DNA of 55,465 nucleotides, taken from Minwuia sp. (lineage in GTDB: Bacteria > Pseudomonadota > Alphaproteobacteria > Minwuiales > Minwuiaceae). This document shows positions 1 to 55,465 of this stretch, one piece after another. The notes beneath the pieces were generated by a model. The model was not told the DNA's origin. It did no database searches and worked only from the letters and a program-made list of their open reading frames with translations. Both the position numbers and the translations under genes were made by a program. The DNA is taken from the NCBI GenBank assembly GCA_029213165.1, contig JARGNO010000016.1:12625-68089 (forward strand), written 5' to 3'. The first letter of the stretch is position 1. Every line of letters begins with the position of its first letter.

Positions 1-974
1 AAAGTAATGAAGAATTCCCAACTGCGATCTACTATGCGTTCAAACAGAGTGAGGTTGGTGACGAGGGGGTTATATCTACTGGTTGGGCGACATTTATCCA
101 GGCAATCATAGACTCGGGTTATGAGATAAACGCTACTTGGCCGATGCGCACTGAGAAGCCTGGCAGGATGATTTCGATTGGAAATAACGCACTGGCCAAT
201 TCGGTTGTTTTGTCTTGCAGGGTAAGACGTCAGGCGGCTGAGACCGTTACGCGTGCTGAGTTTATTCGCACTCTGAAACGCGAACTTCCCCCGGCCATCG
301 CCGAGCTTCAGGCAGCTAATATTGCCCCGGCCGATATGCCGCAGTCGGCTATTGGCCCAGGCATGGGTGTCTTCTCGCGCTACACTTCCGTGCTTGAGGC
401 TGACGATAGTCCTATGATGGTCAAGACTGCACTTCAGCTCATCAACGCCGAGCTCGACGAATACCTTGGCGGCATTCAAGGTGAATTCGACGCTGACACC
501 CGCTTCGCGATTAATTGGTTTGAGTTGAACGGGATGAAAGCTGGTGATTTCGGTACAGCTAATAGCATTGCGCAAGCAAAGGGTGTGGCGGTCGCGAGCG
601 TCCAGCACGCCGGGATAGTCGAAAGCCAGGCGGGCAAGGTGCGCATCCTTAAGCGCGATGAGCTTGACCCCGACTGGGAGCCGCAGACGGACACGCATCT
701 GACGGTCTGGGAATGCCTCCAGTACCTTGTGCGTGCGCATGAGAAGGACGGCATCTCGTACAACACCGCGCTGCTGCTCCGAAAGATCGACGACAAGGCC
801 GAGGCGGTCAAAGATCTCGCCTACTGTCTCTATGACATTTGCGCGAACAAGCGGCAGGACGCGAAAGAGGCCACCGCCTACAACGCAGTGATTGCCGACT
901 GGTCGGACCTGACCCGCGAGGCCGCCGCGATACAGGACATTCGGGGCACCGGCCAGACACGCATGGATTTCTGA
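1..974 (+). CDS. DUF1156-type adenine-specific DNA methylase, C-terminal part
   Basis: Partial gene: the reading frame is open from base 3 and the real start lies before the window. About 323 C-terminal residues are present. The stretch around TGW...TWPMRTE...NALANSVVLSCR is characteristic of the C-terminal half of COG1743/DUF1156 methylases; the catalytic NPPY-type motif would lie upstream and cannot be seen. Such methylases are known from defence loci, where they modify host DNA while partner proteins restrict phage. The next gene, a DUF499 ATPase, begins 12 bases after the stop, so the two are almost certainly co-transcribed. The first few hundred bases are visibly richer in A and T than the rest of the window, suggesting acquired DNA. 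Family assignment is fairly sure; activity is not testable here. Confidence 0.85.
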   Translation, partial: SNEEFPTAIYYAFKQSEVGDEGVISTGWATFIQAIIDSGYEINATWPMRTEKPGRMISIGNNALANSVVLSCRVRRQAAETVTRAEFIRTLKRELPPAIAELQAANIAPADMPQSAIGPGMGVFSRYTSVLEADDSPMMVKTALQLINAELDEYLGGIQGEFDADTRFAINWFELNGMKAGDFGTANSIAQAKGVAVASVQHAGIVESQAGKVRILKRDELDPDWEPQTDTHLTVWECLQYLVRAHEKDGISYNTALLLRKIDDKAEAVKDLAYCLYDICANKRQDAKEATAYNAVIADWSDLTREAAAIQDIRGTGQTRMDF

Positions 975-985
975 GGGGGGCGATC

Positions 986-4243
<3,258 letters not shown>

Positions 4244-4478
4244 TTTGTTGCCATCGCTCGCTCGACTGCATTGAAGACAGCAGCACAAGGTCGGAATTGA
4301 TGCACATCGACCTGGATATCCTTGCCCGGGTACCCTTTGGCATTGTGCAAGCATCCTTCGTTGGCTGAATGGACGGCCCGGCGCGAGACTTCAAGACACT
4401 ATGGGCCGTGGATGGGACCCATTGGGTATCGTGAGGGTGGGGGGTATCCACAAGTGACACTGCCTTCACAGAGGCGGT

Positions 4479-4832
4479 CTACGCACCACGTTCGATCAAT
4501 GCGGCCAGAATTCGACGATGGCAGCGGGTCGGCTGTTCGCAGGCGCAGAGGACAGTCAGAGTGTCGCCACGCTTGTGCATCCAGTTGAGAGTGCGGATGA
4601 GCGACCTCTGTCCGGACATTTCCGCGCGATACTGCTTCGCGAACTCCCGCCAGGTGATCTCGCCACCTTGTCGGGCACTCAGCAGTTCAGCCGAGGGCGA
4701 CAGATCGCGCAGGTAAAGGTCTGCGGCAACCTTGGTCAGCCCGCGTGGCCAGTACCGTGTGGCAACGATGCGCAGGCCATCCTTGCGCGGTTGGACGGCA
4801 TCATAGGCATTCTTCTCGTATCGCACAGGCAT
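4479..4832 (-). CDS. DUF488 family protein (YeaO-like)
   Basis: A 117-residue protein of the DUF488/YeaO family, recognised from the TRYWPRG segment, the central DLSPS...WREFAKQY region and the C-terminal LCACEQP...CHRRILA motif. The function of the family is not established. The ATG at 4832 is chosen because GGGAGGG lies eight bases upstream; a GTG at 4841 is an in-frame alternative. It is transcribed toward the DUF499 gene (convergent, 235 bases between stops) and lies between the defence genes and tRNA-Lys, so it probably belongs to the same accessory island. The 235 bases between the two stops show no gene or clear terminator. Confidence 0.8.
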   Translation of the reverse strand: MPVRYEKNAYDAVQPRKDGLRIVATRYWPRGLTKVAADLYLRDLSPSAELLSARQGGEITWREFAKQYRAEMSGQRSLIRTLNWMHKRGDTLTVLCACEQPTRCHRRILAALIERGA

Positions 4833-5152
4833 CACGAACACCCTCCCGAACGTGCAAGGTCAATCAATCATATCATTCCCGGCCCAGGGTACTGATCAAC
4901 CGGCGGAATTGCGCGTGCGGCGCGTGATCGAAGGGAAACCAGGTCTACACATCGAATGGTTCGCGTTCCCTCCAGCGGTCAGCGTCGGTCTCGCACTGGA
5001 GCCTCGGCCAACGCCTGAATGGATCAGTCGCGAGTGAAATGAGGCCCACGACCTGCCATCACCCCAGCACCGGAATTCATTTTCGGTGGTGGACTGGTGG
5101 GGACCGGCGCCGTGCGCCAGTCTTTCCAGTTTGTCTAACCCGTTGGGAAGAT
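4833..5152. other. 320-base gene-free stretch between DUF488 and tRNA-Lys
   Basis: It contains the DUF488 leader (a GGGAGGG ribosome-binding site and, on the minus strand, a weak promoter-like TTGATC and TGATAT 18 bases apart). A 61-codon open frame at 4852-5037 has no recognisable product. I see no second copy of the tRNA 3' end, integrase or insertion sequence. It may be the eroded edge of the integrated island. Confidence 0.5.
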
Positions 5153-5228
<76 letters not shown>

Positions 5229-5432
5229 ACGGGTCACCAGAACAGGGCTCTCCCTGTCAGGGAAGCCGCTGTTTAGCGGATCGGTTCGGGGCTGTCCATA
5301 GGCTGACTGATAGAAATGCGCGAAAGGTTTCCAGGTGCATGGCGGCACTCCGGACGGTGCCATTGCGGCCTGCGGCGCCTTTCGGGGATACTGCGCGCCA
5401 CGACAGCTGATTGGCGCGGGGAGGTGCCGGGT

Positions 5433-6983
5433 ATGCAGGACCTGATTGACGATCTGGAGCAACGCAGACAAGCCAGCCTGGAACTGGGTGGCGCGGACAA
5501 GGTGGCGCGACAGCGCAAGGCGGGGAAGCAGACGGCGCGGGAGCGGGTGGCGATGCTGTTCGATCCCGGCAGCGTGTTCGAGGAGATCGGCCAGCTTGCC
5601 ACCCACGCGCCGACCGTGGTGACCCCGACGAAGAACAAGGTCACGCCGGCGGATGGTGTGGTTACCGGCTTTGGTCTGGTCGAAGGCCGCACCGTTGGCG
5701 TGGTGGCGGAGGATTTCACGGTGCTGGGCGGATCGCTCGGCCTGATCAACTTCGAGAAGAAGTGCCGCATGATCGAACTGGCGGAGCGGGACCGGGTGCC
5801 GCTGGTCTGGCTGTTCGACGGCGCGGGCGCGCGCACCGACGAATATGTCGGACAGGGCCTGGCCCCTATGCATCACTTCATGCAGGTAGCGCGGCTGTCG
5901 GGACATTCACCGCAGGTCGCGGCGGTGATGGGGCCGAGCGCCGGGGATTCCTCGCTGCTGGCGGCGATGATGGAGTTCATCGTCATGGTGCGCGGCACGG
6001 CGATGCTGGCGGCTGGCGGCCCGCCTCTGGTGGCCTCCGGCACCGGCGAGAGCGTCTCGAAGGAGGATCTGGGCGGTGCCGACCTGCACTGCGCTGTATC
6101 CGGGGTCGGCGACTATGCGGTGGATACGGAGGCGGAGGCCATCGACATGATCCGCCGCTACCTTTCCTACATGCCCACGAATGCCTGGTGCTGGCCGCCG
6201 GACGGGCCGGTGACCGATGACCCGGCCCGGGCCGAGCCGTCACTGCGCACCGTGATTCCGGAGAACCGCCGCCGCCCCTATGACATGAAGCGGGTGATCG
6301 ATGCGGTAGTGGACCGCGGCAGCTTCCTGGAGATCAAGCCGGCCTTCGCGAAGATGATGATCACCGGTCTGGCCCGGCTGAACGGCCACCCGGTCGGCAT
6401 CTGCGCCAATCAGCCAAAGGTCATGTCAGGCGCGATCACGGCGGCGGCGGGGGAGAAGCTGCGGCATTTCATGGACCTCTGCAGCGCCTATCACCTGCCG
6501 CTGGTGTTCCTGACCGACACGCCCGGCGTCATGACCGGCCCGAAGTCGGAGCAGGAGGGCGCGCTGCGCGTCGGCATGCAGGTGGCACACAGTTTCGCCT
6601 TTGCCGACACGCCGATCCTGACCCTGGTGACCCACAAGGGATTTGGCTACGGCGGGGCGGCGATGGGCGGCTATGGCGGCGGGCAGTCGGTTGTGCTGGC
6701 CTGGCCGACCGCGGACTTCAACGCCATCCCGCTGGAGAGCGGGATCACGGCGGCCTATCGCGCCGATCTTGAGGCTGCGGCAGACCCGGCGGCGCGCCAT
6801 GCCGAACTGGTGGCGGAATACACGGATCTCTGTGGTGCGATACCGGCTGCTGGCCAGATGAAGATCGACGACGTCATCGATCCGCTGGAGTCCCGCCCCC
6901 GCCTGATCGCGGCGCTGGAACGGGCCCTGAACCGGCGTACGCAGGCTCCGTCGCCGACCCAGCGCCACGGCGTGCTGCCGTAA
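5433..6983 (+). CDS. acyl-CoA carboxylase carboxyltransferase (beta) subunit
   Basis: A 516-residue carboxyl transferase of the propionyl/methylcrotonyl-CoA carboxylase beta-chain family, about the usual length. It would transfer the carboxyl group from carboxybiotin to an acyl-CoA in the cytoplasm. The N-terminal half carries the acyl-CoA-binding crotonase fold (ADGVVTGFG, FDGAGART). The C-terminal half carries the carboxybiotin side (DTPGVMTG, GYGGAAMGG). The ATG at 5433 follows a GGGAGGTG ribosome-binding site by seven bases; a longer frame from 5316 lacks family similarity at its N-terminus. No biotin carboxylase or carrier subunit adjoins it, so substrate and partner are unknown. The family also contains decarboxylase alpha subunits. 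A terminator hairpin follows. Confidence 0.85.
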   Translation: MQDLIDDLEQRRQASLELGGADKVARQRKAGKQTARERVAMLFDPGSVFEEIGQLATHAPTVVTPTKNKVTPADGVVTGFGLVEGRTVGVVAEDFTVLGGSLGLINFEKKCRMIELAERDRVPLVWLFDGAGARTDEYVGQGLAPMHHFMQVARLSGHSPQVAAVMGPSAGDSSLLAAMMEFIVMVRGTAMLAAGGPPLVASGTGESVSKEDLGGADLHCAVSGVGDYAVDTEAEAIDMIRRYLSYMPTNAWCWPPDGPVTDDPARAEPSLRTVIPENRRRPYDMKRVIDAVVDRGSFLEIKPAFAKMMITGLARLNGHPVGICANQPKVMSGAITAAAGEKLRHFMDLCSAYHLPLVFLTDTPGVMTGPKSEQEGALRVGMQVAHSFAFADTPILTLVTHKGFGYGGAAMGGYGGGQSVVLAWPTADFNAIPLESGITAAYRADLEAAADPAARHAELVAEYTDLCGAIPAAGQMKIDDVIDPLESRPRLIAALERALNRRTQAPSPTQRHGVLP

Positions 6984-7000
6984 CAGCCAGACATGATGAG

Positions 7001-7028
7001 GGCGGCGCCGGACCAGTCCGGCACCGCC
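7001..7028. terminator. bidirectional hairpin between convergent genes
   Basis: A 13-base stem (GGCGGCGCCGGAC against GTCCGGCACCGCC, one mismatch) with a two-base loop, lying between the convergent carboxyltransferase and metallohydrolase genes. There is no strong T tract on either side. Confidence 0.65.
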
Positions 7029-7050
7029 CCCCACAACGTCCGCAATGTGA

Positions 7051-7875
7051 TCAGAACTGGCGGGTCTCGCCCGGTTCCATGACGATCACGTTGGTCGGTG
7101 AATTACCCAGCGCTTCGATCAGCCTCTCCGGCGTGCCTTTCAGCGGCGGGAAGGTGCCGTAGTGCATCGGCACGACGTTCGGCGTGCGCAGCAGTTCCTT
7201 GATGGCATATGCGGCATGCTGCGGGCCCATGGTGAAGTGACCGCCGATGGGCAGCAGCGCCAGGTCCGGCTTGTAGTACTTGCCGATGAAGCTCATGTCG
7301 GCAAACACGCCCGTGTCGCCGGCATGATAGATCTTGTAGCCGTTCTCCAGCCGCACGATGTAGCCCGACGGCTCCCCGCCCGGCAGCACCTGGGTCTTTC
7401 CGGAAATCGGGTCCTTCCAGCTTACCGAGGACGAGTGTTCGGCGCGGGTCATGGTGATGGTGATGCTGTCACCGATGGGCCGGATCGGGCCGGACTTGTT
7501 GAAGCGGATCAGCTTCGCCGGATCCATGGCACCGATGCTGTTGTAGGTGGAGCCCATGTCGGCATTCATCGCCACCAGCGCGCCGGTCATCTCCGCCAGC
7601 TTGAAGGTGTCGCCGACATGGTCGCCGTGACCATGGGTGACGAGGATCAGGTCAACCGGCCCGATGGCCGCCAAGTCCTTCATGTCGTCAGGCGTCTTCG
7701 GGTTCCGGGTGATGAAGGGATCGATCATGATCACCTTGCCGCCCGGCGAGACGATCTTGAATGCGGCCTGTCCGAACCACTGCACGGACACATCCGCAGC
7801 CTGCGCCGCAGTCGCTGCCAGCGCGCCAACTGCGACCGTGGCCACTGCTGCCACGCGCATAAGGAAGTTGCTCAT
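7051..7875 (-). CDS. exported UlaG/UPF0173-like metallo-beta-lactamase-fold hydrolase
   Basis: A 274-residue protein. Residues 1-26 look like a signal peptide (charged start, Ala/Val-rich core, cleavage near AQA-ADV). The mature part begins with VQWFGQAAF and contains the metal site THGHGDHVGD, then HAGDTG and a late PMHYGTFP, as in UPF0173 and ascorbate-6-phosphate-lactonase-like proteins. It is probably a divalent-metal hydrolase, and here likely periplasmic, whereas most relatives are cytoplasmic. AGGGGG precedes the ATG. The substrate cannot be read from sequence. It is separated from pyc by 79 bases on the same strand, so it could be co-transcribed with it. Confidence 0.85.
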   Translation of the reverse strand: MSNFLMRVAAVATVAVGALAATAAQAADVSVQWFGQAAFKIVSPGGKVIMIDPFITRNPKTPDDMKDLAAIGPVDLILVTHGHGDHVGDTFKLAEMTGALVAMNADMGSTYNSIGAMDPAKLIRFNKSGPIRPIGDSITITMTRAEHSSSVSWKDPISGKTQVLPGGEPSGYIVRLENGYKIYHAGDTGVFADMSFIGKYYKPDLALLPIGGHFTMGPQHAAYAIKELLRTPNVVPMHYGTFPPLKGTPERLIEALGNSPTNVIVMEPGETRQF

Positions 7876-7954
7876 CTCAATCCCCCTGTCTGATTTCAGT
7901 GTTAACCAATCGTCTCACGGGTACGCATCGATGGCCACAATGGATCAGCCATCA

Positions 7955-10900
7955 TCACGCAAATTCGACCAGCAGGTCCTTGGCATCCACCTGGGTGCCC
8001 GTGCCTGCGGTGACGGCCTTGATCTCCCCGTCGCGTTCGGCGCGGATGGCGGTTTCCATCTTCATGGCCTCGATGGTCAGCAGCAGGTCACCGGTCTGCA
8101 CCTTCTGACCGGTCTCCACGGCGACGGTCGCGACCATGCCGGGCATCGGGGCGGCGACATGGTTGGCATTGCCCGGCTCGGCCTTGGGGTGCAGGACGGC
8201 GGTGGCGGCGGCGTGGCGGTCACGTACCTTGATGCGGCGCGGCTGACCGTTCAGTTCGAAGAAGACACGGGCGATACCTTCATCGTCCGGCTCACCCACC
8301 GCCAGGCAGCGGATGACGAGGGCCTTGCCGGCCTCGATCTCCACCGAGATCTCGTCGCCCGGTTCCAGGCCGTAGAAGAAGACCGGTGTCGGCAGGCGGT
8401 CGACCGGGCCAAACTCGGCCTGGAAGGCGGCGAAGTCGGCGAAGACCTTCGGATACATCAGCCAGGACTGGAACTCCTCGTCCGTGATCGCCCTCTCGGC
8501 CTGCTCCTCCGCCTGCTTGCGCAGGGCGGGAAAATCGGCGGGCGGCACGGATTTCCCCGGGCGGTCGGTCAGTGGCTTCTCGCCGCCCAGCACCTTGGCC
8601 TGCAGCGCTGCCGGGAAACCGTTGGGCGGCTGTCCCAGGTCACCATGGAAGAAGGAAACGACGGAGTCGGGGAAGGAGATCGGCTTGTCGGGATCCTCCA
8701 CATCGGCCCGCGTATGCCCGGCGGAGACCATCGACAGGGCCATGTCGCCCACCACCTTCGATGATGGTGTCACCTTGACGATATCGCCGAACATCAGGTT
8801 CACGTCGGCGTAGGTGCGCGCCACCTCGTGCCAGCGTTCCTCCAGCCCCAGTGACCGCGCCTGTTCCTTCAGGTTGGTGAACTGGCCACCCGGCATCTCG
8901 TGCAGGTAGACCTCCGAGGCGCCGAAGCGCAGGTCGCTCTCGAAGGCCCGGTATTCGCGGCGCACGGCCTCCCAGTAATCGGAGAAGGCGCGGATGGTGG
9001 CGTTCTGCAGTCCGGTTTCACGCTCCGTATGCCGCAGTGCCTCGACGATGGAACCGAGATTGGGCTGGCTGGTCAGGCCGGAGAAGGAATCCATCGCCAT
9101 GTCGGCGGCATCGACGCCTGCTTCCGCCGCCGCCAGGATGCTCGACGATGCAATGCCGGAGGTGTCGTGGGTGTGGAAGTGGATCGGCAGGCCGGTCTCT
9201 TCCTTCAGGGCCTTGACCAGGACCCGCGCCTGCGCCGGTTTCAGCAGCCCGGCCATGTCCTTGATGCCAAGGATGTGTGTCCCCGCCGCCTTCAGTTCCC
9301 GCGCCATCTTCACGTAGTAGTCCAGATCGTAGCGGGCGCGGTCGGGATCGAAGATGTCACCGGTGTAGCAGACCACCGCCTCGCAAAGACGCCCGGTCTC
9401 GTTCACCGCGTCGATGGCGACACGCATGTTCTCGACCCAGTTCAGGCTGTCGAACACACGGAACACATCGACGCCGCTTTCGGCCGCCTGCTTGACGAAG
9501 CCCTGCACGACATTGTCCGGATAGACCGTGTAGCCGACACCATTGGCCCCGCGCAGCAGCATCTGGAACAGCACGTTCGGAATGCGCTGGCGCAGGTCCG
9601 ACAGGCGCGTCCAGGGGCATTCACGCAGGAACCGCATGGAGACGTCGAAGGTCGCCCCGCCCCAGCACTCGATGGAGAACAGGTTGGACAGGTTGCGGGC
9701 ATAGGCGTCCGCCACCTGCACCATGTCGAAACTGCGCATCCGGGTGGCCAGCAGGGACTGATGCGCGTCGCGCATGGTGGTGTCGGTGACCAGCAGGCGC
9801 TTTTCGGCCAGCATCCAATCGGCGAATTTCTCCGGCCCGAGCTCGTTCAGCAGGTCGCGGGTGCCCTTCGGCGGGCTGTCCTCATGCCACTCGGGCACCT
9901 TCGGCTTCGGCGCGACGGGGGGCAGGGCGCGGTCCTTGACCTCCGGATTGCCGTTGACGGTGACATCGGCGATGAAGCCGAGCAGCTTGGTCGCGCGGTC
10001 CTTGCGCGCCGCGAACTCGAACAGTTCCGGTGTCTCGTCGATGAACTTGGTGGTGTAGTCGTTGGCGATGAATTTCGGATGGTTGATCAGGTTCTCGACG
10101 AAGGCGAGGTTGGTCGCCACACCCCGGATGCGGAACTCCCGCAAGGCCCGGTCCAGGCGGCGGATCGCAGCCTCCGGCGTCGCTGCCCAGGCGGTGACCT
10201 TCTCCAGCAGGGAATCGTAGTAGCGGGTGATCACCGCACCGGAATAGGCGGTGCCGCCGTCCAGCCGGATGCCGAAGCCAGTGGCCCCGCGATAGGCGGT
10301 GATGCGACCATAATCCGGAATGAAATTGGCTTCCGGATCCTCCGTCGTGACGCGGCACTGCAGGGCATGGCCGCGCAGCTTGATGTCTTCCTGCGCCGGG
10401 ACGCCGGTCTCCTCCGTATGACCGATGCGCCCGCCTTCCGCGATGCGGATCTGCGCCTGCACGATGTCGATGCCGGTGACTTCCTCCGTGACCGTATGCT
10501 CCACCTGGACGCGCGGGTTCACTTCGATGAAATAGAAGGCGCCCGTGTCGCGATCCATCAGGAACTCGGCTGTGCCGGCGTTCACGTAGTTCTCGGCGCG
10601 CGCCAGTCGCAGTGCCGCCTCACAGAGTTCACTGCGCTGGGCGTCATCCAGATACGGCGCAGGCGCACGCTCCACGACCTTCTGGTTGCGCCGCTGGACG
10701 GAGCAGTCACGCTCGAACAGATGCACAACGGTGCCGTGATGATCGCCCAGCAACTGGACCTCCACATGCCGGGCGCGCCGTACCAGCTTCTCCAGATAGA
10801 CCTCGCCATTGCCGAAGGCCGCCTCCGCCTCCCGTCGCCCGGAAGTCACTTCGCCGATCAGATCCGCTTCGGTTTCAATGGCGCGCATGCCCCGGCCACC

Positions 10901-11407
10901 GCCGCCCCAACTGGCCTTCAGCATCAGCGGGTAGCCGACTTCGGCGGCCATGCGGGTGATCTCGGCCTCATCCTCCGGCAGCGGGCCGGTGGCGGGCACC
11001 ACAGGTGTTCCGGCGGCAATCGCGGCTTCCCGTGCGGCGACCTTGTTGCCCAGACCGCGCATCACATCGGGGGAGGGGCCGATGAAGGTGATGTCGTTGG
11101 CGGCACAGGCTTCCGCAAAGTCGGGGTTTTCCGACAGGAAGCCGTAACCGGGGTGCACGGCGTCACAACCGGCCTTCTTCGCGATCCGGATCATCTCCTC
11201 GATCGCCAGATAGGCCTTCACGGGGCCGAGCCCCTCGCCGATCAGGTAGCTTTCGTCCGCCTTGAAGCGGTGCAGCGCCAGCTTGTCCTCTTCGGTGTAG
11301 ACGGCGACAGTGCGGATGCCGAGTTCATTGGCCGCCCGCATGACGCGGATCGCGATCTCGGAACGGTTGGCGACAAGCAGCTTCGTGATCTTGCGGAACG
11401 CGGCCAT
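7955..11407 (-). CDS. pyc: pyruvate carboxylase
   Basis: A 1150-residue single-chain enzyme, the normal length, making oxaloacetate from pyruvate, bicarbonate and ATP to feed the TCA cycle. Domains in order: biotin carboxylase (SWGGGGRGMR ATP-grasp loop, EVNPRVQVEHTVTEE); carboxyltransferase (DTTMRDAHQSLLATRMR, catalytic TIM barrel, HFHTHDTSG metal site); PYC-type linker (YGLEPGDE); C-terminal biotinyl domain with the lysine in EAMKMETAI. The start at 11407 is preceded by AAGGGGG at seven bases; in-frame alternatives lie at 11428 and 11470. It is divergent from betA with about 200 bases between starts, where both promoters must lie; I saw no convincing boxes there. Confidence 0.97.
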   Translation of the reverse strand: MAAFRKITKLLVANRSEIAIRVMRAANELGIRTVAVYTEEDKLALHRFKADESYLIGEGLGPVKAYLAIEEMIRIAKKAGCDAVHPGYGFLSENPDFAEACAANDITFIGPSPDVMRGLGNKVAAREAAIAAGTPVVPATGPLPEDEAEITRMAAEVGYPLMLKASWGGGGRGMRAIETEADLIGEVTSGRREAEAAFGNGEVYLEKLVRRARHVEVQLLGDHHGTVVHLFERDCSVQRRNQKVVERAPAPYLDDAQRSELCEAALRLARAENYVNAGTAEFLMDRDTGAFYFIEVNPRVQVEHTVTEEVTGIDIVQAQIRIAEGGRIGHTEETGVPAQEDIKLRGHALQCRVTTEDPEANFIPDYGRITAYRGATGFGIRLDGGTAYSGAVITRYYDSLLEKVTAWAATPEAAIRRLDRALREFRIRGVATNLAFVENLINHPKFIANDYTTKFIDETPELFEFAARKDRATKLLGFIADVTVNGNPEVKDRALPPVAPKPKVPEWHEDSPPKGTRDLLNELGPEKFADWMLAEKRLLVTDTTMRDAHQSLLATRMRSFDMVQVADAYARNLSNLFSIECWGGATFDVSMRFLRECPWTRLSDLRQRIPNVLFQMLLRGANGVGYTVYPDNVVQGFVKQAAESGVDVFRVFDSLNWVENMRVAIDAVNETGRLCEAVVCYTGDIFDPDRARYDLDYYVKMARELKAAGTHILGIKDMAGLLKPAQARVLVKALKEETGLPIHFHTHDTSGIASSSILAAAEAGVDAADMAMDSFSGLTSQPNLGSIVEALRHTERETGLQNATIRAFSDYWEAVRREYRAFESDLRFGASEVYLHEMPGGQFTNLKEQARSLGLEERWHEVARTYADVNLMFGDIVKVTPSSKVVGDMALSMVSAGHTRADVEDPDKPISFPDSVVSFFHGDLGQPPNGFPAALQAKVLGGEKPLTDRPGKSVPPADFPALRKQAEEQAERAITDEEFQSWLMYPKVFADFAAFQAEFGPVDRLPTPVFFYGLEPGDEISVEIEAGKALVIRCLAVGEPDDEGIARVFFELNGQPRRIKVRDRHAAATAVLHPKAEPGNANHVAAPMPGMVATVAVETGQKVQTGDLLLTIEAMKMETAIRAERDGEIKAVTAGTGTQVDAKDLLVEFA

Positions 11408-11605
11408 GGACGGACCCCCTTGCGACATTGACACACCCCTGACAGCAGTGTGTGCCAAGGTGTGGGACATGGCAAAGCGGAACTGCGCCGCGACCTGTGT
11501 CGTTTCTGATCATGGTCACACTCGCCGCCTGTCGCTTGTGGGGCTTGTCCGCACAGTGGCACGGGTGCAGAAACGGGGCAGTTGATGGTTCAGGAGGCAG
11601 CCGCC

Positions 11606-13276
11606 GTGACCGACATTCCGGAATTCGCCCAGGCCGACTACGTGATCGTCGGTGCGGGAAGCGCGGGCGCGGCCCTGGCATACCGGTTAAGCGAGAACGG
11701 GAAGCATTCGGTCATCGTGCTGGAACATGGCGGCACGGACGCCGGGCCATTGATCCAGATGCCTGCGGCGCTGTCCTATCCGATGAACATGTCACGCTAT
11801 GACTGGGGTTATCAGTCTGAGCCGGAGCCGCATCTGGGTGATCGTCGGCTTGCATGCCCGCGTGGCAAGGTGATCGGCGGCTCCTCGTCGATCAACGGCA
11901 TGGTCTATGTCCGGGGTCATGCGCTGGATTACGAAGGCTGGGCGCAGTCGGGGGCGCGGGGCTGGGCCTACCGGGACGTGCTGCCCTATTTCATGCGGAT
12001 GGAGAACAGTCACGGCGGACAGGCGGACTGGCGTGGCAATGATGGCCCGCTGCATGTCACGCGGGGGCCGCAGAAGAACCCATTGTTCAGCGCCTTCCGG
12101 GAGGCCGGACGACAGGCGGGATACCCGGTCACCGCCGACTACAACGGGGAACAGCAGGAAGGCTTCGGCCCGATGGAGATGACGGTGTGGCGTGGGCGGC
12201 GCTGGTCCGCGGCCAATGCCTATCTGCGCCCGGCGCTGAAGCGACCGAACGTGCGTCTGGTGCGCGGACTGGCTCTGCGGGTGGCCTTTGATGGTTCGAA
12301 AGCAACGGGCGTGGTGTTCGAACAGGGCGGCCAACAGAAGCGGCTCGCTGCGGGGCGGGAGGTGATCCTGTCCGCATCCTCCATCAATTCACCCAAGTTG
12401 CTGATGCTGTCAGGCATTGGCCCTGCCGGGCATCTGCGGGAACACGGGATCGACGTGCGTGCCGACCGCCCGGCTGTCGGACAGAACCTGCAGGATCATC
12501 TTGAGCTCTATCTGCAGATGACCTGCCTGCAGCCGATCAGCCTCTACAGCCACCTCAACCTGTTTTCCAAGGCGCTGATCGGGGCGCAATGGCTGTTCAC
12601 GAAGACCGGGCATGGCGCGACCAACCACTTCGAGGCCGCGGCCTTCATCCGTTCCGCCGCCGGAGTGCCCTATCCGGACATCCAGTACCACTTCCTGCCG
12701 GTGGCCATCCGCTATGACGGCAAGGCCCCGGCCAAGGCACACGGGTTTCAGGCACACGTCGGGCCGATGCGGTCGCCGTCGCGCGGGCGGGTGCAACTGA
12801 CCTCTGCGGATGCGAAGGCTGATCCGTCGATCCTGTTCAATTACATGTCCACGGACAAGGACTGGGCCGATTTCCGCACCTGCATCCGCCTGACGCGGGA
12901 GATATTTGCCCAGCCCGCCTTCGAACCCTTCGCCGGACCGGAGATCGCACCGGGGGCGGATGTGCAGGACGACGCCGCGCTGGATGACTTCATCCGGGAA
13001 GCGGTGGAGAGTGCCTATCACCCCTGCGGCACCTGTCGCATGGGCGACCCGGATGACAGCCGCAGTGTGGTTGACCCGCAGGGACGCGTGATCGGCGTCG
13101 ATGCCCTGCGCGTGGTCGACAGTTCCATTTTCCCCCAGATCACCAATGGCAACCTCAACGGCCCCTCCATAATGGTGGGCGAGAAGATGGCGGACCACAT
13201 TCTGGGCAGCACCATGCTGACCCCCGACGAGCGCGCTCCGTGGCTCAATCCTGCGCGGGAGACGAGCCAGCGGTAA
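11606..13276 (+). CDS. betA: choline dehydrogenase (GMC flavoprotein)
   Basis: A 556-residue FAD-dependent GMC oxidoreductase closely resembling BetA, which oxidises choline to betaine aldehyde for osmoprotection or choline catabolism. The FAD-binding GAGSAG is at about residue 16, the GMC signature region is [14 protein letters not shown], the substrate region includes [11 protein letters not shown] and QYHFLPVAI, and the catalytic histidine is in [10 protein letters not shown] (His472). The GTG at 11606 is chosen because AGGAGG lies eight bases upstream; ATG 11585 is an alternative. No betB, betI or choline transporter is adjacent, so a related alcohol substrate is possible. It converges on mutL with four bases between stops. 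Confidence 0.82.
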
Positions 13277-13280
13277 CGCC

Positions 13281-15134
13281 CTACCGCCGTCCGAACAGCC
13301 GCTCGATGTCGTTCAGGTGCAGTTCGACGTAGGTCGGGCGACCGTGGTTGCACTGTCCGGAGTGTGGGGTGCGTTCCATCTCGCGCAGCAGGGCGTTCAT
13401 TTCATCCGCATTCAGGCGGCGACCGGCGCGGACGGAGCCGTGGCAGGCCATGGTGGAGCAGACATCCTGCAACCGGTCCTTCAGGCCCGTCGCCTGATCG
13501 AATTCCGCCAGTTCATCGGCCAGATCGTTCAGCAGGCCGCGAATGTCACACTGGCCCAGCAGGGCTGGTGTCTCGCGCACGACAATTGCGCCGGGACCGA
13601 ACCGCTCCACCATGAGGCCAAGTGATTCCAGCTCCTCGGCTCTCGCCGCGATGCGGTCGGCATCCGCCTCGTCCATCTCGACGACTTCGGGCAACAGCAG
13701 GCCCTGCCGGGCGACGCCATTGTCGTCGAGTTGCCGTTTCATGCGCTCATAGACCAGTCGTTCATGCGCCGCGTGCTGGTCCACCAGCACGATGCCGTCC
13801 ATGGTCTGGGCAACGATGTAGGTGCCGTGGACCTGGCCGCGTGCAACGCCCAGCGGGAAATCCGGTGACGGGGCCGGTGCGTCTGCTGCTTGCGTCTCGA
13901 CCCTGCCCGAGGGGTCGATGAATTCGCGTGCCGCCGCCTCCGCCACGCCTGCCATACCGCCCTCCGGGCCTTGCCAGGCCGCGAAGGCCTCGCGGGCCGA
14001 TGCGCTGTCCTGTCTCGGCATGTAGTTGCCACCGCCGGGGCGTGACGGCATGCTGAACCGTGGTGTTTCCGGCTGAGCGCCAGGGCGGAAGGCGCCCAGC
14101 GCCTGCCCGGCGACGGTGGTGGAGGCACGATGTCCCGCCGCCGCCAGCACACTGCGCAGGCCGCCGACGATCAGGCCGCGCACCACGCCCGGTTCGCGGA
14201 ACCTTACCTCCGCCTTGGCCGGGTGCACGTTCACATCGACGAAGGCCGGATCGACGTCGAGGAACAGCACCAGCACCGCATGTCGCCCGCCGGAGAGAAA
14301 GTCCTGATAGGCCCCGCGCACGGCCCCGGTGAACAGCTTGTCACGCACGGGCCGGCCATTGACGAACATGTACTGCTGGGTGGCGTTGCCCCGGTTGTAG
14401 GTGGGCACGCCGGCCAGCCCGGTCAGGCGGATGCCGTCCCGTTCCGCCTCCACCGGCAGTGCATTCTCGACGAACTCCCGACCCATGACGCGGGCCAGCC
14501 GCGCGGCGCGGGCATCCAGCAATTCACCCTGCTCCGCCCCGGCCTGGAAAGCCGCGCGCTGGTCGTCCTTCAGGGTGAAACCCACTTCCGGGTGCGCCAT
14601 GGCCAGCCGCTTGATCATGTCCAGTGTCGCACCGAATTCCGCCCGATCGGTCTTCAGGAACTTCAGCCGCGCCGGTGTGGCAAAGAACAGGTCGCGCACC
14701 TCGACCCGTGTGCCTCTGGCGCGGGACGATGGCTCCGGGGCGAGGAGCCTTCCGCCCTCCACCTGAATGGCCCAGCCGGTGTCGGCATCCTGCTGGCGGC
14801 TGTCGATGCGCAGGCGTGCCACGGCACCGATGGAGGGCAGGGCCTCCCCCCTGAAACCCAGATGGCGGATGTCCATCAGGTCATCGTCGGGCAACTTGGA
14901 GGTCGCGTGGCGCTCGATGCAAAGGCTCAGGTCGCCGGCACTCATGCCATGCCCGTCATCGTCGACCGAGATCAGGGACCGGCCCCCATCGCGCAGCACG
15001 ATCTCGATCCGGCGCGCGCCTGCGTCCAGGCTGTTCTCCACCAGTTCCTTGACGGCGCTGGCCGGTCGCTCGATCACTTCACCGGCGGCGATGCGGTTGA
15101 CGGTGGTCTCTGGCAGGCGGCGGAGTGCGGACAT
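13281..15134 (-). CDS. mutL: DNA mismatch repair protein MutL with endonuclease motif
   Basis: A 617-residue MutL that couples mismatch recognition by MutS to strand removal. The N-terminal GHKL ATPase shows [23 protein letters not shown] and [17 protein letters not shown]. The C-terminal dimerisation domain carries the complete DQHA-x2-E-x4-E endonuclease motif ([12 protein letters not shown]) plus the associated ACHGSVRAG and CNHGRPT metal-site motifs. This indicates a nicking MutL, as in organisms without MutH. The start overlaps the pgi stop by one base (TGATG), so translation is coupled to pgi. Confidence 0.97.
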
Positions 15135-16420
15135 CACGTGGCCGAGCCCGAAAGATAGTCCCGTGTCAGCCGTTTGCTGGCCTCGACAGCGGGCTGGCCG
15201 AACGGATCGACACCCAGCAGGTGCGCGGCAATCACTGTTTCCAGCATGAAATGCATCAGCAGGCCGCCAAGGGACTTCTCGTCCAGCCGGGGCAGGCGGA
15301 TCATGCGCACCGGATGCCCGGCAGCGACCAGCGTCTCCATCGTCGCGCGTGCCTGCGTCTGGACAATGGCCCCCAGGGTCTGGCCGGACAGATAGGCGAG
15401 AGCAGGATCGGTCACCAGATCGGGCGCGATGACCGGGCCGGGTTCGGGTTCGGCCACGGTCAGGACCGTGAAGCTCTTGTCCGCCGGGCCGTCGAGCCAG
15501 AGCTGCAACTGGCTGTGCTGATCGACCGGGCCAAGCGCGGCAACCGGGGTGAGGCCCTTGCCGCCCTTGCCCAGACTCTCTGCCCAGAGCTGCCGGTGCC
15601 ACATGGAAAGCCGTTCCAGCGCCCCGGCATAGGGCATGATGACCTGCTGGCTGCGCCCCCTGTTCCGGGCAAGACCGACTGCCACGGCGGCACCGGCAAC
15701 CGGCGGCGCGGCCTCGTCCGTCAGCAGGGATTCGAACAGTTGTGCGGCGCCGCTGCGGACGGCATGCGCGTCCAGTCCGGCGATCATCGCGGGCAGCAGG
15801 CCGACAAGCGAAAGCACGGAGAAGCGGCCACCGACCTTCGGATCGTGCTCCAGTACCTTGATGCCGTGGGTCCCGCAGAGGCGACGCAATGCATTGTCGC
15901 CGGGTTCGGCAATCGCCATCAGGTGACCGGAAACGGCGGCAGGGCTGAGCCGGGTCCGCAGCCAGTCCAGCACGACAAGTGTCTGGGCAAGTGTTTCCGT
16001 GGTGCCGCCTGACTTGGAAACGGCGAGGAAGAAGGTCGTTTCCGGGTCCAGTCCGCTCAGCAACTCCGTGAATCCGCGCCCGTCCAGGTTGTCGGGCAGG
16101 ATCAGTCTTGCCCGATCCTGCGGTGCCGCCAGTGCCAGCAGGGTCTGGGCCCCAAGGCTGGAGCCGCCGGTGCCAAGCACGACACAATGGCGAAACCTGC
16201 CGCGAATCCGGTCGGCGACAGGCACCAGCGCCTCCAGATCGTCACGACGGCTGGCCAGTCCGAAACACGGCAAGTCGCCATCGGCCAGGTCGGCCCGGAT
16301 CTGCCGGACCGCAGGCGCGGCGTCGGCCAGCAATTGGCCGTAAACACCTGTCTCAAGGCCGCTCTCACCCAGGGTCGGTTGCAGGCAAGGCTGAACGAAA
16401 TGCTGGAAGGGAAGAATCAT
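15134..16420 (-). CDS. pgi: glucose-6-phosphate isomerase
   Basis: A 428-residue isomerase of the shorter bacterial type, interconverting glucose-6-phosphate and fructose-6-phosphate. SIS-domain motifs are visible: [10 protein letters not shown] (phosphate loop), [22 protein letters not shown] and the C-terminal [15 protein letters not shown]. The ATG at 16420 gives the N-terminus expected for the family; the frame remains open to 16513 but that extension looks non-coding, and no strong ribosome-binding site is evident. First gene of a pgi-mutL transcription unit. Confidence 0.93.
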
Positions 16421-16527
16421 GGAAAAGCTTACCGCCTGATTGAACCGATGCGGACAGAACCGAAAATCGACGGCGCCATGTGCAACCACCGATTCCCCTA
16501 GCACGCCAAACATACTACATAACGCTC

Positions 16528-16761
16528 ATGGAACAGATTCTCGCCATCCGATGCTGGTTTCGCCCATTCGCGGTCGTGCTGATCGCGGGCGTGCTCTGTG
16601 GCTGTGAGATCGTTGATACGGGACCGACACGGATCGGCGGCGTATCCTGCGGCTGGTCGGACGCAGGCCCGTCCGACCCGGAATACCACCGATGCCGCAG
16701 CCGAAACGCTGACGAAGGCGTGCTGATGCGGCGCACGCCCAGCGGTGGCGTCGGCTTCTGA
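16528..16761 (+). CDS. small putative lipoprotein
   Basis: A 77-residue frame. After an N-terminal basic/aromatic stretch there is a hydrophobic segment ending in a lipobox-like LCGC ([11 protein letters not shown]), then a short Cys-, Gly- and Arg-rich tail. It lies between divergent pgi and the his promoter. It would be a membrane-anchored lipoprotein of unknown role. No strong ribosome-binding site precedes the ATG, so it could be non-coding. Confidence 0.45.
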
Positions 16762-16775
16762 GTCCCTCTGCCGCT

Positions 16776-16803
16776 TTGACCGCGTCGCAGCACTTGCTAT
16801 AGA
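16776..16803 (+). promoter_or_regulatory. sigma-70-type promoter of the his operon
   Basis: -35 TTGACC (16776-16781) and -10 TATAGA (16798-16803) are separated by 16 bases, placing the start of transcription near 16810, about 30 bases before hisB. No leader-peptide run of histidine codons is visible, so attenuation is not indicated. Confidence 0.55.
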
Positions 16804-16840
16804 GCGCTTCTCCGCCGCGACTGATCTAAGGAACCGCGCC

Positions 16841-17440
16841 ATGCGTCAGGCCAGCTATGACCGCCGTACCAAGGAAACCGAGATTTCCGTCGAACTGAAT
16901 GTCGATGGCACCGGGATCTACACGATCGACACCGGAATCGGCTTTCTGGACCACATGCTGGAACAGCTTTCCCGGCACAGCCTGATTGACCTGACGGTCA
17001 GGGCAAAGGGCGACACTCACATTGATTTCCACCACACGGTGGAGGATACCGGCATTGCCATCGGGACCGCCCTGGCGGAGGCGCTGGGCGACCGCGCGGG
17101 GATCACCCGCTATGGCTCGGCGCTCATCCCGATGGACGAGACGCTGACCCGCGTGGCGCTGGATGTCTCCAACCGCCCCTATCTGATATGGAAGGTCGGG
17201 TTCTCGCGTCCGAAGCTGGGGGATTTCGACACCGAACTGTTCAAGGAATGGTTCCAGGCCTTCGCACAGGCTGGCGGCATCACGCTGCATGTCGAGAACC
17301 TGTATGGCGAGAACAATCACCACATCGCGGAAAGCTGCTTCAAGGGACTGGCGCGGGCGCTGCGTGATGCGCTGGATATCGATCCTCGCAAGTCCGATAC
17401 CGTGCCGTCCACCAAGGGCGTGCTGGGCGGCAGTCTTTGA
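16841..17440 (+). CDS. hisB: imidazoleglycerol-phosphate dehydratase
   Basis: A 199-residue monofunctional HisB (no phosphatase domain) catalysing the sixth step of histidine synthesis. Manganese-binding histidine motifs are visible: [27 protein letters not shown] and [18 protein letters not shown]. The ATG at 16841 follows AAGGA. The frame is open further upstream to 16745, but that part lacks similarity. First gene of the his operon. Confidence 0.97.
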
Positions 17441-17477
17441 GCATGGCGAGGCGGAAACCTTCGCTGCGGCAACTGCC

Positions 17478-18119
17478 ATGCTGACGGTCATTGTGGACTA
17501 CGGATCGGGCAACCTGCATTCGGCCGCGAAGTCGTTCGAGCGGGCGGCGCGCGAGCTTGGTTCCGATATCCGCATCGAGGTTTCCGGAGAACCCGAGCGT
17601 GTCGCGGCCGCTGATCGGGTGGTGCTGCCCGGGGTCGGGGCCTTTGCCGATTGCCGCGCGGGGCTGAGTGCCATTCCGGGGCTGAGGGAGGCGGTGGCGG
17701 ATGCCGCGATCACGCGCGCCCGCCCCTTCTTCGGTATCTGTGTCGGCATGCAGCTGATGGCCGATGCGGGGCTGGAGCACGGGCATCATGACGGCTTTGG
17801 CTGGATCGAGGGGACTGTCGACCGCATCACACCTGACGATCCATCGCTGAAGATCCCGCACATGGGCTGGAACGAACTGGTGCTGCGGACGCCGCATCCG
17901 GTCTTTGAGGGGTTGGGCGAAGGTGCCCATGCCTATTTCGTGCATTCCTATGCCTTCAGGGATGTGGCGGCGGAACACCGCCTGGCGGATGTGGATTATG
18001 GCGGCCCTGTCGTTGCCGCGATTGGACGGGACACCATGATCGGCACGCAGTTCCACCCGGAGAAGAGCCAGGCTGTAGGTCTGCGTCTGATCCGCAATTT
18101 CCTTGAATGGGCACCTTGA
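17478..18119 (+). CDS. hisH: imidazole glycerol phosphate synthase, glutaminase subunit
   Basis: A 213-residue class-I glutamine amidotransferase that supplies ammonia to HisF. The nucleophile is in [12 protein letters not shown], the oxyanion region is DYGSGNLHS, and the catalytic His-x-Glu is in TQFHPEKSQ. The start at 17478 gives the standard [12 protein letters not shown] terminus, 37 bases after hisB. Its stop overlaps the next start (TGATG). Confidence 0.97.
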
Positions 18120-18679
18120 TGGCCGAGGAACGGCAACCATCGACAGATATCCAGCAGCTCAAGTCCATCGAGGAAGTGGACCTGCAGGACCTGTGTGACG
18201 CGACGGAGGCGGCCATTGTCGATGGCAACGGCTTTGGCTGGCTGACCGTGCCGCGCCGCGCTGTGCTGGAATCCTACTGGAAGGGCGTGGTGCTGATGCC
18301 GGAGCGGGAGGTCTTCGTGGCCTGGCTCGACGGCCATATCGTCGGCTCGATCCAGCTTCTCAGGCCATCGCGCCACAATCATGCCCAGGGCCACATCGCG
18401 CGCCTGACGACCTTTTTCATCGCGCCCCATGCCCGCGGGTTGGGGCTGGCGCGCGGCCTGCTGCAGATGGCAGAGGATGTGGCGCGCAAGGATGGTTTCG
18501 AGCAGATCGACCTGGATGTGCGCGAGACGCAGACTGCTGCAATCCAGATCTATGAGCAGGGCGGGTTCACGCGCTGGGCGGTGCGGGAAAACTACGCGCT
18601 GGTTGGCGAGGACTATGTGACCGGATTTTTCTACACCAAGGAGCTGGCGCACAGGCGCAAGGCGGGAGCGAAAAAATGA
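18119..18679 (+). CDS. GNAT family N-acetyltransferase within the his operon
   Basis: A 186-residue GNAT acetyltransferase: a central beta strand ([21 protein letters not shown], the acetyl-CoA-binding Q/RxxGxG/A loop being ARGLGLA) and a late YEQGGF strand are typical. It would transfer an acetyl group from acetyl-CoA to an unknown amine. It is embedded between hisH and hisA with one-base and four-base overlaps, so it is translationally coupled to the pathway, but no histidine-biosynthetic role is established. ATG 18107 is an in-frame alternative start. Confidence 0.9.
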
Positions 18680-19401
18680 ACATCTATCCCGCAATTGATC
18701 TGAAGGACGGGCGCTGTGTGCGGCTGCTGCAGGGGCGGATGGAGGATGCGACGGAGTTCAATCCGGATCCGGCCGACCAGGCGCGCCGGTTCCGCGAAGC
18801 CGGTTTCGAACGCCTGCATCTGGTGGATCTGAACGGCGCCTTCGATGGCCGGTCGAGCAATGCGGATGCGGTTCGTGCGGTGCTGGCCGCAACGGACCGG
18901 CCGGTGCAACTGGGCGGGGGTATCAGGGACCGGGCCGCGATCGATGCCTGGCTGGCTGACGGTGTGGCGCGCGTCATCCTCGGCACCATGGCCCTGTGCG
19001 ACCCGGAGACCGTGCGGACCGCCTGCAGGGACCATCCGGGCCGGATCGTGGTAGGCATCGATGCACGCGGTGGACAGGTCGCGGTCGAGGGCTGGGCCGA
19101 GCAGTCGGAGATGAAGGCGACCGATCTGGCGCTGGCCTTTGCCGACGCCGGGGTGGCGGCCATCGTCTATACGGACATCGACCGCGACGGCGCGTTGCAG
19201 GGGGTGAATGTGGAGGCAACGGCGGAACTGGCGCGGGTCTCCGGCCTGCCTGTCATCGCCTCCGGCGGCGTTGCGGGTATCGACGACATTCACCGTCTGA
19301 AGGCGGTTGCCGATGCCGGTATCGAAGGTGTCATCATCGGTCGCGCACTCTATGACGGGCGCATCGACCCGGCTGAGGCACTTTCGGTGGCGGGGGCCTG
19401 A
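18676..19401 (+). CDS. hisA: ProFAR isomerase
   Basis: A 241-residue (beta/alpha)8 barrel that isomerises ProFAR to PRFAR, the substrate of HisHF. The N-terminal [15 protein letters not shown] has the catalytic Asp, VQLGGGIRD and VIASGGVAG are phosphate-binding loops, and YTDIDRDG carries the second Asp. The start overlaps the GNAT stop by four bases (ATGA). Confidence 0.97.
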
Positions 19402-19404
19402 GCC

Positions 19405-20184
19405 ATGCTGAAGGCACGCATCATCCCTTGCCTGGACGTGAAGGACGGGCGCGTGGTGAAGGGCATCAACTTCGTCGATCTGCGGGATGCCGGTGATCCG
19501 GTGGAGCAGGCGACGGTCTATGATGCCGCCGGCGCCGACGAACTCTGCTTTCTGGACATCACCGCCAGTCACGAGAAGCGCGGTATCCTGTTCGATGTGG
19601 TGGCGCGGACGGCGGAGCGCTGTTTCATGCCCCTGACGGTTGGCGGGGGCGTGCGCACCAACGACGATGTGCGGCAATTGCTGCTGGCCGGTGCCGACAA
19701 GGTCTCCATCAACACTGCCGCCGTCCACCGCCCGGAGTTCGTGGGCGAGGCGGCGACCAAGTTCGGCAGCCAGTGCATCACTGTTGCCATCGACGCAAAG
19801 TCGGTCTGCCCGGACCGTTGGGAGATTTTCACCCACGGCGGGCGGGAACCGACGGGCATTGATGCCGTTGAATGGGCACGCCGCATGGAAGCGCTGGGCG
19901 CGGGTGAGATCCTGCTGACCTCCATGGACCGTGACGGCGCCAAGATCGGTTTCGACATCGCCCTGACCCGAACCGTGGCGGATGCGGTGGGTATTCCTGT
20001 CATTGCGTCGGGCGGGGTCGGCACCCTGGACCACATGGTGGAGGGGGTGCGCGACGGTCATGCGTCCGCCGTCCTCGCCGCCTCGATCTTTCATTTCGGC
20101 ACCTTTTCGATCCCGGAGACCAAGGCGCACATGGCCGCCGCCGGTGTGCCGGTGCGGCTGCTGGCGGAGGAGGCTTCGGCATGA
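19405..20184 (+). CDS. hisF: imidazole glycerol phosphate synthase, cyclase subunit
   Basis: A 259-residue barrel paralogous to HisA and partner of His[20 protein letters not shown] carries the catalytic Asp, LTVGGGVRT and PVIASGGVG bind phosphate, and LLTSMDRDG carries the second Asp. It starts three bases after hisA and overlaps hisE by four bases. Confidence 0.98.
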
Positions 20185-20510
20185 GTGACAGTCCTGACAT
20201 GCTGCAACGCCTTTACGCGCTGGCGGAGCAGCGGAAGTCAGCCGACCCGGAGAGTTCGTATGTTGCGCGGCTGCATGCGAAGGGGACATCGAAGATCGCG
20301 CAGAAGGTGGGGGAGGAGGCGGTCGAGACCGCGCTCGCCGCCGTCAGTGAAGGCAGGGACAAGGTCGTGTCCGAGAGTGCCGATCTGCTGTTTCACCTCA
20401 CCGTGCTCTGGTCGCATCTCGGCGTCACGCCGGGCGAGGTCATGGCCGAACTGGCCCGGCGCGAGGGTGTATCCGGTATCGCCGAAAAGGCATCCCGCAA
20501 GGAGGACTGA
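20181..20510 (+). CDS. hisE: phosphoribosyl-ATP pyrophosphatase
   Basis: A 109-residue all-alpha NTP-pyrophosphohydrolase that converts PR-ATP to PR-AMP. It has the expected [17 protein letters not shown] helix with metal-binding Glu residues and [10 protein letters not shown]. It is a stand-alone HisE; no hisI cyclohydrolase is present in the window. Confidence 0.96.
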
Positions 20511-20515
20511 AACCG

Positions 20516-20878
20516 ATGAGCTACGACAGTGACAACGTCTTTGCGAAGATCCTGCGCGGCGAACTGCCGTGCAAGAAGGTGCATGAAACGGAATTCGCGC
20601 TGGCGTTCGAGGATATCCAGCCCCAGACGCCGGTGCATGTGCTGGTGATCCCCAAGGGCCCGTATGTCGACTTCGAGGACTTCATGGCGAAGGCTTCAGC
20701 GGAAGAAATCACCGGCTTCTGGCGCTCCGTGAACGAAACGGCGGAGGTTGCCGGAGTTGCGGGTGAAGGCTTCCGTCTGACCACGAACAATGGCGCCAGT
20801 GCCGGTCAGATCGTGTTCCACTTCCACGTCCACATCTTCGGCGGTCGCCCGCTGGGCCGGATGGTGCGCAAGGACTGA
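20516..20878 (+). CDS. HIT family protein (HinT-like)
   Basis: A 120-residue histidine-triad nucleotide hydrolase with the HFHVHIFGG active-site triad and the NNGASAGQ phosphate-binding stretch. HinT-type proteins hydrolyse purine nucleoside phosphoramidates. GGAGG in the end of hisE serves as its ribosome-binding site and only five bases separate the genes, so it is the last gene of the his operon. It converges with the serine hydrolase at 20887. Confidence 0.95.
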   Translation: MSYDSDNVFAKILRGELPCKKVHETEFALAFEDIQPQTPVHVLVIPKGPYVDFEDFMAKASAEEITGFWRSVNETAEVAGVAGEGFRLTTNNGASAGQIVFHFHVHIFGGRPLGRMVRKD

Positions 20879-20886
20879 TCGCGCCC

Positions 20887-22146
20887 TCAGCGTCGTGTCA
20901 TTGCCTCATAGACCTGTGCCCTGACAGCGCCGCGCATGGTGCGCCCGGCCTTCGGTGCCTGGATCATGAACAGCACGAATATGCCTTGCGCCGGGTCGGC
21001 GAAATAATAGGTGCCGCCCGCGCCGCCCCAGAAGTAGTCGCCGAGGGTGCCGGGGCGGGCCGCGCCCTCATCCGCGATGCGGACAGCGACCCCGAGCCCG
21101 AATCCGTAGCCACGGCCCGGCAGGTAGTACTTGCCCGGCTTCATGCCCCGGGAGATCGTCTGGTCCTGCGTCATCATCGCGACGGTCTCCGGCTTCAGGA
21201 TACGGACGCCATCCAGTTCGCCGCCGTTCAGCAGCATCTGGGCGAAGCGCGCATAGTCGTCGGTCGTGGACATCAGGCCACCGCCGCCTGATGGGGCCTT
21301 GCCGGTGATGCGGGGGTCGAACATGCCAAAGCTGCCAATGCGGCTGTCGCTCTCATGCGGTTCCGCGATGCGCGGGTAGTCCACTGCGTCGGCAATGCCG
21401 AAGCTGGTGTCATGCATACCCAGCGGCGCGAAGATCATGTCCGCCAGCGCCTGACCGAGCGGCTTGCCCGAAGCGATCTCCACGACCGCGCCCAGCACAT
21501 CCGTTGCGCGGCTGTATTCCCAGGTCGTGCCGGGCTGATGTTCCAGGGGCAGGTCGGCCAGCCGCGCCGCGGTCTCCACGTTGGAGAGCCCTGCATTGCC
21601 AGCCGCCGCCTTGCGATAGGCATCCCGCACCACGCCCTGGCCGAAGAACCCATAGGTCAGCCCGGAGGTATGGCGCATCAGGTCCAGGATGGTGATGGGA
21701 CGTTCCGCCGGTTCTGTCTCGGGGGCGCCGTCCGCGTCCAGTGCACCGGTGGCGACCCGTGTCGCGGCAAATGCCGGAATCAGGTCACTCAGCGACTGGT
21801 CGAGATCGAGCTTGCCCTGTTCCACCAGCGCCAGCGCCGCCACGGACACGATGGGCTTTGTCATCGAGTAGATGCGGAACAGTGTATCGCCCGTCATCGG
21901 TGCACCGCCCGGCGCGCGTCGACCGAGCAGGCTCTGATGCGCGACCTTTCCGTCCCGCACGATCAGCAGTGTCGCGCCCGGAAAGGCCCCTTCGTCGATC
22001 TTCGCCTGCACCGACCGGTCAACTGCCGACAGTGCCGCCGGGTCGAACCCCAATGCACGCGCATCGCCGTCCGGCAGTGATGCCGCCTGGGCCTGAAGGA
22101 CGAGGAACGGCAGCAGCAGGGCGAGGCATCTGAACAGACGGGACAT
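20887..22146 (-). CDS. exported serine hydrolase, beta-lactamase/esterase EstB type
   Basis: A 419-residue protein with a signal peptide of about 21 residues (LLLPFLVLQAQA). The class-C-like catalytic SxxK is SMTK in IYSMTKPIV, a Tyr motif YSRATDVLG follows, and GGAGGTYYF near the C-terminus matches the third motif region. Such proteins act as esterases or peptidases rather than true beta-lactamases. AGGAGAT precedes the ATG. Its substrate is unknown. Confidence 0.88.
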   Translation of the reverse strand: MSRLFRCLALLLPFLVLQAQAASLPDGDARALGFDPAALSAVDRSVQAKIDEGAFPGATLLIVRDGKVAHQSLLGRRAPGGAPMTGDTLFRIYSMTKPIVSVAALALVEQGKLDLDQSLSDLIPAFAATRVATGALDADGAPETEPAERPITILDLMRHTSGLTYGFFGQGVVRDAYRKAAAGNAGLSNVETAARLADLPLEHQPGTTWEYSRATDVLGAVVEIASGKPLGQALADMIFAPLGMHDTSFGIADAVDYPRIAEPHESDSRIGSFGMFDPRITGKAPSGGGGLMSTTDDYARFAQMLLNGGELDGVRILKPETVAMMTQDQTISRGMKPGKYYLPGRGYGFGLGVAVRIADEGAARPGTLGDYFWGGAGGTYYFADPAQGIFVLFMIQAPKAGRTMRGAVRAQVYEAMTRR

Positions 22147-22204
22147 GAGGTGATCTCCTGAACGGACGGGACGCTATCGTGGACGGAAACCGGCGGAAAC
22201 GAAA

Positions 22205-22234
22205 ATCCCGGCGCAGGCAGGGCCTGGCCGGGAT
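22205..22234 (-). terminator. rho-independent terminator of the acyl-CoA dehydrogenase pair
   Basis: Stem ATCCCGGC/GCCGGGAT with an inner CAGG/CCTG extension; on the minus strand it is followed by TTTCGTTTCC. It lies just after the stop of the gene at 22262. Confidence 0.7.
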
Positions 22235-22261
22235 GATCAGTCTTGCCGTCTGGAACCGGGC

Positions 22262-23392
22262 CTACTGCGTCAGCGCAGCAAACTGCTTCAGGTGCCAGTC
22301 GCGGTTGCCGAACATGGTGTCGATCTGCATCAGCCGCTTGTAGTAGTGGCTGATCTTCAACTCGTCCGTCATGCCCATGCCGCCATGCATCTGCACCGAC
22401 TGGGCGCCGATGAAGACGCCGCCCTTGCCGATCTGCGCCTTGGCCGAGGACGCGGCCTTGCGGCGCGATTCCGTGTCTTCGTCCAGTTTCAGCGTGACCA
22501 TGTAGGTCATGGAACGGGACTGCTCCAGTTCGATGAAGCAATCGACCATGCGATGCTGCAGCACCTGGAACTTGCCGATGGGAACACCGAACTGCTTGCG
22601 CGTCTTCAGGTATTCGTTGGTCTCGTCCTTCAGCATTTCCATGCAGCCGACAGCTTCGGCACAGAGTGCGGCGATTCCCTGGTCGACGACCTTCTCGATC
22701 ACCGGCAGTGCCGCGCCTTCCGTGCCCAGCAGGGCATCGGCCCCGACTTCGACGTTCTCCATCTCGACTTCGGAGGCACGCAGGCCATCCGCTGTCGGAT
22801 AGTCGCGACGTGTCAGACCCTTGGTGTTGTTGTCGACGATGAACAGTGAAATGCCGTCATTGTCACGCACGCCACCGGAGGTGCGGGCGGAAACGATGAT
22901 CTTGTCCGCTGCGGCGGCGCCATAGACGACCGACTTGTGGCCGTTCAGGACATAGCCGTCACCCTTCTTCTCCGCCGTCGTGGACACGTCAGCGAGGTTG
23001 AAGCGCGATGTAGGTTCGGCATAGCCGAAAGCCAGCATGCAGGATCCTTCGGCCACCGCGCCCAGGATCGATTCCTTCTGCGCGTCGGTCCCGGCTTCCG
23101 CCACCAGGCCCGCACCAAGAATGACGGTCGGCAGGTAGGGTTCGGTCACCAGGCCGCGTCCGATGGCCTCCATGACGATCATGGTCTCGACGGGGCCGCC
23201 AAAGCCGCCGTATTCCTCCGGCAGGCCAACGGCCAGCCAGCCAAGCTCGGCAAAGGTCTTCCAGTTATCGCGGCTGAAACCGTCGTCACTGTTGGACGTC
23301 TTGCGCCGCTTCTCGAAGTCGTAGTCGTCCAGAACAAACCGGTCGACACTGTCTTTCAGCAGTTGCTGTTCTTCCGAAAGGTTGAAATCCAT
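22262..23392 (-). CDS. acyl-CoA dehydrogenase, second of a pair
   Basis: A 376-residue FAD acyl-CoA dehydrogenase (N-terminal helical domain DFNLSEEQQLLKDSVDRF; substrate motif CMLAFGYAEPTSRF; C-terminal QMHGGMGMTDE). It would oxidise an acyl-CoA to the enoyl-CoA. The usual catalytic Glu position after the last helix reads IDTMFGN, with no Glu there, so it may be the non-catalytic or alternative-base partner of a heteromeric enzyme. The start at 23392 lies 12 bases after GGGAGG; ATG 23416 is in frame. It follows its partner by 57 bases. Resemblance to small subunits of pimeloyl-CoA-type dehydrogenases is an inference. Confidence 0.88.
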   Translation of the reverse strand: MDFNLSEEQQLLKDSVDRFVLDDYDFEKRRKTSNSDDGFSRDNWKTFAELGWLAVGLPEEYGGFGGPVETMIVMEAIGRGLVTEPYLPTVILGAGLVAEAGTDAQKESILGAVAEGSCMLAFGYAEPTSRFNLADVSTTAEKKGDGYVLNGHKSVVYGAAAADKIIVSARTSGGVRDNDGISLFIVDNNTKGLTRRDYPTADGLRASEVEMENVEVGADALLGTEGAALPVIEKVVDQGIAALCAEAVGCMEMLKDETNEYLKTRKQFGVPIGKFQVLQHRMVDCFIELEQSRSMTYMVTLKLDEDTESRRKAASSAKAQIGKGGVFIGAQSVQMHGGMGMTDELKISHYYKRLMQIDTMFGNRDWHLKQFAALTQ

Positions 23393-23449
23393 CGGGCCCT
23401 GTATCCTCCCCGCCACATGATCCCGGAATGCCGCCAGCGCGGCACCCGT

Positions 23450-24646
23450 CTACAATCCTAACACCATCTTCGCGATGATGTTCTTCTGAACCTCACTCGA
23501 CCCGCCGGCGATGGTGATCGCCCGCATGAACAGGTGCTGCCCCATGACGCCCTCGGCCGCGTCCGGTCCCACCGGAGACCAGTTGCTGCCCGGAGTCCTG
23601 TCTGCCAATTCATAGGGCGCGGCATAGTATCCCAGAGCCTCCACCGTCAATTCGGTTATGGCCTGCGTTACCTCCGATCCCAGCAGCTTCAGCATACTGG
23701 CCTCCCCGCCAGGGGGCGATCCCTCCTGCATAGCGGCGAGGATACGCAGATTGCAATACTCCAGCGCAGTCAGCTTCACCTCTGTCTCGGCCACCTTGCG
23801 GGAAAATACCGCATCGTCCAGCAGCCTGTCGCCGCTCGCGGGCGTGTCTGCGGCCATTTCCTTCAGCCGCTGCAGCAGTTTCTTGTTCCAGGCCACTTCC
23901 GCAATGCCGGCGCGTTCGTTGCCGAGCAGGAACTTGGCGTAGGTCCAGCCCTTGTTCTCTTCTCCGATACGGTTGGCGACCGGCACGCGGACGTTCTCGA
24001 AGAAGACCTCGTTCACGTGATGACCCTGATCCATCAGGATCAGCGGGCGTACCGTGATGCCCGGTGTCTTCATGTCGATCAGCAGGAAGCTGATACCTTC
24101 CTGCTGCTTGCCTTCCTTCTGCGTGCGGACCAGGCAGAAGATCCAGTCGGCGTGATGGGCCAGCGAGGTCCAGATCTTCTGGCCGTTGATGATGTAGTCG
24201 TCTCCGTCACGCACCGCAGCGGTCTGCAGGCTGGCGAGATCCGAACCCGATCCTGGCTCGGAATAGCCCTGACACCACCAGTGTTCACCGGACAGCAGGC
24301 GCGGCAGGAAGAATTCCTTCTGGTCAGGGCGACCGAAGGTATAGATCACCGGGCCAACCATCTGCAGTCCGAACGGCAGCAGCGGGGGCGCATCCGCGGC
24401 ATGGCATTCCTCGTCGAAGATGTGGCGCTGCGCCGGGGTCCAGTCGCAGCCGCCATGCTCCTTCGGCCAGGAACCGGCGATCCAGCCCCTTGCGTGCAGT
24501 ATCCGTTGCCAGCACAGGTAGTCTTCGCGCGCCAGCTCCTGGCGCTGCCGTACCTTGTGGCGCAGGTCATCGGGCAATTCTGCTTCCAGAAAGGCCCGGA
24601 CCTCGCTGCGAAATGCCTGTTCATCGGGCGAGAACGCCAGATCCAT
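23450..24646 (-). CDS. acyl-CoA dehydrogenase, first of a pair
   Basis: A 398-residue acyl-CoA dehydrogenase with N-terminal DLAFSPDEQAFRSEVRAFL, the flavin/substrate motif GYSEPGSGSDLASLQT and GQKIWTSLAHHADW. The C-terminal region is TIAGGSSEVQKNI, with Ala where medium-chain enzymes have the catalytic Glu. A good ribosome-binding site, GGGAGG, precedes the ATG at 24646. It is transcribed with the dehydrogenase at 22262, and the two probably form a hetero-oligomer as in PimC/PimD-like pairs; the substrate is unknown. Confidence 0.9.
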   Translation of the reverse strand: MDLAFSPDEQAFRSEVRAFLEAELPDDLRHKVRQRQELAREDYLCWQRILHARGWIAGSWPKEHGGCDWTPAQRHIFDEECHAADAPPLLPFGLQMVGPVIYTFGRPDQKEFFLPRLLSGEHWWCQGYSEPGSGSDLASLQTAAVRDGDDYIINGQKIWTSLAHHADWIFCLVRTQKEGKQQEGISFLLIDMKTPGITVRPLILMDQGHHVNEVFFENVRVPVANRIGEENKGWTYAKFLLGNERAGIAEVAWNKKLLQRLKEMAADTPASGDRLLDDAVFSRKVAETEVKLTALEYCNLRILAAMQEGSPPGGEASMLKLLGSEVTQAITELTVEALGYYAAPYELADRTPGSNWSPVGPDAAEGVMGQHLFMRAITIAGGSSEVQKNIIAKMVLGL

Positions 24647-24740
24647 CTCTTGTGTTCCTCCCCAGGAATTGACCGTCCGGGCGCGACAATATTGGGCCGG
24701 GACGGGGCTGTCGAGCATCTGGCGAGTCCGGTTGTGTGCT

Positions 24741-25379
24741 TCAGTGCTCCAGATCGGCCGCCAGGGCCCGCATCGACGTGGCAGGACTGGTCATCACGGG
24801 CCTGCGGGCCAGTCGCGCCGCCGGTGCCATGGAGGCCTGGGCGAGGGCAATGGCATCATAATCGTCGGGTGTTGCATCGACGGCATTGGCGATGGCCTGG
24901 GCATAGCCGACAGTGTCGCCATCCATCAGCAACTGCACCGCACCCTCGACAATGATCAGGTCCAGCCGGATATGGCGGTCCAGCTTCTCGGCAACCGACT
25001 GAAACAGTTCCCGGGTCGGTTCGATGGTGGAGTTCAGCGTGACCAGTGCAGCGATCCGGGTTCCCCTGGTCACCGCCGCCTCTGCCAGTGCCCGGTCAAC
25101 CCGGATGACGGGCCGCCCCATCGCGGAGAGGGTGTCGGCCACCGGGCCGATTGTCGAGCAGGTGCAGATCAGCCGATCCGCCCCCTCCAGTGATTCAACC
25201 ATCTGACTTGCAGCGTTGCTGCGGATGGTTTCGTTCAGTCCGCCAGCAATCCGGGCTGATTCCAGCAGTGTCGGCCGGACCACATGGCGGCGCGCACCGG
25301 GCAGGCCGACCTGCCGAGCCGCAATCTCGAACAGATCGACGTTGCTCTCTGCCGTGTGGAAGAATACCAGTTCGCCCAA
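24741..25379 (-). CDS. Asp/Glu racemase-fold protein lacking the second catalytic cysteine
   Basis: A 212-residue protein of the aspartate/glutamate/hydantoin racemase superfamily. The first-half Cys motif is CTCSTIGP (C72, C74). At the matching place in the second half, where racemases have a GCT cysteine, it reads LAQASM (Gln181). One-cysteine members of this fold include arylmalonate decarboxylase-like enzymes, so it may not be a racemase. The TTG at 25379 is chosen because GGGAGG lies eight bases upstream and it avoids overlap with the divergent exporter; no in-frame ATG is well placed. Confidence 0.75.
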   Translation of the reverse strand: MGELVFFHTAESNVDLFEIAARQVGLPGARRHVVRPTLLESARIAGGLNETIRSNAASQMVESLEGADRLICTCSTIGPVADTLSAMGRPVIRVDRALAEAAVTRGTRIAALVTLNSTIEPTRELFQSVAEKLDRHIRLDLIIVEGAVQLLMDGDTVGYAQAIANAVDATPDDYDAIALAQASMAPAARLARRPVMTSPATSMRALAADLEH

Positions 25380-25443
25380 GACATGATCCTCCCGGCAGCG
25401 GCACTGTCGCCGCATCGTTCCCTGTGAACCACAAAGTATACTC

Positions 25444-26331
25444 ATGCGACAATCGACAACACGCGCAACCCTGATCGGTGTTGGCGCAGTCCTGCTCTGG
25501 GCCCTGCTTGCGCTCATGACCGCAGCCAGCGGTTCGGTGCCGCCGCTGCAACTGACGTCGATGAGTTTCGCCGTCGCATTCCTGATCGCGCTGGCAATCT
25601 GGAGCGGACGCCGACAGAACCCGTTGCGCCGCCTGCGACACCCGCCTGCTGTCTGGTTGCTCGGGGTCACCGGTCTGTTCGGATATCACGCCATGTACTT
25701 CGTGGCGCTGCGCAATGCCCCGGTGGTGGAGGCGAGCCTGATTGCCTATCTCTGGCCGCTGCTGATCGTGCTGTTCTCCGCCTTGCTGCCAGGGCAGCGC
25801 CTCAAGGGGTTCCATGTCATCGGTGCCCTGCTGGGGTTTTCCGGCGCGGTGCTGATCGTGGCCCGGGATGGCCTGCGTTTCGATCCGGCCTTCCTGCCCG
25901 GTTATCTGGCGGCCATGGCCTGTGCGCTGATCTGGTCGAGCTACTCGGTGCTCAATCGCCGCTTTGCCGATGTGCCTACAGACGCCGTCGGTGGCTTCTG
26001 TGGCGTGACCGCCATCGGGGCGCTGATACTGCATCTGTCGTTCGAGGTCACGGTCGTGCCGCAGGGTATCGAGTGGCTGGCGATACTGGGTCTTGGTCTT
26101 GGCCCGGTAGGTGGTGCGTTCTTTCTCTGGGACCATGCAACGAAGCGCGGTGATCTGCGCGTATTGGGGGCCGCAGCCTACCTGGCACCGCTGCTCTCCA
26201 CACTCGTGCTGGTGGCTGCGGGGAAGGCTGCCGGGACATGGCAGGTCGGTCTGGCCTGCCTGCTGATCACGGGTGGAGCGGTGCTGGCGAGCCTCGACAT
26301 GATGCGTCCTGCGCCGCATGATCGCGGCTGA
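25444..26331 (+). CDS. EamA/DMT-family inner-membrane exporter
   Basis: A 295-residue protein made of about ten hydrophobic helices in two repeated EamA halves (first half TLIGVGAVLLWALLAL..., second half FLPGYLAAMACALIWSSYSVLNRR). The loop after the fourth helix (ALRNAPVVEASLIAYLWPLL) resembles YddG-type aromatic amino-acid exporters. The likely role is export of a small metabolite across the inner membrane, ligand unknown. It is divergent from the racemase-fold gene with 64 bases between starts. Confidence 0.88.
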   Translation: MRQSTTRATLIGVGAVLLWALLALMTAASGSVPPLQLTSMSFAVAFLIALAIWSGRRQNPLRRLRHPPAVWLLGVTGLFGYHAMYFVALRNAPVVEASLIAYLWPLLIVLFSALLPGQRLKGFHVIGALLGFSGAVLIVARDGLRFDPAFLPGYLAAMACALIWSSYSVLNRRFADVPTDAVGGFCGVTAIGALILHLSFEVTVVPQGIEWLAILGLGLGPVGGAFFLWDHATKRGDLRVLGAAAYLAPLLSTLVLVAAGKAAGTWQVGLACLLITGGAVLASLDMMRPAPHDRG

Positions 26332-26394
26332 ACCTGATCCGGGCGGCATCCGGGAAGGGCAGGAAGAACCTGAGACGGGGACGGCAAGCGATCC

Positions 26395-27150
26395 ATGTGG
26401 CGTCCGGACATCATTGACCTCAGCCAGTTCTACTCGGCACCGCTGGGAAATCTGGTCCGGCGTCATGTGCGGCAATCGCTGGCACAGCTATGGCCCGATG
26501 TCCGGGGGCAGAAGGTGCTGGGGGTCGGGTACGCCACACCTTTCATCCGGCCATTCCTGGAACAGGCCGACCGTGTGATCGCGGCGATGCCCGCCAATCA
26601 GGGCATCCAGCACTGGCCCCGCGAGGGTCCGAACCGCGTCTTTCTGGGGGATGAGCTGGAGCTGCCGCTGCCGGATCAGAGCATGGACCGGATTGTCATT
26701 GTACATGCGCTGGAGACAACGGAAGCGGCCCGCCCTTTGCTGCGCGAGATCTGGCGGGTAATGGACAGTGGCGGTCGCGCCCTGTTCATCGTACCCAACC
26801 GCCGCGGACTCTGGTCGCGGGCGGAACAGACGCCCTTCGGGCACGGTCACCCCTATACCACCGGGCAACTCTCGCGGTTGCTGCGCGCCAACATGTTCCT
26901 GCCGGAGCAGACTAATATGGCGCTGCATTTTCCACCTCTGGGCTGGCCCCCGCTGCTGCGTGCAAATCGGCTGTTCGAGCGTGTTGGCACGCGCATCTGG
27001 CCGGGCTTTGCCGGTCTGGTGATGGTGGAAGTGTCAAAGCAGGTCTTCGCGGTCACGCCACTGCGGGAACGGCGGCGCAGGCGCATCCGTTCTGCCCCGG
27101 CGCTTGCCCCGGCGACCCGCACGAGCACCCGCACAAGGGACGGGGAATAA
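26395..27150 (+). CDS. class I SAM-dependent methyltransferase
   Basis: A 251-residue methyltransferase-fold protein. The motif I region (GQKVLGVGYATPF) is a variant of the glycine-rich SAM loop, motif II/III are DRIVIVHALE and LREIWRVMDSGGRALFIVPN, as in methyltransferase-11-type proteins. The last 25 residues are strongly basic (RERRRRR...), perhaps for membrane or nucleic-acid contact. It starts 63 bases after the EamA gene and ends 19 bases before the sulfatase; co-transcription is likely. Its substrate is unknown. Confidence 0.85.
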   Translation: MWRPDIIDLSQFYSAPLGNLVRRHVRQSLAQLWPDVRGQKVLGVGYATPFIRPFLEQADRVIAAMPANQGIQHWPREGPNRVFLGDELELPLPDQSMDRIVIVHALETTEAARPLLREIWRVMDSGGRALFIVPNRRGLWSRAEQTPFGHGHPYTTGQLSRLLRANMFLPEQTNMALHFPPLGWPPLLRANRLFERVGTRIWPGFAGLVMVEVSKQVFAVTPLRERRRRRIRSAPALAPATRTSTRTRDGE

Positions 27151-27169
27151 TGCGAGACCGGGAGACAAG

Positions 27170-28750
27170 ATGGCGATGACACGGCCCAGGAATATCCTGT
27201 TCATCATGGCGGACCAGTTGCGGCATGACTATCTCGGCTGCACGGGCCATCCGACCATTCGCACACCGGTAATCGATGCATTGGCGGCACGCGGCGTGCG
27301 CTTTGCAAATGCCTTCGTCCAGGCGGCGGTCTGCGGCCCGTCGCGCATGTCGTTCTATACCGGGCGCTACGCGGTCAGCCATGGCGCGACCTACAACAAT
27401 TATCCCTTGCGCGCGGACGAGTGGACGCTGGGCGACTACATGGCGCCGCTGGGATTGCGGACCGCGCTGGCCGGCAAGACACACATGCGTGCGGATGAGG
27501 CCGGTATCCGGCGGATGGGTCTGGACCCAGCAACGGGCAGGGGACAGTTCCTGGCTGAATGCGGGTTCGAGCCATTTGACCGTGACGACGGCCTGCATCG
27601 CCTCGCACCGCATGTGCCGGAGGTGGCCTATGAGAAATATCTTCGCGACAAGGGCTATTCTGGCACCAACCTCTGGCACGAGGTCGCGAATTCCGTTCAA
27701 CGCGATGATGGGGAGGATCCATCAGGCTGGCTGATGCGCAATGCGCGCTTCGCCGCCGTGGTGCGGGAAGAAGACAGCGAGACCCCCTACATGACCCGCC
27801 GCGCGATGGATTTCATGACGCAGGCGGGTGACGCGCCCTGGTGCCTGCACCTGTCCTACATCAAGCCGCACTGGCCCTATATTGCGCCTGCGCCCTATCA
27901 TGCACGCTATGGCGCGGGGGACGTGTTGCCCGGCAACCGGGGCCTGGGCGAAGGGGAAACCCATCCGGTGCTGGGTGCTTTTCGCCAACACCCGGAATCG
28001 ATCGCGTTCCGGGAAGATGAATGCCGCGATACGGTGATCCCGGCCTACATGGGCCTGATCGAGCAGATCGACGACCATCTGGGCCACCTGTTCGGTTTCA
28101 TGCAGCGGAAGGGCCTGCTGGAGGACACGCTGATCGTCCTCACCAGCGATCATGGCGATTATCTGGGCGACCATGGGCTGGGGGAGAAGGAACTGTTCTT
28201 CGAGGATGTTCTGCGCATCCCGCTGATCGTGGTGGATCCGTCTTCGGTTGCGGATTCCACGCGTGGCTCGGTCGTCGAAGAGATGGTGGAATCGATTGAT
28301 CTGATCCCGACCTTCGTCGAGAGACTTGGCGGAGAGATTGCCGGGCAACGGCTGGAGGGGCGCTCCCTCGCGCCGTTCCTGCTGGGAGAGCCAGGCACCG
28401 ATGACTGGCGGGATGCCGTCTTTGCCGAATGCGACTATTCCCTGCGTCATGCCCGCAAGACACTCGACCTCGCGCCGATGGATGCGCGCGCCTGCATGAT
28501 CCGCACCGGACGCTGGAAGTATGTCCATCACGTACGGTTCCGGCCTGAACTCTACGACCTACTGAATGACCCGCAGGAACAACAGGATCTTGGTGCGGAT
28601 CCGGGGCACGCATCGACCCGGGAAGTCTTGCAGGCCAGACTGTTCGACTGGCTCTACCAGCGCCGGACACGTGTCGGTGTCACCGACGCGTTCATACGGG
28701 ACACAACCGGAATGGCATTCCAGCGCGGTTACCGCTTCGGCTATTGGTGA
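27170..28750 (+). CDS. sulfatase / phosphonate monoester hydrolase family enzyme
   Basis: A 526-residue alkaline-phosphatase-superfamily hydrolase. Metal ligands appear in FIMADQLRHD near the N-terminus and SDHGDYLGDHG (Asp327, His328). The sulfatase/PMH signature C-x-P-S-R is present as CGPSR (Cys55), the cysteine that is converted to formylglycine. The C-terminal half (YKYVH-like WKYVHHVRF, ELYDLLNDPQE) resembles phosphonate monoester hydrolases and choline sulfatases. It is cytoplasmic, since no signal peptide is seen. It would hydrolyse a sulfate or phosph(on)ate ester; which one cannot be told. ATG 27170 follows GGGAG by five bases. The maturase would have to be encoded elsewhere. Confidence 0.85.
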   Translation: MAMTRPRNILFIMADQLRHDYLGCTGHPTIRTPVIDALAARGVRFANAFVQAAVCGPSRMSFYTGRYAVSHGATYNNYPLRADEWTLGDYMAPLGLRTALAGKTHMRADEAGIRRMGLDPATGRGQFLAECGFEPFDRDDGLHRLAPHVPEVAYEKYLRDKGYSGTNLWHEVANSVQRDDGEDPSGWLMRNARFAAVVREEDSETPYMTRRAMDFMTQAGDAPWCLHLSYIKPHWPYIAPAPYHARYGAGDVLPGNRGLGEGETHPVLGAFRQHPESIAFREDECRDTVIPAYMGLIEQIDDHLGHLFGFMQRKGLLEDTLIVLTSDHGDYLGDHGLGEKELFFEDVLRIPLIVVDPSSVADSTRGSVVEEMVESIDLIPTFVERLGGEIAGQRLEGRSLAPFLLGEPGTDDWRDAVFAECDYSLRHARKTLDLAPMDARACMIRTGRWKYVHHVRFRPELYDLLNDPQEQQDLGADPGHASTREVLQARLFDWLYQRRTRVGVTDAFIRDTTGMAFQRGYRFGYW

Positions 28751-28883
28751 ATGTAGATCACATTTTCTTGAGTCTGGTGGAAAGTGTGACAGCGTTCTCC
28801 TTCTCCGGTGCCGTCGGTGAATAGCTGTGTTTCCTTGATTGTTACCATCTCAGGTCACAGGCATTTGGTAGTGATGATCAGGG

Positions 28884-28911
28884 TTGAAGCCCAGTGAAGG
28901 GAAAGTAATAC
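28884..28911 (+). promoter_or_regulatory. putative promoter of the four-gene exported-protein operon
   Basis: -35 TTGAAG (28884-28889) and -10 TAATAC (28906-28911), 16 bases apart, about 50 bases before the ATG at 28963. The 212-base gap in which it lies is more A/T-rich than the flanking genes and is the only sizeable non-coding stretch before the operon. Confidence 0.35.
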
Positions 28912-28962
28912 TCCTGATAGTCCATCGCGTGGCCTTCTGGTCGGAACAGGGAGTTGGAGCGG

Positions 28963-31900
28963 ATGGAACCCGGAACCTTATTCACTGCCGTGCGGACGGC
29001 ACTTGTCGTAACCGGTCTCGCATTCTTCATGGGAAGCGCGCATTCCGCGCGCGCGCAGAACCTGACCACCCAGATCGAGCAAATGGGTGAACTGGCCGCA
29101 GGCATCCAGGAAACCATCGAAACCAATCGCGGCCTGATCAACAACATGCGCGAGCATGAGGAACTGCTGACGGAGCAGTTGAACCAGGCCATCGATTCCG
29201 GCCTCAACCTGTCCAACGCCATCATCAACAAGCAGCTCGAGACGCTGTTCATCAAGCTGCGGGCGGAGCAGTTCGAGCGGTTGCAGAAGATCAAGGGCTC
29301 GTCGGACCGGATCAAGAACAGCCACAAGGTCTACACCCTGGTGAAGGACATCGTCGACGACACCAACAGCAAGGGGTCGGGGACGGCAGCGCTGGGGGCG
29401 GCGGTGAACATCCTCGCCGCGACGAGCAAGAACCCCTTCATCGCCAATGCCCGCTCGGTGCGGAAGCTGTCGGAACTGGGGGTCATCACCATCTTCGACA
29501 TTCCCCGTCGGCAGGAGGTGCTGGCGGAGTTCAGGGAAGAGGTGCGGCGCGCGGAACTGCGCGACCTGGAACTGACGGAGCGGCTGGTGGAGAACCTGCG
29601 GGAAATCCGGACCGGTCTGACGGTGGAGGGGCCGCGACGGCTTGATCTCTGGGGCGTGCAGTTGCAGGACGCGGCCGTGCGCGACCCGAAGCGTGTTGCC
29701 GCCCTGGGGGCGGAACTGGACAGTTTCGAGCGTGGCTTCGACAAGGCCATCGGGGTCGGCGGGTTGATGCGCCCCATCGTCTCCGTGAAGGCCAGCCTGA
29801 TCCCGGTTGCCCGCCGTGCGCATGAGGCTGTCAGCGCCGCAACGCAGGAACTGAATGCGCTGCGTCAACGCGACAATGACCTGGGACAGCAGGCACAGGC
29901 GGCGCTCGCCATCATCTCGCGGGAAGATCGCGACCTGCGCGACCAGATCAATGCCGCACAGCAGAAGGTCAGCACCCTGTTCGACGAGATCCGCCGCACC
30001 AGCCTGGAGCGTCCCGAGATTTCCAAGGGGCAGGTCAAGTTCCTGCAGGGACCGGCCTACACCAACCGTGGCGAACTGGTGAAGGCCCTAGACGAGCTGC
30101 AGGCGCTGATCGATGCGCTGCCGAACGCGATTGCCCAGCGTCAGACCCAACGCGCGCAGCAGGCCGGCGGGACCGCCGTGCTGGTCAGCATGGCCATCGA
30201 CATGGGCAGGACACGGCGTCTGGCCGCCGATCCGCTGACCCAGCGCATGGCCGGTGTTCCGCATTCGGTGCCCTTCGTTGTGATGGGACGGCACCAGATC
30301 GATTCCCGTCGCGACTGTCGCTTCCAGGTGGAGGTGCGTGACGAACTTGTGGAGCGCATCCGCTCCCAGCGTTTCTTCGATGCCGGTCCCCGCTTCGGGA
30401 TCCAGCCACGGGTCTCCGGCACCCGCTTCACCAGCGTGCGGAACGGCGGCCTGGTCGGCACGATCCAGGGCCGCGACCAGGTCGGCACCGACCAGGTGGT
30501 GGTGACGGCCAGGGCGCTTGTCGACTTCACGCAGCGTCCGACCGTCACGGGCAACTCCGCCGACACCTGCCGGGATTTCGTGCCCCGGATGGACGACATC
30601 ACCGACGAGGTGCGGATCGACGTGGTCAAGATCACCGGGGTCGAGATGGTGCTGGAGTCCCCGATCAGGGCAGAGGGCAACCTGCTGGGTCGAAACAGTG
30701 ACCTGGATGCCTTCATCAGCCTGGACGATGATGTCTCCGCCCTCCGCACCGGCTTCCGCATGGACCTGATCTCTGCGGAACTGTCCGCGCCGGACGGCGT
30801 CAGCCGCATCGGACGCGGCACGCCACTGTCCTTCGGCGGCGTAGGAGACTTCAATGTGGCCCAGGACGGCACGGGCGTCGCCTTCACGGCCCTGCGCCCC
30901 GGCTCCGGCACCTACACGGTCTTCATCGAGGACGGGCAGGGCGGCGAGCACTTCGAGGAGAACCTGGACCTGACGGCAAACGGCATCGGGATGGAAGTGG
31001 AGCCGCTGACCGCCGCCACGGAATTCTTTGACCCCGTCCTTGATCTTGTAAGCCGGAACGAGGTGCGTTTCATCGTCGATGGTCCGGCCCGCATGACCGG
31101 CTATCGGGTCAAGTGGAGCGTCGGCAACGGTGCCCAGGTGACCACGCCGCTGGCCCGGTTCCGCCGCGAAGGTGGTGTCTCGGTTGCTGCCACGTCACTG
31201 ACGGCAGCGGACCTGGCAGAGGCGACGGGCAAGAGGTACAGCGTCACGGCAGAACTGCTTTCCCCTGACGGGGTGATCCTGGCGCGCGGCAGCAAGGAAG
31301 TGATCGCCAGCATCGTCGGCAATGACCTGCGGCTGGTGGCCAGGGACACGAATATCGGCATCGCGGCGAAGGACATCTTCATTCCAGCGCGACGCAATGA
31401 TTTCGGCCAGTTCGGTGTTCAGGTGCTGACCGATGGCCCCCGGATCGAGGCACCGCTGCGTTTCTTCGATGCACGGGTGATCGGCAACGGCTTCCTGCGT
31501 TTCGACGGCGACACGCTGAAGGCCAGCTTCGATGCGCTGGGCGGTGGGGCTGACTCATCCACCCGCGACACGGGAAGGTTCGTGGCGCGGGTCGCACCGC
31601 GGGACTTTTCGCCCGGCAGCAGTCCACGCTTCATCCTGCCGCCACGTCGGTCCTCCAGCGATTCGGCCTTCGTCACGGTCAACAAGCTGAACGTGAAACA
31701 GCGGGATGGCGGCAGTGGCCCTCAGACCGTGCTGGAAGTCTTCGGCCCCGCCGACATGGCGTCCTATGGCGCGCGGTTCGTGTTGCGGGATGGCGGCACG
31801 ATCGACGGTACCTTCGAGAGCGGTGATGCGGCGGCGGAGGCGGTCGCGGATATCGCGCCGGATGCAGTGCGTGCCGCCCAGGTACTCGGACAGGGCGGGC

Positions 31901-32256
31901 AGGTATTGGGCGAGTTCCGGCTTGGCGACGACGGTCCCGTACTCGGGCCGCCGCAGTTCACGTTCCGCATTCCCAACACGGCGGCGCCGGGACAATCGGT
32001 CGTGATCTTCGCCAATGTGCTGAACGTCCCCTTCGACGATGCCGGTGATTTTGACTGCCGCTGGCAGGCCGATCCGGCCTTCGGGACCTTCGACAAGTCC
32101 TTCGTCACCTTGTCTCCGGTCAGCGGCAATGCCGGTCTCTGCGTCAACACGCTGACCATCGCCGATGACCCGCAACTGGTTGGCCGCGAAGCCCCGATAG
32201 AGGTGGAACTGATCCGCATCGTCGGTGATGTCGCCCGGGAAGAGGGGGCGCAGTGA
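28963..32256 (+). CDS. large exported coiled-coil and beta-domain protein, unknown family
   Basis: A 1097-residue protein that I do not recognise. A signal peptide is clear (hydrophobic VVTGLAFFMGSA core, cleavage near ARA-QN). Residues about 35-400 are helical and rich in Glu, Gln, Arg and Leu, probably coiled-coil. From about 430 to the end it is beta-rich with repeated Ig-like strand patterns (for example GTYTVFIEDGQ, YRVKWSVGNG, VVIFANVLNVPF). Few cysteines occur (DCRF, TCRDF, DCRW, LCVN), suggesting one or two disulfides. ATG 28963 lies nine bases after AGGGAG; TTG 28954 is less likely. It is the first gene of an overlapping four-gene operon. A long periplasmic or surface structural protein is my inference. 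Confidence 0.85.
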   Translation: MEPGTLFTAVRTALVVTGLAFFMGSAHSARAQNLTTQIEQMGELAAGIQETIETNRGLINNMREHEELLTEQLNQAIDSGLNLSNAIINKQLETLFIKLRAEQFERLQKIKGSSDRIKNSHKVYTLVKDIVDDTNSKGSGTAALGAAVNILAATSKNPFIANARSVRKLSELGVITIFDIPRRQEVLAEFREEVRRAELRDLELTERLVENLREIRTGLTVEGPRRLDLWGVQLQDAAVRDPKRVAALGAELDSFERGFDKAIGVGGLMRPIVSVKASLIPVARRAHEAVSAATQELNALRQRDNDLGQQAQAALAIISREDRDLRDQINAAQQKVSTLFDEIRRTSLERPEISKGQVKFLQGPAYTNRGELVKALDELQALIDALPNAIAQRQTQRAQQAGGTAVLVSMAIDMGRTRRLAADPLTQRMAGVPHSVPFVVMGRHQIDSRRDCRFQVEVRDELVERIRSQRFFDAGPRFGIQPRVSGTRFTSVRNGGLVGTIQGRDQVGTDQVVVTARALVDFTQRPTVTGNSADTCRDFVPRMDDITDEVRIDVVKITGVEMVLESPIRAEGNLLGRNSDLDAFISLDDDVSALRTGFRMDLISAELSAPDGVSRIGRGTPLSFGGVGDFNVAQDGTGVAFTALRPGSGTYTVFIEDGQGGEHFEENLDLTANGIGMEVEPLTAATEFFDPVLDLVSRNEVRFIVDGPARMTGYRVKWSVGNGAQVTTPLARFRREGGVSVAATSLTAADLAEATGKRYSVTAELLSPDGVILARGSKEVIASIVGNDLRLVARDTNIGIAAKDIFIPARRNDFGQFGVQVLTDGPRIEAPLRFFDARVIGNGFLRFDGDTLKASFDALGGGADSSTRDTGRFVARVAPRDFSPGSSPRFILPPRRSSSDSAFVTVNKLNVKQRDGGSGPQTVLEVFGPADMASYGARFVLRDGGTIDGTFESGDAAAEAVADIAPDAVRAAQVLGQGGQVLGEFRLGDDGPVLGPPQFTFRIPNTAAPGQSVVIFANVLNVPFDDAGDFDCRWQADPAFGTFDKSFVTLSPVSGNAGLCVNTLTIADDPQLVGREAPIEVELIRIVGDVAREEGAQ

Positions 32257-32990
32257 TGATCGCAGGCTCCCTCAAGACAGCGCTTGGCACCGCCGTGATG
32301 CTTGCCCTGATGCTCGGTTCGCTTGCGGGCATGGCACGGGCAGAGGAGATCAGTGTCGGTTCCGGCAAGACCTCGATCCGCATCGTGGCACCCGGAGCCG
32401 GTGGCAATGCGGTCAGTCCGCTACAAACCAACCGGCAGTTCGTCAGCCGGCTGCTGAAGCAGGTCACGATCATCAACGGCAACAACCCTTTCAACCAGAT
32501 CGATCCGGTGCGCAACAACAACGGTCAGGTGTTTGCCGATCTGGAGGATGCGGTGAATGCCAACCAGGGCAACAACAACAATGGCGGTGGCGGTGGCGGC
32601 GGGCTGGCAAACTGCCAGGGCGTGACGGTCCAGATGCAGGCCAGCGGCACGGCACCGCCGGATTTCCGTTTCGCATCACTGGATATCGACCCGAACAACG
32701 GCGACTGCACAGTTGTGGCCGACGGCAGCACGGGTTCGGCGCTGATTGCCCAGATCCCGGCCAATGGCGGCGTGGATTTCACCGCGGCGGAGGTGTTTCC
32801 CGACAGGCTTGTCGGACTGTTCGAGTTCGATCCGCCCGGGGCAATCGATGTCGATGTGCCGCTCGACGTGCCGACCACGGTCACGGTGAAGGCGACGAAC
32901 GGCTTCACTGTCCAGATCACGGTGACGGTCTCAGCGCTTGGTGGTGGTGAGTTCAGCTTTACCGTCAATGCAATCCAGCAGGTGGCGTGA
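32256..32990 (+). CDS. exported protein with Asn/Gly linker, unknown family
   Basis: A 244-residue protein with a signal peptide (AVMLALMLGSLAGMARA-EE). A basic/Asn-rich N-terminal region is followed by a low-complexity NNNN-GGGGGGG linker near residues 108-118, then a beta-rich domain with two cysteines (ANCQG, GDCTV) that could form a disulfide. The last third alternates Val/Thr as in an Ig-like or pilin-like sandwich. Its start overlaps the preceding stop (TGATG). No function can be named. Secretion and operon position suggest it works with its neighbours at the cell surface. Confidence 0.82.
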   Translation: MIAGSLKTALGTAVMLALMLGSLAGMARAEEISVGSGKTSIRIVAPGAGGNAVSPLQTNRQFVSRLLKQVTIINGNNPFNQIDPVRNNNGQVFADLEDAVNANQGNNNNGGGGGGGLANCQGVTVQMQASGTAPPDFRFASLDIDPNNGDCTVVADGSTGSALIAQIPANGGVDFTAAEVFPDRLVGLFEFDPPGAIDVDVPLDVPTTVTVKATNGFTVQITVTVSALGGGEFSFTVNAIQQVA

Positions 32991-33490
32991 TGAGAAAGAC
33001 CGGCATTCTTCTGATTCTGGGCATGTTGTTCTTCGCGACCCTGGCGGAAGCGCGCGAACTTCGCAGGCTCAACCGTATCCAGACGCCTGACCAGTCCGCA
33101 GCCCTGTTGCCCACCGGTGCTGTCCGGGTTGCGCGCACCAATCCGGTGCCGCGGGCGGAGGTGGAACGGTTCCTGGCTGATTTCGCGCGTGACTGGAATT
33201 CCGGCAATCAGGGCAGCTACATCGCTGATGATTTCGTGGACCGGGCGCGGCTGTCCGAGAATCAGGACATCAAGGTCCCGCGTGATGCGGTGCTGAAGAT
33301 CCAGGCGGTTCAGGGTGTCCAGACCGTGCTGCAGGCCAGGCTGACGACGGATGACGGCGAACGCCGCATCGTCAGCACCGTCTCGGCCACCGTCCGGACG
33401 CGGATCGAGTTCACGGATCAGACATTGGGCTTCATCGTGCTGACTGGCACCAACGACTTCGTGATGGAGTTCCAGGAAATCGAGGGATGA
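32990..33490 (+). CDS. small exported alpha+beta protein, unknown family
   Basis: A 166-residue protein with a short signal peptide (ILLILGMLFFATLAEA-RE). The mature part begins basic, then has a helix (AEVERFLADFARDWNSGN) followed by a helix and long strands (RIVSTVSATVRTRIEF, GFIVLTGTNDFVMEF), a pattern compatible with a small alpha+beta cone fold such as NTF2-like, though I see no diagnostic motif. Its ATG overlaps the previous stop (TGATG) and its own stop overlaps the next start (ATGA). Confidence 0.82.
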   Translation: MRKTGILLILGMLFFATLAEARELRRLNRIQTPDQSAALLPTGAVRVARTNPVPRAEVERFLADFARDWNSGNQGSYIADDFVDRARLSENQDIKVPRDAVLKIQAVQGVQTVLQARLTTDDGERRIVSTVSATVRTRIEFTDQTLGFIVLTGTNDFVMEFQEIEG

Positions 33491-35745
33491 CGGTTGCGAG
33501 GGGACGCATGAGGCCGCAATGGCAGGGGCTGGGGCGGCACGCGTTGCTGCTGGCGGGGGCTGGCGGCGTGACAGTCGCCGTGATGGGGGGCGCAGATGCG
33601 CAGGACGCGCTGGAGATCGGCCAGTATGGTGATCCGCTGCCGGAATGGCGCATCGACGGCACCAATACGTTCCGGGCGGAGCAGTCTGGCGTGGCGGGGG
33701 ATGCCGGGGCCAATCCAAATCCGGACAATGCCTTCGATTTCTTCGATGAGGTGCATCTGGATCTGGAGCGGCGATACTCGCCATGGAACTTTCTGCGCGG
33801 CAGCTTCGATGGCGTCGTGAACAACTCCGAGTTCCGCTCCGCCAACCGCGGTATCGTGCCCGAGCGTGCGAACCTGACCTGGACCAAGGGCGACGGATCG
33901 GTTCCGCTGCGGGCCGAGGCGGGGGACTTCTTCGGCTTCTACAGCTTCCGCACCCTTCAGCGCGCACTGAAGGGCGGGCAACTGGAGTTGCAGCCGCAGG
34001 TCGGATGGCTTGACGGTACCCATTCCCTGCAATTCAGTTCCGGTTCCAATCAGCAGACCTATGTCGGCAGCGCTTTCGAGAACTGGTTCGACGACTACTT
34101 CAACGGCGCATCCTGGCTGACCGAGAATGGTGGCAGCACCTATTCGTTCAGCCTGGTGCATGGCTTCCGGCAGGCGGACGGGGCCACCCCTGACCGCAAC
34201 CAGGTGACCGGCAGTCTGGCCGGAGTCCATGACCGGCGTGTCGGCACCCAGATCCTCAGTTTCGAGGGCGAGATGGCCCTGCTGAACGGCGACATTGGCA
34301 ATGGCGGGGCAGGACAGACGGATGCCCTGGACTATTCGATGCTGGCCCAGGTCTCCGGCCGTTCCGAAAGCTCTCCACTGACCTACAGCCTCCGTTTTGA
34401 CCAGACGGGCGCGGAGTTCCAGCCGAATGGTGGTGTCGTCTCCTCCGACCGCCGCACCTTCGACCTGCGGGCCGGATACCGGCTGGACAATGGTCTGGCC
34501 CTGCGCGGACGGCTGCAACAGTTCACCGACGCCTTCACACGCGCGAACAGCACAGATACCCAGGTTGCCGGTGTGACCGTCAGCGGGCCGCTGCGTCTCA
34601 GCGACAGCCGAACGGTGTCCATGACCTGGGACAGCTTTCTGCAGGATGTGGAGAACGACAACAGCACCACAGAAACGCTGACCGCCTCATCCCGTCTTGG
34701 CCTGTCGGCCCCGCTCGCCGCTGGCTGGACCGGGCGGGCCAACCTGTTCTACCAGCATACGGATGATCAGGTCGCCAATACGCTGGCGACCACGCGCGAG
34801 GTCGCGCTGAACGCGACACATGGTCTGGAACTGGGCGGGTTTCGGGGCAGCGTGACGCCGGGGCTGCTCTGGCGTCTGATCAAGGGGGCCGGAAATGACG
34901 AGGCCGATCTGGGTGCCACGCTGGCGGCGAACATGTTTCGCGGCAACCATTCGCTGAACGCCAGCTACCGCTTCCTGTTCCAGGATCAGGAAGGCAACAA
35001 TGTTCTGGAGACAGCGGCACATACCCTGTCCGCCAATTATTCCTACCGGACCGGGCCGCACAGTTTCGGCACGTCGGTCGATCTGTTTCATCGCCAGCCG
35101 GAACCGGGTGGCTTCACCTCTGCCTACCGGGTCGGCGTCTTCTATACGCTGGCGTTCCAGAAGGCGACGGCGGAGGACCGGCAGGCGGCCCAGGCGGCGA
35201 TCTCCCCATCACTGATCCCGATCGCGGAAGGCGAATTTCCGGCGGAGCTGGATCTGATCGACCTGGCACCGGGCATGGCACTGGCGGAAGCGCGTGGCCG
35301 CCTGCAGGCCGCCGGAATAAATGGCGGTGTCGAACAGCCCGGCGCGGTTGTCTATCAGGCGGCGTACCTGCCGCAGGTCGCCAATCCGCAGCGGATCGCC
35401 CTGCTGCATGACGGGGCGCGGCTGGTGAAATCTGCTGCCATCTTCGATCTGGTCGCGACCGGCGATCCGGTTGGCGTGCAGCAGGTGTTCCAGGATATCC
35501 AGCGTATCCTGATCCAGCGCTATGGTACGCCGGAGGTATTTGAACGCGGCGAATTCGGTGCTGATTTCGTGCAGCAGATCAACAGCAACGAACTGATCCG
35601 TATCAGTGAATGGCGCACGCCGGAGGGCACCCTGCGCCTGGGCCTGCCGCGCAGAACGGATGGCACGGTGCGGATCGAACTGCAGTACGCCGGGCGCTTC
35701 CCGCCGCCGGGCCAGACGCGCTGGAGCGTAGAACAGGTCTTCTGA
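33487..35745 (+). CDS. predicted outer-membrane beta-barrel with C-terminal soluble domain
   Basis: A 752-residue protein. The signal peptide probably ends near GADAQ. Residues about 45-590 alternate hydrophobic and polar residues with many aromatic-ended strands and Asn/Asp/Gly turns (such as SLQFSSGSNQQTYVG, TYSLRFDQTGAEF, HSLNASYRFLFQ, YRVGVFYTLAFQ), typical of a large outer-membrane barrel. Residues about 600-752 form a separate alpha/beta domain (LDLIDLAPGMALAEARGRL, VQQVFQDIQRILIQRYGTP, LRLGLPRRTDGTVRIELQYAG) that probably sits in the periplasm. It is unlike the TonB-dependent or Omp85 families as far as I can see. It is the last gene of the operon, coupled by ATGA. Transport or anchoring of the partner proteins is inferred. 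Confidence 0.85.
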   Translation: MTVARGRMRPQWQGLGRHALLLAGAGGVTVAVMGGADAQDALEIGQYGDPLPEWRIDGTNTFRAEQSGVAGDAGANPNPDNAFDFFDEVHLDLERRYSPWNFLRGSFDGVVNNSEFRSANRGIVPERANLTWTKGDGSVPLRAEAGDFFGFYSFRTLQRALKGGQLELQPQVGWLDGTHSLQFSSGSNQQTYVGSAFENWFDDYFNGASWLTENGGSTYSFSLVHGFRQADGATPDRNQVTGSLAGVHDRRVGTQILSFEGEMALLNGDIGNGGAGQTDALDYSMLAQVSGRSESSPLTYSLRFDQTGAEFQPNGGVVSSDRRTFDLRAGYRLDNGLALRGRLQQFTDAFTRANSTDTQVAGVTVSGPLRLSDSRTVSMTWDSFLQDVENDNSTTETLTASSRLGLSAPLAAGWTGRANLFYQHTDDQVANTLATTREVALNATHGLELGGFRGSVTPGLLWRLIKGAGNDEADLGATLAANMFRGNHSLNASYRFLFQDQEGNNVLETAAHTLSANYSYRTGPHSFGTSVDLFHRQPEPGGFTSAYRVGVFYTLAFQKATAEDRQAAQAAISPSLIPIAEGEFPAELDLIDLAPGMALAEARGRLQAAGINGGVEQPGAVVYQAAYLPQVANPQRIALLHDGARLVKSAAIFDLVATGDPVGVQQVFQDIQRILIQRYGTPEVFERGEFGADFVQQINSNELIRISEWRTPEGTLRLGLPRRTDGTVRIELQYAGRFPPPGQTRWSVEQVF

Positions 35746-35791
35746 TCGGGTTGGGGGGCGGTGCGGTGCCGCAATCAAACAGTGGAACGGT

Positions 35792-38263
35792 CTAGTTCCG
35801 CCCGCCAAGGCGCAGCCGCACATTCTGTGTCGCGACGCGCGCCGGGGGCGGCACGGCGCAGGTGGTGGGGTCGATTGCCGCGCCATCGACATCCAGACTG
35901 ACTTCGCCATTGTCGATGGTGCCCGCGTATTGCCCGACCCTGAAGCTGATCCGGCCAGCGCCGGTCAGCCGCGCGCTGGCATCAGTTGCCTTTTGATCCC
36001 TGTCGAGGTCGATCAGGGTCAGCATGTCCAGTGATGGCGCGGAATCCTGGCTGATGAACGCAGCATGATACTGATCGACGGGAACAATGCCGTTCTTCGT
36101 CTTTGCGGGGAAGGGAAAGCCCCGTGACCGCTCAAGCTCCAGGTCGGGTCCGACAAGCACCTGAATGGTGGCCACGGCACCGCCGTTGCGCACGACGGCA
36201 AAGCCGCTTCCGGCGCTGCTCAGTGGTTCGGCGGCATGAAAGTTCCATTCCCACTTGCGTGCGCTGTCCGCAACCATCCGGTCAGCGACCAGCACCCGTC
36301 CATCGGGCAAGGAGATCAGCGTCCGCAGGGCGCGGCTGATACCCTGGCCATAGGCGCCTGACGCATCGCCGCGCATGACCACGACGTCGCCACAGCGCCA
36401 GTAGCCCAGCAGGCGGCCCTTGGCACCGGGATCGTCGATCGGCTGCCCCTTGCCGCCATCGAAGGTGATGGCGTTGTGCGCACGGGTCTGGCGGGTCCAG
36501 CCGTCATGATGCCTGGAGCGGTAGTCGTCGTAATAGCCGCTGTCGAGCAGCAGCGGCTTTCCCCGGCCCATGATCGTGAAGGCGTTCTGGTCGGCATGGC
36601 TGTGACTGAAGGAACCGAACTGGCTCGCCTTGAACAGGACCGAATAGCGCTCCGGGTCGTTGATGTCGGTGTGGATCGCGCCCCAGCCGATGTCAGGGAA
36701 GATCGCGGCGTCGGGTATGGCGTCCAGACGCTGGGCGGTGTCCGGGCTGGCGCTGTGATCGCTGAACAGCCGGGGCCAGAGCAGCGCATTGGTCAGCGGC
36801 ACTGCCTTGCCCGTCCGGGCTTCCAGATGTGTCTGCCAGCTTTCCAGCAGCGGGTCGGCAAAGGCGCCGCGACCGCGTTCCGAATAGAGTCTTGCGACCT
36901 CCGACCACAACTCGGGCCGCAGGTTCTCGCCGCCGTCACCGAAACCGGCGTAGGCCACACCCGGTGGCGCGAAATAGGTCAGGAACTCGGCAAAGTTCCG
37001 CACCCAGGCCGTATCGAAATAGGGAAATCCCGTGCTGTTGTGAATCACGTCCCAGCTGTCGACATGGTTCACGAACTCCCAGACGCCGTAGTTCACGCCG
37101 TTGGAATAACCGCCATCGCCCCCGCCCCAGGGCGTCACGATCATGGAGATGAGGGGGTAGCTGTCCCTGAACCAGAGTCTCGCGCGGTCAGAATCACCAC
37201 TCAGCAATGCGGCAATGGCCAGCACATGCGTCATGATCTGAAACCCGTGGGAACTGAGCGCGAACTGCTCCAGATTCCCATGGTCGTTCAGCATGAAGTA
37301 GTCGAAGGCCGGTTGCGTCCTGTCTTCGATATGGCGCCGGACCCGAAGCTGGGTCTGGCGATCCATGTCGCTCTTCAGGATGTCGTAGGCACGGGCCACG
37401 GTCTTGGCCAGCCGGATGTTCAGCAGGTCATTGCCGTCGTGCCCGGTGCGTCCGAGAGGGTTCTCCCCGATCAGGTTGTCGAGATACAGCAGTGCCACCG
37501 CCGTCGCCTGCTGACGAACTTCCTTCTGGCGATGCACGGTCGCAACGGCCAGCGCGTCATTGATCCGGCGCATTGTCTGGCGCAAGGCGGAGCGGCTGCC
37601 GTCGCTGCGTCGGCTGGCAACACTCCCGGCCTCCGGGGCCTCCTTCACGAAGCGGCGGGCAACTGTCTCGAACACCTGCCATTGTGCCGGTGTCAGTCGC
37701 GCGGGGTTGAAGCGCCCGCTCGCCGGGTCTGCAGGCAACGACCGGGGCCGCTTTCGCGTCCTGGCGCGGTCGAAGGCATCCCATACAGGGGGAACGGAAA
37801 GGGCGATACCATCCCGGCGAACCTCGAAGACCCTTGGTGTGGACCAGCCTTCGGGATCGGCGACCCGGCTGCTTTCGTCGGGCAGGGGGCGCCCGAAGGA
37901 ATCCAGTCGCCGGACCTGCCAGGTATATCTGCCCGGCTCCATCGGGCGGTCCGGGCGGAAGGCTGTCGCCTGTGTCACGAACTGCATGTAGCGTTTGCCG
38001 TCGCGTGCGATCAGGACCTCGAAGCTGTAACGGTCCTGTCCCGAGCGCCATCCGAAGGCTGGAGGATTTTCCAGCGCGACCAGGTTGTCTTCCGGCATTT
38101 CCCGCATTTCCTTGCCACCCTGCGGGGTGATCCAGTCCTGCAGGCTGCGCGGCAGGGTTGGCGGATTCTGGTGCGGATCATACCAGCCCTCGGCTGACGC
38201 CTGGGCGGCAAGTCCGACGGTCAGTGCCATGCCAAGAGTCAGATGCTGAAACAGCAGCCGCAT
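35792..38263 (-). CDS. exported heparinase II/III family polysaccharide lyase with DUF4962 region
   Basis: An 823-residue protein with a signal peptide (GMALTVGLAAQASA-EG). The N-terminal 170 residues resemble the DUF4962 beta-domain (PPAFGWRSGQDRYSFEVLIARDG). The middle is an alpha/alpha toroid including NDHGNLEQFALSSHG and WGGGDGGYSNGVNYG. The heparinase II/III beta-sandwich follows, with SFSHSHADQNAFTIMGRGKPLLLDSGYYDDY carrying the conserved His residues and Tyr. Such enzymes cleave uronic-acid polysaccharides by beta-elimination in the periplasm or outside. Its start overlaps the HD-GYP gene stop (TGATG), so the two are co-translated. It converges on the barrel gene with 46 bases between stops. 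The substrate is unknown. Confidence 0.88.
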   Translation of the reverse strand: MRLLFQHLTLGMALTVGLAAQASAEGWYDPHQNPPTLPRSLQDWITPQGGKEMREMPEDNLVALENPPAFGWRSGQDRYSFEVLIARDGKRYMQFVTQATAFRPDRPMEPGRYTWQVRRLDSFGRPLPDESSRVADPEGWSTPRVFEVRRDGIALSVPPVWDAFDRARTRKRPRSLPADPASGRFNPARLTPAQWQVFETVARRFVKEAPEAGSVASRRSDGSRSALRQTMRRINDALAVATVHRQKEVRQQATAVALLYLDNLIGENPLGRTGHDGNDLLNIRLAKTVARAYDILKSDMDRQTQLRVRRHIEDRTQPAFDYFMLNDHGNLEQFALSSHGFQIMTHVLAIAALLSGDSDRARLWFRDSYPLISMIVTPWGGGDGGYSNGVNYGVWEFVNHVDSWDVIHNSTGFPYFDTAWVRNFAEFLTYFAPPGVAYAGFGDGGENLRPELWSEVARLYSERGRGAFADPLLESWQTHLEARTGKAVPLTNALLWPRLFSDHSASPDTAQRLDAIPDAAIFPDIGWGAIHTDINDPERYSVLFKASQFGSFSHSHADQNAFTIMGRGKPLLLDSGYYDDYRSRHHDGWTRQTRAHNAITFDGGKGQPIDDPGAKGRLLGYWRCGDVVVMRGDASGAYGQGISRALRTLISLPDGRVLVADRMVADSARKWEWNFHAAEPLSSAGSGFAVVRNGGAVATIQVLVGPDLELERSRGFPFPAKTKNGIVPVDQYHAAFISQDSAPSLDMLTLIDLDRDQKATDASARLTGAGRISFRVGQYAGTIDNGEVSLDVDGAAIDPTTCAVPPPARVATQNVRLRLGGRN

Positions 38264-40332
38264 CAGTCGTCCCCGCCGGACTCCGCCGGTGCGGCCCCAT
38301 CGCTGGCCTGCACCAGCGCCGCCATCACGGTTCGCCGCCAGGTCTTTTCCGCCTCGGGCCAGAGCTGCTCCAGTGCCTGTTCAGGGGTGCGTGCGGCGCG
38401 GTGGGCGCGTTCGCTGATCAGCGCGACATAGGCATTCGCCAACGAAACGACCTGGGCCGGGACCAGCAGATCATCGCCGCTGATCCCGTTGGGGCGACCG
38501 CTGCCGTCCAGATGCTCCTGCATCTGTCTCAGGGTTTCCACCACAGGCCCATCGAAGGGAATACCCTCCACAAGGTCGGCGGAATGCAGGATGCTGTCGC
38601 GGATCGACGCCAGTTCATCAGGGGTCAGCCCTTCCGTCTTGGTCAGGACCGCGGGGTCGATGCGCAGCTTGCCGAGATTCATCAGGCGTGCGGCGGTCTC
38701 TGCCGCGACAACCTGTGACACCGGAAGACCCATGGCTTCCGCCATGCCCCGTGAAAGCCGGGCGACACGCTGGGAGTGATGGGCGGCGTAGCGGTCGCGG
38801 GCGTCGATCAGGTCAACCAGGACATTCACCAGTGCATCCAGTTGTGCGGCCCGCGCCTCCCGCTCCACGACAATCTCGGTCATGTCCTCGGCGACAATCA
38901 GCACGCCACCATCATCCAGCGGCACGTGAATGCGCTGGGTCACGGACCGGTCCGCACCTGCGCCGCGATCATCGACGTAGCGGACAGACTGATGCCCTTC
39001 ACGGACCTTCTCGTTTGCCGCGTGTAGCGGAGCGCTGCCACCGGGGCCGAGCAGGTTGATCAGCGGCATCCCCTCCGCCTCCCGCGCCGGAATGCCGATG
39101 CGGTCAAAGGCGGCACGGTTTCCGAACAGTACCTTTTCGTCCCGGTCAACGGCTGTAATGCCATTGGGTACGGCGTCGGCGACGTTCCGCAGCAGGCGAC
39201 CAAGCCGGTCGGATTCCTTCAGTGCAACGGAGAGGTTGCTTGCCGCTTCCGCCAGACGGTCGCTGACCGCATGACGCCAGACCGCGACAACCGTGGCGGC
39301 AGCCAGCAACAGCGCAAGAAGCAGCGCGCCGGAGATGAGCCAGATGCGGCGTATGCCGTTCGACAGCGCCAGATCGGCCGGAACCTGCCGGATCAGCGTC
39401 CAGCCGGTGCCGATGATCTGCCTGCTGACCGCCAGAACCTGCTCCCCCGCGTAACCGACAAAGCTGCCGCCGCCCGACGGGGATCCTGACAGGGCCACGG
39501 CGGCCTGTCCGGTCATGGCGGCTGATACCTGGCGCGACAGTGGTGCCGACCCGTCGCCCAGTGGCGTCAGATAGCGGATCTGATTGTTCTGAACGTCTGT
39601 CAGAAAGGTCTCAGCGCCACTGGTCGTGTCGCCGGGCTGTTCGAGGCGCCGAAAGAAGTCGAGGCCGAGCGGGCGCACGGCGACAAGCAGGCCGATCCCG
39701 CCATCCGCGCTGCCGTCAGGAGCGCCAATGCTGCTGAAGAGTGCAATCATCGCCCTGCCGTCGCCCGCCGCGAAGGGGGAGGAGACACTGACCTGGCCGG
39801 GGCGAAGGCTGTCCGGCAGAAGGGAAGTCGGGTCCGGTGCACCGGGGGTTTGCGCCACGATGTTGTTGCTGGCGTCCAGCAGGATCAGACCGCCCTGGGC
39901 CAGGGCATCACGGCCTGATGTCGTCAGTTGGGCACGTGGCTGAAGATAGCCGCCGCGTTCCGCCTCCGCCGTCATCAGTCCTTCGATGTACTGACGACTG
40001 CTGTCGGTTTCCTCCCGCGGCAGTTCCGGGTCGGAAAGGTCAACCAGATAGAACTGCACGGTGCGGTTTGCGGCCAGCCGCACGACCTCACCCCGACGCT
40101 CGTTCAGCCAGTCCTCGACCGCTGCCTTGCGGCTGTCGGCGACAAGGCCGAGGCGGACCTGCCATTCGGAGGTCAGGCGATCGCGTTCATTGTCCGCGAA
40201 CCAGACAATGCCGAGGATGGCAGCCAGCGCGACAAGCAGCAGCGCCACAAGTGCCAGGCCGGCGCGCCGCCGCATCTTGCGACGGTCGCCACCGACGGCA
40301 TCGGATATCGCGGAAGCGCGTGTTTCAGTCAT
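38263..40332 (-). CDS. membrane sensor with PAS and degenerate HD-GYP domain
   Basis: A 689-residue inner-membrane protein. TM1 is at about 24-46, a periplasmic Cache-like sensor spans about 50-320, TM2 is at about 330-352, a PAS domain at about 375-490 (PNGITAVDRDEKVLFGNRAAF), then an HD-GYP-related domain to the end. The HD-GYP core helices are recognisable (RYAAHHSQRVARLSRGMAEAMGL), but the metal HD pair reads MN (RLMNLGKL), HHE reads MQE, and GYP reads GRP. It is therefore probably unable to hydrolyse c-di-GMP and may bind it or signal by contact. The start at 40332 is chosen for the family-like N-terminus; its ribosome-binding site is weak. Confidence 0.85.
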   Translation of the reverse strand: MTETRASAISDAVGGDRRKMRRRAGLALVALLLVALAAILGIVWFADNERDRLTSEWQVRLGLVADSRKAAVEDWLNERRGEVVRLAANRTVQFYLVDLSDPELPREETDSSRQYIEGLMTAEAERGGYLQPRAQLTTSGRDALAQGGLILLDASNNIVAQTPGAPDPTSLLPDSLRPGQVSVSSPFAAGDGRAMIALFSSIGAPDGSADGGIGLLVAVRPLGLDFFRRLEQPGDTTSGAETFLTDVQNNQIRYLTPLGDGSAPLSRQVSAAMTGQAAVALSGSPSGGGSFVGYAGEQVLAVSRQIIGTGWTLIRQVPADLALSNGIRRIWLISGALLLALLLAAATVVAVWRHAVSDRLAEAASNLSVALKESDRLGRLLRNVADAVPNGITAVDRDEKVLFGNRAAFDRIGIPAREAEGMPLINLLGPGGSAPLHAANEKVREGHQSVRYVDDRGAGADRSVTQRIHVPLDDGGVLIVAEDMTEIVVEREARAAQLDALVNVLVDLIDARDRYAAHHSQRVARLSRGMAEAMGLPVSQVVAAETAARLMNLGKLRIDPAVLTKTEGLTPDELASIRDSILHSADLVEGIPFDGPVVETLRQMQEHLDGSGRPNGISGDDLLVPAQVVSLANAYVALISERAHRAARTPEQALEQLWPEAEKTWRRTVMAALVQASDGAAPAESGGDD

Positions 40333-40418
40333 CACAGGTCCAGCCTGAAAGGTGCAGTCGAGTGTAGCGTTAACCAATCATGCTGAACAAAGCGTTTACC
40401 CGTGGTCGGTGTTGGCGG

Positions 40419-40808
40419 TCAGGTTCCGGGACCTTTCAGTTCGACGACATTGCCGTCGGGGTCATTGAGGTAGATTGATGGCCCCGCACCCTCCGCCCCG
40501 ACGCGTGTCTGCGTCTCACCGGGTATGATGTCATGGGCCTTCAGGTGGTCGCGGATGGCCGGTTCGTCCCATGGATGAATGCGAATGCAGAAGTGATCCA
40601 TGTTGCGTGCCTGAGCCTTCGTGACATCCGGGTCGCGGCCAGGCACCAGGTCGATCATGCTGGCTCCGGCGCGCATCTGGACCAGCCCGAGACTTTCGAC
40701 GGTGCGTGCAACCTCGCAGCCGAGGACATTGGTGTAGAAATCAAGGGCCCGATCCATCTCGCTGACGTGAAGGACAACATGATCGATCCTTGCGATACTC
40801 AGGGGCAT
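40419..40808 (-). CDS. VOC family (glyoxalase/bleomycin resistance/dioxygenase fold) protein
   Basis: A 129-residue protein of the vicinal-oxygen-chelate superfamily: two beta-alpha-beta modules, with IARIDHVVLHVSEMDRALDFYTNVLG at the N-terminus and IYLNDPDGNVVELKG at the C-terminus. The metal residues are the first His, the central MDHFCIRI His and the final Glu. Related proteins are glyoxalase I, fosfomycin thiol transferases and ring-cleaving dioxygenases; no subtype can be chosen. AAGGA lies eight bases before the ATG. That start codon overlaps the soxA start on the other strand within a CATG palindrome. Confidence 0.88.
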   Translation of the reverse strand: MPLSIARIDHVVLHVSEMDRALDFYTNVLGCEVARTVESLGLVQMRAGASMIDLVPGRDPDVTKAQARNMDHFCIRIHPWDEPAIRDHLKAHDIIPGETQTRVGAEGAGPSIYLNDPDGNVVELKGPGT

Positions 40809-41589
40809 GAACTGGTTCCTTCTCTCACTGCTGGTTTCGGTCCCAATCTGGTTCACACCTGCCGGTCCGGCAATGGCGGAGGATGTGCCTGACCGTCCTG
40901 ACCCGGCGATCTCCGGTCATGCCCTGGCAACGCCTGCTGTGCAGGAGATGCAGCGCGACAGCTTTGCCAATCCTGCGCTGTTCTGGCTGGAACGGGGGCA
41001 GGCGGCGTTCGAGCGGGTGGAGGGAAAGGCAGGCAAGTCCTGCGCCGAATGTCACGGTGCCGCTGACCTGCGTGGCGCTGCCACGACGTTTCCGAAGGTT
41101 GTCGGGGATACGTTGATCGCGCTGGAAGGGCAGATCAACCGTTGCCGTACGACGCACATGTCGGCACCGGTGCTGGCGCTGGGGTCGGAGGCCATGCTGG
41201 CGCTGACCGTCGCCGTGCGCGAACGCTCCGACGGGATGCCGATGGCCGTGCAGATCGACGGCGCGGCCCGCCCCTTCTTCGAGCGCGGAAAGGCACTCTA
41301 CACCGAACGCCGGGGCCAGATGAACATGGCGTGCACCCAATGCCATGATGAACGCGTCGGCCTGTGGTTGCGCGGGGAGCAACTGACGCAGGGACACACA
41401 AATGGCCTGCCCGGTTACCTGCTGCGCTGGGGCGAAGTCGGTTCGGTGCATCGCAGGTTCCGGTTCTGCGATGACCAGCGCCTTGCAGAACCTGATGAGG
41501 TCGGCTCTGACGCCTATCTGGCACTGGAGCTCTATGTCGCCTGGCGTGGCAACGGCCTGCCGCTGGAGGCGCTGGCAGTACGGCGGTAG
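40807..41589 (+). CDS. soxA: sulfur-oxidation dihaem cytochrome SoxA
   Basis: A 260-residue periplasmic c-type cytochrome with a signal peptide (LLSLLVSVPIWFTPAGPAMA-ED). Two haem motifs are visible, CAECH (79-83) and CTQCH (176-180), plus the INRCR segment and the conserved ligand cysteine in RFRFCDDQR (Cys221). In SoxAX, this cysteine region takes part in attaching thiosulfate to SoxYZ. No soxX, Y, Z, B or CD lies in the window, so its partner is unknown and it could serve another c-type cytochrome function. AGGGG is very close to the ATG, and the start overlaps the divergent VOC start. Confidence 0.88.
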   Translation: MNWFLLSLLVSVPIWFTPAGPAMAEDVPDRPDPAISGHALATPAVQEMQRDSFANPALFWLERGQAAFERVEGKAGKSCAECHGAADLRGAATTFPKVVGDTLIALEGQINRCRTTHMSAPVLALGSEAMLALTVAVRERSDGMPMAVQIDGAARPFFERGKALYTERRGQMNMACTQCHDERVGLWLRGEQLTQGHTNGLPGYLLRWGEVGSVHRRFRFCDDQRLAEPDEVGSDAYLALELYVAWRGNGLPLEALAVRR

Positions 41590-41684
41590 GCGACCTGTGC
41601 GATTCCATCGCCTGAGGGAATGTTCTAATGTGCCGCCCACATCGCGGCACCGTGTGCCGGACATTCCAGGGGGAGAGCAAGACC

Positions 41685-42461
41685 ATGATGTTTGATCTGC
41701 GCGGCAAGACCGCCATCGTTACCGGCTCCACGAAGGGTATCGGCAAGGCCATCGCCGAAGCCTTTGCCGGGCAGGGTGCCAATGTCGTCGTCTCCAGCCG
41801 CAAGGCGGACGCTGTGGAGGAAGTGACGAAGGACATCAACGCCAACCATGCCGCGAATGGCGGCAAGGCCATCGGCATTCCGTGCAACATCTCCTACAAG
41901 GAGCAACTTGAGGCACTGGTGGCGGAGACGCGCAAGGAATTCGGCCCCATCGACATCCTGGTCGGCAATGCGGCGGTGAACCCCTACTACGGTTCCTCCC
42001 TCGACATTCCCGATGATGCCTTCGACAAGATCATGAACGTGAACATCAAGTCGAACCACTGGCTGTGTTCGATGGTTATTCCGGAGATGATCGAGCGGAA
42101 GGATGGCGCGATCATCATCGTTTCCTCCATCGGTGGACACCGGGGATCGAAGGTCATCGGCGGCTACTGCATTTCCAAGGCCGCCGACATGCAGCTCGTT
42201 CGGAATCTGGCCTGCGAGTTCGGTCACCACAACATCCGCGCCAATGCCATCGCGCCGGGCCTGATCAAGACCGACTTCGCCCGCGCGCTCTGGGAAGATC
42301 CGAAGTTCCGCGCCCGCTCCGAGGCCCAGGCCCCGCTGAACCGTATCGGCGAGCCGGAGGAAATCGCGGGTCTTGCCGTCTACATGGCGTCGAAGGAAGG
42401 CAGCTTCCTGACCGGCCAGACCATCAGCGTCGATGGCGGTGTGACCATCTCCGGCGGCTGA
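41685..42461 (+). CDS. short-chain dehydrogenase/reductase
   Basis: A 258-residue classical SDR. The nucleotide loop is TGSTKGIGKAI, followed by NAAVNP; the catalytic Ser is in IVSSIGG and Tyr/Lys in YCISK; the C-terminus has the family-typical FLTGQTISVDGG. It would carry out an NAD(P)-linked oxidation/reduction of an alcohol or keto group. The ATG at 41685 is preceded by GGGGGAG; an adjacent ATG follows at 41688. A strong terminator lies downstream. The subgroup resembles enzymes annotated as 3-oxoacyl-ACP reductase-like, but substrate is open. Confidence 0.9.
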   Translation: MMFDLRGKTAIVTGSTKGIGKAIAEAFAGQGANVVVSSRKADAVEEVTKDINANHAANGGKAIGIPCNISYKEQLEALVAETRKEFGPIDILVGNAAVNPYYGSSLDIPDDAFDKIMNVNIKSNHWLCSMVIPEMIERKDGAIIIVSSIGGHRGSKVIGGYCISKAADMQLVRNLACEFGHHNIRANAIAPGLIKTDFARALWEDPKFRARSEAQAPLNRIGEPEEIAGLAVYMASKEGSFLTGQTISVDGGVTISGG

Positions 42462-42503
42462 GGCCGGGAGGCCGGGGACGGACGGCGTCTCGATTGTGAC
42501 ACG

Positions 42504-42530
42504 GCGCTCGCGGACCTGATCCGCGAGCGC
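42504..42530. terminator. perfect hairpin between convergent SDR and acyl-CoA synthetase genes
   Basis: An 11-base perfect stem (GCGCTCGCGGA / TCCGCGAGCGC) with a five-base loop, followed on the plus strand by TGTCTCTC. It can end transcription of the SDR gene and may act on the opposite strand as well. Confidence 0.8.
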
Positions 42531-42580
42531 TGTCTCTCACATCTGCGCGACACTTCTGTGTGCCCGGGCCAGCCCCCAGC

Positions 42581-44113
42581 TCAGATACGGCGCGGCATTC
42601 CAGCCCAGTAGGGTTCGCGGATCTTGCGCTTGAAGATCTTGCCCGAATCCTCGCGCGGCAGGGCCTCGTCGATCACCACCTTGCGCGGCACCTTGAACTT
42701 GGCCAGATGCTGGCGCAGGTAGGACTGCACGTCCTCCGGTGCCAGGTTCGGGTCCGTGATCTCGATATGCGCCGCCAGGGACTCGCCGAACTCCGCATCC
42801 GGGATACCGAAGACCGCGCAGTCACGCACGCCGGGGCAACCGATCAGCACCTTCTCGATCTCCGCCGGGTAGATATTGACGCCGCCGGAGATGACCATGT
42901 CATTCTTGCGGTCGGCCAGGAACAGGCAGCCATCCTCGTCCAGCCACCCCATGTCGCCATTGGTCAGGAAACCGTCGATCTCCATTTCCTTCCGCGCGGC
43001 GTCGCGCTTGTTGTAGGTGAAGTCGGTGCGGTTCGGACGCCAGATATAGACCTCCCCGATCTCTCCGGCGGGTACGTCCTTGCCATCATCGTCCAGGATG
43101 CGGATGACGTTTCCCGCGATCGGCTTGCCGACAGTTCCGTGCTTGGACAGCGCCATCTCGCTGGTGACCACGGTGACGATGCCGTTCTCCGTGGAGCCGT
43201 AGTATTCGTAGATCACCGGTCCCCACCATTCGATCATCTGCTTCTTCGCGTCCGGCGGACAGGGGGCGGCACCATGGATGACATGAACCAGGCTGGAGAC
43301 GTCGTACTTCGCGCGGACTTCCGGCGGCAGGCGCAGCAGGCGGACGAACATGGTGGGCACCACATGCATGTGCGTCAGCTTCAGTTCGTCGATCATCCGC
43401 AGCAGGTCTTCCGCATCGAAGCGCGCCTGAAGATGGATCGTGCCGCCGCCGCGCGCCGCGGCGAGGCCATAGGCGTTGGGGGCGCTGTGATACATCGGAC
43501 CGGTCATGGCACAGCGGATGCCGGTGGAATCAGCGGGAACGCCAAAGCCTTCGAACACCATCTGCGTGGTCTGGGCCTGCGCGTCCTCGTCCATCGGGTC
43601 GCGGCGCACACCCTTCGGATTTCCGGTGGTGCCGGAGGTATAGATCATGGTGCCGCGACTGGCGGGCGGCAGTTCGGTCCAGGGCTCCCTGTCGGCGATG
43701 AAGTCCGACCAGAGGACCGCGCCTTCCGGCAGGTCCACCGCGGCATTGACGCCATAGGCCGCCGCGATCTCGTCCGGTGTCGGCACCACGACAACCAGGA
43801 CGCCCTCCGGGATCGAGGACTGGATCGGGGGCAGCAGATCGGAATGGATCACCACCACCTTCGCGTCGCAGTCGCGCAGGATGTAGGTGGCTTCCTCTGC
43901 CGTGTAGTGCCAGTTGATCGGGGTCGCATAGGCGCCAACCTGGGCGCAGGCGCCCGAAGCCTCGAAGAAGGGAAAGTCGTTGCGCAGGTACAGTGCCACG
44001 CAGTCATCCAGGCCGATGCCCGATTCATGCAGCGCCCGCGCCGCCCTGGCCGTGTTCAGCGTCCGTTGTTCCAGCGTCAGAACCCGGTTGCCGCTGATGA
44101 TCTCTCCCGTCAT
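42581..44113 (-). CDS. acyl-CoA synthetase (AMP-dependent ligase)
   Basis: A 510-residue adenylate-forming ligase of the fatty-acyl/aryl-CoA synthetase type. The ATP loop is YTSGTTGNPKG, A5 is EYYGSTENG, A7/A8 are NGDMGWLDEDG and DRKNDMVISGGVNIYPAEIE, and the catalytic A10 lysine is in DSGKIFKRK. It activates a carboxylic acid as its CoA thioester in the cytoplasm. The start at 44113 is preceded by GGAGG; the longer frame to 44272 is not supported. It is about 40 residues shorter at the N-terminus than many homologues, fitting short crotonobetaine/fatty-acid ligases. Downstream of DUF2794 by about 100 bases. Confidence 0.9.
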   Translation of the reverse strand: MTGEIISGNRVLTLEQRTLNTARAARALHESGIGLDDCVALYLRNDFPFFEASGACAQVGAYATPINWHYTAEEATYILRDCDAKVVVIHSDLLPPIQSSIPEGVLVVVVPTPDEIAAAYGVNAAVDLPEGAVLWSDFIADREPWTELPPASRGTMIYTSGTTGNPKGVRRDPMDEDAQAQTTQMVFEGFGVPADSTGIRCAMTGPMYHSAPNAYGLAAARGGGTIHLQARFDAEDLLRMIDELKLTHMHVVPTMFVRLLRLPPEVRAKYDVSSLVHVIHGAAPCPPDAKKQMIEWWGPVIYEYYGSTENGIVTVVTSEMALSKHGTVGKPIAGNVIRILDDDGKDVPAGEIGEVYIWRPNRTDFTYNKRDAARKEMEIDGFLTNGDMGWLDEDGCLFLADRKNDMVISGGVNIYPAEIEKVLIGCPGVRDCAVFGIPDAEFGESLAAHIEITDPNLAPEDVQSYLRQHLAKFKVPRKVVIDEALPREDSGKIFKRKIREPYWAGMPRRI

Positions 44114-44210
44114 GCCGATCCATCCTCCCCGATCGTGAGTGCTGTTCTCGCACAGCCTTGCCGCCGGACCTTGGGTGGTCCGTGTCAGGCAACGCACCCT
44201 GCCACGTTGT

Positions 44211-44615
44211 TCAGTCGTCCACCACGCTGAAACGACGGCTGTCGAAGACGCGCAGCACTGCGTCGAGGTCATGGCCCCGTTTCAGCACGCGGCCATCCCG
44301 TGACACGACCTGGAATGCACCCTGCTTGCGGTCCAGTTTCGGGGTCTTGGTGATGCGGAACAGTGGGGATTCGGCAGCCCGCTGGAACACGGCGAAGGTC
44401 GCCTGTTCCGGGCCGTGGGCGATTGCGTAGTCACGCCAGTGGCCGTTGGCGACCATGTTGCCGTAGACGTTCAGGATACGACCGAGTTCCCGCCGGTCGA
44501 AGCAGACATCCATGGTGGCTGCGCCATTTCCCGATTGTCGCGTTGCGCCCGGCGCGGTTCCGTGCCCCCGCCGGGCTTCGGTACTGTAGTCGTCGAGACT
44601 GACCACCTCTCCCAT
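44211..44615 (-). CDS. DUF2794 domain-containing protein
   Basis: A 134-residue cytoplasmic protein of the DUF2794 family, recognised from the region CFDRRELGRILNVYGNMVANGHWRDYAI and the C-terminal DLDAVLRVFDSRR; the family is found mainly in Alphaproteobacteria and has no known function. The ATG at 44615 is chosen because AAGGGGG lies six bases before it; ATG 44621 is directly adjacent to that purine run and less likely. Confidence 0.85.
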   Translation of the reverse strand: MGEVVSLDDYSTEARRGHGTAPGATRQSGNGAATMDVCFDRRELGRILNVYGNMVANGHWRDYAIAHGPEQATFAVFQRAAESPLFRITKTPKLDRKQGAFQVVSRDGRVLKRGHDLDAVLRVFDSRRFSVVDD

Positions 44616-44742
44616 CAGCATCCCCCTTGCAGTCCTGTGAAGGAATGATGACAGGCCAGACGGAGCAGGGGAAGGGGGCGGAGAAGGGCATGTCGCCTGA
44701 GCGGAACCTTCTCCAGGGGCAGATTGGATCAATGCCTGTCGG

Positions 44743-45552
44743 TCAGCGCCCCGGCGGTCCGCCCCCGCCGCCCTTCAGGCCTCGCGCGGGGGAATAGATC
44801 CACAGCGCTGCCCCGGCGAACAAAGCCAGTGCCAGCAGGGACCAGCCAATGTGTGCGGGGGCCGGTTGCCAGTAGAGCGAGTAGCGGATGAATTCCACCA
44901 CATGGGTGAAGGGATTGATCTGGCAGATCCAGTAGAGCGTCTCGCTGGTTTCCCGCATCTTCCACAGCGGATAGAGCGCCGATGACAGGAAGAACATCGG
45001 AAAGATGACGAAGTTCATGATCCCGGCGAAGTTTTCCAGCTGCTTGATGGCGGCGGCCAGCACCAGCCCCAGACTGCCCAGCATCAAGCCGCCCAGCAGC
45101 AATGAGGGCAGCACGGCGATCAGGCCACTGGCCGGCAGGTCGATGCCGAAGGCCAGTGCGATCAGCAGGAAGGCGTAGACCTGCAGTATGGAAACGAACG
45201 ATCCGGCCAGCAGGCGGCAGAAGATCAGGTACCAGCGTGGCAGCGGTGTCGTCAGCAGCATCCGCATCGACCCCATCTCCCGGTCATAGACCAGCGAGAG
45301 CGAACTCTGCATGCCGTTGAACAGGATCACCATCGCGGCCAGCCCGGGCACGATGTAGACTTCATAGGGAATATATGTCGTGTAGGGATCGATGATCGAC
45401 AGGCCCAGCGCGGTCCGGAACCCGGCGGCGAAGACGATCAGCCAGACCAGCGGGCGGACCAGTGCCGCCAGGAACCGCTCCCTTTGCTGGAAGAATCGCA
45501 AGGTCTCCCGGATCAGGATGCCCTGCATGCAGCGCAGCCAGTGGTTGGTCAT
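44743..45552 (-). CDS. ABC-2 type transporter permease, PQQ-alcohol-dehydrogenase-associated type
   Basis: A 269-residue integral membrane protein with about six helices and the ABC-2 signature region (LVYDREMGSMRMLLTTPLPRWYLIFCRLLAG). The overall sequence, including the glycine/proline tail, resembles the permease of ABC systems found with PQQ-dependent alcohol dehydrogenases (PedC-like). The stop of the ATPase gene overlaps its start by four bases, so the subunits are made together. Exported substrate unknown; no alcohol dehydrogenase or pqq gene is in the window, so the subtype call is an inference. Confidence 0.85.
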   Translation of the reverse strand: MTNHWLRCMQGILIRETLRFFQQRERFLAALVRPLVWLIVFAAGFRTALGLSIIDPYTTYIPYEVYIVPGLAAMVILFNGMQSSLSLVYDREMGSMRMLLTTPLPRWYLIFCRLLAGSFVSILQVYAFLLIALAFGIDLPASGLIAVLPSLLLGGLMLGSLGLVLAAAIKQLENFAGIMNFVIFPMFFLSSALYPLWKMRETSETLYWICQINPFTHVVEFIRYSLYWQPAPAHIGWSLLALALFAGAALWIYSPARGLKGGGGGPPGR

Positions 45553-46328
45553 GCGTCCCCTCCCGCGCCCTGCCGGGTCAGGCCCTTCAGCGGCGCCTGC
45601 GGCTTGCGTTCGGTCAGCTGGTTGAACAGCGTGGCAAGGTCATCGCAGTCATGCTCATCCAGCAGTGCGCGGGCCTCCCCCTGCGTGCGCACCGCCCCCT
45701 GGTGCAGCAGCACGATCCTGTCTCCGCCCCGCGCCTCGTCAATCAGATGCGTGGCCCAGAGGATGGTCGCCTGACCGTCGCTGGCGAGATCGTGAACATC
45801 ATCAACGATGCGCTGGCGCGTCGGAATATCCAGGCCGACAGTGGGCTCGTCGAGCAGCAGCACCTGCGGCTGGTGCAGCAGGGCGCGCGCAATCTCCAGT
45901 CGTCGGCGATGCCCGCCATTCAGGGCACGTACGCGGTCTCCACGCCGGTCATCAAGGGAAAGGCGTTCCAGTTGTTCGTCGATGCGTCGGCTGGCGTCCT
46001 TGCCGCTCATCCCGCGCAGGCGCGCGAAGTAGCGCAGGTTCTGTTCAACCGAAAGGTCCAGGTCGAGTGTCTGGGCCTGAAACACGATACCCAGGCCAGC
46101 CAGTGCCGCCCGTGGTGCAGAGGAAATATCGTGGCCCGCAATGGCGATGCGTCCCGCCTGCAACGGCAGCAATTGCGTCAGCAGGGTGTAGAGGGTGGAT
46201 TTTCCGGCCCCGTTCGGACCCAGCAGCAGGGCAAACGATCCCTTCTCTATGTCGAAGCTGACATCATTCAGCGCCTGCTTGGCACCGTAGTGGTGACTGA
46301 CGCCAGAGATGGAAAGGATTGCGGACAT
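45549..46328 (-). CDS. ABC transporter ATP-binding subunit
   Basis: A 259-residue ATPase partner of the adjoining permease. Walker A is GPNGAGKST, Walker B is LLLDEPTVGLD, the H-loop is ATHLIDEA, and the signature motif reads LNGGH instead of LSGGQ. The C-terminal tail after the ATPase core is short. The ATG at 46328 is 13 bases after the crotonase stop, so the order of expression is crotonase, ATPase, permease. Confidence 0.9.
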   Translation of the reverse strand: MSAILSISGVSHHYGAKQALNDVSFDIEKGSFALLLGPNGAGKSTLYTLLTQLLPLQAGRIAIAGHDISSAPRAALAGLGIVFQAQTLDLDLSVEQNLRYFARLRGMSGKDASRRIDEQLERLSLDDRRGDRVRALNGGHRRRLEIARALLHQPQVLLLDEPTVGLDIPTRQRIVDDVHDLASDGQATILWATHLIDEARGGDRIVLLHQGAVRTQGEARALLDEHDCDDLATLFNQLTERKPQAPLKGLTRQGAGGDA

Positions 46329-46341
46329 TTCTTGGCGCGGG

Positions 46342-47208
46342 TCAGAGTGTGCCGGACCGGTGGCCCTTGCGCTGCACGATGTTCGCCGGGGCCTCCAGGT
46401 CGGCGAAGCGTGCTTCCTGCTTTGCCAACTGGGCCTGGATCGCGGTCGGAACGTCATCGCCGATCAGCATGGCTGCGTTCCAGGTTGCGACATAGTTCAG
46501 TGCATCCGACACCGAGTGATCGCGGGCGTAGTTCAGCATTTCCTTCACACCGGCCATCGCGAGCGGGGAGCGGGCGGCAATCTGCGCAGCCACCTCCATG
46601 ACGTGTGCGATCATGGCCTCGCGGTCGTCAAAGACTTCGTTCAGCAGGCCGTGGCGCATCGCCTCTGATGCGGGCATGCGCCGTCCGGTGAAGGCCAGTT
46701 CCCGCGCCACGCCTTGCGGGATCAGGTGTGGCAGGCGCTGCAGTGTGCCGACATCCGCGGCCATGCCGATATTGATCTCCTGGATCGCAATGAAGGCGTC
46801 GGCGCTGGCATAGCGGCAGTCACAGGCGGTGATCAGGTCCACGCCACCGCCGATGCAGGCCCCGTGGATCGCGGCCAGTACCGGCACCTGACAACGTTCT
46901 ATGACGTTGAAGGTCTCCTGCATCTCCAGAACCGTGCGGCGCAGGCGGTGCCGTTCCCGCGCCGGTTCCGCCTTGCTGTTCGACTGGAACAGGGTGGCGA
47001 AGTCCTGCAGGTCGAGGCCGGAGGTGAAGTGCCGCCCGCGGCCGGAGAGAACGACACAGCGCACGTCCGTGCGCTCCCCGATCTCCGCGAACACATCCAC
47101 CATCTCCTGCCAGAACGCGCGGTTCATGGCGTTCATCTTTTCCGGCCGGTCGAGTTCGACATGGGCGATGTGATCGGTCACGGACAGGGCAATGCTGGTG
47201 TAGGTCAA
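46342..47208 (-). CDS. crotonase-family dienoyl-CoA isomerase / enoyl-CoA hydratase
   Basis: A 288-residue crotonase. The oxyanion holes are in GRGRHFTSGLDLQD and HGACIGGGVDL. The segment EINIGMAADVGTLQRLP strongly resembles delta3,5-delta2,4-dienoyl-CoA isomerase (ECH1), where the Asp of AADVG and the preceding Glu are catalytic; the call therefore leans to isomerase over hydratase. It would help beta-oxidation of unsaturated acyl-CoAs. The TTG at 47208 is chosen because GGAG lies seven bases upstream; GTG/ATG alternatives are poorer. It is first in a unit with the ABC transporter, a pairing whose meaning is unclear. Confidence 0.85.
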   Translation of the reverse strand: MTYTSIALSVTDHIAHVELDRPEKMNAMNRAFWQEMVDVFAEIGERTDVRCVVLSGRGRHFTSGLDLQDFATLFQSNSKAEPARERHRLRRTVLEMQETFNVIERCQVPVLAAIHGACIGGGVDLITACDCRYASADAFIAIQEINIGMAADVGTLQRLPHLIPQGVARELAFTGRRMPASEAMRHGLLNEVFDDREAMIAHVMEVAAQIAARSPLAMAGVKEMLNYARDHSVSDALNYVATWNAAMLIGDDVPTAIQAQLAKQEARFADLEAPANIVQRKGHRSGTL

Positions 47209-47249
47209 GGCAGGTCTCCGAAAGGCTGGATCAGTCGATAACAACGGAA

Positions 47250-47280
47250 AGGCGCCCGCAGCACAAGTCTGCGGACGCCT
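47250..47280 (-). terminator. hairpin terminator of the ferritin-like gene
   Basis: A stem AGGCG-CCGCAG / CTGCGG-CGCCT with one mismatch, in the 105-base gap after the ferritin-like gene. On the minus strand it is followed by TTCCGTTGTT. Confidence 0.7.
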
Positions 47281-47313
47281 CCGGGAAAGGTTCTGCGATG
47301 TGGCGCAGGTGGA

Positions 47314-48390
47314 TTACTCGGCTGCCGCGACACCAACCTCGCGTTCGACGAACTTCTTGGCATCGAAGTCCTCGGCGACCTTGTTGTCGTGTTCCAGCAG
47401 GGCTTCGGCGTCGATCTCCGAATACTGGATCACGCCCATGTCGTTGTAGGCTTTGCGCACGCCTTCGCCCCAGAGGCCGATGTCCTTGACCGTCGGCACG
47501 ATGCGGGTGAACAGGCGCTGGCGGAACTGGCCCATGACCTCGCTCTTGTCCACCACCTGGGCGATCTCGCTCTGTGAGAAACCGATGTTCTCCCAGACCT
47601 CCGTCTGCAGGAACCGGTCGCGCATGTGATAGCAGGCCTCGACCACGAACTCCTCACGCTCCTTGCGCTCGGCATCGCTGAGCTGCGGATAGTAGTCGCG
47701 CAGCGCCAGTCGGCCGAAAGCCACATGGCGGGCCTCGTCCTGCATGACATAGGCGTTGACGGCCTGTGCCAGAGTATTGCCTGCCTGGTCGCGCAGACGC
47801 TGGAAGGCGGCCAGCGCCAGCCCTTCGATCAGGATCTGCATTGTCAGGTAGGTCATGTCCCAGCGACGGTCGGTCAGACCCTGTTCCAGCAGGGTCTTCA
47901 GGCCGGGCGTGATCGGATAGGCAAGCTGCACCTTCTCGTGCAGCAGGCGGGAGAAGGCCTCCACATGACGCGCTTCGTCCATCACCTGGGTGGCGGCGTA
48001 GAACTTGGAATCCGCGTCCGGCACGGTTGCAACGATCTTCGCGGTGGCGATCAGCGCACCCTGCTCACCATGCAGGAACTGGCTGATGGTCCCCGACTGC
48101 AGATGACGGCGAACCTCTGCCTTGTTCTTGTCGTTCATCTTGTTCCAGGCGTCGGACCCGAAGATGGCGATGCTTTCGTCGGGCAGTGACATGGGGTTGT
48201 CCCAGTCGACTTCCTCGGACCAGTCAATGCGCTCCGCCGCGTCCCACTGCTGCTTCTTGCCCTTGTCGTAGAGCTGCAGCAGCGTCTCCCGCTCGTCGTC
48301 ATACTCCCAGGTGAAATTGATCTCCGTGGCGCCGTCGAACTGCCACTGGGTCTGTTCCACCGGAAGGGTGTAGAGATGCTTCGTTGCCAT
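47314..48390 (-). CDS. ferritin-like diiron carboxylate protein
   Basis: A 358-residue helical protein with two DEARH motifs (VMDEARHVEAF and MQDEARHVAFG) and additional Glu ligands (LHGEQGAL, LIEGLAL), the ligand set of a diiron four-helix bundle as in ribonucleotide-reductase R2-like or AurF-like oxidases. It probably uses iron and oxygen to oxidise a substrate. Being over 350 residues it is larger than true ferritin. GGGAG lies before the ATG. No reductase partner is adjacent, and the substrate is not known. Confidence 0.85.
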   Translation of the reverse strand: MATKHLYTLPVEQTQWQFDGATEINFTWEYDDERETLLQLYDKGKKQQWDAAERIDWSEEVDWDNPMSLPDESIAIFGSDAWNKMNDKNKAEVRRHLQSGTISQFLHGEQGALIATAKIVATVPDADSKFYAATQVMDEARHVEAFSRLLHEKVQLAYPITPGLKTLLEQGLTDRRWDMTYLTMQILIEGLALAAFQRLRDQAGNTLAQAVNAYVMQDEARHVAFGRLALRDYYPQLSDAERKEREEFVVEACYHMRDRFLQTEVWENIGFSQSEIAQVVDKSEVMGQFRQRLFTRIVPTVKDIGLWGEGVRKAYNDMGVIQYSEIDAEALLEHDNKVAEDFDAKKFVEREVGVAAAE

Positions 48391-48566
48391 GGTTGTCTCC
48401 CGCTTCAGCCAGTTTCTTGATTGCCATCATGCTGACCGTCAAATGACTGCCGGTCAACAGTTCTGGCGGCCATCCTTAACGCTTCATTCAGCTTGATCGA
48501 AGACACTGCGCCGCGACCCGGAGACCCCGTTCTCCTTCAATCAGGCAACCGCATTCACAGGGTACG

Positions 48567-50579
48567 ATGGCAAAGATCAGCGAGGGAACGATCATCGACG
48601 ACGGGCATGGCCTGATCCTGGAGGGACGCTACCTCATCCAGGTTGATCAGCCCCTGTCCGATCTGTCGCGACCCGACGCCCAGGCCTGTGCGGTAAAGGA
48701 CAAGCAGGACCCGGATGCGGACCTGTTCGCACTGCTGACGCCGCCGGATACCTTCGTGCGCCATGACATGCTTGCGGTGTTGCAGGAAAAACCCCTGAAG
48801 CGCATGCGCGGGCCAAAGGCATCGGGCATCCTGCGGCTGAAGAACGGCAAGCATGTCGGGGCCATCGTGTTCGATCACAGGTCCGCCCGACCGATCCTGC
48901 AGGTTACGCCAAAGGTGCGCGAAGCGGACCTGATGAGCACGATCATTCCGGGACTGGTCCCCGCGATGATCGAACTGCAGCAACGCGGGTTGGTTCACCG
49001 CAGCATCCGGCCCGAGACCATCCTGCTCACCCTCGGTGGGGACATCCTGCTGGACCAATGCCTGGTTGGCCTGCCCGGCATGTATCAGCCACCGGCGTTC
49101 GAACCGATCGGAATCCAGCTCGCCCAGCAGACCGGTCGCGGTGATGGGCTGTCCGGTGACGATGTCTTCGCCTTTGCGGTCACCGTGTTCCAGCTGTTGA
49201 CGGGTGAACAGCCCGCCAAGGGCATCAAGCCCAACGATTTGTATGCGCAACGGGTTCTGCGCGGATCCTACGACGTGCTGCTGAAGCGCCGAAAATTTGC
49301 AACCGCCATTCAGGTGATGTTTGCGGGCAGCCTGCGTGACGAGGATGACCGGCGCTGGACCCATGACGATCTGAACCGGTGGATGAACGGCATCTTCGAC
49401 ATGCCGCGCCCGTCGGGCGGCGGACGCCGCGCCACACGGCCATTCATCTTCCGTGATGGTGAGTATTTCGCGCCGCAACTGCTTGCCCAGGCAATGCAGA
49501 AGAATCCGGAAGACGCGGCGACACTGATCCTGAACGGACGTCTCGAGAAGTGGCTGCGCAACGTCCTGGTGGATGAGACGGGGGCGGATATCATCCGTCG
49601 GGGTCTGGAACTCGTCATCCAGCCGAAATCCGCCACACGAGAAGAAAAGGCGGATCTGGTGTGTCGCAGCATTCTGGCGCTCGATCCCGGCGGACCGATA
49701 CGATACCGCTCGGTCAACTGCACGGCCTCCGGTCTGGCAGGAGGGCTCTGGCACGCCTTCATCAGCAATGAACAGGGCTGGTGCGATGATTTCGCCCGCC
49801 TGCTGGGATCCTCCCTGCTGGATGAATGGCTTCGGGTTGGCGGACGCGCGGTTCGCGCCGGATTGCCAGCCAATATCCTCACCCGCATCCGTTCTGTTGC
49901 CAAGGAATCCAGTCGTGTCGGCTTCGGTATCGAGCGGGTGCTTTATGAACTGCTGCAGCGTCAGCCCTGTCTGGGTGCGGAAGTGATGTCGGAGATGCCG
50001 CGAACGCCTGGCGAACTGATGGCGGCGCTCGACCGCAAGCATTCGGACGACGCAGATGCCGACTTCGGGCTGGCGATACATTCGGCGGCTTTCCTTGCGG
50101 CGCATGATCGCCGGCTGGAGCGCAGCCTGCGTTCCATTCCTGGCGGCGACAAGGGCATTGACGGACTTATCCGCGCGGCACGGTTCATGGCCGAACTGCA
50201 GGAGATGCACCATCGCACCCCCGTGCCGGGAATCACGCGTGCCTTCGCCAAGGCGCTGGGACCGGTGACCAAGAGCCTGCAGAGCCGGGTTCGACGCATG
50301 GTGGTCGAGAAGAAGGTCGAAAGCTTCGTGAAACGCGGCGACCTCTCGGCATTGCTTGCGGAGCTGGACATGCTCAAGACGCTGGATCAGGACAGGATCG
50401 AATTTGAGAACGCGGTGGCACAATACAATCATCTGGAACACGTCATTGCCCAACTCTCCGAATTCGGCCCCCGACAGCGGGCGCTGGCGATGCATCGCGG
50501 CTATCGCTACGCCCAGATGTTCAGTCTCTCGGTCAGTTTCCTGACCGTCTTCTACTTCTCGATGGAGGCGATCCTGTGA
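48567..50579 (+). CDS. membrane-anchored pseudokinase-domain protein
   Basis: A 670-residue protein. Residues about 85-220 follow the protein-kinase pattern but with degenerate motifs: HRSIRPET (144-151) replaces HRDxKPEN, so the catalytic Asp is Ser, and DQC (163-165) replaces DFG. The SGDDVFAFAVTVFQLLTG segment matches the kinase alpha-F helix (DVYALG...LTG). It is probably a pseudokinase scaffold. The following 400 residues are helical, without known motifs, and a single hydrophobic segment lies at the very C-terminus (FSLSVSFLTVFYFSMEAIL). It overlaps the next gene (GTGA), pointing to a two-protein complex. Its role is unknown. Confidence 0.8.
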   Translation: MAKISEGTIIDDGHGLILEGRYLIQVDQPLSDLSRPDAQACAVKDKQDPDADLFALLTPPDTFVRHDMLAVLQEKPLKRMRGPKASGILRLKNGKHVGAIVFDHRSARPILQVTPKVREADLMSTIIPGLVPAMIELQQRGLVHRSIRPETILLTLGGDILLDQCLVGLPGMYQPPAFEPIGIQLAQQTGRGDGLSGDDVFAFAVTVFQLLTGEQPAKGIKPNDLYAQRVLRGSYDVLLKRRKFATAIQVMFAGSLRDEDDRRWTHDDLNRWMNGIFDMPRPSGGGRRATRPFIFRDGEYFAPQLLAQAMQKNPEDAATLILNGRLEKWLRNVLVDETGADIIRRGLELVIQPKSATREEKADLVCRSILALDPGGPIRYRSVNCTASGLAGGLWHAFISNEQGWCDDFARLLGSSLLDEWLRVGGRAVRAGLPANILTRIRSVAKESSRVGFGIERVLYELLQRQPCLGAEVMSEMPRTPGELMAALDRKHSDDADADFGLAIHSAAFLAAHDRRLERSLRSIPGGDKGIDGLIRAARFMAELQEMHHRTPVPGITRAFAKALGPVTKSLQSRVRRMVVEKKVESFVKRGDLSALLAELDMLKTLDQDRIEFENAVAQYNHLEHVIAQLSEFGPRQRALAMHRGYRYAQMFSLSVSFLTVFYFSMEAIL

Positions 50580-51073
50580 GCGCGACCACTGCGGATGCCG
50601 AGCAGAAGGCGAAGAAGGAGAAGCGACAGGGCGGGGGCAGGAACACCCTGCTGCTGATGTTCGGATCGCTGCTGCTTCTGCCCGTCGCGCCTGCGACCTT
50701 CGCCCTGATGATGGTCTACATGCTGCCGACGCTGCTGCTCGCCATGACCCGCATGTTGCGTGTTCCGGGGGCGATGGCGACAGTGTTCGGCATGAACCTG
50801 TCCGGCGCGCTGCCCGGCATCGTGATGCACTGGCGCGGACCGGGTACCTTCGACAGTGCCTTCCGCATGATGGTCGATCCGGAATACATGCTGATCAACC
50901 TGGCGGCATGCGCCATAGGCTTCGCGCTGCTGTTCGCAGCCCCCTTCATCGCCCGTGCCTGGGTCGACATTGCCAGCGCGCGGCTGCGGTCAAAGGCCGT
51001 GTCGCAGCGCAAGCGTCTGCTCGACGAATGGGGCGATGCCGTGCGTGGTGACCACCCGGCACCGGAGAAGTAG
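50576..51073 (+). CDS. small integral membrane protein, partner of the pseudokinase protein
   Basis: A 165-residue protein with a Lys/Gly-rich N-terminal tail and three or four hydrophobic segments (TLLLMFGSLLLLPVAPATFALMMVY, LINLAACAIGFALLFAAPFIA). The C-terminus is basic and cytoplasmic-like. The start is a GTG at 50576 overlapping the preceding stop, which sets 1:1 translational coupling. No known family was recognised. A terminator follows. Confidence 0.8.
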   Translation: MSATTADAEQKAKKEKRQGGGRNTLLLMFGSLLLLPVAPATFALMMVYMLPTLLLAMTRMLRVPGAMATVFGMNLSGALPGIVMHWRGPGTFDSAFRMMVDPEYMLINLAACAIGFALLFAAPFIARAWVDIASARLRSKAVSQRKRLLDEWGDAVRGDHPAPEK

Positions 51074-51140
51074 GCTTCGGCTACCCGCAGGGCGCAACCC
51101 GCAGCTTGCGGGAACAGCCGGGAGATCCACCAGACGAAAC

Positions 51141-51170
51141 CGGCCCGCGTTTCCTGGGAAGCGCGGGCCG
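51141..51170. terminator. bidirectional hairpin between pseudokinase operon and TRAP genes
   Basis: Stem CGGCCCGCG / CGCGGGCCG with an inner TTCC/GGAA extension, lying between the convergent genes ending at 51073 and 51196. The flanking bases read GTTTC on both sides. Confidence 0.75.
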
Positions 51171-51195
51171 GATCCGTTTCAACGCTGGTTCAGCG

Positions 51196-52794
51196 TCATT
51201 GCAACATCAGGTTTGGCAGCCAGAGCGTGATCTGCGGGAACAGCACCACGAGGCTGAGGCCTACGAGCTGCAGCATCACGAAGGGGATGATGCCCTTGTA
51301 GATGTCCTGCATCTTCACTTCCTTGGGCGCCACACCCTTCATGTAGAAGAGCGCGAACCCGAATGGAGGTGTCAGGAATGATGTCTGCAGGTTCACCGCC
51401 ACCAATATGGCAAACCAGTAGATCACCTGTTCCTGCACCTGCTGGAAGGGCAGCCCCTCCAGTCCCAGATGCCCGGCGAACTCGGGCGCGAACGCCTTGA
51501 TGACCGGGGAGAACACCGGAAGGATGATCAGCGTGATCTCAAGGAAATCGAAGAAGAAGCCCATGATGAACACGGTGAACATCAGCAGGAACAGCAGCGG
51601 CCAGGCGCCAAGTTCCAGCCACTCGATGAACTCGATGATCAGGTCCTCGCCGTATACGTTGCGGAACACGGTCGAGAATGCCGTGGCGCCGACGAAGATG
51701 AAGAAGATCATCGCGGTCGTCAGGCCGGTACGGTGGCAGACCTCCCGCATCACGCTCCAGCTCAGGGTGCGATTGAACCAGGCGAGGACCATGCTGCCGA
51801 AGGCACCGATGCCGGCGGCCTCCGTCGGCGTTGCCCAACCCGCGAAGATCGAACCCAGCACCATCATGATCAGGAAGATCGGCGGCACGAAGCCCTTCAG
51901 GATGCCACCGAACATGGTGTTGCCCTCCCGACGGCCCATCCACATGGCGACGACGAATATCGCCAGGAACGCCAGCAGGCTCCAGTTGATCTGATCCAGG
52001 CCCAACTGCTCCAGCACATACATGGCGACCAGGATCGCACCAACGTAGGAGAAGAAGCGGATGACATTCGCCCGCTTCGTCGGGTCGACCTGAATAAGCT
52101 CGTCAGGCAGCGGTGGTGCGCAGTTCGGGTTCAGGGTGGCCCGGGTCATGATATAGGCGAAATAGAGACCTGAGAGCAGCAGGCCCGGCAATACGGCACC
52201 GATGAACAGGTTACCCACCGAGACCGCCAGCAGGTTGGCCATCAGCACCAGCATGATGGACGGCGGGATCAGGATGCCGAGCGTGGCGCTGGCGGCGATC
52301 GTGCCGGTCGCCAACGCGTGTTCGTAACCCCGGTTGAGCATTGTCGGCAATGCCAGCAGCGTCATCATCACGACGGAGGCGCCGATGATGCCGGTGGTAG
52401 CGGCCATGATCGTGCCCATCGCGGTGATCGACAGTGCCAGCCCGCCGGGAATGCGTTTCAGCATCACCTGCAGGATGTGCAGCAGATCAGCGGCCACCTG
52501 TGACCGTTCCAGCATCGTGCCCATGAAGACGAAGCAGGGAATGGCAACAAGTATGGGGTTCTGGATCGCCCCGGATGCGCCATCGCCGCCCCAGACCCGG
52601 TTGATCACCTGGAAGAACACGGCGAAGTCAATGATCTCCAGATAGATACCGACCAGGCCGAACAGCAGGGAAATGCCACCGAGCGCAAAGGCGACTGGCA
52701 GACCCGTGAACAGGGTCAGCGCCAGCGCCAGGAACATGTAGGCGCCGAGGTAGTCGTAAAGGTGGTCGTGAAGGAACCATTCAATGAATTCCAT
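51196..52794 (-). CDS. dctM: TRAP transporter large permease (DctM-type)
   Basis: A 532-residue multi-spanning permease with about 12-14 helices. The family motifs are visible in LALTLFTGLPVAFALGGISLLFG, MGTIMAATTGIIGASVVMMTLLALPTML and PPSIMLVLMANL. It couples sodium-ion movement to substrate uptake with the Q and P subunits. It is about 100 residues longer than the commonest DctM, as in the branch that pairs with TakP-like binding proteins. It begins three bases after the small permease stop. Confidence 0.95.
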   Translation of the reverse strand: MEFIEWFLHDHLYDYLGAYMFLALALTLFTGLPVAFALGGISLLFGLVGIYLEIIDFAVFFQVINRVWGGDGASGAIQNPILVAIPCFVFMGTMLERSQVAADLLHILQVMLKRIPGGLALSITAMGTIMAATTGIIGASVVMMTLLALPTMLNRGYEHALATGTIAASATLGILIPPSIMLVLMANLLAVSVGNLFIGAVLPGLLLSGLYFAYIMTRATLNPNCAPPLPDELIQVDPTKRANVIRFFSYVGAILVAMYVLEQLGLDQINWSLLAFLAIFVVAMWMGRREGNTMFGGILKGFVPPIFLIMMVLGSIFAGWATPTEAAGIGAFGSMVLAWFNRTLSWSVMREVCHRTGLTTAMIFFIFVGATAFSTVFRNVYGEDLIIEFIEWLELGAWPLLFLLMFTVFIMGFFFDFLEITLIILPVFSPVIKAFAPEFAGHLGLEGLPFQQVQEQVIYWFAILVAVNLQTSFLTPPFGFALFYMKGVAPKEVKMQDIYKGIIPFVMLQLVGLSLVVLFPQITLWLPNLMLQ

Positions 52795-52797
52795 GGA

Positions 52798-53448
52798 TCA
52801 GCGCTCCCCGGCCGGCTTGGCGAGGATGTCATCCTCCAGTGAAACCTTCGGCAGCACGGTCTTGTCCGTGAAGTACTGGATGTCGTCCTCAGCGCGCTTG
52901 CTGTTCTCCTCCGAGCCATAGAGGTAGACGATGGTACGGATCAAGGTTGCGACCGCTGCTGCAAGGACGAGTACGAAACCGATGGGCAGGCAGGTCTTGA
53001 TGACATAGCGCCAGGGTATGCCGACAAGTGATTCCGACCCTTCGCCCTGATGGTAGGACAAGGCCACCATGTCCACCGACTTCCACAACGCCAGGCAGAG
53101 AAACGGCACGGCCATGAACAGCAGGCCGAACAGTTCGATCTTCGCCTGGGTCCGGTGGCTGGCCATCTCGCGGAAGATGTCCACGCGTACATGGGCGTTT
53201 GTCAGATAGCCGACACCGAAGGCAAACATCAGCAGGATGCCGTGGATGTGCCACTGCATGTCCTGCAGGATGAAGGAGATGGAATAGCCGGTCGCGATCG
53301 TGATGTCTGCGGACCAGTCCCGGATGATATCGATCTTTCGCGTGATCACATCGAACATGATGATGAAGATCAGCGGTACGATCAGCCAGCTGACGGCGCG
53401 TCCGATGGATCGTGCAAGCCTGTCAGCCGCGTCTGCGAAGTTGAGCAT
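52798..53448 (-). CDS. dctQ: TRAP transporter small permease (DctQ-type)
   Basis: A 216-residue protein with four hydrophobic helices, beginning with DAADRLARSIGRAVSWLIVPLIF and followed by KTCLPIGFVLVLAAAVATLIRTIVYL. The C-terminal tail is charged and cytoplasmic. It is the small membrane subunit, separated from the binding-protein gene by 187 bases that include a terminator. Confidence 0.92.
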   Translation of the reverse strand: MLNFADAADRLARSIGRAVSWLIVPLIFIIMFDVITRKIDIIRDWSADITIATGYSISFILQDMQWHIHGILLMFAFGVGYLTNAHVRVDIFREMASHRTQAKIELFGLLFMAVPFLCLALWKSVDMVALSYHQGEGSESLVGIPWRYVIKTCLPIGFVLVLAAAVATLIRTIVYLYGSEENSKRAEDDIQYFTDKTVLPKVSLEDDILAKPAGER

Positions 53449-53548
53449 TTTAAGCGCCCCGTCCCTGTGATTTCCGGTCTTGTCCTTATCCCCGCTGCGT
53501 CAGAACTGCTTGGCAGGGGCAGGTCGCCGGTTGAATTGGCAGAAGAAA

Positions 53549-53575
53549 CGACCGGCGCGGGGCGCGCGCCGGTCG
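53549..53575 (-). terminator. attenuating terminator between TRAP P and Q genes
   Basis: A perfect 10-base stem CGACCGGCGC / GCGCCGGTCG with a seven-base loop. On the minus strand it is followed by TTTCTTCT. It sits just after the binding-protein stop, so it would end many transcripts there and allow some to read into the permeases. Confidence 0.8.
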
Positions 53576-53635
53576 CGAAAAGTCAGGCGTTGCCGCGGCC
53601 CGATCCGGAAACCGGGCCGCAGAACACGAAACTCC

Positions 53636-54691
53636 TTACTTCAGGTAGCCGCGCTCGCCCCAGGCCTTGTAGCTCTCGTGGAACTCGCTGTAGCTGGCCC
53701 AGAGACGCTTCACGTCCGGGTTGGCTGCCTGCTCCTCGGCCAGAACCTCGGTCCAAGCCACACGAAGCTGGTCCAACACGGAATCGGGCCACGACACGTT
53801 CTTCACGCCGTCAGCCTCGTTTGCCAGCATTGCCGCCGGCTGCAGGGCTTCACCTTCAGCCATCTCAACTGCGATATTGGCCGTGCAGGCGACTTCGAAA
53901 GCGGCCTTTTTCTGGTCATCCAGCTCGTTCCACTTGTCCTGGTTGACCAGGAATTCGTTGGTGGTCGACTGCTGATGCCAGCCCGGGAAGTAGTTGAACT
54001 TGGCGATCTGATAGAAACCGAGTGTCCGGTCGATGGCGGGCATCGAGAACTCGGTGGCGTCAATGGTGCCCAGTTCCAGCGCGGGGTAAATGTCGCCCGC
54101 TGCAAGCTGCTGCGTTGACACACCGAACTTCTGCATGACCTTGGCGCCCATGCCGAAGAAGCGCATCTTCAGACCCTTGAGCTCTTCGAGGCTCTTGATC
54201 TCGGTACGGAACCAGCCCGACGTCTCCGGCGGGATCATGCCGCAATAGTTGTACTTGATGTTGTCGCGTCCATAGAGCTCCTCGCCCAGTTCGACGCCGC
54301 CACCAAACTGCAGCCATGCATTGAATTCCAGTGCGCCCGGACCAAACGGCCATGTCGAGAGGAACGCAAACGCGGAGTTCTTGCCCTGGTTGGCGCCGGG
54401 CGTACCGTAGGCCGCCTCGAACGCGCCCTGGCTGACCGGATCGTAATAGGCATAGCCACCGGCAAGCGCACCCGGTTCGAACACCTTGATGTCGAATTCG
54501 CCATCGGTGACCCGGCTCACCCAATCAGACACGCGATGTCCGACAGGACCAAGGACAGCCAGATTGGAGCCGAATGCCGAATGCAACTTCCAGCGGACCT
54601 TCTTGGCCTCCGCTTCACCGGCGGAGAACGACAGTGCCGCCACCGCAGCCAGTGCCATCACACCAGCAGATTTCATTATTCCGGATTTCAT
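53636..54691 (-). CDS. dctP: TRAP transporter periplasmic solute-binding protein (TakP-like)
   Basis: A 351-residue exported binding protein. Its signal peptide ends near EAEA-KK. The segment LKGLKMRFFGMGAKVMQKFGVSTQ is the DctP helix-9 region with the substrate Arg, and ELGTIDATEFSMPAIDRTLGFYQIAKFNYFPGWHQQST matches TakP-type proteins that bind 2-oxo acids, so an organic or keto acid ligand is likely but not proven. GGGAGGG lies seven bases before the ATG at 54691. ATG 54676 is an alternative. First of the P-Q-M genes. Confidence 0.93.
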   Translation of the reverse strand: MKSGIMKSAGVMALAAVAALSFSAGEAEAKKVRWKLHSAFGSNLAVLGPVGHRVSDWVSRVTDGEFDIKVFEPGALAGGYAYYDPVSQGAFEAAYGTPGANQGKNSAFAFLSTWPFGPGALEFNAWLQFGGGVELGEELYGRDNIKYNYCGMIPPETSGWFRTEIKSLEELKGLKMRFFGMGAKVMQKFGVSTQQLAAGDIYPALELGTIDATEFSMPAIDRTLGFYQIAKFNYFPGWHQQSTTNEFLVNQDKWNELDDQKKAAFEVACTANIAVEMAEGEALQPAAMLANEADGVKNVSWPDSVLDQLRVAWTEVLAEEQAANPDVKRLWASYSEFHESYKAWGERGYLK

Positions 54692-54730
54692 TTTTGAACC
54701 CTCCCAGACTTGTTTTTTTTACGACCCAAC

Positions 54731-54760
54731 TATTCCGGCTGAACAATGCTGGTTTGTCAA
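54731..54760 (-). promoter_or_regulatory. possible promoter of the TRAP operon
   Basis: A perfect -35 TTGACA (54755-54760, minus strand) lies 18 bases before a poor -10 (GGAATA). A run of eight T bases (54712-54720, plus strand) lies in the leader. The match is partial. Confidence 0.3.
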
Positions 54761-54862
54761 ACTCCTATCGGGATGCATTCCTGTTCAGTGATCGGGATTT
54801 GCCTGTCGGGCCAGCATCTGGCCATACTCGGGCATGGGGCGCAGAGGCGGGAGGGACGGCAC

Positions 54863-55465
54863 ATGAATGACGGGTTCACTTGGGAGCCAACGCAGCAATA
54901 TATCGACAATGCGGAACTGACCCGGTTTGTCGAGGCGCTTGGCTGTGCAAGCGAGAAGGACCTGCTCGGGCGTGCCGCGGCTGATCCGGAATGGTTCTGG
55001 GACAGCGCGATTCGCGCACTCGATATCCGGTTCGGGCGACCCTATTCGCAGGTCCGCGATATCTCGGACGGATTGCAGAACGTGCGCTGGTGCATCGGCG
55101 GAACGATGAATTTCTGCGACAACGTCCTGGACCGCCACCGGGGCACGGAAGTCTGGCAGAAGCCGGCGATCGTCTGGCATGGAGAGGATGACAGCCAGCG
55201 CAGCCTGACCTATGCGGAACTGGATCAGCAGGTGCGTGAACTGGCAGCCGGGCTTCGGGCAGTGGGTGTTGGTCAGGGGGATGCGGTTGGCATCTACATG
55301 CCTGTACTGCCAGAGACGCCTGTCGCATTTCTGGCTGTGGCGCGGATCGGAGCCATCATCTCGCCCCTGTTCTCCGGTTTTGGCGCGGAAGCGATCGTCA
55401 AGCGGTTGAATGATGCCGAGGCCGTGGCGGTGATCACGGCTGACCAGGCGATTCGTCGTGGCAGC
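54863..55465 (+). CDS. acyl-CoA synthetase (AMP-forming), N-terminal part
   Basis: Partial gene: 201 codons are present, open to the window end with no stop. GGGAGGG seven bases before the ATG at 54863 sets the start. The N-terminus (FVEALGC, DPEWFWDSAIRALDIRFGRPYSQV) and the adenylate-forming fold (LTYAELDQQVRELAAGLRAVGVGQGD, MPVLPETPVAFLAVARIGAIISPLFSGFG) resemble the acetyl/propionyl-CoA synthetase branch, with an extra N-terminal ACS-type domain. The ATP-binding and catalytic motifs are outside the window. It is divergent from the TRAP operon; feeding an acid taken up by TRAP into CoA metabolism is a plausible link. Confidence 0.85.
   Translation, partial: MNDGFTWEPTQQYIDNAELTRFVEALGCASEKDLLGRAAADPEWFWDSAIRALDIRFGRPYSQVRDISDGLQNVRWCIGGTMNFCDNVLDRHRGTEVWQKPAIVWHGEDDSQRSLTYAELDQQVRELAAGLRAVGVGQGDAVGIYMPVLPETPVAFLAVARIGAIISPLFSGFGAEAIVKRLNDAEAVAVITADQAIRRGS

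Follow-up and report, generated by a model that had tools for sequence, protein, structure and literature searches.

We suggest that four overlapping genes of a Minwuia sp. encode an unnamed outer-membrane platform that assembles surface proteins, by exporting or anchoring them, and that the product of the third gene, g3, pairs with a protein bearing a short signature, here called the NPF motif; we hold this reading at a probability of about 0.5. The genes form a real, conserved module for which we found no description in the literature searched, a result that does not by itself establish absence from print. The features on which the argument draws are given below, numbered along the whole 55,465-nucleotide stretch of DNA that was analysed (the window).

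27170-28750, 5' of the operon: sulfatase gene (PF00884, Pfam).
28963..32256, + strand: g1, ORF of 1097 aa from ATG; exported, with an N-terminal helical/coiled-coil part and a C-terminal beta (Ig-like) part.
29062..30165, + strand: helical segment of g1, residues 34-401, from DSSP of the predicted model; pLDDT under 50 over residues 72-191.
30178..32217, + strand: beta segment of g1, residues 406-1085, probably tandem Ig-like, from the predicted model; block pLDDT mostly 75-93 over residues 550-780.
32256..32990, + strand: g2, ORF of 244 aa from ATG (alternative GTG at 32253); exported, bears the NPF motif.
32463..32510, + strand: NPF motif of g2, VTIINGNNPFNQIDPV; HMM E-value 7e-9, or 0.0011 when g2 itself is left out of the model.
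32990..33490, + strand: g3, ORF of 166 aa from ATG (alternative GTG at 32987); exported, with a conserved mature N-terminus and a conserved domain.
33487..35745, + strand: g4, ORF of 752 aa; predicted outer-membrane beta-barrel with a C-terminal soluble domain.
33646..35163, + strand: barrel of g4, residues 54-559, 26 strands in the predicted structure; fold match to MtrB (6r2q_B).
35254..35742, + strand: C-terminal domain of g4, residues 590-752, predicted alpha/beta from about residue 595; consensus EW.T..G.LRLGIPRRLDGQVRIE.
35792-38263, 3' of the operon and in the opposite direction: heparinase II/III-like gene (Pfam).

The four-gene operon with overlapping junctions that a sequence-only reading had proposed is borne out by the four ORFs, which meet in TGATG at 32254-32258 (g1/g2), in TGATG at 32988-32992 (g2/g3) and in ATGA at 33487-33490 (g3/g4). 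The signal peptides it had assigned to all four products also fit, each N-terminus having, as judged by eye, a basic start, a hydrophobic core and an A-x-A-like site. The four proteins lack a lipobox in their first 40 residues and contain no CXXCH haem site. A 212-base gap separates the sulfatase gene from g1 (28750 to 28963); by protein starts, a sulfatase also stands beside the operon in three other loci (L052-L054) and the heparinase-like downstream gene is also present in L048 and L049. Adjoining the heparinase-like gene is a gene for a Cache-PAS-HD domain protein (HD_5; 38263-40377, - strand), possibly a c-di-GMP phosphodiesterase.

The operon exceeds a chance arrangement, as g1 is kept in three other genomes of the genus, a second paralogous set of all four genes exists and the set recurs outside the genus. 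A search of 116 genomes, the window's own included, matched g1 in 5 (one of them weakly), g2 in 4, g3 in 5 and g4 in 7. The full operon is found in four of the seven genus genomes (G000, G001, G002 and G004) and is absent from G003, G005 and G006; the same four genomes carry the paralogous set. In the genus, copies of the operon are flanked by a sulfatase gene on one side and a heparinase II/III-like gene on the other. Identity of g1 to its counterparts in the three other genomes is 64, 82 and 88%. The paralogous set of G000 runs from A (about 200 aa, exported) through B (about 1100 aa) and C (about 790 aa, its C-terminus matching g1) to g2-, g3- and g4-like genes; this genome also has a further g3-g4 pair, its third, where a contig ends (L042), and a partial second copy of g1 occurs in G001. 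A weak match to g1 (G074, E 1e-3) and weak matches to the barrel alone (G008 and G023) were also seen, that of G023 proving by profile not to be a relative.

The neighbourhood survey suggested along with the sequence-only reading was run and the genes do co-occur in other genomes. A scan of the genome collection with a g4 profile returned at least 33 further loci, a lower bound because a locus had to contain one of two conserved peptides to be returned. By title, these loci belong to Minwuia, Kordiimonadales IMCC3096 (a closed chromosome), Gallionella, Sterolibacterium, Mariprofundus, Magnetococcales, Spongiibacteraceae, Neptunomonas, Burkholderiales, Nitrospinae, Nitrospirae, Desulfobacterales and others; 31 of the 33 are metagenome bins by title, and single placements may be wrong. 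The set is nonetheless no binning artefact, because the closed IMCC3096 chromosome carries two barrel copies. Among 398 genomes drawn from the phylum, g4 occurs in 7 and g3 in 6, all 6 of them within those 7; the resulting p-value of 1.3e-12 supposes independent genomes and is too small, since four of the seven carriers (G250, G266, G297 and G308) are one family. These searches overlap the models, contigs of G250, G266, G290 and G308 having also been returned by the 33-locus scan, and G266 has only a short, weak g3 match (E 1e-7). Present in about 2% of the 398 sampled genomes, the module is rare, and it is linked.

By profile, 30 of the 33 loci have g3 no more than 7 kb from g4; it lies immediately upstream in 27 of them, and in L067, L069 and L081 it follows g4 at a distance of 2 to 7 kb. 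No g3 was recovered at three loci: L071, on a contig of 5.6 kb that leaves 309 bases ahead of g4; L079, whose contig begins within g4; and L082, where the barrel is fragmented. A bin of the Desulfobacterales (L065) has the same four-gene order as the window, the six-gene arrangement of the genus paralogue is paralleled, in gene order and size alone, by L076 and by the second L066 set, and g4 comes first at L067, L069, L081 and L099, so that gene order varies while g3 and g4 stay together. FecR-domain proteins are added at L081, L084 and L099, and a VWA protein at L070. The constant core consists of the motif protein, g3 and g4; the long protein is variable, and L094 has none. Two g3-containing sets lie side by side in a Smithellaceae bin (L066:3-12447), as g3-g4 followed by A-B-C-g2-g3, the latter reaching almost to the end of the available sequence, and a gene for a 7TMR-DISM sensor kinase directly follows g3 at L067:12844-15306, which may point to regulation of the module. 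One partial barrel relative (L045, E 2e-29) had no g3 match below E 1, and an apparent repeat-plus-barrel relative (L046) was rejected at E 0.069 with the g4 profile.

The mature N-terminus of g3 has the consensus EFR....IATP and is accompanied by a conserved domain. The g3 pattern of a helix and then long strands suggests an NTF2-like fold as a candidate; a PDB sequence search with the g3 profile found nothing. Distance matrices of g3 and the barrel correlate at r = 0.84 over 24 loci (0 of 2000 permutations), as would be expected of genes moving together. The g3 alignment covers 25 of the 33 loci, leaving out L052, L053, L063, L068, L084 and the three loci without g3, and the correlation uses 24 of its 26 rows, L081 (no barrel row) and L066 (g3 row from the second copy) having been dropped. 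At L111, g3 adjoins an NPF protein (L111:11498-14046) with no g4 match in the 20 kb of sequence covered, the sole detected barrel of that genome lying on another contig; a pairing of g3 with the NPF protein would predict such an arrangement.

Two of the products had been described as small secreted proteins. Both g2 and g3 are small and exported, but g2 is not just that, as it carries a motif that elsewhere sits inside a long partner. This motif, approximately V.LI.V...GNNPFN..DP, is common to g2 and to otherwise unlike long partners in an all-against-all comparison. A profile built from 16 copies and run on 4266 six-frame segments recovered 23 ORFs at E below 1e-4, all of them operon partners, from 22 of the 33 loci and the window; the next-best segments among the 4266 scored E 5.7, for a segment that is also an operon partner (L069), and 9.4. 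With copies left out by group, 12 of the 16 were still recovered at E below 0.01, those of L057 (E 0.4), L076 (E 1.2) and L072 (E 3.7) were weak and that of L077 was not recovered. The motif is present in all three loci found later, in two genomes: L094 (E 4e-4), L111 (E 1e-6) and L099 (E 4e-8, a member of the family of L081, which is part of the model). Among the 11 loci with no profile match, L056, L068, L071, L079 and L082 are truncated or fragmentary, L055, L067, L069, L075 and L080 have degenerate forms discernible by eye, and L084 has no form by profile or by eye. Because the strand preceding the motif in fused loci is similar, as judged by eye, to the final strand of g1, the pair of g1 and g2 has the appearance of a single long protein that has been split, an interpretation that would rest on this short similarity.

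The description of g1 as a long coiled-coil and beta protein agrees with the predicted helical (34-401) and beta (406-1085) segments, in an AlphaFold2 model of low confidence (mean pLDDT 63.9, pTM 0.41). Fold matches of this model (Foldseek/VIA) include many Ig-like arrays, at best Z 9.1, which may reflect merely a common arrangement; intimin and invasin domains (Z 7.4 and 6.8) and alpha-2-macroglobulin and S-layer proteins are also among the matches listed. A PDB sequence search with g1 gave no relative and two chance-level matches (best E 0.73). A first pass of the g1 profile found L065 (E 6.5e-15), L066 (E 1.9e-7) and the genus paralogues, and iteration added L072 and L076, which BLAST ties to g1 (L072, E 8.5e-7) and to each other (L072 and L076, E 1e-42); in all of these the g1 relative lies directly upstream of g2. 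Elsewhere the long partner proteins differ widely: that of L077 has a Big_1 array by Pfam, with the L078 partner about half identical to it, those of L067 and L069 have HYR arrays and those of L057 and L062 are Pro/Thr-rich or short-repeat proteins. The motif protein of L094 has just 237 aa, and a long stalk is thus not obligatory. Two side observations concern gene integrity: the paralogous gene upstream of g2 on the closed IMCC3096 chromosome (L044:7926-10299) consists of two ORFs in different frames, through a break or a sequencing error, and at L055:6650-8248 a transposase-like ORF, identified by eye, lies just 5' of the motif protein, whose N-terminus may be lost.

The last gene had been read as a large beta-barrel with a soluble C-terminal domain, and the predicted structure of g4 (mean pLDDT 81.8, pTM 0.78) upholds this, with 26 strands over residues 54-559, a longest gap between strands of about 15 residues and a terminal alpha/beta domain. 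The densest conserved stretch of g4, in an alignment of 27 of the 33 loci that leaves out the near-duplicates L052, L053 and L063 and the partial L079, L081 and L082, is the EW.T..G.LRLGIPRRLDGQVRIE of that C-terminal domain. Among the best 50 VIA matches listed, MtrB (6r2q_B) is at the top with Z 14.9, rmsd 4.7 and 444 aligned residues; the porin CymA ties with it by Z-score (14.8), but its alignment spans 258 residues at rmsd 11. FimD (9fw9_D; Z 12.0, rmsd 4.7, 382 aligned) and a modelled LptD entry (Z 11.2, rmsd 4.6, 367 aligned) are also close fits to the model, FhaC gives a partial alignment (Z 12.3, rmsd 8.2, 222 aligned), and the other matches listed among these 50 down to Z 12 have rmsd 7.7-11.5. 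Foldseek also ranks MtrB 6r2q_B first by E-value, at low TM-scores of 0.40/0.45; AlgE is also among the g4 fold matches listed, a viral structure library gave weak, generic porin-like matches, and a PDB sequence search with the g4 profile found nothing. The barrel of a Mariprofundus bin (L071:310-3243) has an N-terminal SPOR domain, a domain whose role implies a periplasmic location. Because SPOR places this N-terminus in the periplasm and the predicted strand number is even, the C-terminal domain would lie in the periplasm as well.

We note that none of g1 to g4 reaches a Pfam or NCBIfam cut-off, so that the profile searches envisaged with the sequence-only reading, once run, matched no protein to a named system. 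Pfam matches on the window proteins, the paralogue partners and the partners elsewhere are at chance level apart from Big_1, HYR, FecR, SPOR, VWA and the sensor kinase; the NCBIfam search covered the window proteins and 28 barrels. The sequence-only reading knew no named system with this set, which stands as far as sequence matches go but has to be qualified in respect of outward layout, in which the gfcABCD/yjbEFGH operons of E. coli are similar.

Our reading of the module as an export or anchoring platform is based on the conservation of g3 and of the soluble domain of g4, on a conserved motif carried by unlike clients and on the adhesion-type modules of some long partners, namely Big_1 (L077), HYR (L067 and L069) and the predicted Ig-like array of g1. 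We posit that all four proteins would be exported via Sec and that g4 would form a wide outer-membrane barrel with its C-terminal domain toward the periplasm. There, g3 would act as a periplasmic adaptor or chaperone binding the NPF protein, with g2, either by itself or as part of a fusion with a long stalk, as the client that docks via its NPF motif, and the complex of g3 and NPF protein would dock on the C-terminal domain of g4. The long coiled-coil/Ig-like stalk, g1, would be carried or displayed with g2, and would be passed through, or fixed on, the barrel and so displayed outside. The periplasmic or surface locations, the contact between g3 and the NPF protein, docking and export are steps that we infer. 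That the barrel anchors or exports its partners, as the sequence-only reading held, is the best-supported interpretation of a gene set that does recur, and it keeps the standing of a proposal. Several observations weigh against it: MtrB, the best-covering fold match, is no protein exporter and has low Foldseek TM-scores, the motif is weak, degenerate or lacking at some loci, L094 does without a long stalk, the g1 model is of low confidence, and the sulfatase and heparinase-like neighbours in the genus would also fit a polysaccharide role.

Known surface systems offer partial parallels for such a platform. In chaperone-usher pili (FimD/PapC) a wide barrel is followed by a periplasmic C-terminal domain and served by a small periplasmic partner, with Ig-like clients; the predicted barrel and C-terminal domain of g4, the small g3 and the probably Ig-like partners would resemble this, and FimD is among the g4 fold matches listed. 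The g4 model, however, has neither an N-terminal domain nor an insertion long enough for a plug; g4 and the 28 barrels have no Pfam match to the usher family, hhalign of the barrel profile against FimD as a single sequence gives a probability of 0.7%, and no Pfam match to chaperone or pilin families was found. Intimin/invasin and two-partner secretion likewise combine an outer-membrane barrel, of intimin type or POTRA type, with a long Ig-like surface protein, as do g4 and its long partners, including the Big_1 array of L077; here the barrel is in contrast a separate, much larger protein, and neither g4 nor the 28 barrels have a Pfam match to either barrel type. A more specific form of the platform reading, which we advance only tentatively and consider rather doubtful, is a dedicated pathway for outer-membrane protein export, of a type not yet numbered, in which the 26-strand barrel and its periplasmic docking domain would work with g3 as adaptor and the NPF motif would serve as the export signal for interchangeable stalks, with some pairs of g3 and client encoded away from the barrel they use.

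The module could instead be a static envelope scaffold or tether, with the barrel as a mere outer-membrane anchor, the long protein spanning the periplasm as a link between barrel and cell wall and nothing exported. The SPOR domain of the L071 barrel, the long predicted helical part of g1, the FecR-domain or VWA neighbours at L081, L084, L099 and L070 and the listing of alpha-2-macroglobulin and S-layer proteins as fold matches of g1 would all suit a tether. We nevertheless regard it as unlikely, given that Big_1 and HYR arrays, which are usually extracellular, point outside the cell when found in the partners, and that a barrel of 26 strands far exceeds the size needed for an anchor.

Export or anchoring of a polysaccharide or glycolipid, with g4 as a polymer pore like GfcD/YjbH, AlgE or LptD and g1 to g3 as accessory envelope proteins, is in our estimate improbable, even though gfcABCD/yjbEFGH is the closest known layout, AlgE and LptD are among the g4 fold matches listed and the genus copies lie between sulfatase and heparinase II/III-like genes. 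Like the window operon, gfcABCD/yjbEFGH is short, encodes exported proteins and has a very large outer-membrane barrel as its last product, and two of the three junctions of yjbEFGH overlap in E. coli K-12. One report proposes 26 strands for GfcD and describes its binding by a GfcB-GfcC dimer (PMC8592465), and another models GfcD as a pair of barrels, with 12 and 13 strands (PMC11494523); g4, which may be a single barrel, aligns in its predicted model along its whole length with MtrB. The systems differ further in that YjbF is annotated as a lipoprotein, of which there is none among g1 to g4, and that no Ig-like or coiled-coil partner is annotated there. No sequence relation was detected either: g4 has no Pfam match to the GfcD/YjbH family at E<=1, nor do the 28 barrels at E<=0.1, and g1 to g3 have none to GfcB/YjbF or GfcC/YjbG. 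Against single sequences, hhalign gave the 28-row barrel profile a probability of 0.2% with K-12 YjbH, which is compatible with a very remote relation, and 0.3% with LptD, and the g3 profile 0.7% with YjbG and 0.3% with YjbF; a positive control, which is an easier test, recovered the barrel of the family member L094 at 100% and its g3 at 99.9%. The 28 barrels also lack a Pfam match to LptD, no recurring glycan gene was noticed beside the core in other loci (among neighbours judged by ORF starts only, unannotated), and the partners are Ig-like, repeat or coiled-coil proteins.

An electron conduit of the MtrB/PioB porin-cytochrome kind is already disfavoured and very improbable, since the best-covering fold match of g4, to the 26-strand barrel MtrB, and a weak g4 match to the NCBIfam family GSU2204 (E 7e-4 and 18.5 bits, where the cut-off is 350; also matched in 2 of the 28 barrels) are set against the lack of CXXCH in g1 to g4, the extra C-terminal domain of g4, the lack of a sequence match, and Pfam results of the 28 barrels with no match to the MtrB/PioB family.

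For the platform reading, the novelty lies in the protein families and the gene set, and the mechanism is plausible and testable. If true, it would mean that Gram-negative bacteria have a further route for the display of long adhesin-like proteins, in lineages that are mostly represented by metagenome bins. The NPF signature motif offers a way to find the clients of such a route, the closed IMCC3096 chromosome makes the set testable in a real strain, and the g3 and g4 families, which have no Pfam match near cut-off, gain a setting for functional testing.
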